Source of the DNA: Deltaproteobacteria bacterium HGW-Deltaproteobacteria-18 | GTDB taxonomy: Bacteria > Desulfobacterota > Desulfovibrionia > Desulfovibrionales > Desulfomicrobiaceae | DNA length: 64,000 nt | NCBI GenBank assembly: GCA_002841885.1 | Contig: PHBE01000017.1 | Coordinates: forward strand, 1-64,000 | Direction of reading: 5' to 3' | Shown: piece by piece, positions 1-64,000 of the stretch | Numbering within the stretch: the stretch's first letter is position 1 | Layout: the number at the start of each line of letters is the position of its first letter | Translations under genes and position numbers: made by a program | The notes under the pieces: model-generated | Seen by the model: the letters and a program-made list of their open reading frames with translations, nothing else | Database searches by the model: none | Told to the model about the DNA's origin: nothing

Positions 1-28
1 TCTTCGTCATTCTCTGCTCCCTAATCAT

Positions 29-643
29 TTGCGTTTGAAGGGGTCGGGGCTAGCAGAGTTCCCACCTAAAGGCTTGTGCAAATTTCTGGGGCCACTTCTA
101 TCCAAGTTGGCAAACGGCGTCATCGATGCGGCGGGCATTCGTTTCCATTTCATGGCCAGCAACTACGTCCTTTTTTTGCAGCAGGAACTGCGGCAGCGTT
201 ACGAATACGCCCGTTCGGGACGGCCATTGCTGCCGCGTCACATCCCTGCCGACAGATTGGACCGAAGTGACGATTTCAACCAGGAACTGTTTGCCTACAT
301 GCGGCCCGTAACCCTGGCCGAACTGCTTGACCGGCATGTTTTGGAGCTTGTCAGCCGGAAGACGCTGGAGGATGAAATCGTACGGTTCTGCCGCGACACT
401 GTCCAACTGGACGAAATGGCCCGGCAGGAACAGGACGCTGAAAGAAGGGAGAAAGCATCCAAATCCTGCCATGCTCGGCGTTTTGAGACCCCGCTGGAGG
501 TTTCAAGGGTAATGGAGATGAAGGAAGGGCTACCCCCCGGATACATTCAGGTAGCTTGTGAGATTGAGGCGCAGGGGGCTCAGAGCGTGGCCGAGGACTT
601 CATGCGGCAGTGCGTGGCGCAGGAAAATTCAGCGTTCGCATAA
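29..643 (+). CDS. Hypothetical protein, possibly 5'-partial
   Basis: I do not recognise this 204-residue product. The first start-like codon is a TTG at 29, but there is no in-frame stop between it and the window edge, so the gene may begin outside the window. An internal ATG at 152 is an alternative start; neither has a convincing ribosome binding site. The middle is rich in charged residues (Arg, Glu, Asp) and looks helical; no membrane segment, signal peptide or catalytic motif is visible. It lies alone upstream of a terminator-like hairpin at 750-786. A remnant of a larger gene is possible. Confidence 0.45.
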   Translation: MRLKGSGLAEFPPKGLCKFLGPLLSKLANGVIDAAGIRFHFMASNYVLFLQQELRQRYEYARSGRPLLPRHIPADRLDRSDDFNQELFAYMRPVTLAELLDRHVLELVSRKTLEDEIVRFCRDTVQLDEMARQEQDAERREKASKSCHARRFETPLEVSRVMEMKEGLPPGYIQVACEIEAQGAQSVAEDFMRQCVAQENSAFA

Positions 644-749
644 CGGACGAAGAGCAGCCCGAATCCAGGCAAAAGCAGAGCCGTTTTGCATCACCACTAT
701 TGATTATACTCGCAACAGCCTTGAATCATGAAGAGCAATGGGAAAAGAG

Positions 750-786
750 CAGGCCCCGGTCCAGGATATGGACCGGGGCCTGTTTT
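750..786. terminator. Bidirectional rho-independent terminator
   Basis: A perfect 13-bp stem (750-762 with 770-782) closes a 7-nt loop. It is followed by TTTT on the plus strand; on the minus strand the stem runs into a CTCTTTTC tract. It lies 20 bp beyond the stop of the minus-strand aminotransferase, so it probably ends that operon and also serves the upstream plus-strand ORF. Confidence 0.75.
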
Positions 787-805
787 GTTTGGAAGGTCAG
801 GGGTT

Positions 806-1996
806 CTAGGACGCGTTCAGGAAATCCTTCATGCAGCGGCACAGCCGGGTGATGCCGGTGTCGATGGTTTGCTCCGAGGCGTTGGAGAAATTGAGGCGCA
901 GGGTGTTCTGGCCCGTGCCGTCGGTGTAGAAGGGCATGCCCGGCACAAAGGCGACCTTCTGTTCGATGGCCAGGTTGAAAAGGTCCATGCACGAGCCCTT
1001 GCCCTCGGGCAGTGTGACCCAGGAGAACATGCCGCCTTCGGGGCGGGTGAAGGTCACGCCTTCGGGGGCTTCCCGTTCCAGGGTCCGGACCATGGCCGCC
1101 GCCTGGGAGCCGTAGCAGGCGGTTATCTTGGCGATGTGTTCGTCGATGGAGTGTTTTTTGAGGTACTCGGCGATGACGAACTGGTTGAAGGTCGAGGAGT
1201 GCAGGTCCGCGGCCTGCTTGGCCTTGACCGCGAGGCGGATGATTTCCGGGGGCGCGACCATCCAGCCGAGGCGAAAGCCCGGCACCGTGATCTTGGAGAA
1301 GCTGCCGAGCATGATGCTGCGACCGCCGGTATGGGCGAATACGGGCTTGTGGTGTTCGCCGCAGAAACGCAGTTCGCCGTAGGGGTCGTCCTCGATGAAG
1401 AGGGTTTCGGGATACTTTTGCAGCAGCTTGCCGAGCTCCTCGCGTTTGGCCCTGGAGTAGGTCAGGCCCGAGGGGTTCTGGAAGTTGGGCACGGCGTAGA
1501 AGAGCTTGGGTTGGCCCGTGGCAAGCAGGGCTTCGACCTGCGCCAGATTGGGGCCGTCGGCCTCCAAATCCACGGTGACGAAGCGTGGCTCGAACATGGT
1601 GAAAGCCTGGATGGTGCCCAGGTAGCTCGGTCTTTCCAGGATGACCTCGTCGTCCTTTTCAATGAAGAGCTTGCCCAAAAGATCGAGACACTGCTGGGAG
1701 CCGGTGGTGATCAGCACCTGATCCGGGTCCACGCTCACGCCGTGACGGGAGTAGCGGTTTGCGATCCAGGCCCTGAGCTCGGCGTGGCCTTCCGTGGTCG
1801 AGTACTGCAGGGCGCGCGCTCCGGACGTGGCCAGGGTTTCGCGGGCGGCTTCCTGCAGGGCCTCAATGGGAAAAAGGCTCGGGTTGGGAAGTCCGCCGGC
1901 AAAGGAGGTGATGCTCGGGTCCTGGGTGACTTTGAGTATCTCGCGAATGAATGATTTCGGAGTGTTCTGGATGCGGTTGGTGAATCGAAAACTCAT
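806..1996 (-). CDS. PLP-dependent aminotransferase, class I/II (2-aminoadipate transaminase/LysN-like)
   Basis: A 396-residue fold-type I aminotransferase. Visible family motifs are the N-terminal FAGGLPNP stretch, the NFQNPSG motif near residue 171, the EDDPYGELR motif near 202 and the PLP-binding lysine K235 in GSFSKITVPGFRLGW. These resemble the LysN/ARO8-like subgroup acting on 2-aminoadipate or branched and aromatic amino acids; the substrate cannot be fixed from sequence. The ATG at 1996 follows a strong AAGGAGG site. It sits 21 bp downstream of azlD on the same strand, so it is probably the last gene of an azlC-azlD-aminotransferase operon, consistent with linked metabolism and export of an amino acid. 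Confidence 0.88.
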   Translation of the reverse strand: MSFRFTNRIQNTPKSFIREILKVTQDPSITSFAGGLPNPSLFPIEALQEAARETLATSGARALQYSTTEGHAELRAWIANRYSRHGVSVDPDQVLITTGSQQCLDLLGKLFIEKDDEVILERPSYLGTIQAFTMFEPRFVTVDLEADGPNLAQVEALLATGQPKLFYAVPNFQNPSGLTYSRAKREELGKLLQKYPETLFIEDDPYGELRFCGEHHKPVFAHTGGRSIMLGSFSKITVPGFRLGWMVAPPEIIRLAVKAKQAADLHSSTFNQFVIAEYLKKHSIDEHIAKITACYGSQAAAMVRTLEREAPEGVTFTRPEGGMFSWVTLPEGKGSCMDLFNLAIEQKVAFVPGMPFYTDGTGQNTLRLNFSNASEQTIDTGITRLCRCMKDFLNAS

Positions 1997-2017
1997 GTTG
2001 CCTCCTTGAGGCCGGTG

Positions 2018-2344
2018 TTATGCTAAAAATAATCTGCCCAGTGCCACGCAGCCCATGCCGGTGACGATGGCGCCGACAAAGCTCTTTGTTTTCCAGCACA
2101 CCGCGAAGGTCGGGATGGCCGCCCACAGAAAGATGTTTTCAGCGGAGAAATCAAGCCCTTTTTCCGTTACGACAAGCGACGGCAGCAGCATGGCCGAAAG
2201 CACCGCCACGGGGATGAAGCCCAGCCAGCGCACAACGGAATCGGGCAGGGTGCGCTGCGCCAGGGCCAGGAGCGGCAGGGCGCGCGGGACATAGGTCACG
2301 GCCATCATGCCGAGAATGGTCAGGAAGATTGTCTGCTGGTCCAT
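2018..2344 (-). CDS. azlD: AzlD family branched-chain amino acid export subunit
   Basis: A small 108-residue integral membrane protein with about four hydrophobic segments and the early YVPRALPLL stretch typical of AzlD. It overlaps the 3' end of azlC by 25 bp, the usual tight arrangement. AzlC and AzlD together form a branched-chain amino acid (and azaleucine) exporter in the inner membrane. The following aminotransferase gene is probably cotranscribed. Confidence 0.88.
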   Translation of the reverse strand: MDQQTIFLTILGMMAVTYVPRALPLLALAQRTLPDSVVRWLGFIPVAVLSAMLLPSLVVTEKGLDFSAENIFLWAAIPTFAVCWKTKSFVGAIVTGMGCVALGRLFLA

Positions 2345-3042
2345 GCGTGAACTCCAAGGCCAATGGTTGCGGCGATGATGGTCGCGGCCAGGACATGACT
2401 CTGGTCAAGGCCCGCGAGCATGAGGACTGTGGACAGGACGCCCGCGATGACGGCCACGGCGAGGTGCTGCCGCGACTTGAGCTGACCCAGCAGCAGCGCG
2501 ATGAACATGGCCGGCAGGGCGTAATCAAGGCCGATGGGCCGGATGTCGGTGATGAGCGTGCTTGCGGCCAGGCCAAGGACAGTCCCGCCGACCCAGGCGC
2601 TCTGGGCGATGACGTTGATGCCGAAGGTCTCACCCGGTCCGGTCTCGCTTTTTGCGAAGCGTCCGACATGCAGGGCAAAGGTTTCGTCCGTCAGCTGATA
2701 GGAGAAGAGGCCCAGGCGCGATTTGCTCCAGCCTCGCAGATAGGGGGCCAGGGCCGCCGACATGAGCAGGTGGCGCAGATTGACGACAAAAGTCGTGGCC
2801 ACGATAGCCAGAGGTGCGGCTTTGGCCGCAAACAGGCCGACCGCGATGAGCTGGGCCGAACCGGCAAAGACCAGCAGGCTCATGAGAACGGTGTTGATGC
2901 CCGAAAGACCGGATTTCTGGGCCAGAACGCCATAGGCAAAGCCTACTGGCACGTAGCCCAGGATGATGGGCAGGGTCTGCCTGAATGCCGAGACCAGCGT
3001 GGATTCGGTCCGGCCGGCGGTGGAAAGGGTGTCGCAGTTCAT
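2320..3042 (-). CDS. azlC: AzlC family branched-chain amino acid exporter
   Basis: A 240-residue polytopic membrane protein. The segment with GYVPVGFAYGVLA near residue 35, followed by FAGSAQLIAVGL and the NLRHLLMSAAL motif, is characteristic of AzlC/YgaZ permeases. It is the first gene of the minus-strand azlC-azlD-aminotransferase operon. It is transcribed away from a MocR-type regulator gene, and repeated heptamers in the shared upstream region suggest control by that regulator. Confidence 0.9.
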   Translation of the reverse strand: MNCDTLSTAGRTESTLVSAFRQTLPIILGYVPVGFAYGVLAQKSGLSGINTVLMSLLVFAGSAQLIAVGLFAAKAAPLAIVATTFVVNLRHLLMSAALAPYLRGWSKSRLGLFSYQLTDETFALHVGRFAKSETGPGETFGINVIAQSAWVGGTVLGLAASTLITDIRPIGLDYALPAMFIALLLGQLKSRQHLAVAVIAGVLSTVLMLAGLDQSHVLAATIIAATIGLGVHAWTSRQSS

Positions 3043-3079
3043 AATCGATTATCCTCGTACGGCTCAACCTAGTCAAAAA

Positions 3080-3151
3080 CTGTTTGCAGTACAGATACAG
3101 TTTGCATAAATTTAAACCATAACAGATTGGAGGGGCGCCGGGCTGCAAACT
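3080..3151. promoter_or_regulatory. Candidate MocR operator: direct and inverted GTTTGCA repeats
   Basis: CTGTTTGCA at 3080-3088 and CAGTTTGCA at 3098-3106 form a direct repeat with an 18-bp period, close to two helical turns. A third copy in inverted orientation (TGCAAACT) is at 3144-3151. They lie just upstream of azlC in the region shared with a divergent MocR-type gene. MocR-family regulators commonly bind spaced direct repeats, so the assignment is plausible but inferred. Confidence 0.45.
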
Positions 3152-3242
3152 GGGGATGAGATGGTGGCACGGAGGTCCGTTCAGGGCAAGGTCGAAAGGT
3201 TGGGGCCGGAGACAGCTTTTTATCTGACGTCGGATGGGGGGG

Positions 3243-3412
3243 TGGCTGGTGTCGGGGGTGGCGGTCCGCCGGAACTCCCTCGCCGGCCTCGTAGAGACGA
3301 TCCATTGCGTGCAGCGCGTTCAGGCGGCGGATCGGCCGGTAAGGCAATGGTTCGTCAAACGATGCCTGGCTCGGTCAGACAGCCGACGGACCGCCACCCC
3401 CGACACCAGCCA
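3243..3412. repeat. 170-bp imperfect palindrome (MITE-like or structured-RNA element)
   Basis: A perfect 26-bp inverted repeat (3243-3268 with 3387-3412) encloses a second inverted repeat of 13 bp with one mismatch (3296-3308 with 3344-3356) around a 35-nt loop. The intervening arms also show partial pairing. The whole element could form one long hairpin in RNA or a cruciform in DNA. No target-site duplication, transposase or poly-U tail is visible. It fills most of the azlC-MocR intergenic region, which otherwise holds only the heptamer repeats. Confidence 0.8.
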
Positions 3413-3570
3413 AACCCTGCGGTATCTCTGTGAATGTAAAGGCAGAAATCCATGTTTTGGATCGTAAGCGCCCGATGCCTCCGATTTCGGAAAAAGCCCT
3501 GCGCGATAACCTGAAACGCAGTCACGACGGGAACAGCCCCGCTTACCGTGCCATGCGAGAGGCCTTTACC

Positions 3571-4995
3571 ATGGAAGATTTCAGATACCGTCAGATCGAG
3601 CAGAACCTCATGCAGCAGATCGCCTCGGGAACCCTTGGTCCCGGGGCCAGGCTGCCTTCCCTGCGTCATGTCAGCCTGCGTAGCCGGGTGGCGGTGAGCA
3701 CTGTGCTGCAGGCCTACGCCGAACTGGAACGCAAGGGGGTCATCGAGTCGCGGCCCAGATCCGGTTTTTTCGTGCGGCGCGACGCTCGGCAACTGCCTCC
3801 TCCCCCGCGCAATCCCCGGCCCGTTCTCCGGCCCCACACCGTCAACCGCAGCCAGCTCATTTCCGCCGTGCTCGAGACCGTGGGCGACCGGGAGCTTCTG
3901 CCTCTGGGTATCAACTGCCCTTCCGAGGAACTGCTGCCTTACCGCGAACTGGCCAAGGTGGCGGCCCGTTTGTCGCGGGAAGATCCCAAGCGGCAGGTCA
4001 GCTATCTGCCCGTGGAAGGCAGCCTCGAGCTGCGCCGCCAGCTGTCCCTGCGAGCGGCCCAGGCGGGGCTTGCCGTGCGGCCCGAGGAGATCATCATCAC
4101 CTGCGGGGCGCTCGAAGCCCTGCATGTGGCCGTGCGCAGTCTGGTGCGGCCCGGCGACAACGTGCTCATCCAGGCCCCGTCCTATTTCTGTTTTCAGCAG
4201 CTTCTGGAGAATCAGGGCGTGCGCTCCATCGAGATTCCCTCCCATCCACGGCACGGGGTGGACCCAGCCGACGTGGAACGGGCCCTGGAGCGGTTCGACA
4301 TCAGCGCTTGCATCTTTACCCCCAATTTCAACAATCCCGACGGGTCCCTGACTTCGGACAGCGCCAAGCGGGAAATAGTGGAGCTTCTGGCCAGACGGGA
4401 GATCCCGCTTATCGAGGACGATGTCGCCGGGGATCTGCATTTCGGTCCGGTCCGGCCTTCGGTCTTCAAGATGTATGATGACCTGGGGCTGGTCATCCTC
4501 TGTTCGTCCCTGTCCAAGACGCTGTGCCCTGGCTACCGCATCGGCTGGATCATGCCGGGCCGGTTTTATCGTGAGGCCTATGAGGTCAAGGCCACCACCA
4601 ACGTTTGCTCCGCGACTCTCACCCAGGAAGCCGTTGGCGCCTATTTGCGCGAGGGCCGCTATGATCGGCACCTGCGTGGTCTGCGCCGGGCCTTGCAGCA
4701 GCAGACGCAGTCCATGCAGCTGCACGTGAGCCGCACCTTCCCGGAAGGCACGCGGGTCGGCAGGCCGGAGGGCGGGGGAGTCTTGTGGGTGGAACTGCCC
4801 GGGGGCGTGGACTCGGTGGAGCTCATGTATCGGGCCAGGGAAGCGGGCATCAGCATCGCCCCCGGCACCATCTTTTCGACCCAGGACCGTTTTTCCGGAC
4901 ACGTACGTCTCAACTCCGGCAATCCCTGGACCGTTGAGCTGGCTGAAGGGATAGAGCGTCTGGGCGACCTGGTGGCCGAGATGGTTGGCGCATGA
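3571..4995 (+). CDS. MocR family regulator (GntR helix-turn-helix fused to aminotransferase domain)
   Basis: About 474 residues from the ATG at 3571. A GntR-type winged helix-turn-helix occupies roughly residues 1-70 (RYRQIEQNLMQQIASG, LPSLRHVSL, AYAELERKGV), followed by a proline-rich linker and a class I aminotransferase-like domain with the PLP lysine near residue 316 in SSLSKTLCPGYRIGW. The reading frame is open back to a GTG at 3430, but the ATG at 3571 has a GAGAGG site 8 nt upstream and starts just before the DNA-binding domain, as in the family. It is divergent from the azlC operon and followed 10 bp later by a radical SAM gene; it probably regulates one or both. Confidence 0.88.
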   Translation: MEDFRYRQIEQNLMQQIASGTLGPGARLPSLRHVSLRSRVAVSTVLQAYAELERKGVIESRPRSGFFVRRDARQLPPPPRNPRPVLRPHTVNRSQLISAVLETVGDRELLPLGINCPSEELLPYRELAKVAARLSREDPKRQVSYLPVEGSLELRRQLSLRAAQAGLAVRPEEIIITCGALEALHVAVRSLVRPGDNVLIQAPSYFCFQQLLENQGVRSIEIPSHPRHGVDPADVERALERFDISACIFTPNFNNPDGSLTSDSAKREIVELLARREIPLIEDDVAGDLHFGPVRPSVFKMYDDLGLVILCSSLSKTLCPGYRIGWIMPGRFYREAYEVKATTNVCSATLTQEAVGAYLREGRYDRHLRGLRRALQQQTQSMQLHVSRTFPEGTRVGRPEGGGVLWVELPGGVDSVELMYRAREAGISIAPGTIFSTQDRFSGHVRLNSGNPWTVELAEGIERLGDLVAEMVGA

Positions 4996-5004
4996 GGGGG
5001 GCGT

Positions 5005-6357
5005 GTGTCATTTTGGGATATTGACGAGGCTTCTTTGCTGGCCGAGGAAACCCCCATGTCAATGAACCCGCCGCTTTTTCCGCGCAAACTTTATGTGGAG
5101 CCGGCCACCCTGTGCAATCTGGGCTGCGCCATGTGCGTCAAACATTCCGCAGGCTGGGACTGCGAGGACGCGCTCATGGCGAGGCGCACCTTCGAGGCAC
5201 TGGCCCCTCTTTTTCCCCATCTGGATACACTCAACCTGAACGGCATCGGCGAATCCCTGATGCACCCGGAGTTGGCCGCGTTCATCGCCTTTGCCCGGGC
5301 TGGGGTGCCTGATGACTGCGTTATCGGCTTTCAGTCCAACGGCATGCTCCTGACCAGAGCCTTGGCCGGAGAGTTCATGGATGCGGGGCTCGACAGGATC
5401 TGTTTTTCCGTGGATTCACCGGATGCGGATCAGCTGGAACGCTTTCGGGCCGGGTCGGAGCTTGGCCAGGTCGGTCAGGCCTTCGATCTGATGCGCGGGG
5501 CAGCCTCGCGTCCGGGCGCGCGGCCTTTGTCCCTGGGTGCTGAAACCGTGATCAGCGTCCAGAATTATGCCAGTCTCCCGGACATGGTTTCCTGGTGCGC
5601 GGATCGCGGCGTCGATTTTGTCATTGTGTCCCATGTACTGCCCTACAACGCTTCCGATGCCCCGCAGAGTCTGTACGTGCCATTATCGCAGCGTTGCCTG
5701 GATTTTTATCACGAATGGGCAAAGGTCTTTGCTGCGGAAGGGCTGGACGTCTCGCATTCGTATACTTCCTTCTACGCGGTTTTCCGCACCCCGGAGCAGC
5801 AGCGGCTGGTCGACATCATCCTGGCCATGAAGGATGACGCGCAAGGGCGCGGGCTGCAGTTCAGCCTGCCCAACACCATGAACGTCGATTTTGAACGATT
5901 GGCGCGGGTGCGTGAGACATTTGCCCACGCCATGGATATCGCGCAGGCGCGGGGTGTTCGTCTTGACCTGCCCGAGATAGCCGCGCGAGAGCCCAGGGAA
6001 TGCGCATTTGTTCAAAATCCAAGCCTGTTTGTGGCCTATGATGGGGCGCTGACCCCCTGCTATTACCTTTGGCACAGCTATTCGGCCTGGCTGCTTGGCT
6101 CCGAGGTGCGCGTCAGGCAGCGTGTTTTCGGGCGTGTGCCGAAAGACGACCCGTTGCAGGTTTGGCGCTCCGGTGATTTTGTCCGTTTCAGGGACGAGGC
6201 CGTGCTTGAGGAGTATGCCCGCTGCGCCGACTGCAGCGTGGCCCCGTGCGACCATGTGCAGGGTTTCCCCGCGCCTTTCGACAGGGACTGCTATGGCCGG
6301 ACGGTGCCCTGCGGGGTCTGTCCCTGGTCCGGTGGCGGGTTTGCCTGTCTGCGATAA
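5005..6357 (+). CDS. Radical SAM protein with SPASM-type C-terminal cysteine region
   Basis: A 450-residue protein. The radical SAM cluster motif CNLGCAMC (C37, C41, C44, spacing CX3CX2C) follows a YVEPATLCNL stretch. The C-terminal third carries many cysteines (CAFV, PCYY, CADCSVAPC, CGVCPW, CLR), typical of auxiliary iron-sulfur clusters of SPASM proteins. GTG at 5005 follows a G-rich ribosome site; ATG codons at 5056 and 5062 are alternatives. It lies 10 bp after the MocR gene and is probably cotranscribed. Substrate is unknown: SPASM enzymes act on peptides, tungsten or molybdenum cofactor precursors, or other targets. No short peptide substrate gene was recognised nearby. Confidence 0.85.
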   Translation: MSFWDIDEASLLAEETPMSMNPPLFPRKLYVEPATLCNLGCAMCVKHSAGWDCEDALMARRTFEALAPLFPHLDTLNLNGIGESLMHPELAAFIAFARAGVPDDCVIGFQSNGMLLTRALAGEFMDAGLDRICFSVDSPDADQLERFRAGSELGQVGQAFDLMRGAASRPGARPLSLGAETVISVQNYASLPDMVSWCADRGVDFVIVSHVLPYNASDAPQSLYVPLSQRCLDFYHEWAKVFAAEGLDVSHSYTSFYAVFRTPEQQRLVDIILAMKDDAQGRGLQFSLPNTMNVDFERLARVRETFAHAMDIAQARGVRLDLPEIAAREPRECAFVQNPSLFVAYDGALTPCYYLWHSYSAWLLGSEVRVRQRVFGRVPKDDPLQVWRSGDFVRFRDEAVLEEYARCADCSVAPCDHVQGFPAPFDRDCYGRTVPCGVCPWSGGGFACLR

Positions 6358-6385
6358 AAAAAGGGAGGCGCTGGTGGCCTCCCTT
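6355..6385 (-). terminator. Terminator of the amt-PII operon
   Basis: Stem 6361-6369 with 6377-6385 (9 bp, 7-nt loop), followed on the minus strand by a run of Ts (complement of the A run at 6355-6360). It lies about 75 bp after the PII stop and right at the end of the convergent radical SAM gene. Confidence 0.8.
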
Positions 6386-6459
6386 CGGTGTCGTACGTCG
6401 TACCTGCGTTCGCTGGCTTTTTTCGCTGACGCAGCAGATTGCCGTTTTGGGGCGGTCTG

Positions 6460-6801
6460 CTAGCCCATGGCTGCGGGTCCGGTCTCCTGGGTGCGGATGC
6501 GGATGGCGGCCGCGCATTCCAGCACGAAGATCACTCCGTCTCCTTCCTTGCCGGTTCTGGCTCCGGTATTGATAGCCTCCACAGCCTGTTCGGCAAAATC
6601 GTCGTTGACTCCGATTTCGAGCCTCAATTTTTTCAGCAGGTTCACTTCCATGACCACGCCGCGGTATGTTTCGGTGAATCCTTTCTGGCGTCCGCTGCCG
6701 AGCACGTTGGTGACGGACATGTTGTAGATTTTCTTGGCGTACAGCTCTTGCTTGACTGCGTTCAGGCACTCGGGCCGGATATATGCTACTACGAGTTTCA
6801 T
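6460..6801 (-). CDS. PII family nitrogen regulator lacking the uridylylation tyrosine
   Basis: A 113-residue PII signal protein with the conserved frame GSGRQKGFTETYRG and the C-terminal GDGVIFV...IRIRT. In the T-loop, position 51, the tyrosine uridylylated in enteric GlnB/GlnK, is methionine (YRGVVMEVNLL instead of YRGAEY). It therefore cannot be uridylylated there. It follows amt by 13 bp on the same strand, so it probably gates or senses that ammonium channel, as GlnK does with AmtB, through ligand binding alone. A canonical PII is encoded at 10109-10447. Confidence 0.9.
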   Translation of the reverse strand: MKLVVAYIRPECLNAVKQELYAKKIYNMSVTNVLGSGRQKGFTETYRGVVMEVNLLKKLRLEIGVNDDFAEQAVEAINTGARTGKEGDGVIFVLECAAAIRIRTQETGPAAMG

Positions 6802-6814
6802 GGCGTTATCCCTC

Positions 6815-8197
6815 TTATTCGTTGGTGAAGATCTGGAAGCCGTTGTAGGATTCCATGCCGTGTTCGGTGATGTCGAGACCCTTGAGTTCTTCTTCCTGGG
6901 TGACGCGTACGCCGAGGGTCATCTTCAGGATGGTGAAAAGGGCCAGGCCCGCTCCGAAAGCCCAGGCAAAGACCGCTGCCGCGCCGATGACCTGCGTGAC
7001 GAGGATTTCACTGCCGCCTCCGTAAAAGATGCCCACGTTGTCGCCGTAGCCGGGTGCCGCGAAGAAGCCCACCGCGATGGTTCCGAATACGCCGCAGACG
7101 CCGTGCACGGAGGAGGCGCCGACCGGATCGTCGATCTTGAGGACCTGATCGATGAACTCGATGGAGATGACGACCAGGACGCCGGCCAGCAGGCCGATGA
7201 TCAGCGAGCCTACGGGAGAAACTTCGTAACATCCGGCGGTGATGGCCACCAGGCCGGCCAGCGCGCCGTTCAGGGACATGGATGTGTCAGGCTTGCCGTG
7301 TTTGATCCAGGCGAAGATCATGGCGCCAAGAGCACCAGTGCAGGCCGCCATTGCGGTGTTGACCGCGATATAGCCGATGGTGCCGTCAACGGTGGTGGTG
7401 CTGCCGGGGTTGAAGCCGAACCAACCGAACCAGAGGATGAACACGCCAAGCCCGGCCAGGGGGATGTTGTGCCCGGGAATGGCTTTGGCCTTGCCGTCAG
7501 CGGTGTACTTGCCCAGACGGGGTCCGACCACGATCGCACCGGCCAGGGCTACCCAGCCACCAACGGAGTGAACCACGGTGGAGCCGGCAAAGTCGATGAA
7601 TCCCATTCCTTCGAGCCAGCCCGCGCCGAGCGCGTCCCCGCCCCAGAGGCTTGCCCAGGCCCAGTGCCCCGAGATCGGATAGATGAGTGCCGTGACCGCT
7701 ATGCTGACGATGATGTAGGCCGAAAATTTTGTCCGCTCGGCAATGCCGCCGGAAATGATTGTCGCCGCCGTGGCCGCGAACACGGACTGGAAGAACAGGA
7801 AGGTCAGGTCCCACTGTCCGCCTGCGGTGGTCGGATCGACCCCGGCCAGGGCAAAGCCGCTGGAACCGAAGAATCCCGAAATGTCCTGTCCGAACATGAT
7901 GCCGAAGCCGAGCAGGAAAAATACCGGCACGCCGGCGGCAAAATCGAGCAGGTTTTTCATGAGGATGTTTCCGGCGTTTTTGGCGCGGGAAAAGCCCATT
8001 TCAACCAGGGCGAATCCAGGCTGCATGAACATGACCAGGATGGCCGCGATCAGTGTCCAGAGCAGATTGCCATGCTCCTGCGAGAGCGCTTCGCCTTCGG
8101 CAAAGGCCATGACCGGGGTGAAAGTTGCAAGCAATAGGGTCAAGGCCCAGACTTTTGGTCTGAGCAGGGCGGTTGTTTGTTTTTTCTCTTCGAACAT
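6815..8197 (-). CDS. amt: Ammonium transporter with N-terminal signal-like segment
   Basis: About 460 residues. An N-terminal hydrophobic stretch ending MAFAEGE looks like a cleavable signal sequence, followed by an Amt/Rh channel: FMQPGFALVEMGFSRAKN, the first pore histidine in STVVHSVGGW and the second in SVHGVCGVFGT. The reading frame extends to 8233, but ATG at 8197 has GGAGGT close upstream and is preferred. It is an inner-membrane ammonium channel, first gene of an amt-PII operon. It is divergent from a second amt-PII pair. I found no convincing sigma-54 site on this side. Confidence 0.93.
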   Translation of the reverse strand: MFEEKKQTTALLRPKVWALTLLLATFTPVMAFAEGEALSQEHGNLLWTLIAAILVMFMQPGFALVEMGFSRAKNAGNILMKNLLDFAAGVPVFFLLGFGIMFGQDISGFFGSSGFALAGVDPTTAGGQWDLTFLFFQSVFAATAATIISGGIAERTKFSAYIIVSIAVTALIYPISGHWAWASLWGGDALGAGWLEGMGFIDFAGSTVVHSVGGWVALAGAIVVGPRLGKYTADGKAKAIPGHNIPLAGLGVFILWFGWFGFNPGSTTTVDGTIGYIAVNTAMAACTGALGAMIFAWIKHGKPDTSMSLNGALAGLVAITAGCYEVSPVGSLIIGLLAGVLVVISIEFIDQVLKIDDPVGASSVHGVCGVFGTIAVGFFAAPGYGDNVGIFYGGGSEILVTQVIGAAAVFAWAFGAGLALFTILKMTLGVRVTQEEELKGLDITEHGMESYNGFQIFTNE

Positions 8198-8822
8198 GAT
8201 GACCTCCGTGGTGGTGAGTGTTGATACCTCCACAGAGCATAGGTAATGCCAAAGTTGTTAACTATTTGATGTTGAACATATATATCGAAATTGCAGGATT
8301 GCCGCATGCGGTATTTGTTATTTTTTCAGCTCTTTTCTAGGCCACATTATGGCATAAATTAACATTTATGTATATTTATGCGCTGGTTTTTCTTTTCTGC
8401 CTTCTTTTACGAGGGTGGTCTGGTGCTTTTTTTATTTTGCTCTTTATTTTCAAATTGTTATATGTTTTTTCAATTTTGAAATGCGTTTGGCGGGCATGTC
8501 TCCCTCTGATCCCGTCCGGATTTTCTTTTCCGCTATTCGGATTATAAGGAAATAGTCCTTTTTTGATAAAATTATCTGCTGCGATATCTGCTGCGATATC
8601 TGCTGACGGAATGATTCTGAGTAATTTTGTACGATTTACCGAGTTCTGAGTCGCTGTTTGCCGACAAATATGTTCAATTCTACAAAACTGGGAGGATTGC
8701 TATTTGTCTATTTTTACAAAAAACGACAATTTGTCATTTTTTCTGTACGAAATTGTACTGAAACAAATTCCAGCTGTGTGGAAGTTTCTATTAACTATCT
8801 GGTATCAAATAGTTTTTTTCTG
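8198..8822. other. AT-rich intergenic region between divergent amt operons
   Basis: About 620 bp clearly richer in A and T than its surroundings. I see no credible gene. An open frame from 8704 runs into amtB but has no family similarity before the amtB start. The region holds a 12-bp tandem repeat at 8574-8605 and, just past its right end, a sigma-54 promoter. The minus-strand amt promoter must also lie here but was not recognised. Confidence 0.6.
8574..8605. repeat. 12-bp tandem repeat upstream of amtB
   Basis: The unit ATCTGCTGCGAT is repeated about 2.7 times without interruption. It contains the palindrome GATATC at each junction. It lies about 220 bp upstream of the sigma-54 promoter, a distance at which enhancer-binding activators can act. 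A regulatory role is only inferred. Confidence 0.55.
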
Positions 8823-8837
8823 TGGCACCGTCTTTGC
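8823..8837 (+). promoter_or_regulatory. Sigma-54 promoter of amtB-PII-glnD
   Basis: TGGCAC, five bases, then TTGC: GG at 8824-8825 and GC at 8836-8837 are 10 nt apart, matching the -24/-12 consensus exactly. It is 28 bp upstream of the amtB start. Nitrogen-control genes are classic sigma-54 targets, normally activated by NtrC under nitrogen limitation. Confidence 0.85.
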
Positions 8838-8865
8838 TTTAAACCGACAAAAATGGAGGTGCATT

Positions 8866-10083
8866 GTGAATCCGACAGATACTGCTTTTATCATCATTTG
8901 TGCTGCCCTGGTCATGTTCATGACCCCCGGGCTGGCCCTCTTCTACGCGGGCATGACCCGTTCCAAAAACGCCTTGGGCACCATAATGCAAAGTTTTGCG
9001 GCCCTTGGAGTCATCACCCTGGTCTGGATTTTCTGGGGATATTCCCTGTCTTTTGGTACTGACATGAACGGGCTTATCGGCGGTTTTGATTTTCTGGGCA
9101 TGGCCGGAGTGGGCATGGAGCCGCACGAGTCCATCGCCACCAATCTTCCGCACATGGTCTTCATGATCTTTCAGTGCATGTTCGCCATCATTACACCCGC
9201 GCTGATCACCGGAGCCTTTGCCGAACGCATGCGGTTTTCCGCTTTTATCATTTTCATCATCCTGTGGTGCACGTTCGTCTATGCTCCTTTGTGCCACTGG
9301 GTCTGGGGCGGCGGCTGGATGGCCCAGATGGGCGCCATGGATTTTGCAGGCGGAGCGGTCGTTCACATGAGCTCGGCCAGCGCGGCCCTGGCCGCTGCGC
9401 TCGTCATCGGCAAGCGCAAGGGCTACGGCAAGCGCTCCTTCCTGCCGCACAACCTGCCCATGACCATGATCGGCACGGCGCTCCTGTGGTTCGGCTGGTT
9501 CGGTTTCAACGCCGGCAGTGCCCTGGCCGCCGACGGCCTGGCAGGCAACGCCTTCGTGACCACTCATGTGGCGGCCGCCACGGCCATGCTTGCCTGGGTC
9601 TTCGCTGAATGGAAGTTCCACGGCAAACCCACGACCCTGGGCGCGGCTTCCGGCGCGGTGGCCGGTCTTGTGGCGATCACCCCGGCGGCAGGCTTTGTAG
9701 GCATCATGGCGTCCGTGCTGATCGGGCTTGGCGCCGGCGTGCTGTGCTATTTCGGCGTGAGCCTCAAAGCCCGCTTCGGCTATGACGACAGTCTTGACGT
9801 GGTCGGCATTCACGGCGTGGGTGGAATCTGGGGCGCGCTTGCCACGGGTCTCTTCGCCAGCCAGGCCATCAATCCCGCCGGCTTCAACGGCCTCTTTTAC
9901 GGCAATCCCGGACAGCTCTGGATCCAGTTCGTGTCCGTCGTGGCCACCTGCGCCTTTTCATTTGTGGTCTCCTATGTTTTGCTCAAGATTGTTAACGCCA
10001 TCGTGCCCATCCGTGTCACCGAAGAAGAGGAAGAGGCCGGGCTTGACGTGGCCATTCACAGCGAATCCGCTTACCAGGCTTGA
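8866..10083 (+). CDS. amtB: Ammonium transporter
   Basis: A 405-residue Amt channel starting at GTG 8866, which follows GGAGGT by 5 nt and gives a start directly before the first membrane helix (NPTDTAFIIICAALVMFMTPG). Pore histidines appear in GAVVHMSSAS and IHGVGGIWGA. Unlike the divergent amt it has no signal-like leader. It heads a plus-strand unit with a PII gene 25 bp later and glnD after that, under a sigma-54 promoter. The open frame back to 8704 is rejected as the start because it adds unrelated residues. Confidence 0.93.
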   Translation: MNPTDTAFIIICAALVMFMTPGLALFYAGMTRSKNALGTIMQSFAALGVITLVWIFWGYSLSFGTDMNGLIGGFDFLGMAGVGMEPHESIATNLPHMVFMIFQCMFAIITPALITGAFAERMRFSAFIIFIILWCTFVYAPLCHWVWGGGWMAQMGAMDFAGGAVVHMSSASAALAAALVIGKRKGYGKRSFLPHNLPMTMIGTALLWFGWFGFNAGSALAADGLAGNAFVTTHVAAATAMLAWVFAEWKFHGKPTTLGAASGAVAGLVAITPAAGFVGIMASVLIGLGAGVLCYFGVSLKARFGYDDSLDVVGIHGVGGIWGALATGLFASQAINPAGFNGLFYGNPGQLWIQFVSVVATCAFSFVVSYVLLKIVNAIVPIRVTEEEEEAGLDVAIHSESAYQA

Positions 10084-10108
10084 TTTGCCAACCACTTGAG
10101 GAGGAATC

Positions 10109-10447
10109 ATGAAACGAGTTGAAATAATCACCCGGCCCTACAAGCTGGACGAAATCAAGGAAGCCCTTACGGGCATGGGCATACAGGGCATGACGGTCAC
10201 CGATGTTCGGGGCTTTGGACGCCAGCGCGGCCACAAGGAAGTTTATCGCGGGGCCGAGTATCAGGTCGATTTCGTGTCCAAGGTCAAGATCGAGATCGTC
10301 ATCGATGATGAGATGCTTGACCAGACCCTGGATGTCATCCAGCAGGCCGCCAAGACCGGCAAGATCGGCGACGGCAAGATCTTTGTCTCCACCATCGACA
10401 ACGCCATCCGCATCCGCACCGGAGAGTCCGGCGGATCGGCTCTTTAG
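10109..10447 (+). CDS. PII nitrogen regulatory protein (GlnK/GlnB type)
   Basis: A 112-residue canonical PII protein: [21 protein letters not shown] with Tyr51 present in the T-loop, and the C-terminal [11 protein letters not shown]...IRIRTGE signature. Tyr51 is the residue uridylylated by GlnD, which is encoded immediately downstream. An AGGAGGA site precedes the ATG at 10109. Linkage to amtB suggests a GlnK role (block of the channel in ammonium excess), but GlnB and GlnK are not separable from sequence here. Confidence 0.93.
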
Positions 10448-10451
10448 AAAC

Positions 10452-10469
10452 GGGCAGCTTCGGCTGCCC
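10452..10469 (+). other. UUCG tetraloop hairpin between PII gene and glnD
   Basis: A 7-bp perfect stem GGGCAGC/GCTGCCC closed by TTCG, with the C(UUCG)G arrangement that makes very stable RNA hairpins. It starts 5 nt after the PII stop and ends 9 nt before the glnD ATG. There is no poly-U tail, so it is more likely to adjust relative expression or RNA stability than to terminate fully. Confidence 0.6.
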
Positions 10470-10478
10470 ATTCTCGCC

Positions 10479-12980
10479 ATGAGCATCGAAACCTTACGCC
10501 AGGCCCGGGATCTTTACCGCAATGTGGACGCGGACCCGGGCCATTCTCCTACCTGGTTTTCCGCACGCATGGATGAGTGGGTGCGCACGGCCTGTCAAAC
10601 CCGCCTCGCTCCGGGCGGTAAGACGCTGGTCCTTGCCCTTGGCGGGTATGGCCGCGGCCAGCTTTTTCCCTTCTCCGACATCGATCTTCTGGTCTGTCTG
10701 CCTGAATCAGGCGCTCCCGATCCTCAGCTTTTGGCCGAGGATCTTTTTGTCCCGCTTTGGGACAGCGGCTTTGACGTCGGCCACGGCATCAGGACCGTTC
10801 CTGAAACCATTGCCCTGGCATCCGCCGATTTTGAAGTTCTTTGTTCGCTCCTTGATGCCCGGCTTCTTTATGGCTCGGCTGATCTGTTTGCCGAATTTCA
10901 GGCCGCCTGCGCGAAGGACCTTTTCATTCCTCTGCGCAGGGAGCTTTTCAACTGGCTCGCCGGACGTCACGAAGCGCGGCACAGACAGTTCGGCGACGCC
11001 ACGCATCTTCTTTCGCCGAACCTCAAAGAGGGCCGCGGAGGGCAGCGTGATCATCAGACCACACAATGGCTTGAAACCCTGTGCCGGATCGACGGGGAAT
11101 CGTCGCCTTTTCTTTCGTCTTCCGAGCAGGAGGCCTTGTCGCGCAGCGCCGATTTCACAGCGCTGGTCAGAGTCTCGCTGCATCGCATCAGCAAGCGCAA
11201 GAACGATGTCCTGCATCTGGAGTTGCAGCCAGAAATAGCGCAACTCATCGGCTATGGCCCGGCCGATGACCGGGACTCGGTGGAGAGTTTTCTCTCCGAT
11301 CTGCACAAGGCAATGTCCGAAACCAGGCTGCTTTGCCGCCTCTGTCTGAACAAGGTGCGAGTTTCCGCCGAAGCTTCTGAATCCAGGTCTCCCAGCGCAG
11401 AGGCGGGTCTTGATTTTTCCATTCTTGTCGCCGACCCGGCCAACATACTGGAGTTGTTCCGGCATAGCGCGCAGACCGGGATACCCATTGGCTGGCATAC
11501 CCGTCGCATCATCCAGGATCGCTTTTCCGCCCTGTCCGGGGAGCTGAACTGGCAGCAGCCGTTAGTTTCCCGTTTCGAAGAGATTCTGTGCAGCCCTCAT
11601 GCAGGGCAGGCCCTCGATCAGATGCTTGAGGTCGGCTTTTTGACCATTTTTGTGCCCGAGTTTGCGGCCGTAGAACATCTGGTTCAATTCGACGCCTACC
11701 ACAAGCTTCCCGCTGGTCCACATCTTGTCGAAACGGTGAAAAATCTCACGAAATTTGACCCGGGGCATGAATTTCTGGGTGATTTTCTCCATTCGGTGCA
11801 CGCCGATCCCTGTCTGCGTTGGGCCTCGCTGCTGCATGACATTGGCAAGGGAAACGGAGATCATGCCGTCAATGGTTCCCGGCTTTCGCGCCTCATTCTT
11901 GGCAGGATTGGATATGGGCTCGATTTTGTTCAGGAATGTGTTTTTTTGATCGAACACCATCTGCTGCTGGTGCATACGGCCACACGCAACGATCTGGGAG
12001 AGGAGTCGGTCGTCATGGATCTTGCGCAGAGACTTGGCAGCACGCGCCGCCTTGACCTTCTGACCTTGCTGACCTGGGCCGACTCCTTGGCTACCGGTCC
12101 CAAGGCCTGGAATCCCTGGATCGAAAACCTGCTGCGGGAAACTTATTTCAAGACCCGAAAAGTCCTTGAACATGGAATCATGTCCGATGAAATCCTGGTG
12201 CACAGATTGAGCACGATGCGCGATGCGTTGAGGTCCGTCCGCCCAAATCATTTTTCCATCGGTGAATTCGAACGTTTTCTTTCCGTCATGCCGGCCAGGT
12301 ACCTGATGCAGTCCGCTCCACAACGCATCATCGAGCACATAGAGCAGGTCCATGCCTTCCGGGAGCACTCGGATGACGTTCCTTTTCTTCTGTCATGGGA
12401 GCACAGGCCCAATTCAAGGTCGTTGCGCGTGACATTGGTCTCCATCGACAGGCCAGGACTCTTCGCCCGAGTCTGCGCGGCTCTGGCCCGGCATGGGATG
12501 TCCGTTCTTGGTGCTGAATTGTGCGTCTGGGATGACAAGACGGTCGTCGACGTGTTTTGGGTCACGGAACCGCTGGACATGCTCTATGCCGAGCAGACGG
12601 TGGAAGCCTTTCAATCCAGTCTCTCAGGGTTATTTGCCGACGAGAACAGGCTGGATAAGCTTCCTGTGCAGATAACCACAAGACTCAGGAAGTTTTACGC
12701 GCTGGACCGAGAACTTGTCAGTGTGCGTCTCGACAACGGCGCCTCGGATTTCCACACCGTGCTTTCCATTCAGGCCCCGGATGTGCCTGGTCTTCTGGCC
12801 ACGGTTTCGCTTTGCCTTTACCGGCTTGGCCTTGACCTCGTTTTTGCCAAGATCGCGACACAAAAAGACAAGGCCATGGACATCCTGCACATCCGCGAAG
12901 GAGGGGAGAAGATTCCCGACTCGGAGTGTGAATCCCTTGAGCGCACCCTGAGTCTGCTCATTCGCAGCCTCTACGTCTGA
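10479..12980 (+). CDS. glnD: Bifunctional uridylyltransferase/uridylyl-removing enzyme
   Basis: An 833-residue GlnD. Domains in order: a nucleotidyltransferase region with GGYGRGQLFPFSDIDLL at residues 55-71, a central helical domain, an HD hydrolase region with LLHDIGKGNGDH, and two C-terminal ACT domains that sense glutamine. The ATG at 10479 is chosen because upstream in-frame residues come from the overlapping PII reading frame. It uridylylates PII proteins when glutamine is low and removes UMP when it is high. The PII encoded just upstream has the target tyrosine; the other PII in this window does not. There is no strong SD before the start, so translation may depend on coupling. Confidence 0.92.
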   Translation: MSIETLRQARDLYRNVDADPGHSPTWFSARMDEWVRTACQTRLAPGGKTLVLALGGYGRGQLFPFSDIDLLVCLPESGAPDPQLLAEDLFVPLWDSGFDVGHGIRTVPETIALASADFEVLCSLLDARLLYGSADLFAEFQAACAKDLFIPLRRELFNWLAGRHEARHRQFGDATHLLSPNLKEGRGGQRDHQTTQWLETLCRIDGESSPFLSSSEQEALSRSADFTALVRVSLHRISKRKNDVLHLELQPEIAQLIGYGPADDRDSVESFLSDLHKAMSETRLLCRLCLNKVRVSAEASESRSPSAEAGLDFSILVADPANILELFRHSAQTGIPIGWHTRRIIQDRFSALSGELNWQQPLVSRFEEILCSPHAGQALDQMLEVGFLTIFVPEFAAVEHLVQFDAYHKLPAGPHLVETVKNLTKFDPGHEFLGDFLHSVHADPCLRWASLLHDIGKGNGDHAVNGSRLSRLILGRIGYGLDFVQECVFLIEHHLLLVHTATRNDLGEESVVMDLAQRLGSTRRLDLLTLLTWADSLATGPKAWNPWIENLLRETYFKTRKVLEHGIMSDEILVHRLSTMRDALRSVRPNHFSIGEFERFLSVMPARYLMQSAPQRIIEHIEQVHAFREHSDDVPFLLSWEHRPNSRSLRVTLVSIDRPGLFARVCAALARHGMSVLGAELCVWDDKTVVDVFWVTEPLDMLYAEQTVEAFQSSLSGLFADENRLDKLPVQITTRLRKFYALDRELVSVRLDNGASDFHTVLSIQAPDVPGLLATVSLCLYRLGLDLVFAKIATQKDKAMDILHIREGGEKIPDSECESLERTLSLLIRSLYV

Positions 12981-12984
12981 TTTT

Positions 12985-14418
12985 TCAGGAATGATTGGGT
13001 CTTCCGGTCCAGTTTTCCAGGGTCTCGGGTTCCGAGAGGCATTGGTAGCGTGGTTCCCAGTCGCACCGGGCCTTGATCTCGGCGCCGTGCTGGATGATCG
13101 AGATGGGGCGGTCCGAGCTGACCACGACAAGGATTACCTGGTCGTGTTCGGCGGTGAATCTGAGGGCGGAGTTGTATCTGGCTCCGCGGGCGCGGTTTTC
13201 CCCGGCCACGGCGCGGCCATCGAGCAGGGCGGCGAATGCGTGCAGCTTGAGGTACATCATGTCGATGTGCAACGCGCCGTCCACTTTGGCCAGCGAGGTC
13301 GCCAGATCGAGGTCCATGTGACGCTTCAGATCGAGCGGGCTTTCCAGATGCTGCCCTGAGATATTGGCCAGAGGACTCCCGAAATCGAGCACCAGGGCGC
13401 AGCCGTGTTTTCTTTCCTGGGCGCTGCGCACCAAGGTGCTGACGACCTTCATGATGGTGTAGAGCTTGTTTGAATCAAGGCTCAGTTCAAGCAGCACCTC
13501 TTCCAGTTGTACCAGATTGGCTTGTCTGGTGGAGGAGTGGAACCCCCCGTCGGAAAAGCTGCAGACGGTTTCGTCCTGAACCTTGATGAAGCCATGATTG
13601 CCGCGGAATTCGGCGGTCACGGAAAAGTCGGGCATCCTGCCCGTGCCGATGCCGATGATTTTCTGCCCGTTGCTGACCAGTTTGTGCTTGTTTCCTTCCA
13701 CGGCCTGCAGAAGTTTGCGGGTGTGTTTGAAATCCCTCATGGCCGGTCTTTCGAAATCTCCGAACGTGGCCAGATAATGGATTCTGTGTACCTGCGACGG
13801 CTCGACGAAGATGAGGTCGCCAAAGGCCCATTTTCCTTCTTCCTGGGTCTTCGAGATGTTCAGGACTGCGTCCAGTATGGGGTAGATGCGCAGCCGCGTG
13901 TCCGGGCCCAAGCTCAGATTCCTCATGTCGACGATATGATCCCGGACTGCATGGGTCGCAAAATTCTGCAGCACGTAGCCGGAGGTCTCAAGATCAGTAG
14001 TGCTCTTTGTTCCCAGATCCTGGGAGAGCAGCCTGCACCCGTACTCCAGCCAGCGCTGGGTCGGGCCGGTGGAACACATGTCGACGTGGTGCTCGCTGAA
14101 CCATGTCTGGTAGAACATGTTATGGAAATGACCGCCGCAGGCGATTATTCCGGCCAGTTCAGGGTTATCGAATTCCCCAAGATTTCTGTCTTCTGCTGCG
14201 GAAGCGCCTTGCATCCATTTTGCGTGTTTGAGAAAGATTTCCTCCAGACGCGGTTCGTGTCCTCGCAGCAGGTCGCAGGGGTCATAAATGCGCAGCGGAC
14301 TGTTTTTGTTCAGGGCATAGATCAGCGCGGCCCGGCTTGGCCCCGAGAATCGCGACAGTCCATTGCACAGGCCATCGTGAATCTGGTCGATGCATTTGAT
14401 CAAAAACAGTTCTTGCAT
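12985..14418 (-). CDS. Diadenylate cyclase (DAC/DisA_N) domain protein with variant active site
   Basis: A 477-residue protein. The C-terminal portion carries a DAC-like signature: DGA at about 380-382 and GARYNSA at about 412-418, followed by a hydrophobic VILVVVSS strand. In DisA and CdaA the second motif is GTRHRAA; here RHR is replaced by RYN. The N-terminal 300 residues match nothing I recognise and contain several histidines and cysteines (ACGGHFHNM, SEHHVDMC). If active it makes c-di-AMP from ATP. It ends 4 bp from the convergent glnD stop. Could be a divergent cyclase or a nucleotide-binding sensor without catalysis. Confidence 0.7.
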   Translation of the reverse strand: MQELFLIKCIDQIHDGLCNGLSRFSGPSRAALIYALNKNSPLRIYDPCDLLRGHEPRLEEIFLKHAKWMQGASAAEDRNLGEFDNPELAGIIACGGHFHNMFYQTWFSEHHVDMCSTGPTQRWLEYGCRLLSQDLGTKSTTDLETSGYVLQNFATHAVRDHIVDMRNLSLGPDTRLRIYPILDAVLNISKTQEEGKWAFGDLIFVEPSQVHRIHYLATFGDFERPAMRDFKHTRKLLQAVEGNKHKLVSNGQKIIGIGTGRMPDFSVTAEFRGNHGFIKVQDETVCSFSDGGFHSSTRQANLVQLEEVLLELSLDSNKLYTIMKVVSTLVRSAQERKHGCALVLDFGSPLANISGQHLESPLDLKRHMDLDLATSLAKVDGALHIDMMYLKLHAFAALLDGRAVAGENRARGARYNSALRFTAEHDQVILVVVSSDRPISIIQHGAEIKARCDWEPRYQCLSEPETLENWTGRPNHS

Positions 14419-14548
14419 GGGTATCTTCCGGTAATTTTTCTTTTTCCGCTATCGCAGGCAGTGTTTTCGGTCAACGCATCGTTTATCTGAGACCTTGCAC
14501 CCTTTTTTTCAGCGCTTAAAGTATGTCGTGAATACCAAGGAGGTATCT

Positions 14549-15097
14549 ATGCATGAAGTCAGCCTCAACCGTGTCATCACGGACTATCTCACCGGCCTGG
14601 AAATCATGGATACCACTTACGAGGATTTGCGGCAGGCGCTTGCCAGGCTGCTTGTTGAAGACAGGAAATATCCGCGTGAGAATATCCGATCGAAATATGC
14701 CCTGGATTACTCGATAAACGGTGAGCCGCATTCCGTTGCGATTGACCTGGCGGTCTTTTCCCCGGAAGGAGATCCGCTTCTGGCTCTCTTCTTCTGCCCG
14801 GGAGAGGTGGGAACCTTTGTGCGTGAGAGCGTAGCCGCGGCCCGTATTCATCTCCCGTCTCCGTTTCCGCTGGTGATCGTGACGGATTCGATGGACCTGC
14901 AGCTGATTGAGACCAAGTCCACCGAGGTGATCGGCAGCGGTTTCAATGCCGTGCCCAGATGGAGTGAGCTGCCTGCCCTTGTCCAGGCGCATCCTTGCCC
15001 ATTGCCGGGTGAAGACCGGCTGGACAAGGAGCGCAGGATACTTGCGGCCTATGATGGCTTGGGCGGCCCCTGTTGCGGAGGTGAATGCCCCGTCTAG
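14549..15097 (+). CDS. HsdR N-terminal-domain protein (orphan, HSDR_N_2 type)
   Basis: 182 residues from ATG 14549, which follows a perfect AAGGAGG site; the frame is open to 14495 but that start has no site. The stretch YPRENIRSKYALDY...HSVAIDLAVF resembles the N-terminal nuclease-like domain of type I restriction R subunits. The C-terminus has a cysteine cluster (PCCGGEC). No hsdM, hsdS or helicase domain is nearby, so it is not a restriction system. Stand-alone proteins of this kind are common in Desulfovibrio relatives, with unknown role. It overlaps the convergent hldE kinase gene by 4 bp at the 3' end. Confidence 0.75.
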   Translation: MHEVSLNRVITDYLTGLEIMDTTYEDLRQALARLLVEDRKYPRENIRSKYALDYSINGEPHSVAIDLAVFSPEGDPLLALFFCPGEVGTFVRESVAAARIHLPSPFPLVIVTDSMDLQLIETKSTEVIGSGFNAVPRWSELPALVQAHPCPLPGEDRLDKERRILAAYDGLGGPCCGGECPV

Positions 15098-16116
15098 GAA
15101 ACGGGCTGACCCTTAGGCGGGAGCGGGAACCATTTTTCCTGCTGCGCCGAAGGCCATGAGCTCAGCGTTTCGGTGAGTTCCTCTTGGGAGACGCCCACAG
15201 CGCCGACCTGACCAACCACCAGTCCGGCGGCGCAATTGGCAAGTATGCATGAACTGAGCAGATCGAGACCGGAACTCAGGCCGAGGGCTATGACCGCAAT
15301 GACGGTATCTCCTGCACCGGTCACGTCGAAGACCTTCTTGGCCGTGGTCGGCAGGTGGAAGACTCCCTGACCGGGCAGGAACACCGCCATGCCTTCCGCG
15401 CCAAGGGTGATGACCAGACTCTGCAGGTCTTGCCGGTCGATGATCCTCTTTCCCGCTTTCAGGATCTCCTCGCGGGTCGTGATCGCCATTTCAGCCCCTT
15501 CGGAGGCTTCCTTCTTGTTTGGCGTCATGCAGTAGAAATCATGGTAGTGAGGAAAATTGCATGTCTTTGGGTCCAGAATGATTTTCTGATCAGGACGTTT
15601 TCTGTCCCGCAGCCAGCGCAGGAACTCTTCGGAAATGACGCCTTTGCCATAGTCTGAAAGAATGATCGTCTCAAAGCCGTCAAGCTTGCTCTCCACCGCT
15701 TGCTGAAGAGCCGAAAATTCCTTTGCGTCGAGGGCCCGGTTCGTTTCCCTGTCCACACGCAGAATCTGCTGGTGCTGTGCCATGATCCGGGTCTTCAGCG
15801 TCGTCTCACGCGAGGCGGATCGGATAAGCTGGCTTTCAACGCCGAGCGTACCGCAGATTTCCTGGAGATTGTCTCCATAGAGGTCCTGTCCGCAAATGCT
15901 CACCAGGGTGGGGCAGCCGCCCAGGGTGGCCACGTTCTGGGCCACATTGCCCGCTCCGCCGATCTTGAAGACCTGCTCGGTGATCTTGACTATGGGCACA
16001 GGCGCTTCCGGCGAAATTCTCTCGACCAAGCCCTTCTGGTACTGATCGAGCATGATGTCCCCGATGATGAGCACCTTGGAACCGATCATGCGCGAGGCAT
16101 TGAACGCCAAGTTCAT
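15094..16116 (-). CDS. rfaE1: D-glycero-beta-D-manno-heptose-7-phosphate kinase (HldE kinase domain)
   Basis: A 340-residue PfkB-family sugar kinase: GDIMLDQYQKG near the N-terminus, the KIGGAGNVAQN substrate loop, and the catalytic DVTGAGDT motif near residue 265. The Ser-Pro-Glu-Ala-Pro-Val-Pro stretch is typical of the heptose kinase half of HldE. It phosphorylates heptose 7-phosphate at C1 on the route to ADP-heptose for LPS core. The adenylyltransferase half is a separate gene at 22644-23123. Its start overlaps the 3' end of parB by 4 bp, so it is probably cotranscribed with parB. Confidence 0.9.
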   Translation of the reverse strand: MNLAFNASRMIGSKVLIIGDIMLDQYQKGLVERISPEAPVPIVKITEQVFKIGGAGNVAQNVATLGGCPTLVSICGQDLYGDNLQEICGTLGVESQLIRSASRETTLKTRIMAQHQQILRVDRETNRALDAKEFSALQQAVESKLDGFETIILSDYGKGVISEEFLRWLRDRKRPDQKIILDPKTCNFPHYHDFYCMTPNKKEASEGAEMAITTREEILKAGKRIIDRQDLQSLVITLGAEGMAVFLPGQGVFHLPTTAKKVFDVTGAGDTVIAVIALGLSSGLDLLSSCILANCAAGLVVGQVGAVGVSQEELTETLSSWPSAQQEKWFPLPPKGQPVS

Positions 16117-16997
16117 ATTTCCTGCTCCTTGGCCATGCGTTCAAGGAAAGACGCTATTTTTTCCCTTTCTTCGTTGCTTGCGTAAGCGAACACGATTTTT
16201 CCTTTTTTGGGTGTTCCTGAGTGTTTGACGGTGAAGGTGCCAGCCAGGCTCTTGACGACACTTGCGATGTCTTCGACTACGGGCTTGGCGCGGCGAGGTT
16301 TTTCTTCTTCGACCGCTGTCTTGTTCTTGATTTTTTTGACCAGATCTTCCGTTGCGCGCACGTTCAGATTATTTTGCAGAATCTTTTCCGCCAGGACGGC
16401 CATGCTCTCGGGATCATCCAGCCCAAGCAGCGCCCTGGCGTGTCCGGCCGAGAGGGCGTTGGTCTCCAGCATGGTCTGCACTTTTTCAGGCAGTTTCAGG
16501 AGCCGCAGGCTGTTGGTGACGGCGGGTCTGCTTTTGCCGATCTTGTCGGCCAGTTCTTCCTGAGTGATCCTGAAATGCTCCTTGATCTGTCCCAGCGCCC
16601 GTGCTTCTTCGATCGGGTTGAGATCCTCGCGCTGAAGGTTTTCGATGAGCGCTATGGCCATGCTCTCGTAATCGTCCATACGCCGGACTATGCAGTCGAT
16701 GGTCTCAAGTCCGGACATGCGGCAGGCTCTCCATCGTCTCTCGCCGGCCACGAGTTCGTAGTGACCCGGGGTGGGTAGCGGCCTGACCAGCACGGGCTGG
16801 ATCAGCCCCTGGGTCTTGATGGAGGCGGCGAGTTCTTCCAGAGCCGCCTGGTCGAAGTGGTGGCGGGGCTGGTGGATGTTGGGCTCAAGTGCGTTTATGT
16901 CCAGCGTCACTATTTCTGCTTCGTGTTCGGGTTCGACATTGCGGCTTTTGATGAGTACATCAAGCCCGCGTCCGAGCCCTCTTTTTTTCATGGTCAT
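16113..16997 (-). CDS. parB: Chromosome-partitioning protein ParB
   Basis: A 294-residue ParB/Spo0J. It begins KKRGLGRGLDVLI, has the CTP-binding GERRWRA box, the ENLQREDLNPIEEA motif and a helix-turn-helix (QEELADKIGKSRPAVTN). It binds parS sites and spreads as a CTP-dependent clamp. parA lies upstream on the same strand but is separated by an opposite-strand gene (17095-17505), so the two are unlikely to share one simple operon. Candidate parS sites are at 19318, 19823 and 21202. Confidence 0.94.
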   Translation of the reverse strand: MTMKKRGLGRGLDVLIKSRNVEPEHEAEIVTLDINALEPNIHQPRHHFDQAALEELAASIKTQGLIQPVLVRPLPTPGHYELVAGERRWRACRMSGLETIDCIVRRMDDYESMAIALIENLQREDLNPIEEARALGQIKEHFRITQEELADKIGKSRPAVTNSLRLLKLPEKVQTMLETNALSAGHARALLGLDDPESMAVLAEKILQNNLNVRATEDLVKKIKNKTAVEEEKPRRAKPVVEDIASVVKSLAGTFTVKHSGTPKKGKIVFAYASNEEREKIASFLERMAKEQEI

Positions 16998-17094
16998 ACT
17001 TTACCCGCGGATGTTTGCGTCAGGGGCCGTTGACCCCTCGCGATTCGTATTTAATGACAGTTAATTGTCAAAACCTTCAACTTCCGGAGTCACA

Positions 17095-17505
17095 GTGAAC
17101 AAGGATACGGCCATAAGATACGTTGTCGATGCCAAGGGCAATTCCCATGGCGTTTTTATTGAAGAGGAAATGTGGCAGCATGTCTGTCAGCATGTTCTCT
17201 CCGTGGTGGAAAAGCTCTATCCCTCGGAAGATCGCATTGTCGAACCCATGGCCGACCTGGAGCTTCTCGAAAAATATTGGGACCTGCGTTACGAGCTGCC
17301 CTCCGACGTGGCTTGTGAGACCTGCGGGGCAACCACCGAAGACTGGAAGGCGGATGAACCCCGCAAGTTCATGCTTCGCGCTGCCAACATGGGTGGCCTG
17401 CTTGCATTCCAGTGCGTCAGCTGCAAGTCGCGCATCACCAAGCGCCACTTCAAGGACAAGGTTACTGTGACCTGCACGCCTCAGGTCAGCTGCTCCTGCG
17501 GCTGA
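17095..17505 (+). CDS. Conserved hypothetical protein with cysteine pairs, between parB and parA
   Basis: 136 residues from GTG 17095, which has a GGAG site 6 nt upstream; a TTG at 17065 is the alternative. Two CXXC pairs (CETC and CVSC) about 50 residues apart suggest a zinc ribbon, and the tail is cysteine-rich (CTPQVSCSCG). No function is recognised. It lies on the plus strand between parB and parA and its 3' end overlaps the parA 3' end by 25 bp. Confidence 0.7.
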   Translation: MNKDTAIRYVVDAKGNSHGVFIEEEMWQHVCQHVLSVVEKLYPSEDRIVEPMADLELLEKYWDLRYELPSDVACETCGATTEDWKADEPRKFMLRAANMGGLLAFQCVSCKSRITKRHFKDKVTVTCTPQVSCSCG

Positions 17506-18269
17506 TTCAGTTTCTTGTCGATCAGTTCCTGGGCCAGTGAGATATAGGATTGGGTTCCCATGGATCTGATGTCGTAGAGTATGGCCGGAAGGCCATGGCT
17601 CGGGGCTTCGGACAGGCGCACGTTTCTCGGGATCGAAGTGTTGAATACAAGCTCTTTGAAGTGGTCGCGCACCTCGCGCTCGACCATGAATGAGAGCTTG
17701 TTGCGTTTGTCGAACATGGTCAGCAGGATACCCAGAATGTCGAGGTCCGGATTCAGCCGCTCTTTGACCAGCCCGTAGGTTTTCATGAGCTGGGCGATTC
17801 CTTCCAACGCGTAATACTCGCATTGCAGGGGAACGAGCAGCCATCTGGCCGCGCACAGGGCGTTGATGGTGATGAGCCCCAACGACGGGGGGCAGTCGAT
17901 CAGGATGTAATCGTACTCGGGGCTCAGCAATTTCACGATGCCGCGCAGGATGAATTCCCTGTTTTTTTCTTCGCCCAGTTCTATCTCCGCTCCCACCAGG
18001 TCAGGCGTGGAGGGGAGTATTTTCAGGAACTCCATGTCCGAATCAACGATGGCCTTCCGCGCTTCATTGGGAGAAAAGAGGGCTTGGTAGATCGAGGTCT
18101 GCACCTGGCTCACGTCAACGCCGAGTCCGCTTGATGCATTGGCCTGCGGGTCGCAATCAATAACCAGTACACGCTGTTCCATGGCTGCAAGTGATGCCGC
18201 CAGGTTGACGGTGGTGGTGGTTTTCCCCACCCCGCCTTTCTGATTCGCCAAAACGATTGTCTGCGCCAA
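17481..18269 (-). CDS. parA: Chromosome-partitioning ATPase ParA/Soj
   Basis: A 262-residue deviant Walker-A ATPase: KGGVGKTTTTVNLA at the N-terminus, VIDCDPQANASSG, and IDCPPSLG. The start is taken as TTG at 18269, which follows AGGAGG by 8 nt and gives the usual N-terminus just before the Walker box; an ATG 30 bp further upstream is possible. It drives origin segregation with ParB. It shares its strand with parB but a convergent gene sits between them. The epimerase gene lies immediately upstream on the same strand. Confidence 0.93.
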   Translation of the reverse strand: MAQTIVLANQKGGVGKTTTTVNLAASLAAMEQRVLVIDCDPQANASSGLGVDVSQVQTSIYQALFSPNEARKAIVDSDMEFLKILPSTPDLVGAEIELGEEKNREFILRGIVKLLSPEYDYILIDCPPSLGLITINALCAARWLLVPLQCEYYALEGIAQLMKTYGLVKERLNPDLDILGILLTMFDKRNKLSFMVEREVRDHFKELVFNTSIPRNVRLSEAPSHGLPAILYDIRSMGTQSYISLAQELIDKKLNQPQEQLT

Positions 18270-18305
18270 ATGTCTTCCCTCCTGATCCTGTCGTTTCACG
18301 GGGAA

Positions 18306-19313
18306 CTACGGACGGTAGTAATCTTTGTACCAGGCGATGAACTTCTCTATTCCTTCCTCGATGCTCGTTGATGGCTTGAACCCCACTTCCTTGATCAGGT
18401 CGTCGATGTTGGCGTAGGTCGCTGGCACGTCTCCGGGCTGGATATCCATGTAGTTGCGCACGGCTTTTCGGCCCAGGGCATTCTCGAGCACGGTGATAAA
18501 CTGCTCAAGCTCGACGGTGTTGTTATTGCCGATGTTGTAAAGCTTGTATGGAGCAGGGGATGTGCTCGGATCGGGATTCTTCCCGTCCCAGGCCGGATTG
18601 CCTTGGGGCACATGGCTCACGATCCGGAATACCCCTTCGACGATATCGTCGATGTAGGTGAAATCCCGGCGCATTTTGCCATGATTGAAAACATTGATGG
18701 GCTTGTTCTCGCAAATGGCCTTGGTAAAGAGGTAGAGGGCCATGTCGGGACGTCCCCAGGGACCGTAGACCGTGAAGAAGCGCAGGCCCGTTGTCGGCAG
18801 TTTGTACAGATACGAGTAGGTATGGGCCATGAGCTCGTTTGATTTCTTGCTTGCCGCATACAGACTCACTGGATGGTCCACATTGTCGTGCACGGAAAAG
18901 GGCATGGATGTGTTCAGACCGTAGACAGAGCTGGATGACGCGTAAACCAGGTGCCTGGTTCCATTGTGGCGGCAGCACTCCAGCAGGTTGGCGAATCCTA
19001 CTATGTTGGAATCAATGTAGGATTTTGGGTTCAGAAGTGAGTATCTAACCCCTGCCTGGGCCGCCAGGTTGACAACATGCGTGAATTCATTGGCCTTGAA
19101 ATACGCGTCCAGGGCCACGCCATCAGCGAGATCTATGGGTTCGAAATGAAAATTCGAGTCCTGTTGCAACAGCTTCAGGCGGTCTTTTTTCAAGTCGACC
19201 GAGTAGTAGTCATTGAGATTATCGAGGCCAAATACGGAAGTTCCGGTAGCAAGAAAGCGTTTGGCGAGGTGAAAACCGATAAATCCCGCCGCGCCCGTGA
19301 TAAGAATTTTCAT
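18306..19313 (-). CDS. UDP-glucuronate 4-epimerase-like NAD-dependent epimerase
   Basis: A 335-residue short-chain dehydrogenase/epimerase: MKILITGAAGFIG (Rossmann GXXGXXG), NLNDYYSVDLKKDRL, catalytic YAASK near residue 150, and the FFTVYGPWGRPDMALYLF stretch characteristic of UDP-glucuronate 4-epimerases. ATG 19313 has GGAG 6 nt upstream; the frame continues to 19334. It supplies UDP-galacturonate or a related sugar for surface polysaccharide. A parS-like site overlaps its upstream edge. Confidence 0.85.
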   Translation of the reverse strand: MKILITGAAGFIGFHLAKRFLATGTSVFGLDNLNDYYSVDLKKDRLKLLQQDSNFHFEPIDLADGVALDAYFKANEFTHVVNLAAQAGVRYSLLNPKSYIDSNIVGFANLLECCRHNGTRHLVYASSSSVYGLNTSMPFSVHDNVDHPVSLYAASKKSNELMAHTYSYLYKLPTTGLRFFTVYGPWGRPDMALYLFTKAICENKPINVFNHGKMRRDFTYIDDIVEGVFRIVSHVPQGNPAWDGKNPDPSTSPAPYKLYNIGNNNTVELEQFITVLENALGRKAVRNYMDIQPGDVPATYANIDDLIKEVGFKPSTSIEEGIEKFIAWYKDYYRP

Positions 19314-19317
19314 GCAA

Positions 19318-19333
19318 TGCTCCATGTGAAACA
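19318..19333. promoter_or_regulatory. parS: parS-like site (13/16)
   Basis: TGCTCCATGTGAAACA matches TGTTTCACGTGAAACA at 13 of 16 positions. It lies just upstream of the epimerase start, within 2.4 kb of parB. Weaker than the site at 19823 and only a candidate. Confidence 0.4.
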
Positions 19334-19443
19334 AAATATGAAATTGACCTAACCTAAGGCTGTTTGGTGGGCAATACGGAATTTGAGTTCTGTGACTGCT
19401 TTTTTGTGATTCGGGTTGCTGAAGGCGGCGGTGTGGTCTTGTA

Positions 19444-20103
19444 TCAGATCGTTTGCAGGATTTTCCAGGCCTCGTTTTTGACTTGCTGGTTGCCTTGCGC
19501 CATTTCCTCCAGGCTTGGCAGTTTCACGATGCGGCAGTTTGCCTGTGCCTGAAGGCGCTTGGCTTGCGCATTAGTCTTGTCACTCGCTGTTTCCCGGTCC
19601 TGGAATAGGAGGATCATCTGCGGCTTGAAATGTTCAAGCCCTCTGCGAAATGTTTCGGAATCCAGATCGAGGGGCCAGGAACAGATGTCGTTGGCTTGCC
19701 ATTTGAGGTGCTGACAAACGGACTCCTGGATTTTTTTGAAGACGACCAGGCGGGGCGGATTTGTAGCGCATTGCATGTCTTCATGGAGTCCGGCGTAGGT
19801 CCACATTGTGCGTACAGGAGATTGTTTCCCGTGAAACAATGACCTCAGCAACAACGGGAGTGGCTGACTTGCGTCCGCTGAGGGGTTTTGGTCAGGCTGA
19901 GCTTGACTTGAAATTTCTGGCTTTGGCTCGGCGCGCAATGGAGTCGACAAAGGTGAAGAATCCTCTTGGTCCTTGCCCTGCTGGCGCAGAAGATGGGTAA
20001 CACCAAGACGTTTCAGGGTGCGCTGGGCTTCAGTCAGGGTGTGTTCATTGAGATCCAATCCCAGATCCTCCACGCGATTTCTGTTTTGGGCAGCTGCGGC
20101 CAC
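19444..20103 (-). CDS. Hypothetical protein downstream of coaBC
   Basis: A 219-residue soluble protein I cannot assign. The N-terminal 35 residues look helical and may bind something (LTEAQRTLKRLGVTHLL), then a low-complexity Pro/Gln/Ser linker, then a folded part (MWTYAGLHEDMQ, PRLVVFKKIQES, ILLFQDRE). The GTG start at 20103 lies inside coaBC, giving a 70-bp overlap; a later start is possible because coaBC ends at 20034. It is probably the last gene of a lipoprotein-coaBC-hypothetical operon. A parS-like site lies within it. Confidence 0.6.
   Translation of the reverse strand: MAAAAQNRNRVEDLGLDLNEHTLTEAQRTLKRLGVTHLLRQQGKDQEDSSPLSTPLRAEPKPEISSQAQPDQNPSADASQPLPLLLRSLFHGKQSPVRTMWTYAGLHEDMQCATNPPRLVVFKKIQESVCQHLKWQANDICSWPLDLDSETFRRGLEHFKPQMILLFQDRETASDKTNAQAKRLQAQANCRIVKLPSLEEMAQGNQQVKNEAWKILQTI
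19823..19838. promoter_or_regulatory. parS: parS site (15/16)
   Basis: TGTTTCCCGTGAAACA differs from the widely conserved parS consensus at one base. It lies inside the hypothetical gene 19444-20103, about 2.8 kb from parB. As parS sites cluster near the replication origin, this suggests the window is origin-proximal, though no origin was found. Confidence 0.8.
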
Positions 20104-21245
20104 GCTTCCTGCCTGCCGTGCCGGTCCATGACCAGAACCCTGTTGGTGGATGATGCAAAGCCGGCACCGGCTTCGTCTATGGGATTGGCGACAAGCAGAT
20201 CAAGATTTTTTTTGGAGAGCTTGAGCGCAGCGTTCTGCTCGAGGTCTTGTGCTTCAGCTGCAAAACCAATGGTTTGTTGTCCAGGCTTCTTGGATGTACT
20301 CAGGGTCGCAAGGATGTCAGGGTTGGATTCAAAAGTCAGGCTCAGGGCTTCTCCGCTCTTTTTGAACTTCCCTGTGGGGCAGGTTGGGGGGCGAAAGTCA
20401 GCCACCGCAGCCGTAAAGCATCCGATGTCCTGTGATGGAAAGATATCCTGGGCGGCCGAAAACATTTCGCGGGCCGTGACCACGGGCACTCGCTTGATCA
20501 TGGATGGCAGGGCTATGTCCACCGGTCCGCTGATGGCGGTGACTTCGGCGCCGCGCAGGGCCGCCGCGACGGCAAGGCTGGCTCCCATGATCCCGCTAGA
20601 AGGATTGGACCAGAAGCGGGCCTTGTCAAAATATTCCCGGGTCGGTCCGAGCGTGATCATGATTTTCCTGCCGCGCAGGTCCTGAGGCGAAAGTGCAGCC
20701 AGGGTTTGAATGAAAATTTCCTCCAGCGAGGCAAGCCTGCCCTGGCCCGTGTCGCCGCAGGCAACGTTGCCGCACTCGGGTTCGATGCGCGTAACGCCGC
20801 GTTCGCCCAGTACGGACCAGTTGTGGCGGGTTGCCGGAGCGCTCCACATGCGCGGGTTCATGGCCGGGGCTACCAGCACCGGGCCGGGGTAGGCCAGAAG
20901 TTGGCAACTGAGAAGGTCGTCGGCGATGCCGCAGGACATCTTGGCAATCATGTTCGCCGTGGCTGGAGCAACAAGAAAAGCGTCGGCCACCGATGGTTCG
21001 AGATGATCAAAATTTACATCATCGGCAAACATGTCGGTGTAAAGAGGGTCTGCTCCGAGCGCTCCGAAGGAGAGACCGGTCACGAACTTGCGAGCGGAGT
21101 CGGTCAGGGTCACTCCGACCTGGAGATGCAAATGCAAAAAAGCCCTGGTCAGATCCAGGGCTTTGTATGCTGCAATGGAGCCGGTGACTCCCAGGTGGAT
21201 ACGTTTCCCGTGAAACGTGTCGAACAGGTAGTGTGCGGGAATCAC
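20034..21245 (-). CDS. coaBC: Bifunctional phosphopantothenoylcysteine decarboxylase/phosphopantothenate-cysteine ligase
   Basis: 403 residues with both halves. CoaC: GVTGSIAAYKALDL, the flavin-site APATANMIAKM and APAMNPRMW, and the active-site cysteine in NVACGDTGQGRLA. CoaB: ITLGPTREYFDKARFWSNPSSGIMG and the later Lys-rich KFKKSGEALSL. It makes 4'-phosphopantetheine for coenzyme A. Its start overlaps the stop of the upstream lipoprotein gene by 4 bp (ATGA), so they are translationally coupled. A parS-like site lies in its first codons. Confidence 0.93.
   Translation of the reverse strand: MIPAHYLFDTFHGKRIHLGVTGSIAAYKALDLTRAFLHLHLQVGVTLTDSARKFVTGLSFGALGADPLYTDMFADDVNFDHLEPSVADAFLVAPATANMIAKMSCGIADDLLSCQLLAYPGPVLVAPAMNPRMWSAPATRHNWSVLGERGVTRIEPECGNVACGDTGQGRLASLEEIFIQTLAALSPQDLRGRKIMITLGPTREYFDKARFWSNPSSGIMGASLAVAAALRGAEVTAISGPVDIALPSMIKRVPVVTAREMFSAAQDIFPSQDIGCFTAAVADFRPPTCPTGKFKKSGEALSLTFESNPDILATLSTSKKPGQQTIGFAAEAQDLEQNAALKLSKKNLDLLVANPIDEAGAGFASSTNRVLVMDRHGRQEAWPQLPKTEIAWRIWDWISMNTP
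21202..21217. promoter_or_regulatory. parS: parS-like site (13/16)
   Basis: CGTTTCCCGTGAAACG is a symmetric variant of parS, differing at the two outer bases and one central base. It lies near the 5' end of coaBC. The symmetry supports a protein-binding site. Confidence 0.5.
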
Positions 21246-21766
21246 TCTGAAAGGGTCCTTTCAGGCTCCGGGGAAGACCCGGAGGATGGGTAGCTTGGGT
21301 ACGAGTCAACAGGCTGCGTGCCGGTGGAGTAAGCTGGAATGCTGGAGGTAGGGACTTTGGGGGTCACCTTGACTTCAAGCCATGTGTACCAGACGGGACT
21401 TTCTTCGATCGTCAGCATGCAAACCCGATTTTCTTTTGTAAAAACAAGGTTATAGCGCTGATATTTCTGGTACGTGACCAGTGTCCATCCGTCTTTGGGC
21501 ATGGTGTTGAAGAAGTAGTCAAAAAGGGAAATGGGTTCCGCTCTGCCACGAAATACGATGGTTCCGAATTTGCCGGTTTCTGTAGGGGTGATGCTGGATT
21601 TGCTCGGCTGAATCTCCATCTCTTCCGGAATGCGAATGTCGCTGAAGTCATAAAAAAAACTGTTTTGTGTCGGCGCAGGACCAGGATCTTCGGTGGTGCC
21701 GTTAAAGGTGGCGCAACCCCATGAAGAAAGCAGCAGCGCTACAAGAATAAGTTTAAGATGACGCAT
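21242..21766 (-). CDS. Putative lipoprotein
   Basis: 174 residues. A signal sequence MRHLKLILVALLLSSWGC ends in a lipobox-like SSWGC, so the mature protein should be lipid-anchored at Cys18. The body contains RIPEEMEI and GTIVFRGRAEPISLFDYFFNTMPKDGWTL, resembling small DUF4810/YmcC-like envelope proteins, then a Ser/Pro-rich tail. It overlaps the coaBC start by 4 bp. Function unknown. Confidence 0.75.
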   Translation of the reverse strand: MRHLKLILVALLLSSWGCATFNGTTEDPGPAPTQNSFFYDFSDIRIPEEMEIQPSKSSITPTETGKFGTIVFRGRAEPISLFDYFFNTMPKDGWTLVTYQKYQRYNLVFTKENRVCMLTIEESPVWYTWLEVKVTPKVPTSSIPAYSTGTQPVDSYPSYPSSGSSPEPERTLSE

Positions 21767-21856
21767 GTGTGTAATCCTTTGAGGAACGTTAAAATTGGAG
21801 GTCGCAAGTTCTTGGGTTGAAAATCTAGCAACATCGGCAGTGAGATCAAGTTTTTT

Positions 21857-22603
21857 TTAAGAGCCTACCTTCACTTCAAGCTGTCTGGCCTTGGCCGCTT
21901 CGTCAAGCCAGCCCCCGTCCTCCAGGGATTGAGCGGCCAGTGCGTACATGCGGTGCGTTCCTTCTGTGTAGATGGCGTGGACCAGTTCCTCTGCATAACC
22001 CTTGAACACGCCGTGGACCAGTTCGCTTTGCGCGTAAAGGAAGCGGGCCAGCAGAGGGTTTTCATGATGGAGAGGAAGATATAGTATGAAAAGTCGTTTG
22101 CAATGGAAGATGATGAACCGTATTCGGCGAACCTCGCGCTCGATGCTTTCCGATGTCTGCCTGATGACCGCGTAAAGTTCCGATCCGATATGCTGTTCTT
22201 CAGGGGTCAGGCCCACGCCCTGCTGCAGTTGCTTGAACCGGGGTTTGTAGTTCATCTGCTGGTAGGCGTCTTCTTTGAGTTTTATGCACTCGTGGAATAT
22301 GTAGCCCAGCGCCCAGTCCAGGTATTCGCCGAAAACCGCGTACGAGGTCCTTTCTTCATTACGGAAAAGCAGATGCGAAGTGTCTTTTAGCCTCCAGAGC
22401 AGGCCCTTGCTGTTTTGACGGCCGAGCATGTCGTCAAAAAAATGGAAGCTCACGGATCCGGTTGCGTCATACTCGGAAAAATGGTTTTCCAAAGCACTGG
22501 CAATCTGGCAGAAATCGCGCAGAACGTCTCGTACAAAGGAATCATGTTTGGATTTCAGCCAGCTTTTGGACATTGCACATCCCGTACTCTTTTTTTGCGT
22601 CAT
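21857..22603 (-). CDS. Conserved hypothetical protein
   Basis: 248 residues from ATG 22603, which has GAGGGG 8 nt upstream; a downstream ATG at 22573 and open frame to 22732 are alternatives. The protein is soluble, rich in aromatic residues and His ([49 protein letters not shown]) and appears mostly helical. I do not recognise the family. It is divergent from the heptose adenylyltransferase gene with about 40 bp between starts. Confidence 0.65.
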
Positions 22604-22643
22604 GTACGGTACCCCTCGGAATCCGTCAAACCCACAAGAATCG

Positions 22644-23123
22644 ATGAACAGCGAACAAAAAATCACTTCTCCTGAAGAAATTGCACGACCCCGCGGCAAG
22701 GTCGTTTTCACCAACGGGTGCTTCGACATCATCCATCCAGGCCATGTGGACTACCTGGAAAGGGCCAGGAACATGGGCTCGTGCCTGGTCGTCGGTCTCA
22801 ACAGCGACGCTTCGGTCAGGCGTCTCAAAGGTGAGCTTCGGCCGATCAACGACCAGAACAGCAGGGCGCGGGTGCTGGCGGCCCTGGCCTGCGTGGATTA
22901 TGTCGTCATTTTCGAGGAGGACACGCCTCTCGAATTGATCGGCAAGATCCGGCCGGACGTGCTGGTCAAGGGCGGGGACTGGAGCGTGGACCGGATAGTC
23001 GGACGGGAGATCGTGGAGGCGGCGGGAGGGACTGTCTGTTCCATCCCGCTTCTGGCCGGATATTCTACAACGGGGACAGTGGAACGCATCGTGGCCCTGC
23101 ATCGGAGCGGCGGCAATGGATAG
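22644..23123 (+). CDS. rfaE2: D-glycero-beta-D-manno-heptose 1-phosphate adenylyltransferase (HldE C-terminal half)
   Basis: 159 residues with the nucleotidyltransferase signature [21 protein letters not shown], then [13 protein letters not shown] and the terminal [11 protein letters not shown] region (ISTTxIxxKI-like). It converts heptose 1-phosphate to ADP-heptose for LPS. In many proteobacteria this is fused to the kinase; here the kinase is at 15094-16116, 6.5 kb away on the other strand. Start is ATG 22644, with only a weak ribosome site. Its 3' end overlaps the next gene by 8 bp. Confidence 0.9.
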
Positions 23124-24900
23124 CCTAAACACAAAGCGGGTGGTCTATTCCCTTACGTACCTGCTGGAAATTTTGACCGAAGCTGGGGAGATTAGCGAGG
23201 CGCAGGCCAGGATCATCATGGACCACGCCGTCAAGAACGGTATCGACACGGAGGGGCCGGACGGTATCGACGACCTGATCCGCTTCAATATCCGCAAGCC
23301 GCCGAAGGAGCCCGGGCACCCGGAATCGCGCATCACGGAGGATGTCATCCTGAAAGCCGTCGCGCGCAGGGAGGGCCTTGAGTTCCGCCGGGTGGACCCC
23401 TTTGATCTGGACCTTGAGGTGACCACCAAGACCATCTCCGAGAGCTTCGCCCGCGTGAACACCCTGGTGCCGATCATGATCCGCGACGGCGAGCTCGAGC
23501 TTGCGGTCTTCAATCCTTTCCGCCCGGAGCTGTGGCAGGACATGGAGCGCGTCAGCGACTTGCCCTACAAGGTTTTCCTGAGCACCCGGCAGGACATCAA
23601 CCGTCTCATCGACGACTATTACCAGTTCCGCACGGCCATCCAGGCTGCGCAGATCGAGTTCATGGACTCAAGCGAGATCGGCAATCTCGAAGCGCGGGTC
23701 AAGGTCTCGGAAAAATCCGATCCCGAATCCCAGCGCCACGTCATAAAGGCCGTGGACTATCTGCTGCGTTCGGCTCTGCGCGAGCGCGCCAGTGACATTC
23801 ACATCGAGCCCAAGAGGGATTTTGCGCTGATCCGGTTTCGCATCGACGGCATCCTTCACGATCTGCACCGGCTGCCCATGACCGTGCACCTGGCCATGAT
23901 AAACCGTTTGAAGGGGATGAGCAGGCTTGACATCTCCGAAAAGCGCAGGCCCCAGGATGGGCGCGTGCAGCTGGTTTTGGCCGGTGTGCCGACGGATGTG
24001 CGCGTCTCGACCATTCCGGTGGCCTTTGGCGAGAAGATGGTGCTGCGACTCCTGTCCAGCGACAGCACGCTCAAGAATCTCGAAGAGCTGGGCATGGGCC
24101 CCGACCATTATGCGACCTACAGCAAGTTCCTGAACAAGACCTACGGGCTCATCCTGGTCACCGGGCCAACGGGAAGCGGCAAGTCGACCACTCTGTATTC
24201 GACCCTGAAAGTGCTGGCCAATCCACAGGTCAACGTGGTCACGCTCGAAGATCCCATCGAGATGGTGGTCGACGATTTCAACCAGATCGGCGTGCAAACG
24301 AAAATCGGTGTGACTTTCGGGCAGATGCTGCGCCACATCCTGCGCCAGGACCCGGACATCATCATGATCGGCGAGATGCGCGACCTCGAGACCGCCGAGC
24401 AGGCCATGCAGTCGGCCCTGACCGGGCATATTGTTTTTTCGACCCTGCACACCAACGACGCCAGCGCCGCCCTGACCCGCCTGCTGGATCTTGGCCTTGA
24501 CGCCTATCTCATCAACGCAGCCGTCATCGGCTGCATCGCACAGCGCCTGGTGCGAAACATCTGCCTGCACTGCAAGGTGCAGTACACGCCTGATTACGAG
24601 GAAATAAAGGCCTTGGGGCTGGAGAGCTACATCCGTCCGGGTCAGGTCCTGTGGAAGGGGCGCGGGTGCGATCACTGCCGCCAGACGGGCTATTACGGCC
24701 GCACGGGCATTTTTGAGATTCTGCCCTACGACACCGAGGTCAAGGACGCCATTCGCAAGAACATCGATCTGGGCGATCTGCGCGAGATGGTCCGAAAGAA
24801 AGGTGTTCGTTCCCTTTTTGACGACGGCATGGCGAGAGTCGTGCAGGGGGTTACAACGGTGGAGGAAGTATTGCGCGTGGCCGGGGGATCCGTCGATTAA
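23116..24900 (+). CDS. Type II secretion/type IV pilus assembly ATPase (GspE/PilB family)
   Basis: 594 residues. N-terminal GspE/MshE-N-like region (about 1-170), then the ATPase core: RASDIHIEP, Walker [13 protein letters not shown], Walker B-like [17 protein letters not shown], His box FSTLHTNDA, and four cysteines as two CXXC pairs (CLHC and CDHC) of the zinc-binding domain. It powers pilin or pseudopilin assembly at the inner membrane. No gspD, pilC or pilin gene is next to it, so partners must be elsewhere. It ends overlapping the convergent fliI by 4 bp. Confidence 0.9.
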
Positions 24901-26243
24901 GTGCGGGGTTTGACGGACTTTGGAAGATTTTTGCCGGTGAGTTTTTTGATATCCTCGAATGCCTGGTCAAGCGTTGAGCGCTCATCGACGCTTTGCTGCA
25001 GAAAAGAGCGGATGGGATGGACCATGCTGATGGCCTTGTCGATTTCCGGATTTGAACCGGCGGCGTAGGCGCCGATGTTGACCATGTCTTCGACCCGCTG
25101 AAAGGTGGCCATCAGGCGTATCAGGTCCCGACCGGCGGTGATGACGGGCGAGGGGGTGACGTCGGGTGCCAGGCGGCTGACGCTTTTGAGCACGTCGATG
25201 GAAGGGTAGTGGCCCTGATCGGCCAGGTCCCGCGTGAGCACGATGTGCCCGTCGAGGATGGAGCGAACCGCGTCGGCAACGGGTTCGTTGAAGTCGTCGC
25301 CTTCCACCAGCACCGTGTAAATGCCTGTGATGCTGCCTTTGCTCGAACGTCCGGCGCGTTCGAGCAGGCGCGGCAGATGCGAGAAGACCGTCGGGGTGTA
25401 TCCCCGCGTGGTGGGCGGTTCACCGGCCGCGAGGCCGACTTCGCGGGCGGCCATGGCGAAGCGGGTCACCGAGTCCATCATCAGCAGCACGTCCTTGCCC
25501 TCGTCTCGAAAAAATTCCGCCATGGCCGTGGCTGCATAGGCCGCACGCATGCGCACCAACGGACCCTGATCCGAGGTGGCCACGATGAGCACGGACTTGG
25601 CCAGTCCCTCCGGTCCCAGATCCTTTTCTATGAAATCCACGACTTCGCGGCCGCGTTCGCCGATCAGTCCGATGACATTGACATCGGCCGATGTGTAGCG
25701 GGCAAACATGCCCATGAGGGTGCTTTTGCCAACGCCCGAGCCGGCCATGATTCCGATGCGCTGCCCCTTGCCCAGTGTCAGAAGGCCATTTATGGCCCGG
25801 ACGCCGACATCGAGCGGTTCGGTGATACGCGGTCTGGTCAGGGGGTTGGGAGGATCTGCGTGCAGCGGGTTGTAACGGGCAGGGAAAATGGTTTTTTCCG
25901 GATCAAGGGACTGCCCGAAAGCATCCACCGCGTGTCCGAGATAGCGATGGCCAACCGGGAAGACCGGTGGAGTGCTGGTGTTGCGGATGAGGCTCCCCGG
26001 ACGGATGCCGCGCATCTCGCCGTAGGGCATGAGCAGCATCACGTCGTCGCGGAAGCCAACCACCTCGGCGTTGATGGACTGTTTGCCGGTATCGCCCGGC
26101 AGAAGCTGGCAGACAGAGCCAAGTGGGGCCTTTATGCCGCGTCCCTCGGCCACCAGTCCCACGACCTTGGTCACCTTGCCATAGGCTTGCGCCGGTTGCA
26201 GTCCGGCCAGGAGATGCAGGGTGCCGTCAAGGTCGGCGGTCAT
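24897..26243 (-). CDS. fliI: Flagellar export ATPase FliI
   Basis: 448 residues, an F1-beta-like ATPase: Walker A GSGVGKSTLMGM, GLIGERGREV, LLMMDSVTRFAMAAREVGLAAGEPPTTRGYTPTVFS split across the catalytic region, and YPSIDVLKSVSR. It is the energy-coupling ATPase of the flagellar type III export apparatus, acting with FliH. It is the last gene of the flgB-fliI operon; fliJ, usually next, is missing here because the convergent ATPase gene begins at once. Confidence 0.95.
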   Translation of the reverse strand: MTADLDGTLHLLAGLQPAQAYGKVTKVVGLVAEGRGIKAPLGSVCQLLPGDTGKQSINAEVVGFRDDVMLLMPYGEMRGIRPGSLIRNTSTPPVFPVGHRYLGHAVDAFGQSLDPEKTIFPARYNPLHADPPNPLTRPRITEPLDVGVRAINGLLTLGKGQRIGIMAGSGVGKSTLMGMFARYTSADVNVIGLIGERGREVVDFIEKDLGPEGLAKSVLIVATSDQGPLVRMRAAYAATAMAEFFRDEGKDVLLMMDSVTRFAMAAREVGLAAGEPPTTRGYTPTVFSHLPRLLERAGRSSKGSITGIYTVLVEGDDFNEPVADAVRSILDGHIVLTRDLADQGHYPSIDVLKSVSRLAPDVTPSPVITAGRDLIRLMATFQRVEDMVNIGAYAAGSNPEIDKAISMVHPIRSFLQQSVDERSTLDQAFEDIKKLTGKNLPKSVKPRT

Positions 26244-26938
26244 GAATTTTCCACATATCCGTCGAGAATGGCGCGGACCTGTTCAAAGCGGGCAGTGATG
26301 GAATTGTCCACCAGACCGTCGCCGCTCTCTATACGAACTCCGCCCGGTGCAAGTTCGGGGCTGGCGCAGATGCGCAGTTCCGGAAGGTCGGAGCGTTTTT
26401 CCCGGGTCTGTTCGGCCAGGGATTTGGCCAGTTCAAGGTCATCCCCGCAGACATGAACGGTTATGCAGGTCCTAGCCTGGAGCTGCGCGACGGCCTCCTC
26501 GAAGAGGGCGTTCAAAACCTGTTCGCGTTGCTCGTCGAGCATGACCCCAAGGGTCTTTTCAAAGGCCAGGCGCAGGATCTGGAAAAGGCTTTGCTTGTGC
26601 TCAAGATAGATGCGCTCCTTCTCGGCGATCACTGCCGCCTGGATCGTATCCATGAAGGAGCAGACCTTCGCGGTTTCCGCCTGCGCCAGCGTGTTGGCCT
26701 TTTTTTGTCCGGCGGCAAAGCCTTCTGTCTGGGCGCGGGCGCGAATCTGTTCGGCTTCGGCCAGAGCCTGGGCCAGAATTTCCTTGGCCATCTGCTGGGC
26801 GCGCTGGCGTACCTGTTCCATATAGTGGTCCTCGGTCTCCGTGTTCCAGATCAGGGTGGGCGGGCGGTTGAGCCCGACGCCGTCGCGGCTGTGCAATCCA
26901 TAGATGACCCTGCACGGGTTTGGCGCATGATCAGACAA
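26240..26938 (-). CDS. fliH: Flagellar assembly protein FliH
   Basis: 232 residues. A long helical and Ala/Glu/Gln-rich middle (EQVRQRAQQMAKEILAQALAEAEQIRARAQTE region, residues about 40-75) precedes a C-terminal domain with PELRICASPELAPGGVRIESGDGLVD, matching FliH/SctL stators. FliH binds and regulates FliI. Its stop overlaps the fliI start by 4 bp and its start overlaps the fliG stop by 8 bp. Identification leans on operon position as the family is divergent. Confidence 0.88.
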   Translation of the reverse strand: MSDHAPNPCRVIYGLHSRDGVGLNRPPTLIWNTETEDHYMEQVRQRAQQMAKEILAQALAEAEQIRARAQTEGFAAGQKKANTLAQAETAKVCSFMDTIQAAVIAEKERIYLEHKQSLFQILRLAFEKTLGVMLDEQREQVLNALFEEAVAQLQARTCITVHVCGDDLELAKSLAEQTREKRSDLPELRICASPELAPGGVRIESGDGLVDNSITARFEQVRAILDGYVENS

Positions 26939-27941
26939 GGACTTCGCCTCCGCTGCCGGCGATGACGATACGGCCTTCGGCCTCCAGGCGTCTTACCTGC
27001 TTGACGATGTTCTGCTGCGCGGCCTCGACCTCGGAAAGCTTGACCGGACCCATGATCTCCAGATCCTCGCGAATCATGTTTCCTGCGCGTTCGGACAGGT
27101 TCTTGAAGAACTTTTCGCGCAGTTCTTCCGGCGCGGTCTTCAGCGACATGGTCAGGTCCTCGTTGCTGATTTCCTTCAAAACCTCGCGGATGCCGCGGTC
27201 GTCGATCTTGATGATGTCCTCGAAGACGAACATGAGCTGCTTGATCTCTTCGGCCAGCTGCGCGCTCTCTTCCTCGATGTCGGCCATGATCTCCTCTTCC
27301 GTGGCCCGGTCGATGGCGTTGAGGATTTCCGCCACGGAATTGACGCCGCCGACCTTGCGGCCTTCCTTGCCGCCGATGGCGATGAGTTGGCTTTGCAGGA
27401 CGCGGTCGACCTCGACGAGCATTTCCTCGGCGACGGCTTCGAGCTTGGCCAGGCGGATAAGCACCTCGGCCCGGACACCGGGGGCCATGTTCTGCAAAAG
27501 ATTGCCCGCGCTGTCCGGCGGTAGATGGCCGAGAATCAGCGCCAGGGTCTGGGGGTGTTCGTTGCGCAGGATCTGGGCCAGGATCTTGGGGCTGACGTTG
27601 CCGAGTTCCTTGAAGGGCACGGGGCCGGAATCAAAATCAAGCTCGTCCAGGATATAGCGTGCCGTGTCGGAATCGAGATTCGAGGAGATCATCTTGCGCA
27701 CCTGCTCGGGCCCGCCGTAGAGCATCTCCTTGCCGATGGTCATGGCCTGGTTGAACTCCTTCAGCACTTCCTCCGCCTGTTCCTTGCTCACGGAATCGAG
27801 CTTGGCCATGGCTCGTGACACGGACGTGATTTCGCTGCGCTCGAATTTCTTGAAGACCTCGGAGGCAAAAGCGTCGCCAAGGGCCAGGATGAGAATGGCC
27901 GTCTTCTGCGGGCCGGTCAGTTTTCCAGTAGGTGCTGCCAC
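26931..27941 (-). CDS. fliG: Flagellar motor switch protein FliG
   Basis: 336 residues. N-terminal GPQKTAILILALGDAFASEVFKKF, middle domain with EHPQTLALILGHL, and C-terminal switch region with MFVFEDIIKIDDRGIREVLKEI containing the charged residues that meet MotA. It forms part of the C-ring at the cytoplasmic face of the MS ring. It directly abuts fliF (no intergenic base) and overlaps fliH. Confidence 0.95.
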   Translation of the reverse strand: MAAPTGKLTGPQKTAILILALGDAFASEVFKKFERSEITSVSRAMAKLDSVSKEQAEEVLKEFNQAMTIGKEMLYGGPEQVRKMISSNLDSDTARYILDELDFDSGPVPFKELGNVSPKILAQILRNEHPQTLALILGHLPPDSAGNLLQNMAPGVRAEVLIRLAKLEAVAEEMLVEVDRVLQSQLIAIGGKEGRKVGGVNSVAEILNAIDRATEEEIMADIEEESAQLAEEIKQLMFVFEDIIKIDDRGIREVLKEISNEDLTMSLKTAPEELREKFFKNLSERAGNMIREDLEIMGPVKLSEVEAAQQNIVKQVRRLEAEGRIVIAGSGGEVLV

Positions 27942-29549
27942 TTATGCTTCTCCCTGAGTCATCCATTGACGCATGATCATGACGGCCTGATCCATGTTCT
28001 GCTCGACAAGCTGCTGTGCGAGGTGCTTGGCGTTTTCGATGCGTTTGACGGCGTCCACGGCCGCCATGTCCTCTTCGTTCAATCCTTCGGTCAGGGCCAT
28101 GAGCTCCTGGGCCGCGCCAAGCTCGTCGGCAGTCTGCACCGTGGGCTTGTCGACCTTCGGACGGATCAGGGCCAGGACCACAGGGCGCGCCACGAAGAGC
28201 AGGAACAGGAGAATTACGAGCGTGTTCAGGAGCGGCTTGCCCAGGAGCTGGAAGTAGCGCGAGGCGACGTCCAGAAGTGGTGCCTGTTCCGCACCGACGG
28301 GCTCGCCAAAGGAGATCGAGGAGACCTCGATGGCGTCCCCGCGAGTGTCGTCAAATCCGACGGCGCGCTGGCTGAGCTGGCGAATCTGTTCCATCTGTTC
28401 GGCACTTAAGGGCTCGAAGGCGTATGTCCCGTCCTGCTGCTGAGTGTACTTGCCGTCGACGAGAACGGCAACGCTTAAACGCTTGATGCTGCCGACCTGG
28501 GAGATGATCTGCTGTTCTTCCTTGTTGATGTCGAAATTCGTGGTGGAGGATGTACGGGTGCTTTCCTGCGAGGTGCCGGAGGCGGTGCGGTCGTTTTCGC
28601 CCTGATAATTGGGATCAGGTGTGCCGCCGTCGACATTGGCCGACCCCGTGCTTTCCTCCTCGTTCTTGACCTCGCTTCTGACCACGGCGGATTTGGGATC
28701 GAAAATCTCCTTGCGGATGGTCGTGCGATCGAAGTCAAGGTCGGCGTTGACCCGGGCGATGACCCGTCCGGGGCCGACAATGGGCACCAGGAGCTGTTCG
28801 ATGCGCTGTTCAAGGCTGCGCTGCATGCTCGACTGGTATTCAAGCTGGGTCGAGCTCAAGCCCGCGAAGTCGTTGTCCGTCTTGGGCTCGTAGAGGATCT
28901 TGCCCCTGCTGTCGGCGAGAGTGATATGCTCGGTGGTCATCCCTTCGACGCTGGTGGACACGAGGTTGACAATGGCCTGCACCTGCTGTGCGCCAAGGCT
29001 TCGACCACCTTTGAGCTTGAGCATGATGGCGGCGGAGGGCGGGGCCTGCTCTTCGACGAAGAGACTCTTGTTGGGCAGCACCAGATGTACGCGGGCGCTC
29101 TCCACCTCGGCCAGCTCGGAGATGGTGCGGGACAGCTCGCCCTGCAGGGCGCGCTGGTAGTTTATGCCCTGCACGAAGTTGGTTTGCCCGATCTTGTTCT
29201 CGTCAAAGAGTTCGAAGCCGATGCCCTGACCGTGCAGGGCGCCTTCACCGGCCAGTTTGAGCCGCGCTTCGTAGACCATGTCGCCCGGTACCATGATGGA
29301 GGTCCCGGAATCGGTGATCCGGTAGGGGATTTTTTCCTTTTGCAGGTAATTCACCACGCTGGACGCGTCTTCCTGGTACAGATTTGCGTATAGGACCCTG
29401 TAATCGACCTTGTTCATCCAGAAGATCATGGCGAAGAACGCGATCAGAAGCGAGACCAGCAATCCTCCTAGGAGGATACGCTGGGCCAGGGATTTATCGG
29501 TCCAGAAGTCCGTGGCCTTGGCCAGGGTGCTTTGCAGAAAGGGGGGCAT
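27942..29549 (-). CDS. fliF: Flagellar MS-ring protein FliF
   Basis: 535 residues with an N-terminal membrane segment (about 25-47), a periplasmic ring-building domain (VDYRVLYANLYQEDASSVVNYLQ, GFELFDENKIGQTNFVQGINYQRALQGELSRTI), a Ser/Thr-rich linker near 310-340 and a C-terminal membrane segment (about 430-455) followed by a cytoplasmic tail that binds FliG. It forms the base of the flagellar basal body. Confidence 0.95.
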   Translation of the reverse strand: MPPFLQSTLAKATDFWTDKSLAQRILLGGLLVSLLIAFFAMIFWMNKVDYRVLYANLYQEDASSVVNYLQKEKIPYRITDSGTSIMVPGDMVYEARLKLAGEGALHGQGIGFELFDENKIGQTNFVQGINYQRALQGELSRTISELAEVESARVHLVLPNKSLFVEEQAPPSAAIMLKLKGGRSLGAQQVQAIVNLVSTSVEGMTTEHITLADSRGKILYEPKTDNDFAGLSSTQLEYQSSMQRSLEQRIEQLLVPIVGPGRVIARVNADLDFDRTTIRKEIFDPKSAVVRSEVKNEEESTGSANVDGGTPDPNYQGENDRTASGTSQESTRTSSTTNFDINKEEQQIISQVGSIKRLSVAVLVDGKYTQQQDGTYAFEPLSAEQMEQIRQLSQRAVGFDDTRGDAIEVSSISFGEPVGAEQAPLLDVASRYFQLLGKPLLNTLVILLFLLFVARPVVLALIRPKVDKPTVQTADELGAAQELMALTEGLNEEDMAAVDAVKRIENAKHLAQQLVEQNMDQAVMIMRQWMTQGEA

Positions 29550-29573
29550 GGTGAATCCTCGCGTGTATTAGAA

Positions 29574-29897
29574 TCAGAACTGGATGCGCATTATTTCCTG
29601 GTATGCCTGCATGACCTTGTTGCGAACCGCAGAGGTCATGTCCATGGCCAGTCCGGCCTTTTGCAGGGTGATCATGAGCTCATGCACGTTCTGGTTTTTG
29701 CCCGAGGCAAAATCCTGGATCATGAGCGATTTTTCCCCCTGCATTTCGTTGACCTTGGCCAGTGACTCTTCAATGGTCTCGGCAAAGGACTGGGTCGCTT
29801 CCCTGGTGGACTTGTTCTTGGCATCAAGGCTTTTGGGATTGCTCAAAAGCTCGCTTGCCGCCGAATAGGCCTTGATGGCCAAAGGTGATACCGCCAT
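29574..29897 (-). CDS. fliE: Flagellar hook-basal body protein FliE
   Basis: 107 residues. The C-terminal half NQNVHELMITLQKAGLAMDMTSAVRNKVMQAYQEIMRIQF is typical of FliE, the adaptor joining the MS ring and the rod. It lies between flgC and fliF, the standard place. Confidence 0.93.
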   Translation of the reverse strand: MAVSPLAIKAYSAASELLSNPKSLDAKNKSTREATQSFAETIEESLAKVNEMQGEKSLMIQDFASGKNQNVHELMITLQKAGLAMDMTSAVRNKVMQAYQEIMRIQF

Positions 29898-29953
29898 GGA
29901 ATGCCTCCTTGTCTGTGTCTGCTACTTTATCAGGCCGGGACTATGCTTCCGGC

Positions 29954-30391
29954 CTATCGCCCGATTTCGAGGGCCTTGGAAAACATGCTCTTGGACGTGG
30001 TGATGGTCGAGACGTTGGCCTCGTACGCGCGCATGGCCGAGAGCATGTTGGTCATCTCTTCCACCACGTTGATGTCAGGATAGCTGACATAGCCTTCTTC
30101 GTTGGCATCCGGGTGCCCCGGCTCGTAGACCTGCTTGAGCGGTCGCCTGTCGTTCTGGACGGAATCGACCCGGACCCCTTTGACGTCCTGATCCAGGGCC
30201 GAGTTCATGGCCTTGGAGAAGGGGCTCTGCACTTCGGTTTCCTTGAAGATGACTTCCTTGCGGCGGTAGGGGCCTCCGTCCACGGTCCTGGTCGTCTTGG
30301 CGTTGGCCAGGTTCATGGAGATGACATTCAAATGGGTGCGTTCGGCCTTGAGCGCGGACGCTCCGACATCGATGGCGGTCATGAAGTCCAT
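29954..30391 (-). CDS. flgC: Flagellar basal-body rod protein FlgC
   Basis: 145 residues. N-terminal MTAIDVGASALKAERTHLNVISMNLANAKT and the C-terminal helix VEEMTNMLSAMRAYEANVSTITTSKSMFSKALEIGR are classic rod-protein ends; the middle contains SYPDINVVEE. A proximal rod subunit, exported by the flagellar type III system. Its first base coincides with the last base of flgB. Confidence 0.95.
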   Translation of the reverse strand: MDFMTAIDVGASALKAERTHLNVISMNLANAKTTRTVDGGPYRRKEVIFKETEVQSPFSKAMNSALDQDVKGVRVDSVQNDRRPLKQVYEPGHPDANEEGYVSYPDINVVEEMTNMLSAMRAYEANVSTITTSKSMFSKALEIGR

Positions 30392-30801
30392 TATTTGCCT
30401 CCGTCAGCGATAGTCTGCTTCAGGCCGGAGAGGCTTTTCTGCATCACCGTCGCAAGCGTGTTGTAAAGGAGGTTGTTCTTGGCCATGACGGCCATTTCCT
30501 TGTCCAGGTCCACGTTGTCCACGCCCTGCACCACTCGCGGCGTCAACGATTTGGTTACGCTGGCCTCGGTCTTGTCAGCGGCAAAGGCGACCGGAAAGTG
30601 GTCCGGATGTGTGCGGGACACGGCACCGGCTTCGGAGAGGCCGAGGGCGGCCTGCAGGTCTTTTTCAAACTCCAGGGTGCGGGCCTTGTAGCCGGGCGTG
30701 TTGATGTTCGCCAGGTTGGCGCTGACGATGTTTTGACGCTGAAGCTGAAAATCCATGACCTTGGCCGTCAGATCAATGTGATCGGGAAACAAGCTTTTCA
30801 T
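30391..30801 (-). CDS. flgB: Flagellar basal-body rod protein FlgB
   Basis: 136 residues from ATG 30801, which follows AAGGGG by 7 nt; the longer frame to 30879 is not supported. The LQRQNIVSANLANINTPGYKARTLEFEKDL stretch is the FlgB/rod signature and the C-terminal YNTLATVMQKSLSGLKQTI helix pairs with it. First gene of the flgBC-fliEFGHI operon, 75 bp downstream of a sigma-54 promoter. Confidence 0.94.
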   Translation of the reverse strand: MKSLFPDHIDLTAKVMDFQLQRQNIVSANLANINTPGYKARTLEFEKDLQAALGLSEAGAVSRTHPDHFPVAFAADKTEASVTKSLTPRVVQGVDNVDLDKEMAVMAKNNLLYNTLATVMQKSLSGLKQTIADGGK

Positions 30802-30874
30802 TCGATAACCCCTTGTCGTACCGGCATTTGTTGTTCTGTGTGAGGCAGAGCCGGGATGCTGACGAGGTCTGGTT

Positions 30875-30890
30875 TGCAATGACCATTCCA
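30875..30890 (-). promoter_or_regulatory. Sigma-54 promoter of the flgB operon
   Basis: Read on the minus strand: TGGAATGGTCATTGCA, that is TGG at the -24 end, then TTGC at the -12 end, with GG and GC 10 nt apart. Two -24 positions differ from consensus. Flagellar rod-MS ring operons are often sigma-54 dependent (FlrC or FleR-type activators) in polar-flagellated proteobacteria. Confidence 0.65.
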
Positions 30891-30982
30891 GATTGTGAGG
30901 AAGACAGGATGATCTTTAAAATCATGATGTTGTCAGGATAAAGACAAGTTTGGGCACACATTTTGCGGGATGGCTTGGCAAG

Positions 30983-30997
30983 TGGCATCAAAGTTGC
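30983..30997 (+). promoter_or_regulatory. Sigma-54 promoter of the TPR gene
   Basis: TGGCAT, five bases, TTGC: GG at 30984-30985 and GC at 30996-30997, 10 nt apart, one mismatch to consensus. It lies 56 bp upstream of the TPR protein start, divergent from and 93 bp away from the flgB promoter. Confidence 0.75.
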
Positions 30998-31053
30998 TTT
31001 GTCGCTGACAGAGAATCAATGCATACTAGATTTGCCGACAAGGAGGAGGAACC

Positions 31054-31611
31054 ATGAGTTCGCATCTGGATTATGAAATCAACAAGGAACTGGGCGAGTG
31101 TTATCTTTTCATGGGTGAGCTGGACAAGGCCGAGAGCTATTACCAGAAAGCCGCAAGCAGCAACGGCGTCCACCCTGATCCATATTTGGGTCTGGCGACC
31201 ATTGCGGTGCAGCGCGGGGATCTGGACCAGGCCATGGCCATGTACCAGAAAGCCGAGGACATCGCCTCTTCGGACAAGTCCATCGCAGGCATAGCGCTCA
31301 TCAGCGCCCAGCAGGGCCAGGAAGACAAGGCGTTCGGGCTGTATCTGAAGGCTCTTGCGCTCAATCCCGAAAACATTGTCGCTCTTTTCGGGCTGGTTCA
31401 GGTCGCGCATGTGCTTGGCCGCACGGCCGAGGCCATCGCTCCCCTGGAGCAGCATCTGGAATTGAATCCTGGCAAGAGCGAAGTCCGCTATGCCTTGAGC
31501 GGGTGTCTCGTGACCAGCGGCCGCAAGGACGAGGCCAGGGCGCACCTGCGCAGGCTTTTGGAGATGGACCCCGCCAACGCCTCGGCGTCCGAGCTTCTGG
31601 CCCAGCTCTAG
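31054..31611 (+). CDS. Tetratricopeptide repeat protein, divergent from the flagellar operon
   Basis: 185 residues consisting of about five TPR units (for example LGECYLFMGELDKAESYYQKA, LATIAVQRGDLDQAMAMYQKA, ALISAQQGQEDKAFGLYLKA, then two more). No signal peptide or membrane segment, so cytoplasmic. The ATG at 31054 has a strong AAGGAGGAGG site. TPR proteins are scaffolds; the sigma-54 promoter shared in kind with the flgB operon hints at a role in flagellar assembly or its control, which is inference. Confidence 0.85.
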   Translation: MSSHLDYEINKELGECYLFMGELDKAESYYQKAASSNGVHPDPYLGLATIAVQRGDLDQAMAMYQKAEDIASSDKSIAGIALISAQQGQEDKAFGLYLKALALNPENIVALFGLVQVAHVLGRTAEAIAPLEQHLELNPGKSEVRYALSGCLVTSGRKDEARAHLRRLLEMDPANASASELLAQL

Positions 31612-31638
31612 AACGGCTGCGTTCCTCCTCCCTCAAGG

Positions 31639-31672
31639 CAGGTCGGCTCCCGGTAATCCGGGGTCCGGCCTG
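31639..31672 (+). other. Hairpin downstream of the TPR gene
   Basis: A 15-bp imperfect stem (12 matches) with a TAAT loop. No clean poly-U follows, so it is a weak terminator candidate separating the TPR gene from the purine gene. Confidence 0.4.
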
Positions 31673-31743
31673 TCTGCGTTATTGCATATTGCGGTCAAAG
31701 GTGGCAGTGCACGGCGAACATTCTTTTCGAGATGGGGGATACC

Positions 31744-32337
31744 ATGAATATGTTGCCGATTCGCCGGGCCATCCTGAGCGTAACAGATAAATCAGGCCTT
31801 GAGGACTTTGCCCGCTTTCTGCAGGGCCATGGGGTGGAGCTTGTTTCCACCGGGGGCACCCGCAAGAAACTCGTCCAGGCGGGCCTTAAAGTCCGTTCCG
31901 TCAGCGATGTGACCGGTTTTCCGGAGATCCTGGGCGGCCGGGTCAAGACCCTGCACCCGCACGTGCACGCCGGAATTCTGGCGGACAAGGATGATGCCGC
32001 GCACATGCAGACCTTGAAGGACCTGCGGCTGTCTCCCTTCGATCTCATCTGCGTCAATCTCTACAATTTTGCCGAAGCCGTGCGCCAGACCCTGGAAGAC
32101 AAGCAGGCCGTGGAGCAGATCGACATCGGCGGGCCGACCATGCTGCGCGCTTCGGCCAAGAACTTTCATTCCGTGGCCGTGATCCCCGATCCGTCACACT
32201 ATGCCGAATGCATGCAGGAGATGAAGGGCAACGGCGGTTCCCTTTCCCTGGATTTCCGCAAGCGCATGGCCGTAGCGACTTTTGCCCTGACTTCGGAATA
32301 CGACCGCATGATCACCGAGTACCTGAGCCGCTCCTGA
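31744..32337 (+). CDS. purH: IMP cyclohydrolase (stand-alone PurH N-terminal domain)
   Basis: 197 residues of the MGS-like domain of PurH: AILSVTDKSGLEDFARFL, LVSTGGTRKKL, GGRVKTLHPHVHAGILA, VNLYNFAEAV, IDIGGPTMLRASAKN. It closes FAICAR to IMP, the last step of purine synthesis. The transformylase half is a separate gene at 36927-38201. ATG 31744 has GGGGGA 5 nt upstream and is chosen over ATG 31732. The short length is a natural stand-alone version, as the stop follows the domain end. Confidence 0.93.
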   Translation: MNMLPIRRAILSVTDKSGLEDFARFLQGHGVELVSTGGTRKKLVQAGLKVRSVSDVTGFPEILGGRVKTLHPHVHAGILADKDDAAHMQTLKDLRLSPFDLICVNLYNFAEAVRQTLEDKQAVEQIDIGGPTMLRASAKNFHSVAVIPDPSHYAECMQEMKGNGGSLSLDFRKRMAVATFALTSEYDRMITEYLSRS

Positions 32338-32380
32338 CGGAGCGGCCCGGCCGGCCCACGCCGGCAACGGAGAGAACACC

Positions 32381-34003
32381 ATAGCATCCAAACCTCTGGG
32401 TAACCTGACCGGCCTGAAGCCCAGCCAGATCACGGCCATTTCTCGTCTCTACAACAGGCGCTTTCCCGACCAGGGCGGGTTTACTCCCGACCAGGCCCGG
32501 GAGCTGGCCATCCTGAGCAGGGGCATAAGCCGCCAGATCGGCGTGCTCGTAAACCGCAAGGGCGTCCCGGTCATGGTGCTGGTCGGAGAGCAGGACGGCA
32601 TCCTGATCCCCGAACTCTCACGTCATCGCCAGGCCGATTCCAGACTGTCCGGCCTGCGCCTCCTGCACACCCATCTTGATTCGTCCCTGCTGACCCAGGA
32701 AGACCTCATGGACATGGTCTTTTTGCGTCTCGACGCGGTCTGCGTGCTTACGGTGTCTCCCGACGGAGCCCCCAGGACCTGCCAGATCGCGCACATCCTG
32801 CCTCCGAACACCGACGAGCTGCCCTATCAGGTCCACCCGGCCATGATCTGGGATGATGTGGACTTTGATTTCGGAGCGAACGTCAAGGCCCTGGAAGACG
32901 AACTCGCGCGTACGGGCCAGAGCGTGGCTGCCACGGCCCGCGAGGGCTCGGCCATTCTGGTCAGCGTGGCTTCCGAATCCAGAGGTGCGCAGGAACGCTC
33001 ACTGGCCGAGCTGGCAGAACTGGCGGACACGGCCGGACTGGAAGTGGTGGGGCAGGTCGTGCAGCGGGTGACCAAGGTCAATCCCAAGCTCATCCTGGGC
33101 CGGGGTAAACTTTCGGAACTTGAAGTATTGGCCCTGCAGAAGAATGCCGCGACTCTGGTCTTCGATCAGGAACTGACCCCCACGCAGCAGCGCAACCTGA
33201 GCCAGATCACCGAGCGCAAGGTTCTGGACCGCACGCAGCTCATTCTCGATATTTTCGCCCAGCACGCCCAAACCCGCGAAGGAAAGCTGCAGGTCGAGAT
33301 GGCCCAGCTCAAATACATGATGCCGCGTCTGGTGGGGCAGAATCGGGCCTTAAGCAGGCTGGCAGGGGGTATCGGTGGACGCGGTCCGGGCGAATCGCGC
33401 CTGGAGATGGATCGCCGCAAGATCCGCGAGCGCATCGCCCAGATCAAGACCGAGCTCGGGAGCGTGCGCAAGCACCGCAAGTCCACGCGCAGCCGCCGCG
33501 ACAAGGCCGGGCTGCCCATCGTCTCTCTGGTCGGGTACACCAACGCGGGCAAATCCACGCTCCTGAACACCCTGACCAAGAGCGTGGTCCTGGCCGAGAA
33601 CAAGCTTTTCGCGACGCTCGATCCCACCAGCCGCCGGCTGCGTTTTCCCGAGGACCGGGAAATCATCCTGACCGACACCGTGGGGTTCATCCGACATCTG
33701 CCGGCCGACCTGCGCGAGGCCTTCATGGCGACCCTGGAGGAACTCGAGAGCGCGGACGTGCTGGTGCATGTGGCCGACGCCTCGCACCCGGAGATGGACG
33801 CCCAGATCGAAGCGGTGGAGTCCATCCTGCGCGACCTGTCCATCGACGGAATTCCCCGCATCCTCGCCCTGAACAAGACAGACCGCATAAGCGAAGAGAC
33901 TCGCCAGACCTTGAGCTTCGTCTATCCTGACGCGGTCTTCATCTCCGCCCTCGAACGCCCGACCCTGGCTCCTTTGGTCGATCGCATCAAATCACTGCTG
34001 TGA
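32381..34003 (+). CDS. hflX: GTPase HflX, apparent AUA start codon
   Basis: 540 residues if translation begins at ATA 32381. The GTPase part shows G1 GYTNAGKST, G3 DTVGF and G4 NKTD; the N-terminal HflX domain has RLLHTHLDSSLLTQEDLMDM. HflX splits stalled ribosomes. The first normal start, GTG 32543, would cut off 54 in-frame residues (KPLGNLTGLKPSQ..., ISRQIGVLVNRKG) that look like the family's N-terminal extension. There is no in-frame ATG, GTG or TTG between the purH stop and 32381, and GGAG lies 8 nt before the ATA, so an AUA start (or an ATG-to-ATA change) is likely. Confidence 0.85.
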   Translation: MASKPLGNLTGLKPSQITAISRLYNRRFPDQGGFTPDQARELAILSRGISRQIGVLVNRKGVPVMVLVGEQDGILIPELSRHRQADSRLSGLRLLHTHLDSSLLTQEDLMDMVFLRLDAVCVLTVSPDGAPRTCQIAHILPPNTDELPYQVHPAMIWDDVDFDFGANVKALEDELARTGQSVAATAREGSAILVSVASESRGAQERSLAELAELADTAGLEVVGQVVQRVTKVNPKLILGRGKLSELEVLALQKNAATLVFDQELTPTQQRNLSQITERKVLDRTQLILDIFAQHAQTREGKLQVEMAQLKYMMPRLVGQNRALSRLAGGIGGRGPGESRLEMDRRKIRERIAQIKTELGSVRKHRKSTRSRRDKAGLPIVSLVGYTNAGKSTLLNTLTKSVVLAENKLFATLDPTSRRLRFPEDREIILTDTVGFIRHLPADLREAFMATLEELESADVLVHVADASHPEMDAQIEAVESILRDLSIDGIPRILALNKTDRISEETRQTLSFVYPDAVFISALERPTLAPLVDRIKSLL

Positions 34004-34090
34004 CGCTGCGCCCAGTGCGGAGCCTCCTTCGATAAAGGCGGGAATCCATGTGCGGAGCCGCCCCGGCCGCAGATTCCCGCTGCATACAGA

Positions 34091-34125
34091 AAAAGCGCGA
34101 AAACCCAGGAGGTTTCCGCGCTTTT
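34091..34125. terminator. Bidirectional terminator between hflX and plsY
   Basis: A 15-bp stem with one mismatch (34091-34105 with 34111-34125), loop of 5 nt, A4 at the 5' side and T4 at the 3' side, so usable from both strands. It lies between the convergent hflX and plsY genes. Confidence 0.8.
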
Positions 34126-34147
34126 CGCGTTGAATTCAGGACGAAGG

Positions 34148-34732
34148 CTATTTTATCTTCCAGGGATGTTCTTCACCGGCCATGAGGCGCTGGATATTTT
34201 CGGAGTGTTTCCAGAAAATCAGCGCCATGAGCACCAGGGCCAGGGGAATGGCGCCGTAAAGGCCCTGGAAGAGCAGGACCACCGGCATGAGGGCGACCAT
34301 GACCAGGGAGGCCAGGGACACGAAGTTGTAGAAGTACAGGGCCGCCAGGAAGCCCAGGGCGCAGAGTATCGTCCCGGAGGTGGAGATGGCTACGAAGGCG
34401 CCTACCCATGTGGCCACGCCCTTGCCGCCCTTGCCGTGCAGAAATACGGAGAACATGTGTCCGCAAACCGCGGCCGTGGCGACCAGCGTCAGAAAAAAGT
34501 AGGAATCCGAGAAGCTTGCGGCCAGGGCCACGGGCACGAAGCCTTTGAGCATGTCCAGGGTCAGGGTCATGGCGCCGTACTTGGTGCCGCAGAGACGGCC
34601 GACGTTGGTGGCACCGATGTTGCCGCTGCCCTGCTGGCGCGGGTCGATGCCGCAGCAGGTTCTGGAGATCAAGAGGCCGAAGGGCATGGCACCCAGAAGA
34701 TAGCTGATCGCGAGCCAGAATATTGTCACCAT
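34148..34732 (-). CDS. plsY: Glycerol-3-phosphate acyltransferase PlsY
   Basis: 194 residues, about five membrane helices. Family motifs: GSGNIGATNVGR, HGKGGKGVATWVG and FWKHSENIQRLMAGEE near the C-terminus. It transfers the acyl group from acyl-phosphate to glycerol-3-phosphate, the first step of phospholipid synthesis at the inner membrane. It stands alone between hflX and an RNB nuclease gene. Confidence 0.95.
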   Translation of the reverse strand: MVTIFWLAISYLLGAMPFGLLISRTCCGIDPRQQGSGNIGATNVGRLCGTKYGAMTLTLDMLKGFVPVALAASFSDSYFFLTLVATAAVCGHMFSVFLHGKGGKGVATWVGAFVAISTSGTILCALGFLAALYFYNFVSLASLVMVALMPVVLLFQGLYGAIPLALVLMALIFWKHSENIQRLMAGEEHPWKIK

Positions 34733-34811
34733 GTGCAGTCTCCTTGGTCTTTGGAAAGTTGGATTGGCATGTGCCGAAATCCCCTACGTGAAAATGGCCT
34801 GCCGGACAAGT

Positions 34812-36854
34812 TCATTCCTCCTCCCAGGCCTCCACGATTTTGATTTCGTTGTTCAGCGGGTCGACCTTACCGATTCTGATGGAAAAGCCCTGACCGAGCC
34901 GGATCTTGTCACCGAAGATCTTGCGTGGTGCCTTCAGGAAGAGCTGCAGATCGGGCAGCGAGATGGTCACCAGGTGCGAGCCGGGATCGACAATGATCCC
35001 TGACCAGCGCATCTTTTTGTGGTTTTGCCTGAAATATTCGTATTTCCAGTATCTCGGGCGCATGCGCTGGACCTGCCCGACCAGTTCGGCCCTGCTGGAC
35101 AGCAGCGGGAGCAGGCTCTCGAGCTCGGACTGGCTCAGCAGCCGTCCCTGTCCGGTCAGCCGGGCCATGATCTGGGCCATGTTGATGAAGTCCGAATAAC
35201 GCCTAAGCGGCGAAGTTACCGGGGCGTAAGCCTTGGCTCCGATGGTGGCGTGACGCCGGGGCTCGCATTCCAGGATGGAGGGGCCCATGTTGTTGATGAT
35301 GCGGTAGATGTCCGTGGGATCGGTCCAGACTCCGGCGCTTTCTGCGGACAGCGTGATGTTCTGCGTCCTGAAAAGAAGGGCAGTGCCCGTCTCTCGGGCC
35401 CACGAGCCCATGGCCTTGTTGGCCAGGATCATGAATTCGGACACGATTTTTTGCGATTCGGGCGTGGATTCCGACTGCACGACCTCGACTTCCGGGTTGA
35501 TCGGATCCTTGCACAGGACCATGCGCGGGTCAGGCTGGTCCATGATCACCGCGTGCTCGCGGATGCGCCCCTGTCGCAGTAGGGTGGCCAGATCGCGGGC
35601 GTGATGCAGCATCCCGGGAGCGCCTGTGGCGATCTCGTTTTCAACGCCTGTGTAGGTCAGGTTGGCCTTTATGCTGATCCACGCGATTTGCGGGTCAAGG
35701 GAGCGCAAGGCTCCTTCCGAATCCAGATCAAAGGAGATGACCAGAGCCGGGCGATCCTGGCCGGCCCGGAGGCTGAAGAAATCCTTGCCCAGGGCCTCGG
35801 GGAGCATGTGGCTGGTGCCTTCGGGCAGATAGAGGGAGGTGAAGCGGTGCAGTACGGCCCTGTCCAGAGGACTGCCGAACTCCCAGCCGAGACAGGGGCA
35901 GGCCAGGGCCAGGCGAAGCTTGAACCCGTCCTGGTCGCGAGTCAGGTCGAAACCGTCGTCGATGTCCTGGGTGCTGGAGGAGTCGATGGTCACGATGTCC
36001 GCGATGGGCTCGGTGCGCATGGCCACTACCCGTTCCTGCAGGGCCGCGACCGCCTCGGCGTGGGCTTCGGCCCAGTCCGCCTCCCAATGGTATTGGGCGC
36101 GGCAGAGGTGGAAATTGAAATGCGGCGGCACGATGCCCCAGGCCTGGGCCAGAAACAGGGGCAGGTGCGGGTCTTCCGGCAGGCCCTGGCTCATGGTCTT
36201 CCACAGGGCGTCCGAATCCCGGTCGTCGGGGTTGCACAGGCGGGTCATGAGCAGGTCGCGGATGCGGTCCATCTGTTCTTCGTCAGGCTGGGGCAGGGCG
36301 CTTTTGCGCTTGCAGAAGATGTCCCACAGTCCGCGCAGAAAAACCTGCCCGAAGCCGACCAGGCGCTCACGCTCCTGAGCCTTGCGCATCTCTTCCTGGC
36401 GGCGTTCCACGGTCTCCAGCGGATATATCTCGAACTGGGGCGGGGAGAACTTGAAATGGGTCTTGGTCTGCAGGAGCTTGCGCCCCAAAGCCGCAAGCTG
36501 GTCGGGACTTGGCTCCTCGAAGACCAGGCTTGCGAACCAGTCAATGCCCGCTTCGTCCACTTCGCCCTGGGCCAGGTCCCAGATCTCCAGCGCGTCGACG
36601 GATTCAGCCAGGCGCTCCCGGCGGCCGTTGTGGGTGCGCAGCAGATCGAGCATTTCCTGGCGGCTGCTGTCTGCCGGGCATTGGGGGCCAAGCCAGGGCA
36701 GGACGCGGGAAAGGGGGAGCTTGAGTTCGCGCTGCCCGGATGTGAAAACCCGCAGGCGCGGTCCCTGGACGTCCAGGACCCAGGCAGTCACGGGCTGGTT
36801 GTCCTGCAGGAATTCCATGATGCACCCTGGCTGCAGGGAGAGAGAGGTGGACAT
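34812..36854 (-). CDS. RNB domain (RNase II family) ribonuclease
   Basis: 680 residues. The central RNB domain has the metal-binding DSSSTQDIDDGFDL motif near residue 290 and the later APVTSPLRRYSDFINM motif. A C-terminal S1-like segment follows (GIIVDPGSHLVTISL...FGDKIRLGQGF). The N-terminal 270 residues are unlike the E. coli RNase II cold-shock domains. It degrades RNA 3' to 5'. It lies downstream of the purH transformylase gene on the same strand, separated by 72 bp. Confidence 0.9.
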   Translation of the reverse strand: MSTSLSLQPGCIMEFLQDNQPVTAWVLDVQGPRLRVFTSGQRELKLPLSRVLPWLGPQCPADSSRQEMLDLLRTHNGRRERLAESVDALEIWDLAQGEVDEAGIDWFASLVFEEPSPDQLAALGRKLLQTKTHFKFSPPQFEIYPLETVERRQEEMRKAQERERLVGFGQVFLRGLWDIFCKRKSALPQPDEEQMDRIRDLLMTRLCNPDDRDSDALWKTMSQGLPEDPHLPLFLAQAWGIVPPHFNFHLCRAQYHWEADWAEAHAEAVAALQERVVAMRTEPIADIVTIDSSSTQDIDDGFDLTRDQDGFKLRLALACPCLGWEFGSPLDRAVLHRFTSLYLPEGTSHMLPEALGKDFFSLRAGQDRPALVISFDLDSEGALRSLDPQIAWISIKANLTYTGVENEIATGAPGMLHHARDLATLLRQGRIREHAVIMDQPDPRMVLCKDPINPEVEVVQSESTPESQKIVSEFMILANKAMGSWARETGTALLFRTQNITLSAESAGVWTDPTDIYRIINNMGPSILECEPRRHATIGAKAYAPVTSPLRRYSDFINMAQIMARLTGQGRLLSQSELESLLPLLSSRAELVGQVQRMRPRYWKYEYFRQNHKKMRWSGIIVDPGSHLVTISLPDLQLFLKAPRKIFGDKIRLGQGFSIRIGKVDPLNNEIKIVEAWEEE

Positions 36855-36926
36855 AAAAGGCCTTATGCGCTGTGCGCGTGAGCCGGCCGGGCCGGCTCGG
36901 ATGAACGGCCCGGAGGGGGCCGTGTT

Positions 36927-38201
36927 CTAGTGTTTGAAGGAGCGCTGGCCAGTGAAGACCATGGCCACCTGTGAGGTGGCGCTGTTCACGGCCTGGATGA
37001 TTTCCCAGTCGCGGATGGAGCCGCCGGGCTGGGCGATGGCGGTAACACCCTGGGCAACGGCAAGATCAACGCCGTCACGGAAGGGAAAAAATCCGTCCGA
37101 GACGAGGACCGTTCCGGGCAGGCCGCCCCGGTCGGCATCGGTCTTCTTCAGGATTTCTTCCAGGGACGCGGCCAGTTCGGCGTCGGTCTTGGCCTTGAGC
37201 TTGAGTTCGTAAAGGGAAAGGTTGTGACGTTCGAAGGCCAGCCTGTCGGCATACTTGGTGTAGGCCTTCTGGATGGTCAGTTCAACGCAGCCCACCCGGT
37301 CCTGCTCACCCGTGCCGATGGACACGGTGGCCCCGTCGCGGGCGAAGATGATGGAGTTCGAGGTCACTCCGGCTTCCACGGCCCAGGCGAAGAGCAGGTC
37401 TTCGGCTTCGCGGCGGCTGGGCTTGCGGGCAAGGTAGGTGGTGCCGTCCTTGATCGCTTCGGCGGGCAGGAAGTCGTCCTCGGTCAGGATTCTGTTTCTG
37501 AAGGAGGCCTGGATGATGAGTCCCCCGTCGACCAGGGACTTTATGTCCAGAAAAGGGGTTCCCACGATTTTTTCCAGTTCGGCCAGCGCCGGAATGCGGA
37601 TGATGCGCAGGTTCTTTTTCGCGGTCAGGACGGTCAGGGCCTCGGCCGTGAAATCCGGGGCGGCGATGACCTCGAAGTAGCTCGCGCTTATGAATTCGGC
37701 ACAGTCCTTGTCGAGGGTGCGGTTGACGATGATGGTGCCGCCGAAAGCCGCGATGCGGTCGGAGGCGAAGGCGCGGGAAAGTGCCGTGAACAGGCCGCCA
37801 TCGGACCAGGCCGCGCCGCAGGGGTTGTTGTGCTTGAGGATGATGGCGGCGGGCTTGGCTGTCAGGTACTGGAGCATGTTGATGCCGTTGTCCACGTCGG
37901 TCAGGTTGATCTTGCCCGGATGCTTGCCGGACTGGATCAGGTTCTCCTCGGTCAGGCTCGAAACGAGCTTGTGTTGTCCCTGCTGGAAGGCGACTCCGTC
38001 CATGTTGAAGGAACTATCGACCACTTCGTAGAGGGCCGCGGGCTGGTCCGGGTTTTCGCCGTAGCGCAATCCTTTCTGTTCGCCGCCGATGTTCCAGGTT
38101 TTCTTGGCGTAGCGGATGGTCTGATCACCCACGGTCAAGGTCAGGTCGGCAGGAAAGGAGTCCCGGTTCAGTGTATGATACATCTTCTTGAGATCACTCA
38201 T
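36927..38201 (-). CDS. purH: AICAR transformylase (stand-alone PurH C-terminal domain)
   Basis: 424 residues of the formyltransferase half: GLRYGENPDQPAALYE, IILKHNNPCGAA with the catalytic Lys-His, SDGFFPFRDGVD and the C-terminal AQPGGSIRDWEIIQAVN. It formylates AICAR to FAICAR using 10-formyl-THF. ATG 38201 follows GGAG by 5 nt; the frame runs to 38294. The cyclohydrolase half is a separate gene 4.6 kb away on the opposite strand. Confidence 0.93.
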   Translation of the reverse strand: MSDLKKMYHTLNRDSFPADLTLTVGDQTIRYAKKTWNIGGEQKGLRYGENPDQPAALYEVVDSSFNMDGVAFQQGQHKLVSSLTEENLIQSGKHPGKINLTDVDNGINMLQYLTAKPAAIILKHNNPCGAAWSDGGLFTALSRAFASDRIAAFGGTIIVNRTLDKDCAEFISASYFEVIAAPDFTAEALTVLTAKKNLRIIRIPALAELEKIVGTPFLDIKSLVDGGLIIQASFRNRILTEDDFLPAEAIKDGTTYLARKPSRREAEDLLFAWAVEAGVTSNSIIFARDGATVSIGTGEQDRVGCVELTIQKAYTKYADRLAFERHNLSLYELKLKAKTDAELAASLEEILKKTDADRGGLPGTVLVSDGFFPFRDGVDLAVAQGVTAIAQPGGSIRDWEIIQAVNSATSQVAMVFTGQRSFKH

Positions 38202-38384
38202 ATAGTCTCCGAAAAGAGGATTTGGCGTTGTCCGGCCCGAGGACCGGGCCGTGCGAATCCATGTGCCCCTAGCACAGGCCCGAATGGACGGCAAATCCCG
38301 TGCCGGGGCGGGACCCGGTCACAGTCGTGCGACATGCGCGAATTTACGGATTCGTGTTTTTTGAGAGCCAATCGATTGCGTAAA

Positions 38385-39747
<1,363 letters not shown>

Positions 39748-39748
39748 C

Positions 39749-39774
39749 AATGGGAGGTCCGCCTCCCATTTTTT
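39749..39774 (+). terminator. Rho-independent terminator after purA, 4 nt before holB
   Basis: A 9-bp perfect stem (39749-39757 with 39762-39770), TCCG loop, followed by T4 (and two of the stem Ts, giving six in a row). It ends four bases before the holB ATG, and the only SD-like sequence for holB (GGGAGG) lies in the stem. Confidence 0.85.
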
Positions 39775-39778
39775 CATC

Positions 39779-40624
39779 ATGTCCACACCCTGGCATCATA
39801 TCATCTCCTCTGAGCCCCGCATCGCGGGGTTTCTGGAACGCCTCGCCCAGGCTCCGCCCAATTCGCTGCTCCTGGAAGGCGGAGACGCTTCCGGGCGTCT
39901 GGCCTTCGGTCTTTTCTGGGCCGCGCGGTTGATGTGCCGGGAGGCGGTTCCTCCGTGCGGAAAATGTCGCATCTGTCTGCAGATCGCCGACGACGCCTGC
40001 CGCGATCTCATTCTTCTGAACGGAGCCGAAGGTTCGATCAGCGTGGACACCGTGCGCGAAGTGCGCGCCGTGCTCGGCGATCCGCCTGCGGGCCGGGGGC
40101 CGCGCGTGGTCATCCTGGCCGAGGCGCAGGCGCTGGGCGACGGTGCGGCCAATGCGTTGCTCAAGTCCCTGGAAGAGCCAAGCCCGGGCAACGTCTTTGT
40201 GCTTTTGGCTCCGAGCCGTGAAATCCTGCTCCCGACCCTGGTGTCCCGCAGTTTCGTGCTTACCTTGGGTTGGCCCAGGGGCGTGCCCGAAGAACCCGAT
40301 CTGGGGGAACGCCTGCGCGCATTGAGCGAGTTCATCCAGAGCGGCAAGGGCGCATGGCTCGAATGGACTGGCCGCAAGGGCAATGTGGACGCGCGGATGG
40401 CCGACTCCATCCTGCGGGAAGTCCAGCGCAGCCTGGTCCAGGCCGGATATGGAAATCCCCTGACCGAACTGGCCCGCCTGCTGGCCGCGAGGCTTGATGT
40501 GGTCGCGGTGCGTCAGGTGGGTGTCATCATCGAGAACGCCCTTGAAAGTCTGGAAGTGGGGGCCAACCCAGCCGTAGTGCTGGAGTGGGTCGCAATACGC
40601 ATGTGGAACCTCCTGCACAAATAA
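39779..40624 (+). CDS. holB: DNA polymerase III delta-prime subunit
   Basis: 281 residues. N-terminal PPNSLLLEGGDASGR, zinc-module cysteines CREAVPPCGKCRIC, SVDTVREVRAVL, the VVILAEAQALGDGAANALLKSLEEP stretch of clamp-loader subunits, and SRS near 160. Delta-prime helps load the sliding clamp. The ATG at 39779 lies just after the purA terminator; a start without SD must be assumed or readthrough and refolding of the hairpin. It is followed by serB 4 bp later. Confidence 0.85.
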   Translation: MSTPWHHIISSEPRIAGFLERLAQAPPNSLLLEGGDASGRLAFGLFWAARLMCREAVPPCGKCRICLQIADDACRDLILLNGAEGSISVDTVREVRAVLGDPPAGRGPRVVILAEAQALGDGAANALLKSLEEPSPGNVFVLLAPSREILLPTLVSRSFVLTLGWPRGVPEEPDLGERLRALSEFIQSGKGAWLEWTGRKGNVDARMADSILREVQRSLVQAGYGNPLTELARLLAARLDVVAVRQVGVIIENALESLEVGANPAVVLEWVAIRMWNLLHK

Positions 40625-40628
40625 GAAG

Positions 40629-41864
40629 ATGCGCGAAATCATTCTCATACAAATCGCCGGCATGGACCGGGACGGCCTGCTGGCCGGGATCATGGGGCAG
40701 CTGGCCGAGTCAGGGGTGATCATCCTCGACATCAGTCAGTCCGTCATTCACGACGACCTCTCGCTTGGCGTGCTCATCGAAGTGCCGCGTGAGAACGAAT
40801 CCTCGCCCATTCTGAAGGATCTCCTCTACTGGGCCCACAACCAGGGGCTGCTCCTCAAGTTTTCGCCCGTGACCGAGGACGATTATGAGCGCTGGGTCGG
40901 AGTGCAGGGCCGCAAGAGGCATATCGTGACAGTGCTCGGGCGCACGATAACGGCAGCCAATCTGGCGGCCATGGCCGAAGTGATCACCTCGCACGGACTG
41001 AGCATCGACTGCATCACCCGTCTTTCGGGCCGCAGATCCCTGGCCAACCCGCCGGCCATGCCCCGGTCCTGCCTCGAATTTTCCGTGCGCGGAACCCCGG
41101 AGGACATTTCTGGCATGCGCGCCGCTTTTCTGGATCTCTCCCGGGAGCAGGGCATCGACATCGGCTTTCAGGAAGACAACGCTTTTCGCCGCATTCGGCG
41201 CCTGGTCTGTTTCGACATGGATTCAACCCTGATCCAGGCCGAAGTCATCGACGAACTGGCCAAACGGGCCGGAGTGGGCGAAGAGGTCGCGGCCATCACC
41301 GAGGCGGCCATGCGCGGGGAGCTGGATTTTTCCCAGAGCCTGCGCAGGCGCGTGAGCCTGCTCAAGGGCCTGCCCGAGTCCGTGCTGCAGGATGTCGCCG
41401 CAACCCTGCCCATGACCGAGGGCGCGGAAAGACTCATCCGCACTTTAAAAAGTCTTGGCTACACCATCGCCATCCTGTCCGGCGGATTCAATTATTTTGG
41501 CCGCCGCCTGCAGAAGCAGCTTGGCATCGACTACGTGCACGCCAACGAGCTTGAGATACAGGACGGGGTCCTGACCGGCGGACTGGTGGGCGAGATCGTC
41601 GATGGCGCGGGCAAGGCCCGGCTGCTGAGGGCCATCGCCGACAAGGAACACATCTCCCTGGCGCAGGTCATCGCCGTGGGCGACGGCGCCAACGATCTGC
41701 CGATGCTCGACGTGGCAGGACTCGGCATCGCCTTTCACGCCAAGCCCGTGGTCCGCCAGGGCGCGGGACAGGCCATTTCCAACGTGGGTCTTGACGGCGT
41801 GCTCTATTTTCTGGGCCTGCGGGACCGCGAAACTGTGGATCAACTGGCCGGACGGGAGGCATAA
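40629..41864 (+). CDS. serB: Phosphoserine phosphatase with N-terminal ACT domains
   Basis: 411 residues. Two ACT-like domains fill about the first 170 residues (IILIQIAGMDRDGLLAGIMGQ, HIVTVLGRTITAANLAAMAEVI), then a HAD phosphatase: CFDMDSTLIQAEVIDELA, SGGFNYF and GDGANDLPML. It makes serine from phosphoserine; the ACT domains probably sense an amino acid. It follows holB closely and its TAA overlaps the fxsA ATG. Confidence 0.94.
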   Translation: MREIILIQIAGMDRDGLLAGIMGQLAESGVIILDISQSVIHDDLSLGVLIEVPRENESSPILKDLLYWAHNQGLLLKFSPVTEDDYERWVGVQGRKRHIVTVLGRTITAANLAAMAEVITSHGLSIDCITRLSGRRSLANPPAMPRSCLEFSVRGTPEDISGMRAAFLDLSREQGIDIGFQEDNAFRRIRRLVCFDMDSTLIQAEVIDELAKRAGVGEEVAAITEAAMRGELDFSQSLRRRVSLLKGLPESVLQDVAATLPMTEGAERLIRTLKSLGYTIAILSGGFNYFGRRLQKQLGIDYVHANELEIQDGVLTGGLVGEIVDGAGKARLLRAIADKEHISLAQVIAVGDGANDLPMLDVAGLGIAFHAKPVVRQGAGQAISNVGLDGVLYFLGLRDRETVDQLAGREA

Positions 41865-42259
41865 TGTTTGGAAAGCTGTTTTTGCTCTTTGTATTGGTGC
41901 CGGTGGCGGAGATCTACTTGCTGGTCACTGTCGGAAGCTCCATCGGGGCTTTCCCGACCGTCGCCCTGGTCATATTGACGGCACTGGCCGGAGCGCATCT
42001 GGCACGCATGCAGGGCCTGTCGACCATGATGCGCATCCGCGAGAATCTGGATCAGGGTTTCATGCCGGCCGAAGAACTCCTCGACGGCGTGCTCATCTTT
42101 CTGGCCGGCATGGTCCTCCTGACGCCGGGTTTTCTGACGGACATAGCAGGCCTGCTCATCCTCCTGCCGGTCACCCGCAATCTCTTCAAACAATGGCTAC
42201 GCAAGAAGTTTGACGAATGGCGGCAAAATCCCAACGTACACATAACGTTCCACCAATAA
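41864..42259 (+). CDS. fxsA: FxsA family membrane protein
   Basis: 131 residues, start overlapping the serB stop by one base. FxsA features: an N-terminal LFLLFVLVPVAEIYLLVTVGSSIG membrane segment, TALAGAHLARMQG, and MVLLTPGFLTDIAGLLILLPVTR. A small inner membrane protein; its role is not settled. Confidence 0.9.
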   Translation: MFGKLFLLFVLVPVAEIYLLVTVGSSIGAFPTVALVILTALAGAHLARMQGLSTMMRIRENLDQGFMPAEELLDGVLIFLAGMVLLTPGFLTDIAGLLILLPVTRNLFKQWLRKKFDEWRQNPNVHITFHQ

Positions 42260-42302
42260 GCGCAAGCCCCGGCGCGATTCATCCCGCTGCCGCAAATCTC
42301 AT

Positions 42303-42349
42303 ACCGTCCATCTCGTCCATTTTCCGTCCATACCGTCCATATCGTCCAC
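42303..42349 (+). repeat. Degenerate 9-bp tandem repeat upstream of ubiD-family gene
   Basis: About five copies of an (ac)cgtccat unit with period near 9 bp, including one extended spacer. It fills much of the 127-bp gap between fxsA and the next gene. Significance unknown; could be slippage-derived. Confidence 0.55.
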
Positions 42350-42386
42350 CAAGCAGCCCATTAAGCCCCAGCCCCCGGAGCACCCC

Positions 42387-44219
42387 ATGATCTACCGCAA
42401 TCTCAAATCCTGCCTCGACGATCTGGAGCGGACCAGGCAACTGGTGCGCATCGATGAGCCCATCGACCCCTACATCGAGGCCGGGGCCATCCAGCGCAGG
42501 GTTTTCCAGGCCGGTGGCCCGGCGTTGCTCTTCACCAACGTCAAGGGCACGAAATTTCCCATGGCCGCCAACATTTTCGGCACATTGGCGCGGACCAAAT
42601 TCATTTTCCGCGCCACCTTGCGCCGCGTGGAGGCCATGCTCTCGGCCAAGGCCGATCCGGCGCTCGTTCTGAAGAAGCCCGGACTCTGGCCGGGGCTGGC
42701 GCTTGGTGCCTGGCATACCTTGCCGAGGACCGTCAGCGGCGGCCCGATCCTGGCCCGCACCACCAGCATTTCGCAGCTCCCGCAGCTCGTCTCCTGGCCC
42801 ATGGACGGCGGAGCCTACGTGACCCTGCCGCTGGTCTATTCCGAGAGCCCGTCCCGTCCCGGCTATATGGGCTCGAACCTGGGCATGTACCGCATTCAGC
42901 TCTCGGGCAACGAGTTCGAAAAGGACAGGGAAGTGGGCCTTCATTACCAGATCCATCGTGGCATCGGCTATCATCATGCCGAGGCCATCGCGCGCGGCGA
43001 AACCCTGCCCGTCAACGTGTTTGTGGGCGGCCCGCCGGCCATGACCCTGGCCGCCATCATGCCCCTGCCCGAAGGCATCGCCGAGATGCTCTTCGCCGGA
43101 GCCCTGGGCGGACACAGGGTGCCCATGATCCGGCGGCCCGGGGAACTGCCGATCCCGGCCGAAGCCGATTTCTGTATCCGGGGGTACATCGATCCGCAGG
43201 TCCAGAAGCCCGAGGGACCCTTTGGCGATCATCTGGGTTATTACAGCTTGGCGCATGATTTTCCGGTCATGCGGGTGTCCGAGGTGCTGCACCGTGAAGG
43301 CGCTGTCTGGCCTTTCACCACCGTGGGGCGCCCGCCGCAGGAGGACACCATGTTCGGTGCGTTCATCCACGAACTCACTGCCGAGCTGGTGCCGCAGGTT
43401 TTCGGAGGCGTGCACGAGGTTCATGCCGTGGACGCGGCCGGAGTGCACCCGCTCCTGCTGGCCGTGGGCAGCGAGCGCTACGTGCCGTATGCGGGCGAGC
43501 GTCAGCCGCAGGAGCTCATCACCAACGGCCTCTCGCTTCTGGGCACGACCCAGACCTCTCTCTCCAAGTACGTCATTCTTTCCGCCCGCGAGGACGATCC
43601 CGGCCTGTCCTGCCACGATGTGCCCCGTTTCCTGCAGCATGTGCTGGAGCGCCTCGACCTGTCACGGGACCTGCATTTCATCACCCGCACGACCATGGAC
43701 ACCCTCGATTATTCGGGCATCAGCCTCAATCAGGGGTCCAAGGTGCTCTGGACGGCTGCCGGAAGTCCAAAGCGCGTTCTGGGCAAGGCCCTGCCCGCCC
43801 TGAACCTGCCGGACGGGTTTTTGAGCCCGCGTTTTTTTGCTCCGGGAGTGCTGGTCATTTCCGGCCCGGCCCACGCCCAGCCGCGCGACACCCACGACCC
43901 TGCCATGGAAAACCTGTGTCAGGCCCTGGCAAGCGCCGAGCTGGCAGGCTTCCCGCTGATCGTTGTCGCCGACGACGCCGACTTCACGGCGGGTTCCTGG
44001 GACAATTTCCTGTGGGTGACCTTCACCCGCTCAGACCCGGCCACGGACACCTACGGGCTGAACGGGTTCACGCATTGCAAGCATTGGGGATGCACGAGCA
44101 TGGTCGTCGATGCCCGGCTCAAGACCTATCACGCTCCGGCGCTGAACAGTGTGGCGGAAATCGAAAAAAGAGTGGACGAACTTGCCCTGCCCGGAAGACC
44201 CCTGTATGGAATCATCTAA
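42387..44219 (+). CDS. UbiD family decarboxylase, probably for menaquinone
   Basis: 610 residues, matching the long UbiD-type (menaquinone biosynthesis decarboxylase) layout. Near the middle is PQVQKPEGPFGDHLGYYSLAHDF, where the Glu of PEGPFG belongs to the prenylated-FMN active site, and near the C-terminus LVIVVADDADF. UbiD enzymes need prenyl-FMN made by UbiX. Presence of mqnB, mqnD and menG in the window makes menaquinone the likely pathway (MqnL-like step). A pyruvate kinase gene follows 31 bp later. Confidence 0.8.
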   Translation: MIYRNLKSCLDDLERTRQLVRIDEPIDPYIEAGAIQRRVFQAGGPALLFTNVKGTKFPMAANIFGTLARTKFIFRATLRRVEAMLSAKADPALVLKKPGLWPGLALGAWHTLPRTVSGGPILARTTSISQLPQLVSWPMDGGAYVTLPLVYSESPSRPGYMGSNLGMYRIQLSGNEFEKDREVGLHYQIHRGIGYHHAEAIARGETLPVNVFVGGPPAMTLAAIMPLPEGIAEMLFAGALGGHRVPMIRRPGELPIPAEADFCIRGYIDPQVQKPEGPFGDHLGYYSLAHDFPVMRVSEVLHREGAVWPFTTVGRPPQEDTMFGAFIHELTAELVPQVFGGVHEVHAVDAAGVHPLLLAVGSERYVPYAGERQPQELITNGLSLLGTTQTSLSKYVILSAREDDPGLSCHDVPRFLQHVLERLDLSRDLHFITRTTMDTLDYSGISLNQGSKVLWTAAGSPKRVLGKALPALNLPDGFLSPRFFAPGVLVISGPAHAQPRDTHDPAMENLCQALASAELAGFPLIVVADDADFTAGSWDNFLWVTFTRSDPATDTYGLNGFTHCKHWGCTSMVVDARLKTYHAPALNSVAEIEKRVDELALPGRPLYGII

Positions 44220-44250
44220 TCCGCCAACCAATACCAACGGGGACATGCAC

Positions 44251-45672
44251 ATGCGTACAAAGATAGTGGCCACCTTGGGCCCGGCTTCCATGGATCAGAG
44301 CGTCATGAAGGAGATGGTCCAGCTTGGAGTGCGGGTATTCCGTCTCAATTTTTCTCATGCCGGCGCGGAGTATTTCGGGCCTGTCATCCAGAAGATCAGG
44401 CAGGTCGAGAAGGAGACCGGCATCCCCCTTACGGTCATGGGTGACCTGTGCGGCCCCAAGATACGCATCGGCGAGGTCAAGGGTTCCCCGCTGCAGATCC
44501 GCAAGGGGGCCTATGTGTGCCTTGGCGGTCCGTCCATGGCGGCGACGACCGAGAGCGATATCTTCATAAGCCTCGACGTACCCGAACTTCTGGAGGGCCT
44601 GGAGACGGATATGCCCGTGTCCCTGTCCGACGGCATGCTGCAGTTCAAGGTCGTGAAGGTCATCGAGCGGGACCGGCTGGTGCTGATGGAGGCCCTGAAC
44701 GGCGGCATCCTGACCTCCAACAAGGGCATCGCCTTTCCCGGCAAGACGCTCAAGGTCGCGGCCATGACCGACAAGGATCGCCGCGACCTGCATCAGGGAC
44801 TTGATATCGGCATTGACGCGGTGGCTCTTTCCTTTGTGCAGAGCAAGGAGGACATCGAGGACATCAAGGCCGAGATCGCACGGCACGGGACCTGGATTCC
44901 GGTCGTGGCCAAGGTCGAACGCAAGAACGCCGTGGACAAGCTCGACTCCATCCTGGAAGTGGCCGACGCCATCATGGTCGCGCGCGGCGACCTGGGCCTT
45001 GAATGCAGCCCGGCCGAGTTGCCCATCATCCAGAAAAAGATCCTGCGCGCCTGCCGCCACGCCCAGAAACCGGCCATCGTCGCGACCCAGATGCTTTTGT
45101 CCATGGTCAAGAATCCCATCCCCACACGGGCCGAATCAACGGACGTCTCCAACGCCATGATCGACGGCGCGGACTGCGTCATGCTCTCCGAAGAGACGGC
45201 CATCGGCAGCTATCCGGTGGAGGCGGTGCGTTTCATCAACGAGATCGCGCAGTATTCCGAGCCATACTACCTGGAGCGCCTGGGCGGCCCTTACGTGCCC
45301 AAGGCCGAAAAGAACCCTCCCAAATTCATTGCCTATTCCGCCTGCCTCATGGCCGACAACGCAGACAGTGCCGCCCTCGTCTGCCATTCGACCACCGGAG
45401 CCACGGCCAGATACATAAGCTCCCGCCGTCCGGCCCAACCCATTTACGCCATGACCACGGACGCGCGCATCATGCGCTGGATGAACTTCTTCTGGGCCAT
45501 CACTCCGGTGGAGAGCCCGCTGGAGCCGCGCAGCCACCAGAAGCGGGCGGAAAAATTCGTGCAGGAGTACGCAGGCTTTCGGCCCGGCGAAAACGTAATC
45601 ATCGCCAGCGGCCAGGCCACCCCGGGCATGGGTACGGTCATGACCAACGAGATCAAGGTGTACTATAAGTAG
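44251..45672 (+). CDS. pyk: Pyruvate kinase
   Basis: 473 residues from ATG 44251 (CGGGGA 7 nt upstream; ATG 44245 also possible). Signatures: RTKIVATLGPAS at the start, RLNFSHAG, AVALSFVQSKEDI, IPVVAKVERKNAVD, IMVARGDLGLE, and the TRAESTDVSNAMIDGADCVMLSEETAIG domain. It converts PEP and ADP to pyruvate and ATP. A bidirectional terminator flanked by inverted repeats follows. Confidence 0.95.
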   Translation: MRTKIVATLGPASMDQSVMKEMVQLGVRVFRLNFSHAGAEYFGPVIQKIRQVEKETGIPLTVMGDLCGPKIRIGEVKGSPLQIRKGAYVCLGGPSMAATTESDIFISLDVPELLEGLETDMPVSLSDGMLQFKVVKVIERDRLVLMEALNGGILTSNKGIAFPGKTLKVAAMTDKDRRDLHQGLDIGIDAVALSFVQSKEDIEDIKAEIARHGTWIPVVAKVERKNAVDKLDSILEVADAIMVARGDLGLECSPAELPIIQKKILRACRHAQKPAIVATQMLLSMVKNPIPTRAESTDVSNAMIDGADCVMLSEETAIGSYPVEAVRFINEIAQYSEPYYLERLGGPYVPKAEKNPPKFIAYSACLMADNADSAALVCHSTTGATARYISSRRPAQPIYAMTTDARIMRWMNFFWAITPVESPLEPRSHQKRAEKFVQEYAGFRPGENVIIASGQATPGMGTVMTNEIKVYYK

Positions 45673-45682
45673 GGGAGAAGAG

Positions 45683-45720
45683 ATGCCTCCGGCGGGCAGG
45701 GGACTTGTCTCCTGCACCCC
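45683..45720 (+). repeat. REP-like palindromic element, copy 1
   Basis: 38-bp element containing the near-palindrome GCAGGGGAC-TTGTCTCCTGC. Its reverse complement matches the element at 45812-45849 at 36 of 38 bases. It starts about 10 bp after the pyk stop. Confidence 0.8.
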
Positions 45721-45740
45721 ATTCAACTGTCTTTAATAAA

Positions 45741-45774
45741 AAAACGGGCGGCCCAATTTGGGTCGCCCGTTTTT
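45741..45774. terminator. Bidirectional terminator between pyk and purL
   Basis: A 14-bp stem (45741-45754 with 45761-45774) with one mismatch and runs of A/T on both sides. The genes pyk (plus) and purL (minus) converge here. The stem sits midway between the two inverted REP-like elements. Confidence 0.85.
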
Positions 45775-45811
45775 CTTTATTGCATCCACATAATGCCCCC
45801 AACCCCTGTAA

Positions 45812-45849
45812 GGGGTGCAGGGGACGAGTCCCCTGCCCGCCGGAGGCAT
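45812..45849 (-). repeat. REP-like palindromic element, copy 2 (inverted)
   Basis: A 38-bp element, inverted relative to 45683-45720 with two mismatches. It contains a perfect palindrome GCAGGGGACGAGTCCCCTGC. It lies just past the purL stop. Similar palindromic units are, from memory, common intergenic repeats in Desulfovibrio-type genomes. Confidence 0.8.
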
Positions 45850-45853
45850 GCCT

Positions 45854-48835
45854 TTAAAAATCCAGCGTCTTTTTCCAGGCTGTGGCCAGGTCTTCCACCG
45901 AAGCGTTGACCAGGATTGCGCTTCCTGCGCGCAGGGTCAATTTTTCGTCGGCGGTGGTCTTGCCGATGGCGGCCATGAAGTCTCCGGCGAAGAGGGCTTC
46001 GAAGGCGGCGCGTTTGTCATCGGCCACGGTGACCACGAAGCGGCTGGCCGATTCGCTGTAGAGGCGCTGTTCGGCCAGCGGGCAGTCCAGGGCCGGGATC
46101 AGGTCCGTGTCGATATCCGCGCCGATGCGTCCGGCCAGGGCCATTTCGGCTACTGCAACGGCCAGACCGCCGTCGGAGACGTCATGGGCCGCGCTCAAAA
46201 GGCCGGTGGTGATGGCTTCGTGCATGCGCTCGTAGCGGATGCGGGCGGAAACCGCGTCGACCTGCGGAACCGATCCGCACACGCCCAGGGCGTCGGCATA
46301 TTCAGAGCCGCCCAGTTCGTTTTTGGTCAGGCCCAGCACGTAGACGTTTTCGTCCGGCCGCTTGAAGTCGGAGGTCATGGTCTTGTTGCAGTCACTTATC
46401 ACGCCCATGACTGAGAAGAGGACCGTGGGCGGGATGGAGATCTTGGTTCCGCCGCCGGTGTAGTCGTTCTTCATCGAGTCCTTGCCTGAGATGCAGGGCA
46501 CTCCGTAGGCGAGGCAGAAGTGGGCCAGGGCCTGATTCGCGCGGACCAGCTGGGCCAGCTTGTATTCGCCGTCCGGGGTTTTTTCGGACTGGACCGGGTC
46601 GCACCAGCAGAAGTTGTCCACGCCGGCCATGTGGCGAATGTCTCCGCCGGTGGCCACGGCGTTGCGAACGCCTTCGTCGATGGCGCCCGCCATCATCCAG
46701 TAGGCATCCAGATCACTCAGTTTCGGGCAGATGCCGTTTGCTATGACCAGGGCCTTGTCGCTGCCAAGTTGGGGGCGAATCACGGCGGCGTCGGCGGGAC
46801 CGTCGTTCCTGGCTCCGACGAGGGGCTTGATCACGCTTCCGCCCTGAACCTCGTGGTCGTACTGACGGATGACATACTCGCGGGAGCAGATATTCAGGCG
46901 GCCGAGCATGGACTGCAGAAAGTCCTGATGATCAGTTACCATGGGCTGCGGCGTTTCGCAGCCACAGCAGACCTGCGGCTGTGTCCAGGCGGCGCGGAGC
47001 TGCATTTGCGGACAGCCGTCATGCAGGAATTGCATGTCGAGATCGGCCACGATTTTGTCGTTGTAGCGCACGTGCAGGTAGCCCGAGTCCGTGAAGCAGC
47101 CCAGATCCGAAGCCTCGACGTTCATTTCCTCCGCCAGTTCCATGAAGGCCTGCAGTTTGGATGGGGGCACGGCCAGAGTCATGCGCTCCTGGGCTTCGGA
47201 GACCAGGATTTCCCAAGGCCGCAGGCCGTCGTACTTGAGTGGCGCCTTGGCCAGGTCCATGTCGCAGCCGCCGCAGTCCTGGGCCATTTCGCCCACCGAG
47301 GAGCTCAGCCCGCCCGCGCCGTTGTCGGTGATGGCATTGTAGAGGCCCAGATCGCGGGCGCGCATCAAAAAATCGTACATGCGGCGCTGGGTGATGGGGT
47401 CGCCTATCTGTACGGCCGTGGCCGGAGAGCCCTCGTGCAGCTCTTCGGAGGAGAAGGTCGCGCCGTGGATGCCGTCCTTGCCGATGCGCCCGCCGGTCAT
47501 GATGATGCGGTCGCCGGGCAGGGCCTTCTTTTCGTAGCTGGGATGTCCGGCCACGGTGGCGGGCATGGTGCCGACGGTACCGCAGAAGACCAGCGGCTTG
47601 CCGAGGAACCGTTCGTGAAAGACGATGGCCCCGTTGACCGTGGGAATGCCGGACTTGTTGCCGCCGTGCTCGACGCCTTCCCGCACGCCCTCGAAGACGC
47701 GGCGGGGATGCAGCAGTCGGGGCGGCAGTTCTTCGTCATGAAAGGGCGAAGCGAAGCAGAAGACGTTTGTGTTGCACAACAGGTTCGCGCCCATGCCTGT
47801 GCCCATGGGGTCGCGGTTCACGCCGACAATGCCGGTCAGGGCTCCGCCGTATGGGTCCAGGGCCGAGGGGCTGTTGTGGGTTTCGACCTTGATGCAGACG
47901 TTTATGTCTTCGCTGAAGCGGATCACGCCGGCGTTGTCCTTGAACACGGACAAGCAGAAGTCGTCCTTGCCCATGCGCTGGCGAAGCTGCTTGGTGCTTC
48001 CCTGAATGAATGTTTTGTAGAGGCTGTTGATTTCAGCCTTGGTGCCGTTTTCAAGGTTTTCGTAGCTGATGCGGGAACTGAAGATCTTGTGCTTGCAGTG
48101 CTCGGACCAGGTCTGGGCCAGGCATTCGAGTTCCGCGTCCGTGGGCGCTGCGGGCAGGCCTTTGGCCTTGCGGTGGGAGACGACCGCGGGGCTTGCATAG
48201 TAGTCGCGGATGCAGCGCATCTCCTCCAGGTTCAGCGCCAGGATGTTTTCGCGGCTGAGGCGAAGAAGGGCGTCGTCATCCAGGCTGCTCAGATCCACGA
48301 TATCGACGGTGCTCGAGGCTTCGCCCGTGACCGCTGCAGTGCGGGCCTGAAAACCGGGACTTGCGGTCCAGGTGTCCTTGTCCGCGATTTCGAAGCGCTG
48401 GATCAGTTCGTTTGCCAGCAGGTCCCTTGCGATGTGTTCCACCTGGGCCCGGTTCAGATCGCCGCAGATCAGATACTGGGTGGAGGTGTAGACCGCGATG
48501 TCAGCGTTGCGGTCCCCGAGCACGGTGCGCAGGGTTTCGCGGGCGGTGCGGCCTTCGTTGTCGGTCACGCCGGGACGGAAGCCGACTTCGATGAGCCAGT
48601 CGAAATCCGTGGCCGCCGGAGCGGTTTGGGCCGTATGCAGGACCGGGTCGTGCAGGGCTCCGGCTTCGATGGCCTGATCCACCTGGGCTGGGCTCAGTCC
48701 ATCGACGGTGTAGATCCGGATGATCCGGACCTGATCGACGGTCAGGCCGAGCTCGCTTTTGATCTTGTGGGCGGTCTTGTTGCCTTGGGTATCGGTAACT
48801 GCCTTGCGCAGAGCCACTTCGACTCGGATCGGCAT
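45854..48835 (-). CDS. purL: Phosphoribosylformylglycinamidine synthase with two N-terminal PurS-like domains
   Basis: 993 residues from ATG 48835 (AGGAGAACAAC upstream). The first 80 residues (RVEVALRKAVTDTQGNKT) and the next about 80 (LIEVGFRPGVTDNEGRTARETL) each look like a PurS unit; the rest is the PurL catalytic part (WSEHCKHKIF, VKVETHNSPSALDPYGGALTG, GAGGLSSSVGEMAQ). No C-terminal glutaminase domain is present, so PurQ must be supplied in trans. It makes FGAM from FGAR. It is the fourth purine gene in this window. Confidence 0.92.
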   Translation of the reverse strand: MPIRVEVALRKAVTDTQGNKTAHKIKSELGLTVDQVRIIRIYTVDGLSPAQVDQAIEAGALHDPVLHTAQTAPAATDFDWLIEVGFRPGVTDNEGRTARETLRTVLGDRNADIAVYTSTQYLICGDLNRAQVEHIARDLLANELIQRFEIADKDTWTASPGFQARTAAVTGEASSTVDIVDLSSLDDDALLRLSRENILALNLEEMRCIRDYYASPAVVSHRKAKGLPAAPTDAELECLAQTWSEHCKHKIFSSRISYENLENGTKAEINSLYKTFIQGSTKQLRQRMGKDDFCLSVFKDNAGVIRFSEDINVCIKVETHNSPSALDPYGGALTGIVGVNRDPMGTGMGANLLCNTNVFCFASPFHDEELPPRLLHPRRVFEGVREGVEHGGNKSGIPTVNGAIVFHERFLGKPLVFCGTVGTMPATVAGHPSYEKKALPGDRIIMTGGRIGKDGIHGATFSSEELHEGSPATAVQIGDPITQRRMYDFLMRARDLGLYNAITDNGAGGLSSSVGEMAQDCGGCDMDLAKAPLKYDGLRPWEILVSEAQERMTLAVPPSKLQAFMELAEEMNVEASDLGCFTDSGYLHVRYNDKIVADLDMQFLHDGCPQMQLRAAWTQPQVCCGCETPQPMVTDHQDFLQSMLGRLNICSREYVIRQYDHEVQGGSVIKPLVGARNDGPADAAVIRPQLGSDKALVIANGICPKLSDLDAYWMMAGAIDEGVRNAVATGGDIRHMAGVDNFCWCDPVQSEKTPDGEYKLAQLVRANQALAHFCLAYGVPCISGKDSMKNDYTGGGTKISIPPTVLFSVMGVISDCNKTMTSDFKRPDENVYVLGLTKNELGGSEYADALGVCGSVPQVDAVSARIRYERMHEAITTGLLSAAHDVSDGGLAVAVAEMALAGRIGADIDTDLIPALDCPLAEQRLYSESASRFVVTVADDKRAAFEALFAGDFMAAIGKTTADEKLTLRAGSAILVNASVEDLATAWKKTLDF

Positions 48836-48854
48836 GTTGTTCTCCTGGTGACGC

Positions 48855-51362
48855 TTATGGTTCAGAGGTAATGCTTGGCTGCAGGTGCACAATGGCGTTT
48901 CCGCCCTGAGCCTTGGCTTGATAATTGGCTTTGTCGCAGCGTTCAAGCAGGGATTGCGAGGTGTCATCGGGTTCGAGCATGCTCATGCCGATGCTCAACG
49001 TGACCTGATTATGATGCAGTATGCTGAATTCTTTCTGAATTCTTTCAGAAATCGTCAGCAGGTTGTCGACGGTGGAGTTGCTGGAGATGACGACAAATTC
49101 ATCTCCGCCGAAGCGGCAGGGAAAGTCCAGGCCCTTGCGCAGGATGCGCCGCAGGAGCTGTCCCAGTTCTTTCAGGGCTTTGTCGCCGCCATGGTGGCCA
49201 TGGGTGTCGTTGAAGAGCTTGAATTTGTCGATGTCGAAAAAGATCAGTCCGAGCGGGGTCCCGGTGCGTTTGGCGCGAAACATTTCCCTGTCCAGAAGCG
49301 GCTGGAGGTGATGCCGATTGAAAACCTGGGTCAGGGAATCAAAAAGGGCCTGTTCCCGAATCTTGCGCTCCAGCCTGCGGATGGTCGAAATGTTGCGGCC
49401 GACAATCAGCCCGTGGTCGGTCCCGAACGAAAAACGGGAGAAGACGAGTTCGAGCTGCAGGTGTTCGTCGTCAAGGACGATCTGCACTTCCACCGCAGCC
49501 GGGCTCTGCTCCAGAAACGCCATGTCCCACGCTTCTTCCTGTTCGTTCATGGGGCGGGTCAGATGGAAGAGGTTGCGCCCGGTCAGGAAGGCACTGTGGC
49601 GGCCGGAAGCAAAGGTGATGATCCCGTTTTTGTCTGTGGTGAGAACCAGGTCCTGCATGGATTCGAGCAGGGTGTTCAGGAAGTCCCGTTGACGCAGGGC
49701 CTCGAATTCGAGCATCTGGATTTCGGCCAGGTCCTGGACCATGGTCAAAATGTTTGCCTGAGAGCCTTGAGGGATTTTGTAGCCGGCCAGGGAGAAGGAC
49801 GACGTCGCAGGCTCGTTGCCGGGGCCCAGCGGGCAATGGATGGAGCAATGAGCGCTCTGGGAAGGGGCGAGCAGGAAGTTCCGCCAGCCTTGCAGGGCCA
49901 GGCTGGCCTGCTGCGCATCCTTGCCTTTGGCCAGCCGGTCTTCGAGCTGATTCGCACTTCCAAGAAATTTGGTGAATGTGGGGTTGGCCCGCAAGATGCG
50001 TCCCTGCGCGTCGAGCAGCGCCACTCCGGTGGGAAGGATGTCGAGCAATTCGGCCTTGATCTCAAGCTGCCCGACGGTGCGCGCCTGGTGCCGGATGCCG
50101 CGGGCCAGGAGCCGGGTGTAAAGTGTGACTTCGGCCCTGATCCGCTTTGACTCGGCTTCGTCGTTCAGGCGAAGCTCTCCGACCATATGCCCCTCGGCTT
50201 CGAGCGGAAAGTCAGCTTCCGAAAATAGCCTGAGCCGTTCGAGGGCGGGCGCGATGTCGGGCCCATGCACTCCGGCATCGTTCAGGACAAATCGCTCCCA
50301 GTTTCTGTTGGAGGGGGAGTGCAGGATGATCTCGGCTTTGCGGCAGTTCCAGTTCCAGCGCAGATGCCTGCCGATGCAGGCCGCGATGGCCGCGTTGCCG
50401 CCGGTCAGGCCTTCGACTTCCTTGGCCTGGTGATGGAAATCCTGAATGGATTGCAGGGAGTGGGCGTACAGCCTGTCGTTGGGATCAAGATCCTTGACGT
50501 TCATGGCTGCGGTCAGTTCCGAAAAAAGGGTCGCGCATTGACGGCGCAGTTCGTCCATGCCTTCCGGAGGCAGGGCGCCTGCCTTGGCCAGAAGAAAGCT
50601 GAGCTGATTCAGGCTGTCCGGAGCCGGATCGGTGCGAAACTCAGCCTCCGCCCATCTGGTACCGAGGATGACCGCCTGGGTCAGAGGCGGGTAGTCAAAG
50701 ACGTGCTCCAGGTCGTGGTGGGCGGAGATGGCCGCGATCATGGGCTCGGGAAAATTCCACTGCTCGAGCAATTCGGCGGTCAGGTTGGAGTGATCCTCCG
50801 GAAGATGGTCCTGCCAGGACATGAACGTCGGGCCAGTGTTGACAAAATCCGGCTGCTTGAGATGCGGCAGGAGATGTTCGGGAAAGTTGGCGGCGTAGAG
50901 GAGCAGGGAGAGATCCTTGACCAGGGCGCAGATGTAGGCGGTTTCCGCTTCCTCCGGGGCCAGGCGCTGGGCGATGAGCTCTGCGCCCAGTGCTGCCCAG
51001 ATGATTATGCGCCAGTTGGCAAAGGTGTCAAAACCGTTATTTTCCAATATCGAGTTCAGGTTTTTTTGCAGGGACAATGACAGGGCGATGCGCAGAATCT
51101 CGTTGTCGCCGAGGATTATTGCCGCCCGTTGCACGTCGGAAATTTTGCTGGTTTGTCCGTAGTAGGGCGAATTGACAAGGGACAGGATGGTCGTGGCCAG
51201 GGCCGGATCGAGCCTCAGTATGGAGGCGATGACTCCGAAGTTCGGCTCGGACTTGACCGCCTCCTGGAGAAGCTGGGCCGTGGCCGGCGAAAAGGTCGCT
51301 TTCAGGCTTGCACGCAACGAGGTTGCGAGGTTGCGAGGGGGAAGGCGATCCTGAATTGGCAT
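48855..51362 (-). CDS. HDOD-GGDEF domain protein (diguanylate cyclase)
   Basis: 835 residues. An N-terminal HDOD-like region (about 20-230: LRLDPALATTILSLVNSPYYG, DVQRAAIILGDNEILRIAL), a middle PAS-like region (ILPTGVALLDAQGRILRANPTFTKFLG near 450), a further PAS-like segment, and a C-terminal GGDEF domain (CRFGGDEFVV). The GGDEF motif is intact, so cyclic-di-GMP synthesis is likely; the feedback I-site RXXD is KGLD here. It lies 2 bp after the prenyl synthase gene. Confidence 0.9.
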   Translation of the reverse strand: MPIQDRLPPRNLATSLRASLKATFSPATAQLLQEAVKSEPNFGVIASILRLDPALATTILSLVNSPYYGQTSKISDVQRAAIILGDNEILRIALSLSLQKNLNSILENNGFDTFANWRIIIWAALGAELIAQRLAPEEAETAYICALVKDLSLLLYAANFPEHLLPHLKQPDFVNTGPTFMSWQDHLPEDHSNLTAELLEQWNFPEPMIAAISAHHDLEHVFDYPPLTQAVILGTRWAEAEFRTDPAPDSLNQLSFLLAKAGALPPEGMDELRRQCATLFSELTAAMNVKDLDPNDRLYAHSLQSIQDFHHQAKEVEGLTGGNAAIAACIGRHLRWNWNCRKAEIILHSPSNRNWERFVLNDAGVHGPDIAPALERLRLFSEADFPLEAEGHMVGELRLNDEAESKRIRAEVTLYTRLLARGIRHQARTVGQLEIKAELLDILPTGVALLDAQGRILRANPTFTKFLGSANQLEDRLAKGKDAQQASLALQGWRNFLLAPSQSAHCSIHCPLGPGNEPATSSFSLAGYKIPQGSQANILTMVQDLAEIQMLEFEALRQRDFLNTLLESMQDLVLTTDKNGIITFASGRHSAFLTGRNLFHLTRPMNEQEEAWDMAFLEQSPAAVEVQIVLDDEHLQLELVFSRFSFGTDHGLIVGRNISTIRRLERKIREQALFDSLTQVFNRHHLQPLLDREMFRAKRTGTPLGLIFFDIDKFKLFNDTHGHHGGDKALKELGQLLRRILRKGLDFPCRFGGDEFVVISSNSTVDNLLTISERIQKEFSILHHNQVTLSIGMSMLEPDDTSQSLLERCDKANYQAKAQGGNAIVHLQPSITSEP

Positions 51363-51364
51363 GT

Positions 51365-52345
51365 TTATTTATCTCTTGTCAGCACGAATTCGATCATGGC
51401 TCCGAGCAGTTTTTTCTCCAGGCATTCGGGTAGCACGCCAAGAGCCTGACTGGCTAGTCTCAAATAGGATTTGGCTTCGTCCCGGGTCTTTTCGGCAAAG
51501 CCCTGTCCCGCGACATCGGCGATGATCTGGTCTTGCCTGGCAGGGCACAGGTTCACGTCCGTGAGCTCCCGGGTGATGATTTCGCGCTGGTCCGCTGGCA
51601 GGGATTCAAGGTACAAGAGCAGGGGCAGGGTGAATTTGCCTTCGCGCAGATCTCCGCCCAGGGGTTTGCCCGAGGTGTCGGCCCGTGACGTATAGTCCAG
51701 GGCATCGTCCACCAGCTGAAAGGCGATTCCAAGATTCAGACCGAAGGTCCTGGCGCCGGTGCGAGCCCGTTCGGAGCCCCCTGCCGCGATGACGCCGAAT
51801 TCGCAGGCCGACTGGATCAGGTAGGCCGTCTTGCCGGTGATGATCTCGATGTACTCGGCCCGGGTGATGTGCGCCTTGCGGATGGCGGCGATCTCCATGA
51901 TTTCGCCCGTGGCCGTCTGCATTATGGCCTTGGCGATGCATGAGGTCAGGGCTGGATTGTCCGTACGGGCCACGATTTCGTTGGCCAGCGCCAGAAGCAC
52001 GTCTCCGGCCAGCACCGTGGGGGTGATGCCGAAAAGGGTGTGGGCGGCCGGTTTGCCCCTGCGCAGTTCGGCGTTGTCCAGGATGTCGTCGTGCATGAGG
52101 GTGGCCGAATGCAGAAATTCCAGGGAGCTGGCCAAGGTTTGCAGGTTATCACCCCGGAAATCCAGGGCGCGCGCAAAGAGAAGCGTGAGCATGGGCCGCA
52201 GGCGCTTTCCACCGGCGTCCATGACGTGCGCGGCCACCGGTCTGACCAGCGCGGGCAGGGCGTCAATCTCCTGCGCGATGGCGGCATTGATGGCTGGCAG
52301 CTCTTTGAGGAAGGTTGCTTTGAGTTGGGCGAAGGCTTCGTTCAT
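51365..52345 (-). CDS. Polyprenyl diphosphate synthase (menaquinone side chain)
   Basis: 326 residues of a trans-isoprenyl synthase: both aspartate-rich motifs (MHDDILDNAE near 90 and QLVDDALDYTS near 210), GGKRLRPML, and GGDLREGKFTLPLL. The length and cluster with mqnD and mqnB suggest it makes the menaquinone polyprenyl chain. Its start overlaps the mqnD stop by 4 bp. Confidence 0.92.
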   Translation of the reverse strand: MNEAFAQLKATFLKELPAINAAIAQEIDALPALVRPVAAHVMDAGGKRLRPMLTLLFARALDFRGDNLQTLASSLEFLHSATLMHDDILDNAELRRGKPAAHTLFGITPTVLAGDVLLALANEIVARTDNPALTSCIAKAIMQTATGEIMEIAAIRKAHITRAEYIEIITGKTAYLIQSACEFGVIAAGGSERARTGARTFGLNLGIAFQLVDDALDYTSRADTSGKPLGGDLREGKFTLPLLLYLESLPADQREIITRELTDVNLCPARQDQIIADVAGQGFAEKTRDEAKSYLRLASQALGVLPECLEKKLLGAMIEFVLTRDK

Positions 52346-53133
52346 GAAAAATCCCGCAGTGTTTGCAGCGTGTTGAGAGCGGCCAGACCGTCTGAGCCCA
52401 TGTCCATACTGAATTCGTTGACGTAGGCGGCAATATGTTGTTCCAGCGTGGCCGCGTCAAGCTCTCTGGACAGAGAAGCTATGAATGGCATGATGGAGTC
52501 TTGCCGGGCCCTGGCGTGAAGGATGCTTGCGCGGATGCTTTCCGTGACGCAGGTGTGGACGTCCGCGCCGAGTTCGTTTCGGGCCACGATGCAGCCCAGG
52601 GGTAAGGGCAGGGCGGCAGTGTGTTCGCGCCACCAATGCCCAAGGTCGAGGCGCAAGGCAAGATCGTAGCGGTCGTGGATCAGGGCGGTTTCATGGATGA
52701 GCAGCCCCGCATCGACATCTCCGGCGCACACGGCATCGACGATGGCGTGGAAGATCATGGGTACCGGGATAAAATTTCCACCCAGGGCCGCACGCAGTAC
52801 CAAGGCCGCGGTGGTGTCGAGGCCCGGCACGGCGATCCTGTGCAAGGCGCCTGAAAAATCCGTGCGGGTCACGAGCTTGGGGCCGTGTTCGAGGCCAAAA
52901 GCTCCGCCGCAGGGCAAGATTGTGTACGTGTCGCTCAGGCGCAGGGCCGTGGCCGCGCTGACCTTGATCACGTCCCAGGCTTCCGCGAGGGCGCCCTGGT
53001 TGAGCTCCTGCACGTCGTGCCAGAAAAACCGGCAGTCGTGTCCGGCCGGTGAATCGGTGAGGCCGAGTACCCAGGCCCCAAAGATGAAGCTGTCGTTGGG
53101 ACAGGGGGAAATGGCGACGTTTAAGGGGATCAT
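52342..53133 (-). CDS. mqnD: 1,4-dihydroxy-6-naphthoate synthase MqnD
   Basis: 263 residues. N-terminal AISPCPNDSFIFGAW and the LLIHETALIHD motif with the catalytic-type His are MqnD hallmarks. It converts cyclic dehypoxanthine futalosine to 1,4-dihydroxy-6-naphthoate in the futalosine menaquinone route. It overlaps mqnB by 4 bp. Confidence 0.93.
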   Translation of the reverse strand: MIPLNVAISPCPNDSFIFGAWVLGLTDSPAGHDCRFFWHDVQELNQGALAEAWDVIKVSAATALRLSDTYTILPCGGAFGLEHGPKLVTRTDFSGALHRIAVPGLDTTAALVLRAALGGNFIPVPMIFHAIVDAVCAGDVDAGLLIHETALIHDRYDLALRLDLGHWWREHTAALPLPLGCIVARNELGADVHTCVTESIRASILHARARQDSIMPFIASLSRELDAATLEQHIAAYVNEFSMDMGSDGLAALNTLQTLRDFS

Positions 53134-53825
53134 GCAGAAGCTCCGGTGAGAACGGGGAGAATGTCCTGCAGGGCGCGCAAGGCCAGCCGGAAGTTCCAGA
53201 GGCGCTTGTCGCGGGCACCGACAGGGTTTGACACGGTGCGGATCTCCAGGAATCCGATGCCCCGTCGCCTGGCCGCCAGCGCCAGGCTGAACCCTTCCAT
53301 GTTTTCCGTGAGGCCGTCATGGCGGTCTTGGAGCAATGCCGCGCGCTGCTGGTCCCCGCTCACCCCGGCCACGGTCAGGCTTGTGCCGATGATCCATTTT
53401 GGATGAAGGGTCATGCCCATGGCCGCTGCTTGCGCGGACGGATCAAGATCGAGCCGGTTGACAGGATCAAGGGGGAGGTCCGCGAACATCTGGTGCCCAA
53501 AGACATCCTCTTCCTCCTGTATAAAATGATGCACTCCGTACTCCGGCCAGATTTCGGCGTTGGCGACGCAGGTCGACCCCAGGGGCGCGCGAGCCATGTC
53601 GAAGCTGCCGCAAATGCCAAGATTCAAAATGCCGGTCACCTCGGGATGTCGCTCAAGCATTGCTCCCACGCTAAGGGCGGCAGCCACTGGCCCGATCCCT
53701 ACCGGACACGGCAGAAGGTCGTGGCCCCGGATGTTTACGGGTTCAAGAGTCTCCGCCGGAGAAGATGCCGGCAGGTTCAAGGTGTTTCGGCATTCCATCA
53801 GGGTTGCGCAGGCCAGGAGAATCAT
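53130..53825 (-). CDS. mqnB: Futalosine hydrolase MqnB
   Basis: 231 residues, a nucleoside phosphorylase-family hydrolase: GILNLGICGSF near 70 and TENMEGFSLALAA near 175 (purine nucleoside site). It removes hypoxanthine from futalosine. The mqnB-mqnD overlap supports the assignment over a 5'-methylthioadenosine nucleosidase, which it resembles. Confidence 0.9.
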   Translation of the reverse strand: MILLACATLMECRNTLNLPASSPAETLEPVNIRGHDLLPCPVGIGPVAAALSVGAMLERHPEVTGILNLGICGSFDMARAPLGSTCVANAEIWPEYGVHHFIQEEEDVFGHQMFADLPLDPVNRLDLDPSAQAAAMGMTLHPKWIIGTSLTVAGVSGDQQRAALLQDRHDGLTENMEGFSLALAARRRGIGFLEIRTVSNPVGARDKRLWNFRLALRALQDILPVLTGASA

Positions 53826-53839
53826 GGGCGAGCCACGGC

Positions 53840-55150
53840 TTAGAGACGCCAGTATTTGAATTCCCGCGACAGGGCGTCCCGGTCCAGAAATCCTTTGACG
53901 TCAATGACGATTCCGCTGGCAGGGTCCTTGAACATGGCCGCGATGCGGCTCGCATCAAGCTGCGCGAACTCGCCGTGCGAGACAGCCAGAATGAGGGCGT
54001 CAAGCTGCCGCAGTTCTGCCAGAGGCAAAAGGTCCACGCCGTATTCCACCTTGGCTTCATGCATGTCGGCCAGCGGGTCGTGCACCAGGACATCGACCTG
54101 GTAATCAGAAAGTTCGTGGATGATGTCCTCGACCCGACTATTGCGCAAATCCGGCACATCTTCCTTGAAGGTCAGTCCCAGAAGGCCTACGCGTGCGCCC
54201 TTGATCAGGCATCCGGCGTCGATCATGGCCTTTATGGTCTTCTCGGCGATGAATTTTCCCATGCCGTCGTTGATGCGCCTGCCGGCGAGGATGACCTGCG
54301 GGTGGAAGCCGATGGATTCAGCCTTGAAGGTCAGGTAGTAGGGGTCCACCCCGATGCAGTGTCCGCCAACGAGACCCGGCCGAAAGGGCAGGAAGTTCCA
54401 TTTGGTGCCAGCGGCTTCAAGCACTTCTTTTGTGTCGATGTCCATGCGGTCGAAAATGAGCGCCAGTTCGTTCATGAGGGCGATGTTCAGATCGCGCTGG
54501 GTGTTTTCGATGACCTTGGCGGCCTCTGCGACCTTGATGGTCGAAGCCCGGTGCACTCCGGCCTTGACGACCGAAGCGTAGAAGCGGGCAAGCAGGTCCG
54601 CAGTGGGTTGATCCTGGCCTGCGACCACCTTGACGATGCTCTCCAGGGTGTGGACCTTGTCGCCGGGATTGATGCGTTCCGGCGAATAGCCCACGGTGAA
54701 ATCCCTGCCGCAGGTCAGTCCTGATTTTTCTTCCAGCAGCGGCACGCAGATTTCCTCGGTCAGTCCCGGGTAGACCGTCGATTCATAGACGACGATGCAT
54801 CCTTTGCTCATGTGCGCGCCAACAGTGACGGTGGCTCCGACCACGGGTCGCAGGTCCGGTTTGCGGTTGCCGTCGATGGGGGTGGGCACGGCCACGACGA
54901 TGACTCCGGCCCCGGCGAGCCGCGTGGGATCGTCGGTGTATTCAACCCGGGCACGGGCCAGCCTGTCGGGTTCCACCTCGCGCGTGGAATCCCGGCCGCT
55001 CTGCAGTTCTTCGATGCGGGGACGTGAAATATCAAAGCCGACGACTTTGAAGTGGTCGCCAAGGGCCACGGCCAGGGGCAGGCCGACATAGCCCAGTCCC
55101 ACCACTGCAACTTCCGACGTGCCGGATGCGATATCTTCGAACGTGATCAT
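53840..55150 (-). CDS. Nucleotide-sugar dehydrogenase (UDP-N-acetyl-D-galactosamine/UDP-glucose type)
   Basis: 436 residues. Rossmann motif VVGLGYVGLPLAVALG, ESTVYPGLTEE, catalytic cysteine in LVGGHCIGVDPYYL, and LGLTFKEDVPDLRNSRV. This resembles the TviB/WbpO subgroup that oxidises UDP-HexNAc to a uronic acid for capsule or O-antigen. It sits between ubiE and mqnB on the same strand but belongs to a different pathway. Confidence 0.87.
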   Translation of the reverse strand: MITFEDIASGTSEVAVVGLGYVGLPLAVALGDHFKVVGFDISRPRIEELQSGRDSTREVEPDRLARARVEYTDDPTRLAGAGVIVVAVPTPIDGNRKPDLRPVVGATVTVGAHMSKGCIVVYESTVYPGLTEEICVPLLEEKSGLTCGRDFTVGYSPERINPGDKVHTLESIVKVVAGQDQPTADLLARFYASVVKAGVHRASTIKVAEAAKVIENTQRDLNIALMNELALIFDRMDIDTKEVLEAAGTKWNFLPFRPGLVGGHCIGVDPYYLTFKAESIGFHPQVILAGRRINDGMGKFIAEKTIKAMIDAGCLIKGARVGLLGLTFKEDVPDLRNSRVEDIIHELSDYQVDVLVHDPLADMHEAKVEYGVDLLPLAELRQLDALILAVSHGEFAQLDASRIAAMFKDPASGIVIDVKGFLDRDALSREFKYWRL

Positions 55151-55210
55151 GAGTGTTCCTCGTTTACTTCATATCCCAAGGGGTGAAGGCAATGCGTGGC
55201 TGGCAGGGCA

Positions 55211-55912
55211 TCAGGACGGTTTTTGGGCCACATGGATATACACGATTCCCGAGCTCAAAGCCTGATAGCCAACCTGGTCGAAACCTGCGTCCCGCAACTC
55301 CCCGGCCAGGGCCGATGCGTTGGGGAAGGCCAGGATCGTGTCCGCAAGATACTGATAAGCTTCTGGATTTTTGGAGAAAAATCGACCGATCCGGGGCAGG
55401 ACCTTGCCGAGATAGAAATTGTATGCTCCCTGCCAAATCCTGGCCTGGCCCGTGCCGAACTCAAGAATGCACAGCCTTCCACCGGGTGCCAGGACCCGCA
55501 GGATTTCGCTGTAGGCTTCGGTTCGGGGAAGGATGTTGCGGATGCCGAAGGCTATGGTCACGGCGTCGACGCATCCGTCAGGCAAAGGCAGGGCGCGGCC
55601 GTCGGCCTGGACCGGAAAAATCAGGGGCTGGTTAACGACCTTTTTCTTGCCGCTGCAGAGCATGGCACGAGAAAAATCCATGCTCAGCACCTTGATGGCG
55701 GGATGGCGACGCAGAATTTCCCGGCTTACGTCCAGGGTCCCGGCCGCAAGGTCGAGCACCGCACCCGTGGATCCGGTCCGCAGCGTGCGCACCAAGCGAT
55801 AGCGCCAGTAGATATCCTGGCCCAGGCTCAAGAAATGATTGAGAAAATCGTACCAGGTCGCGATGTTGTCGAAAAGGCTGGAGACCCGCTTTCCGTGCTC
55901 ATTCGGATTCAA
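55211..55912 (-). CDS. ubiE: Demethylmenaquinone methyltransferase (UbiE/MenG)
   Basis: 233 residues, class I SAM methyltransferase: FDNIATWYDFLNHFLSLGQD, AVLDLAAGTLDVSREIL, DAVTIAFGIRNI, and GGRLCILEFG. It methylates demethylmenaquinone. Its first 14 bp overlap the 3' end of a small upstream ORF. Adjacent to the futalosine genes, it completes the quinone set. Confidence 0.92.
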   Translation of the reverse strand: MNPNEHGKRVSSLFDNIATWYDFLNHFLSLGQDIYWRYRLVRTLRTGSTGAVLDLAAGTLDVSREILRRHPAIKVLSMDFSRAMLCSGKKKVVNQPLIFPVQADGRALPLPDGCVDAVTIAFGIRNILPRTEAYSEILRVLAPGGRLCILEFGTGQARIWQGAYNFYLGKVLPRIGRFFSKNPEAYQYLADTILAFPNASALAGELRDAGFDQVGYQALSSGIVYIHVAQKPS

Positions 55913-56090
55913 CGGCGCTGTCCTTCTCGATGTCCGGAATCTGACCGGTTTTGGTCACCGTGCGGTAGACGTCGTCATAGATGGGTTCGAAGTACTCGGA
56001 AAAATTGGAAGGGGAGATGCGCCCGACTTCGATGAACTTGACGACGATTTCCTTGGCGACCTGCAAGGCTTGTTTTTGGATCTGGTCCAT
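55899..56090 (-). CDS. Small conserved protein upstream of ubiE
   Basis: 63 residues from ATG 56090 with a GAGAGA site upstream: MDQIQKQALQVAKEIVVKF then an acidic C-terminal tail. Probably a helical protein. It overlaps ubiE by 14 bp, so translation of the two is coupled. Family not recognised. Confidence 0.65.
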   Translation of the reverse strand: MDQIQKQALQVAKEIVVKFIEVGRISPSNFSEYFEPIYDDVYRTVTKTGQIPDIEKDSAVESE

Positions 56091-56116
56091 GAATCTCTCT
56101 CTGGGTTGAAATGCAA

Positions 56117-56173
56117 CAAAAAAACCGCCCGGGGGGAATGGTATCGACCTGCTTTGGGGGAAAACCGGGCGGT
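56117..56173 (-). terminator. Terminator-like hairpin downstream of the repeat protein
   Basis: 9-bp stem ACCGCCCGG (56124-56132) and its partner (56165-56173) with a long 32-nt loop, followed on the minus strand by a run of Ts. It lies between the repeat protein and the small gene upstream of ubiE. Confidence 0.55.
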
Positions 56174-56247
56174 AAAAAAAGAAAGAAAAACCCTGAAGCC
56201 ATCCCTTCGTTTTTTTCCTAGCTAGCACAGCCCAAAGTGGGAGTCGA

Positions 56248-56281
56248 GAGCCTCCCGGGGCCTTGGCCCCGGGGCGGGCTC
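56248..56281 (-). other. GC-rich hairpin at the 3' end of the repeat-protein gene
   Basis: A 9-bp perfect CCCGGGGCC/GGCCCCGGG stem with 2-nt loop, extended by a GAGCC/GGCTC pairing. It overlaps the stop codon region. No poly-U follows, so it may protect the mRNA 3' end or slow polymerase before the terminator. Confidence 0.6.
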
Positions 56282-58034
56282 AGTCTCCAAGCTCCTGGAG
56301 CAGGGCCTGAATCTCCTCGCGGATGATCTTGGCTGCTGCTGCGGGCATCTGCTGCTGAACGTACTCCTGCAGCCCGCTTCTGATCGCGTCCAGATCCGGG
56401 CCGGCTGCAGCCTTGGCTGTCGCGGCGTCAAGCTCTGCGCGCAGGCGGGTGGACTCGTCGCTCAAGGTCGCGATGGCGGCATCCTTGTCCGACAAGGTCT
56501 TTTGCAAGGCGGTCAGGCGTTCTTCCTGGTCGCGCACCAAGGCTCGCAAGTCCTCAAATTCCGCTTCCATGTTCTGCATGGCCGATGTGGGCAGGGTCTT
56601 GGCAAGTTCGGCCCGGATGTCAGGCATGGATTCGACCTGACTCTGCAGAGCGTTCACGGATTCCTGCAGCCCGTCCACGCTGGCGGAGGCTGCCAGTTCC
56701 GCGACTCTGGCCTCGACATGCTCGAGGATTTCCTGCCTCAGGGTCTCGGCCAGGGGCAGGTCCCCGGGGGATTGCGGCAGGAGGGCCAGGATTTGCTCGG
56801 CTCCCGGTTCTTCCCGGTTTTGAATGAGGGCACGCAGGTCATCAAGGTCAGCCTCGATTTTCTGCATGGCAGATGCAGGCAGGGTCTTGGCCAGCTCCGT
56901 TGGAATGTCGGGTATGGATTCGACCTGACTCTGCAGGGCGTTCACGGCTTCCTGCAGCCTGTCCACGCTGGCGGAGTCCGCCAGTTCCGTCACCCTGCCC
57001 TCGACATGGTCGAGGATTTCCTGCCGCAGGGTTTCAGCCCAGGGCAGATCCCTGGGCGATTGCGGCAGGAGGGCCAGAATTTCTTCGGGACCGGGCGCAA
57101 AAGTCGGCTCAGGGCGGGACTCGAGGGCGTCGAGCCTGGCGCTGATGATTTCAAGTGCGGCGTGGGAGATGTGCGGTTCCCCGGCAATCAACGGCTGCGC
57201 GGGCTCTGATCCCGCCAAGGTGGCCGGAGACGTTGAAGGAGTCGTGTCCTGTGCCGACGGAAGAAGAGCTGGCTCATCCACTTCCGCCTGTTCGGGCCTG
57301 GCCTCGGCAGGAGCTTCGGGCTGGACCTCCGCAGCCGTTGCCGGTTCTTCGGCTGGTTCTGCCTCCGCGGCGGCCAGTGCGGACTCTTCAGGTGCATGGG
57401 GCTGCTTCATCGATTCCGCTGCGGGTTTTTCAGGCGCGGCGGCGGACTCGGGCATGGACGCGGCTGCCGATTCCAGCAGAACGGTCTCCGGGATGTCCTC
57501 AAGCAGGTCGTCGGTCAGGTCCTGAATGTTCGAGGATTTGTCATCGCTGTCCATGCCGGGAAGTTCCAGTTCCAGATCGATTGAATCGGATGGGTAAAAA
57601 GTTTCGATATCCTGCTTTTTGGGATCCGGCGTGTCCCCGTCGAGAATGATGTCGAGGGCGGTGTCCTCGTCGTCATTCCCGCCAATGCCCAGAGAATCGA
57701 AGAGGTCGTCCAGGTCCGAGATGTCCATGCTTTGATCGGGCGCTTGCGTCATCACGGGCTTTTGTGTTGGAGCGGTGGCGGCAGGTTGGGCCTGCTTGGC
57801 GGGTGCGGGTTCATCGAAGAGGATGTCCAGATCGATTTCGTCACCGGCTTCCTCGGCAGACGCGGACAGGGGTTCGGGGTCGCGGAGCAGATCGTCAAGC
57901 TCCTTGTCCAGGCTTTTGGCGTCAATGGCCTTGTCCATGGCGAAGTCTTCGAACTTCTTGTCCAGCGGAATTCCTTCTTCCACGATCTCCGTCAGTTCAA
58001 TGATATCGTCCGTCGGGTTGGTGCTTGTGGTCAT
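56280..58034 (-). CDS. Acidic protein with 96-residue tandem repeat
   Basis: 584 residues from ATG 58034 (AAAGGA 8 nt upstream; frame open to 58064). The N-terminal half is very rich in Asp, Glu, Ala and Pro with short LDELDDLL/DIDLDLF-like stretches; the C-terminal half carries two tandem copies of a unit (about residues 317-405 and 413-501, period 96) beginning EEILALLPQSP and EQILALLPQSP, then a coiled-coil tail. No membrane segment or signal. Not recognised; it could be a scaffold or polar-organising protein. Confidence 0.75.
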   Translation of the reverse strand: MTTSTNPTDDIIELTEIVEEGIPLDKKFEDFAMDKAIDAKSLDKELDDLLRDPEPLSASAEEAGDEIDLDILFDEPAPAKQAQPAATAPTQKPVMTQAPDQSMDISDLDDLFDSLGIGGNDDEDTALDIILDGDTPDPKKQDIETFYPSDSIDLELELPGMDSDDKSSNIQDLTDDLLEDIPETVLLESAAASMPESAAAPEKPAAESMKQPHAPEESALAAAEAEPAEEPATAAEVQPEAPAEARPEQAEVDEPALLPSAQDTTPSTSPATLAGSEPAQPLIAGEPHISHAALEIISARLDALESRPEPTFAPGPEEILALLPQSPRDLPWAETLRQEILDHVEGRVTELADSASVDRLQEAVNALQSQVESIPDIPTELAKTLPASAMQKIEADLDDLRALIQNREEPGAEQILALLPQSPGDLPLAETLRQEILEHVEARVAELAASASVDGLQESVNALQSQVESMPDIRAELAKTLPTSAMQNMEAEFEDLRALVRDQEERLTALQKTLSDKDAAIATLSDESTRLRAELDAATAKAAAGPDLDAIRSGLQEYVQQQMPAAAAKIIREEIQALLQELGD

Positions 58035-58129
58035 GGCGTGATCCTTTCTTGGCGTTGGGGACATCGACTTTTCCTATCAAGAAGCCTGAGCAAGAGCAAT
58101 GCACGGGGCGGGTTATCTGATTTCCGGCC

Positions 58130-58166
58130 GAAAAAAAAGCCCCCGCCACAGGGTCTGTAGCGGGGG
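58130..58166 (-). terminator. Terminator of the cytochrome c3 gene
   Basis: Minus strand: a stem with a 7-bp GC core (CCCCCGC/GCGGGGG) and further pairing to a GGT apex, followed by eight Ts (complement of the A run at 58130-58137). About 55 bp past the cytochrome stop. Confidence 0.85.
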
Positions 58167-58218
58167 TAACCAAAGGCCGGCCTTTGCTTGTGCTGATGTG
58201 CGATCTATAGCGTGAACG

Positions 58219-58727
<509 letters not shown>

Positions 58728-58756
58728 GGATGCCCGAAAAAAGGGTTTTTGATTTT

Positions 58757-60025
58757 CTAGAAATCAACCTTCCGGGCCGCCTCCAGGGTGCGTTCATAAT
58801 CCTGCTCCGAGTGGGCGAACGATGTGAAGGCGCACTCGAATCCTGAAGGTGCAAGATAAATGCCCTGTGCCCGCATCTGCTGGTAAAAAGACACGAAAGC
58901 CTTGCTGTCGGCCGTCTGCGCCGAGGGGAAGTCGACGACGGGTGTCTTGGTGAAGAAGAGGGTGAAAATGGAAGCGATGTGGTTGCGCGTCACGGGCACG
59001 CCCTTGCCGTGCAAAATGTTCTCAAGTTCACGGGAGAACGCATCGGTGCGCGCGGCGAGGGCTGCGTAATCCTTCTGGGCCAGCGCCTTTAAGGTCGCAA
59101 GGCCTGCGGCCATGGCCAGCGGATTTCCCGAGAGCGTGCCGGCCTGGTAGACGTTGCCGCTGGGCGCGATGTGTCCCATGATTTCGCGCTTCCCGCCGTA
59201 GGCCCCGACGGGCAGGCCGCCGCCGATGATCTTGCCGAGGCACGTCAGGTCCGGATCGATGCCGAAGGCCGCCTGGGCCCCGCCAAAGCTGACCCGAAAA
59301 CCGGTGATGACTTCGTCGAAAATAAGCAATGCCCCATGCTTGCGGGTCAATTCGCGCAGGCCTTCCAGAAATCCGGGCTTCGGCAGGACCAGCCCCATGT
59401 TGCCGGCCACCGGCTCGACGATGACGGCCGCGATGTCGTCACCCTGCTGCTCGAACAGCGTCCGTACGGCGTCCAGGTCGTTGTAATGGGCCAATAGCGT
59501 GTGCTTGACCACGTCGGCGGGCACGCCGGGGGTGCCGGGGATGGACTGGGTGGCCACGCCCGAACCCGCGCTGGCCAGAAATGCGTCGGCATGACCATGA
59601 TAGCCGCCGTGAAATTTTATCACACCGTTCTTGCCGGTGTAGCCTCTGGCCAGGCGCAGGGCGCTCATGGTCGCCTCGGTCCCGGAGCTGACCATGCGCA
59701 CCATGTCGATGCCGGGAACAGCGTCCACCACGGCCTGGGCCAGTTCGACCTCAAGCCTGCAGGGCGCGCCGAAGCTTGTGCCCCTGGTCGCCGTTTCGGC
59801 GACGGCGGCCGCCACCTCGGGGTGGTTGTGTCCGAGCAGCATGGGTCCCCAGGACATGACGTAGTCGATGAATTCTACCCCGTCTTCGGTGGTGAGCTTG
59901 CTGCCGCTCGCAGAAGCGACGAAGAGCGGGTCGCAGTGCACGCTCTTGCAGGCCCGCACGGGGCTGTTGACGCCGCCCGGGATGAGGGTTCCGGCCTTCT
60001 GGAAAAGTTCCTGTGATATGGTCAT
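58757..60025 (-). CDS. hemL: Glutamate-1-semialdehyde 2,1-aminomutase
   Basis: 422 residues, a class III PLP enzyme: [40 protein letters not shown], and the PLP lysine in [17 protein letters not shown]. It makes 5-aminolevulinate for tetrapyrroles. It follows ahbB on the same strand (20 bp gap), so the two probably form a heme-synthesis operon. Confidence 0.95.
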
Positions 60026-60045
60026 GTCATCTCTCCGTGAATGCG

Positions 60046-60516
60046 CTAAAAATATTCCATGGATGTCTTTTTCAGCTCTTTTATGCTGAAAAGCATTTCG
60101 TACTGGGTAACCCCTGTCTGCTCCATGAGCGCCTGCACGACCTGCATGCAGTCCTCGCGACTCTTGCCGTGGATCATGGTGTACATGTCGTAGGGCCAGT
60201 CCATGCAGTTCGGACGCTGGTAGCAGTGTGAAATTTCGGGGCGCGTGGCCATGATGCGTCCGACCTCGTCGGGGTCGAATCCTTCCTCGATGTACCAGGC
60301 CACCATGGCGTTGAAGCCGTAGCCGGCCTGCTGATGGCGCAGCGTCGCACCGAAGCGGCGAATCTGACCGCCGTTTTTGAGTTTTTTGAGCAGCGCGAGG
60401 ACGTCCTCTTCCGTGCTGCCGGTCTGGCGGGCAATGTCCGCGTAGGGCGTGGCGCTGTCGGGCAGGGTATCCTGGACGATGCGCAATATGTCGTGTTCGC
60501 TCTTGGTAAAATCCAC
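60046..60516 (-). CDS. ahbB: Siroheme decarboxylase subunit beta (AhbB-like, AsnC/Lrp fold)
   Basis: 156 residues from GTG 60516, which follows GAGGAG by 5 nt; the frame runs to 60591. An N-terminal AsnC-type helix-turn-helix ([39 protein letters not shown]) is followed by an Lrp-like domain with [15 protein letters not shown] and [20 protein letters not shown]. The latter resembles AhbB rather than AhbA. AhbA and AhbB decarboxylate siroheme in the alternative heme pathway. The AhbA partner is not adjacent. Confidence 0.8.
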
Positions 60517-60667
60517 TTTTTCTCCTCGGGGAGCCCGAAACTCCGGGTTTGTTTCGGGTCGGTCCTTACCTGTTTCGCCATATACTGGCAATAGCGCCCT
60601 TTACAGAACGCGGAGCATCTTCGATAGTGGGCGGGCTTGCCCGAAGATCCGCAATGGAGGTTTTTCC

Positions 60668-61660
60668 GTGAAGATTTCGATACTTGGAGCCGGGAGCTGG
60701 GGTACGGCCCTGGCCAACGTGCTGGCCTGCAAGGGCGAAGAGGCCCGGCTTTGGGCCCGGCGGACGGAGATTGCCGCAGACGTGAACGAGCACGCCGTCA
60801 ACAGCCGCTATCTGCCAGGCCTGCCCCTGAGCCAGAATTTGCGGGCGGATACGGATCTGGCGCGGGTGCTGGACGGAGCGTCCTGCGTCGTGCTCGCCGT
60901 GCCATGCCAGAATCTGGCCCTTTTTCTGCGTGAACATCGCGATCTTTTTCCGGCGCGCACCGGGATCGTGTGCGCGAGCAAAGGCGTGGAGCTGGGTACG
61001 TTCCGCACCATGGGGCAGGTGGTATGCGAGGAACTGGCCGGTCTTGAACCTCGCTACGCGGTGCTTTCAGGGCCTTCCTTTGCCTCGGAGGTGGTGGCGA
61101 ACATGCCCACGGCCGTGACCCTGGGCTGCGCCGATCCGGCACTGGCGGATCTCGTGCAGGGGCTTTTTTCGACCCAGAGTTTTCGCGTCTACGTCAACAG
61201 CGACGTCATCGGCGTGGAGCTGGGCGGGGCGGTCAAGAACATCATGGCCATCGCCTCGGGCATTTCCGACGGCCTGGGATTTGGCGAGAACGCCCGCGCG
61301 GCGCTGATCACTCGCGGCCTGTCCGAGATGTCGCGCCTGGGCGCGGCCATGGGCGCCCGTCCGGCCACGTTCATGGGGCTGTCCGGCATGGGCGATCTGG
61401 TCCTGACCTGTACCGGGGATTTGAGCCGCAACCGGCGAGTGGGTCTGGCCATCGGGCGGGGACAGACCCTGGAGGAAGTCCTGGCTGGGATGCACAATGT
61501 GGCCGAAGGCGTGAAGACGACCCAGGCCGTGCACGCGCTGGGCATCAGGCAGGGCATCGACTTGCCCATCACCGGGCAGGTTCACTCCGTCCTTTTCGAG
61601 AACAGGAACCCCGCCGAGGCCGTGCGTGAACTCATGACCCGGCCCTTGCGGGAGGAATGA
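60668..61660 (+). CDS. gpsA: NAD(P)-dependent glycerol-3-phosphate dehydrogenase
   Basis: 330 residues from GTG 60668 (GGAGG 7 nt upstream). KISILGAGSWGTALANVLA, SGPSFASEV, NSDVIGVELGGAVKNIMAIASGI with the catalytic Lys, and LSGMGDLVLTCTG. It makes sn-glycerol-3-phosphate for phospholipids, the substrate of PlsY encoded elsewhere in the window. Its stop is 1 bp from the convergent yjbQ stop. Confidence 0.95.
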   Translation: MKISILGAGSWGTALANVLACKGEEARLWARRTEIAADVNEHAVNSRYLPGLPLSQNLRADTDLARVLDGASCVVLAVPCQNLALFLREHRDLFPARTGIVCASKGVELGTFRTMGQVVCEELAGLEPRYAVLSGPSFASEVVANMPTAVTLGCADPALADLVQGLFSTQSFRVYVNSDVIGVELGGAVKNIMAIASGISDGLGFGENARAALITRGLSEMSRLGAAMGARPATFMGLSGMGDLVLTCTGDLSRNRRVGLAIGRGQTLEEVLAGMHNVAEGVKTTQAVHALGIRQGIDLPITGQVHSVLFENRNPAEAVRELMTRPLREE

Positions 61661-61661
61661 G

Positions 61662-62054
61662 TCAGCTTGTGATCCTGACCCAGACCGTGCGCGTTCTGGG
61701 CCCGTCGAATTCCCCCAGGAAGATGCGTTGCCACGTGCCGAGCATGAGTCGCCCCTCGTGCACGATGACCTGCACGGATGACCCGAAGAGAGTAGCCTTG
61801 ATGTGTGCGTCCGAATTGCCTTCGGCGTGGCGGAAGCCGGCATGTTGCGGGATCATGCCGCGCAGGTGGGTCAGGATGTCCCGGCAGACGTCGGGGTCGG
61901 CCCCTTCGTTTATGGTCAGCCCCGTGGTCGTGTGCGGCGTGTAGACAGTCATGACTCCCGAATCTGCTTCCAGGCTTCTCAAGAGCTCTGTCAGGCGAGC
62001 GGTGATATCGATCATGGCTTCTCTGGCACCGGTTTTGATCTCGATGGAGTGCAT
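61662..62054 (-). CDS. yjbQ: YjbQ/UPF0047 family protein
   Basis: 130 residues. Signatures: TVYTPHTTTGLTINEGADPDV, HIKATLFGSSVQVIVHEGRLMLGTWQRIFLGEFDGPRTRTV. Members have weak thiamine-phosphate synthase activity and uncertain physiological role. It is separated by 2 bp from the anti-sigma-like gene upstream, so it is part of the same minus-strand unit. Confidence 0.9.
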   Translation of the reverse strand: MHSIEIKTGAREAMIDITARLTELLRSLEADSGVMTVYTPHTTTGLTINEGADPDVCRDILTHLRGMIPQHAGFRHAEGNSDAHIKATLFGSSVQVIVHEGRLMLGTWQRIFLGEFDGPRTRTVWVRITS

Positions 62055-62056
62055 TG

Positions 62057-62467
62057 CTAGCCTCGATATTCCAGAGTCAGGGCATTGCCCTTGGCATTGT
62101 AGCGGGCGGCCTTGGCGTAATTGCGGAAAATTTCGTGCCCGCGGCCGCTGACGTCGTCGGCCTGGCTGCGGGCCTGCATGTGCCTGTCCCAGGCAAACCC
62201 GGGGCCTTCATCCGCGATGTGCAGGTCAAACCCGTCTGCCTGAGCCTGCAGCCGAAAGAGTACCGTCTTGGTACGGTCCAGACGGTTTCCGTGGATCATG
62301 GCGTTGTTGAGCGCCTCGCGCGCCAGGAGCGAGAGGGGGAAGAGGTGTTCGCTTGCGTCTCTGTCCTCCAGGAAAATGCGAATCCGGTCCACGCAACGAT
62401 CCACGTTTTCAAGGCTGGTGTCCATTTCAAGGGCGAAGCCCTGGTCAAGCGGCGTCAGTTCGAACAT
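62057..62467 (-). CDS. RsbW-like ATP-binding regulator (HATPase fold)
   Basis: 136 residues from ATG 62467. GHKL ATPase motifs: LAREALNNAMIHGN (N box), DEGPGF (G1) and GRGHEIFRNYA (G2). This is the anti-sigma-factor kinase type (RsbW/SpoIIAB). It lies directly downstream of a phosphatase with a receiver domain, with only one intergenic base, and the pair probably works together in partner-switch signalling. No anti-anti-sigma factor is adjacent. Confidence 0.85.
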   Translation of the reverse strand: MFELTPLDQGFALEMDTSLENVDRCVDRIRIFLEDRDASEHLFPLSLLAREALNNAMIHGNRLDRTKTVLFRLQAQADGFDLHIADEGPGFAWDRHMQARSQADDVSGRGHEIFRNYAKAARYNAKGNALTLEYRG

Positions 62468-62468
62468 G

Positions 62469-63710
62469 TCAAACCTCCAGGGCCAGGAGGATGGTGTCGT
62501 CTTCCCGCGCTGCCCCTGGCTCGGCCAGCGCCTCGTGGATCGCATTCACGGCTTGCGCCAGGGGCAGGCTCCGGTGTGCTTCGCAGACCGCGCTGAGCCG
62601 GGCCAGCCCCTCCTCCCGCGTCATCTTCCTGTCTCCGAAACCCTCGATGAGGCCGTCCGTGTACATGAAAAGCCGGTCACCGGGCTGGACCGGGAGCTCC
62701 AGGACTTCGAACCAGACGGAGTCGAAGACGCCCAGAATGTCTCCGGAAGGCTGCGGGGTTTCAACTCCGCCTCCGGCGCGGACCAGCACGGGCGAGGGGT
62801 GTCCGGCATTGACGTAGCGCAGGATACGCTGCTCACGGTTCAGGCGTGCGAAGCCGGCCGTGATGTGGGTGCCGCCGGTCAGGATGCGGCAGAGGACGCT
62901 GTTGATCATGGTCAGGCTCTCCGTCGGCGAGGTGACCAGATTGCAGTTCTGGTTGAGCAGGGCTTTCAGGGCCGAGGTGATGTAGGATGTGCCGAGGTCG
63001 TGTCCGCTGACATCAGCCACGACGTAGTCGAAGGTCGTTCCGCCGACATGGAGAACGTCATAGAAATCTCCGCCAGCCTCGAGGACCGGCTCGAAGCGTA
63101 CCGCAAATCCCGCCTCGGGCAGTTCGGACGGCAGGACCAGGAGAGCCTGCTGCGCGTCCTGAACCTGAGCCAGTCTTTGGGCCTGGGCCTCGATGAGGGC
63201 GCGGTAGGTGAAGCGCAGCTTCAGGTGCACCTTGACTCTGGCCAGTACCTCGGCCTTTTCGAAAGGCTTGGAAATGAAATCGACTCCGCCCACTTCCAGA
63301 CCCCGGACCTTGCTCGACGTGTCCGTGAGGGCGGAAATGAAGATGATCGGGATTTCGGAGGTCAGCGATTGCTGCTTGAGCAGTTCGCACGTTGCGTATC
63401 CGTCTTCGCCGGGCATCAGCACGTCGAGCAGGATGAGGTCGGGGCTGTGTTCTGCGGCCAGGGCCCGGGCCTCGGGACCGTTGGTGCAGGACAGGGTGCG
63501 GTATCCGTTTTTTTTGAGGACGATATCAAGGAGCCTGATGTTCAGTGGCTCGTCATCGACGATGAGGATGCAGGGTGTGGTGTCTTTCACTGTGCGCGCC
63601 GTGTTGGAGAGATGGTGGATGTCCTGGGAGATAGCTGAAATCGGGGGGAATGCAAAGGTTCGGCCCCTGCTCAGCCCGTCCGCTGTGGGCGAGTTCTGAT
63701 TTTCGAGCAT
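62469..63710 (-). CDS. Response regulator with PP2C/SpoIIE phosphatase output
   Basis: 413 residues from ATG 63710. A receiver domain (CILIVDDEPLNIRLLDIVL; phosphoacceptor Asp in LILLDVLMPGEDG; Lys in FISKPF) is followed by a linker coiled coil and a SpoIIE-like PP2C domain: LEAGGDFYDVL, VADVSGHDLG, YVNAGHPSPVLV, MYTDGLIEGFG, REDDTILLALEV. This is the RsbU-type that removes phosphate from an anti-anti-sigma factor. The start is uncertain: the frame runs to 63821 and no ribosome site is clear. Confidence 0.88.
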   Translation of the reverse strand: MLENQNSPTADGLSRGRTFAFPPISAISQDIHHLSNTARTVKDTTPCILIVDDEPLNIRLLDIVLKKNGYRTLSCTNGPEARALAAEHSPDLILLDVLMPGEDGYATCELLKQQSLTSEIPIIFISALTDTSSKVRGLEVGGVDFISKPFEKAEVLARVKVHLKLRFTYRALIEAQAQRLAQVQDAQQALLVLPSELPEAGFAVRFEPVLEAGGDFYDVLHVGGTTFDYVVADVSGHDLGTSYITSALKALLNQNCNLVTSPTESLTMINSVLCRILTGGTHITAGFARLNREQRILRYVNAGHPSPVLVRAGGGVETPQPSGDILGVFDSVWFEVLELPVQPGDRLFMYTDGLIEGFGDRKMTREEGLARLSAVCEAHRSLPLAQAVNAIHEALAEPGAAREDDTILLALEV

Positions 63711-63833
63711 TGAATATGTTATGGAAAGGAGCGGGGGGCTTTGCAGGCGCGTGTGCGAGGTGATGGCCGCAGGACGGATGCGCGGGGTTTGGGAAGAAGT
63801 TTCAAAAAAATTGCACAACATGCAAAAGAGATA

Positions 63834-63862
63834 TTGACAGGAGACAAAAAGCGAAGATATAT
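63834..63862 (+). promoter_or_regulatory. Sigma-70 promoter of tRNA-Val
   Basis: TTGACA (63834-63839), a 17-bp spacer, then ATATAT/TATATG (63857-63862). Start of transcription would fall a few bases before the tRNA at 63877. Confidence 0.75.
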
Positions 63863-63876
63863 GCGGCTCTCCATTT

Positions 63877-63951
63877 AGGTGCGTAGCTCAGTGGGAGAGC
63901 ACTTGCTTGACGTGCAAGGGGTCAGGAGTTCGACCCTCCTCGCGCCTACCA
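63877..63951 (+). tRNA. tRNA-Val(GAC)
   Basis: 75 nt with encoded CCA. Acceptor stem AGGTGCG pairs with CGCGCCT; D arm GCTC-AGTGGGA-GAGC; anticodon stem CTTGC/GCAAG with loop TTGACGT, anticodon GAC; T arm AGGAG-TTCGACC-CTCCT. It reads the Val codon GUC (and GUU by wobble). Preceded by a strong sigma-70 promoter and followed by a hairpin. Confidence 0.95.
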
Positions 63952-63962
63952 AAAAAGAACTC

Positions 63963-63985
63963 ATAGGGAGGCACAGCCTCCCTAT
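63963..63985 (+). terminator. Hairpin downstream of tRNA-Val
   Basis: Perfect 10-bp stem ATAGGGAGGC/GCCTCCCTAT with ACA loop, 11 bp after the tRNA. Only a few Ts follow (CGTGTTTG), so the terminator call is tentative; it may also be a processing element. Confidence 0.55.
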
Positions 63986-64000
63986 CGTGTTTGTGAGGCA

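Follow-up and report, generated by a model that had tools for sequence, protein, structure and literature searches.

Sequence evidence for a conserved non-AUG start codon, probably of the infC type, in long-form hflX

Introduction

Where does translation of an hflX gene begin when its frame holds none of the usual start codons ahead of what appear to be conserved residues? The question is raised by a locus in a 64,000-nucleotide stretch of bacterial DNA (hereafter “the window”), for which an earlier note had proposed initiation at an AUA codon. The textbook gene with a non-AUG start is infC, which begins with AUU, AUC or AUA and is autoregulated by IF3.

HflX proteins split 70S ribosomes (PMC9067457; PMC4770234) and recycle ribosomes under stress, with IF3 keeping the subunits apart (PMC9067457). 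Control through the leader has been described for hflX in Bacillales (a uORF motif; PMC8632094) and for hflXr in Listeria (rli80; PMC9067457), and both of these differ from a non-AUG hflX start. Non-canonical starts elsewhere are known to be repressed by IF3, including the GTC of sigR in Streptomyces, where the sigR start is GTC in 32 of 34 and GTT in two (PMC5472188). In S. aureus, infC (AUA), ccpN (AUA) and cvfC1 (AUU) start behind extended Shine–Dalgarno (SD) sequences, and in poor medium the non-canonical starts tested yielded ~10% of the output from AUG, with ccpN reaching up to 30% in rich medium (PMC13009471). The literature cited here was available only in part, and what we draw from it, here and below, extends no further than those parts.

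Materials and Methods

Long-form hflX loci were drawn from the window's own phylum and from the phyla of genomes G206, G207 and G209. The best 30 matches per search were taken as loci, and the remainder came from the match list, mostly by rank; counted from the listed matches, the set includes 159 of 163 that reach the N-terminus in the own phylum, 53 of 69 in the G206 phylum and 50 of 69 in the G207 phylum, while in the G209 phylum 47 of 48 were read. One of the latter (L226) is cut by a contig end, and its removal reduces 309 loci to 308. Nineteen further loci (L034–L052), partly from the same genomes as counted ones, stand outside this total. The anchor for start calling was the G of a GN..GLK motif (set by eye in L159, L249, L201 and L294), and of the candidate codons at −7 to −3 relative to the motif, whichever had the best SD was called as the start, so individual calls may be wrong. 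Below, “ATH” denotes ATA, ATC or ATT, and “canonical” denotes ATG, GTG or TTG.

Within the genus, 16 genomes had a match and 15 loci were compared, with single-contig genomes included and the partial match of G007 left out. For the control genes der and obg, a start was scored as canonical if the 14 codons leading to the match start included a canonical codon, using the best 30 loci per search from the own phylum only. Codon changes were counted on a FastTree tree of 148 full-length proteins; as 32 of its 145 inner branches are open (support <80), these counts are rough. The structure model covers residues 1–200 (20 sequences; mean pLDDT 77.7).

Results

The hflX Locus

The product meets the threshold for membership of the HflX family (TIGR03156; 463.2 bits versus a cut-off of 216.75) and carries the Pfam domains GTP-bdg_N, GTP-bdg_M and MMR_HSR1 (Table 1). 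That it splits 70S ribosomes is inferred, the literature covering only other HflX proteins. Its open frame (32327–34003; 558 codons) opens 18 codons upstream of the ATA. Both the ATA with its GGAG and the lack of any in-frame ATG, GTG or TTG before GTG 32543, on which the earlier note had built its proposal, are plainly there in the sequence.

Table 1. Features of the hflX locus, in window coordinates.
Feature	Position	Strand	Remarks
Two GC-rich hairpins, end of purH-like gene and gap before SD	32327..32365	+	Not shown to matter
SD GGAGAG	32369..32374	+	GGAG at 32369-32372; 8 nt from GGAG to start codon
hflX AUA start codon (inferred)	32381..32383	+	ATA in frame with TGA at 34001-34003
hflX, long-form HflX GTPase with N-terminal extension	32381..34003	+	540 codons plus stop; TIGR03156 over residues 191-539
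N-terminal extension, residues 1-190	32381..32950	+	Conserved in relatives; fold weakly like JAB1/MPN
GTG, first canonical codon in hflX frame, residue 55	32543..32545	+	Rejected as main start

A scan near the hflX start found neither a promoter-like nor a terminator-like site. The two hairpins have a z of −1.67, with 13 of 200 shuffles folding equally well; by eye, their arms co-vary in some genus members (GCCGCTCC/GGAGCGGC versus GCCGCCCC/GGGGCGGC). Upstream of hflX, at 31732–32337, a gene of 201 residues carries an MGS domain and only the first 58 of the 311 positions of the AICARFT/IMPCHase model; it resembles an N-terminal part of PurH standing alone.

Pfam gave no match in the N-terminal extension. 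With Foldseek, its model was closest to Pyrococcus JAMM1 (5ld9; probability 0.99, E 2.2e-3, TM 0.36), with RadC lower, and since no match reached E ≤ 0.001 the likeness to JAB1/MPN is a lead only. Residues 96–111 contain an HTH...D stretch, which we take to resemble a JAMM motif; four relatives carry RTQ in place of HTH, making an active protease in the extension doubtful.

Placing the Start

At the homologous position, 10 of the 15 genus loci carry ATA and the other five ATC, none of them ATG, behind a GGAG-type SD whose ACGGAG is invariant in an alignment of 11 genus loci. The other related loci read alongside these likewise have ATA, ATC or ATT at this position (CTG ATA in L051). The AUA start put forward in the earlier note is supported by this pattern.

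An error of sequencing or assembly would need to change only a single base to make ATA from ATG, but the ATA and ATC readings come from separate assemblies, and because they extend to all 15 loci, single-contig genomes among them, a base-call error can be excluded; we give that idea practically no weight. Nor can we assign more than a very slight chance to GTG 32543 as the true start of a 486-residue protein. As the first canonical codon it is the call expected from a gene finder limited to ATG, GTG and TTG, yet the 54 residues ahead of it, judged conserved in the earlier note, are indeed conserved in relatives: summed over ungapped pairs of the 15 genus loci, residues 2–55 show 730, 346 and 2282 differences at codon positions 1, 2 and 3, and 1838 synonymous versus 818 non-synonymous codon differences, much like residues 56–190. 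A canonical codon is found at residue 55 in 46 of 148 relatives (with an SD in nine), and the position at which a canonical codon first occurs downstream varies widely, between +2 and +107. V55 itself lies within a predicted strand (residues 53–57, after helices 14–24 and 36–49), so a start there would cut the domain inside that strand. Upstream coding constraint and this position together rule out GTG 32543 as the main start. The gene might also yield two products: a long form made sparingly from AUA and a short form, resembling the E. coli core, made abundantly from an internal canonical start. HflX without the extension does occur elsewhere in the phylum, and a canonical codon with an SD of ≤ −5 within 3 residues is present near residue 66 in 45% of the 148 relatives and near residues 211 and 224 in 30%; around the core start, however, the share is 3–18% (every third residue, 180–207) and 24% at 210, and the sites near residue 66 fall in a predicted strand (63–68), leaving this reading, in our judgment, distinctly improbable. 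Frameshifting from the upstream gene is disfavoured, on indirect evidence, because the in-frame upstream stop lies anywhere from 4 to 86 codons away across relatives while SD and start stay together. Initiation of hflX at AUA is well supported by the sequence; that it takes place there in the cell is inferred.

Start Codons across Four Phyla

Among the 308 surveyed loci the start was ATH only in 231, CTG or ACG in 26, canonical in 45 and both kinds in six, with no locus lacking a candidate, so that 257 carry a non-canonical codon only; the start contexts are distinct in 307. In the same order, the counts are 133, 3, 20 and 3 for the own phylum (159 loci), 49, 0, 4 and 0 for the G206 phylum (53 loci), 26, 5, 18 and 1 for the G207 phylum (50 loci), where canonical starts are commonest, and 23, 18, 3 and 2 for the G209 phylum (46 loci). 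An ATH start is present in 42 of the 54 families and 77 of the 98 genera of the own phylum, with canonical starts only in 10 families and 16 genera. From the upstream stop (up to 60 codons inspected) to the domain, 177 of the 231 ATH loci have no ATG, GTG or TTG; some in-frame canonical codon is present in the examined stretch of the remaining 54, in which other starts cannot be excluded for that reason.

CTG, an even rarer start codon in bacteria, was called in 16 of the 46 loci of the G209 phylum (among L203–L232 and L313–L329); by eye, codon −3 before the GN motif in this phylum is CTG, TTG or ATG, and the next codon varies. A match was present in 79 plasmid records, but only in two does it extend over ≥80% of the query; these are two Fusobacterium loci, each with an ATG start. 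Given these two loci, the 45 canonical starts and the 10 families with canonical starts only, the non-AUG start of hflX is neither universal nor essential. Even so, as far as can be judged from sequence, a conserved non-AUG start at the homologous position appears to be the usual state of long-form hflX in these four phyla. The earlier note had treated the locus as a single odd gene: the AUA start stands, but the pattern is wider than one gene and takes in ATC, ATT and CTG as well.

SD Strength and Codon Changes

The median SD duplex energy is −8.3 kcal/mol for ATH starts, −8.4 for CTG or ACG and −4.2 for canonical starts, and this pairing of a stronger SD with a weaker start codon looks like compensation. 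An SD of ≤ −5 kcal/mol precedes 94.8% of the 231 ATH starts, and the spacing from start to last SD tetramer is 5–9 nt in 197 of them. When ATH only and an SD of ≤ −5 kcal/mol are required together, 71% of the 308 starts qualify versus 0–8% at eleven control offsets within these loci; once the SD requirement is dropped, the figures are 75% at the start versus 5–49% at the control offsets, the 49% arising at one offset. On the tree, the 130 AUN starts (123 ATH and 7 ATG) imply a minimum of 30 changes within the ATA, ATC and ATT set versus five between ATG and ATH, and canonical and non-canonical starts are separated by nine changes (mean of 14.5 and minimum of 12 after shuffling). A single base change would equally give ATG, and the few ATG–ATH changes may thus be read as evidence for a codon set kept by selection.

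Control Genes

The start is canonical in 27 of 30 loci for der, in 27 of 30 for obg and, by a motif-based rule, in all 29 located for rrf (one of the 30, L459, was not located). Three of those counted as non-canonical (der L370 and L374, obg L403) have an ATG just outside the stretch that the rule inspects; der L378 shows no ATG just beyond it either. By comparison with these genes, the non-AUG start seems specific to the gene and not a genome-wide habit, at least in the own phylum, the only one in which this was compared. For infC, the positive control (best 30 loci), the rule applied to der and obg finds no canonical codon in 20, and in eight of the remaining ten the codon is a GTG after GAG, within the SD; by eye, most loci have ATA, ATC or ATT near the expected start. 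The infC of the window's own genome lies on the same contig, ~2 kb outside the window, and reads GGAGGAATGAGAT-ATT, the ATT following GGAGG with no earlier in-frame canonical codon. Short-form hflX (20 loci) was mixed as a control, L423, L425 and L427 having no in-frame ATG, GTG or TTG before the match.

Two side observations concern individual families. The short-form hflX of the family holding L423, L425 and L427 (L426 being alike) seems to start at ACG. In obg L407 and L421 (genomes G079 and G116; one family) a stop is followed by CCG ATC AAA TTT, and obg may start at this ATC as a possible further ribosome-GTPase gene with a non-AUG start.

Discussion

We consider it probable that hflX has a non-AUG start of the infC type with restrained output, a view for which there are no expression or N-terminus data. 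Translation would begin at AUA 32381, which the initiator tRNA would read as fMet via a third-position mismatch, assisted by a strong SD. Selection would keep a near-cognate set (AUA, AUC and AUU, more rarely CUG and ACG), in which each codon is one mismatch from AUG and from which GUG and UUG, which IF3 tolerates, are excluded. We propose that HflX is made at a low rate because IF3 rejects these codons; by inference, its synthesis should climb once IF3 activity per 30S subunit drops, and HflX would then share its mode of control with IF3, whose infC (AUU) lies on this contig as well. The conserved weak start suggests deliberate throttling of HflX at the first step of translation. That lowered expression from AUA would suit a stress GTPase, as the earlier note had it, is an inference without expression data. 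IF3 sensing, taken alone, has close to an even chance and rests on codon identity and analogy with infC.

A throttle without IF3 gating is quite possible, if short of probable: the non-AUG start would constitutively keep a ribosome-splitting protein scarce, sensing neither IF3 nor stress. This explanation overlaps with the one we favour and has the same sequence evidence behind it, and it is consistent with S. aureus, in which the output of non-canonical starts is about a tenth of that from AUG in poor medium and clearly depends on the medium for one of three (PMC13009471). A low level could, however, also be had from GTG or TTG or from a weak SD, yet the SDs are strong, and the hflX codons are those that IF3 discriminates against, in common with infC. 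What inclines us towards IF3 gating over a mere throttle is that each codon used departs from AUG by one mismatch, with GUG and UUG left out. More speculatively, and to our mind rather unlikely as a whole, long-form hflX and infC might form one multi-phylum circuit, in which IF3, the factor keeping free 30S subunits apart, restrains via the start codon the synthesis of HflX, the producer of free subunits, and the ratio of IF3 to 30S sets splitting capacity; competition with IF3 might even allow HflX to lift its own repression, as its 30S cross-link site is very similar to that of IF3 (PMC4770234).

Among the matches listed from the open-access literature, which comprised mostly titles and abstract openings and included few subscription journals, we found no report of a non-AUG hflX start. 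In the literature consulted, as far as it was available, infC is the sole gene whose non-AUG start is described in widely separated bacteria, and hflX would be the second. If this holds, the rescue of ribosomes and the fidelity of initiation would be linked through a second gene of this sort whose product works on the subunits on which IF3 acts, and there would be a testable reason for some starts avoiding AUG. Annotation limited to ATG, GTG and TTG would leave long-form HflX truncated or with a wrong start in many genomes, hiding its N-terminal domain—an inference not drawn from public annotations.

In protein terms, the gene resembles known HflX/GTPBP6 in its TIGR03156 match and its three Pfam domains, but has ~190 residues before that match where E. 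coli HflX has an extension of 22 (PMC4770234). With ccpN and cvfC1 it shares a conserved AUA or AUU behind an extended SD, the S. aureus starts yielding, in poor medium, roughly one tenth of what AUG yields; those are different genes, found by ribosome profiling, and hflX does not appear in the available text of that paper (PMC13009471). The stress gene sigR likewise has a non-canonical start preceded by an extensive SD, and its repression by IF3 has been shown (PMC5472188, in the part available), whereas sigR uses GTC or GTT within Streptomyces and the hflX pattern spans four phyla with other codons, on sequence evidence only. The difference from infC is that infC is self-controlled, while IF3 control of hflX, itself only inferred, would hit another protein. 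What hflX shares with infC is that a gene for a factor acting on ribosomal subunits has retained, in distantly related bacteria, a near-cognate start preceded by an SD, with the same kind of codon used by infC in this phylum.
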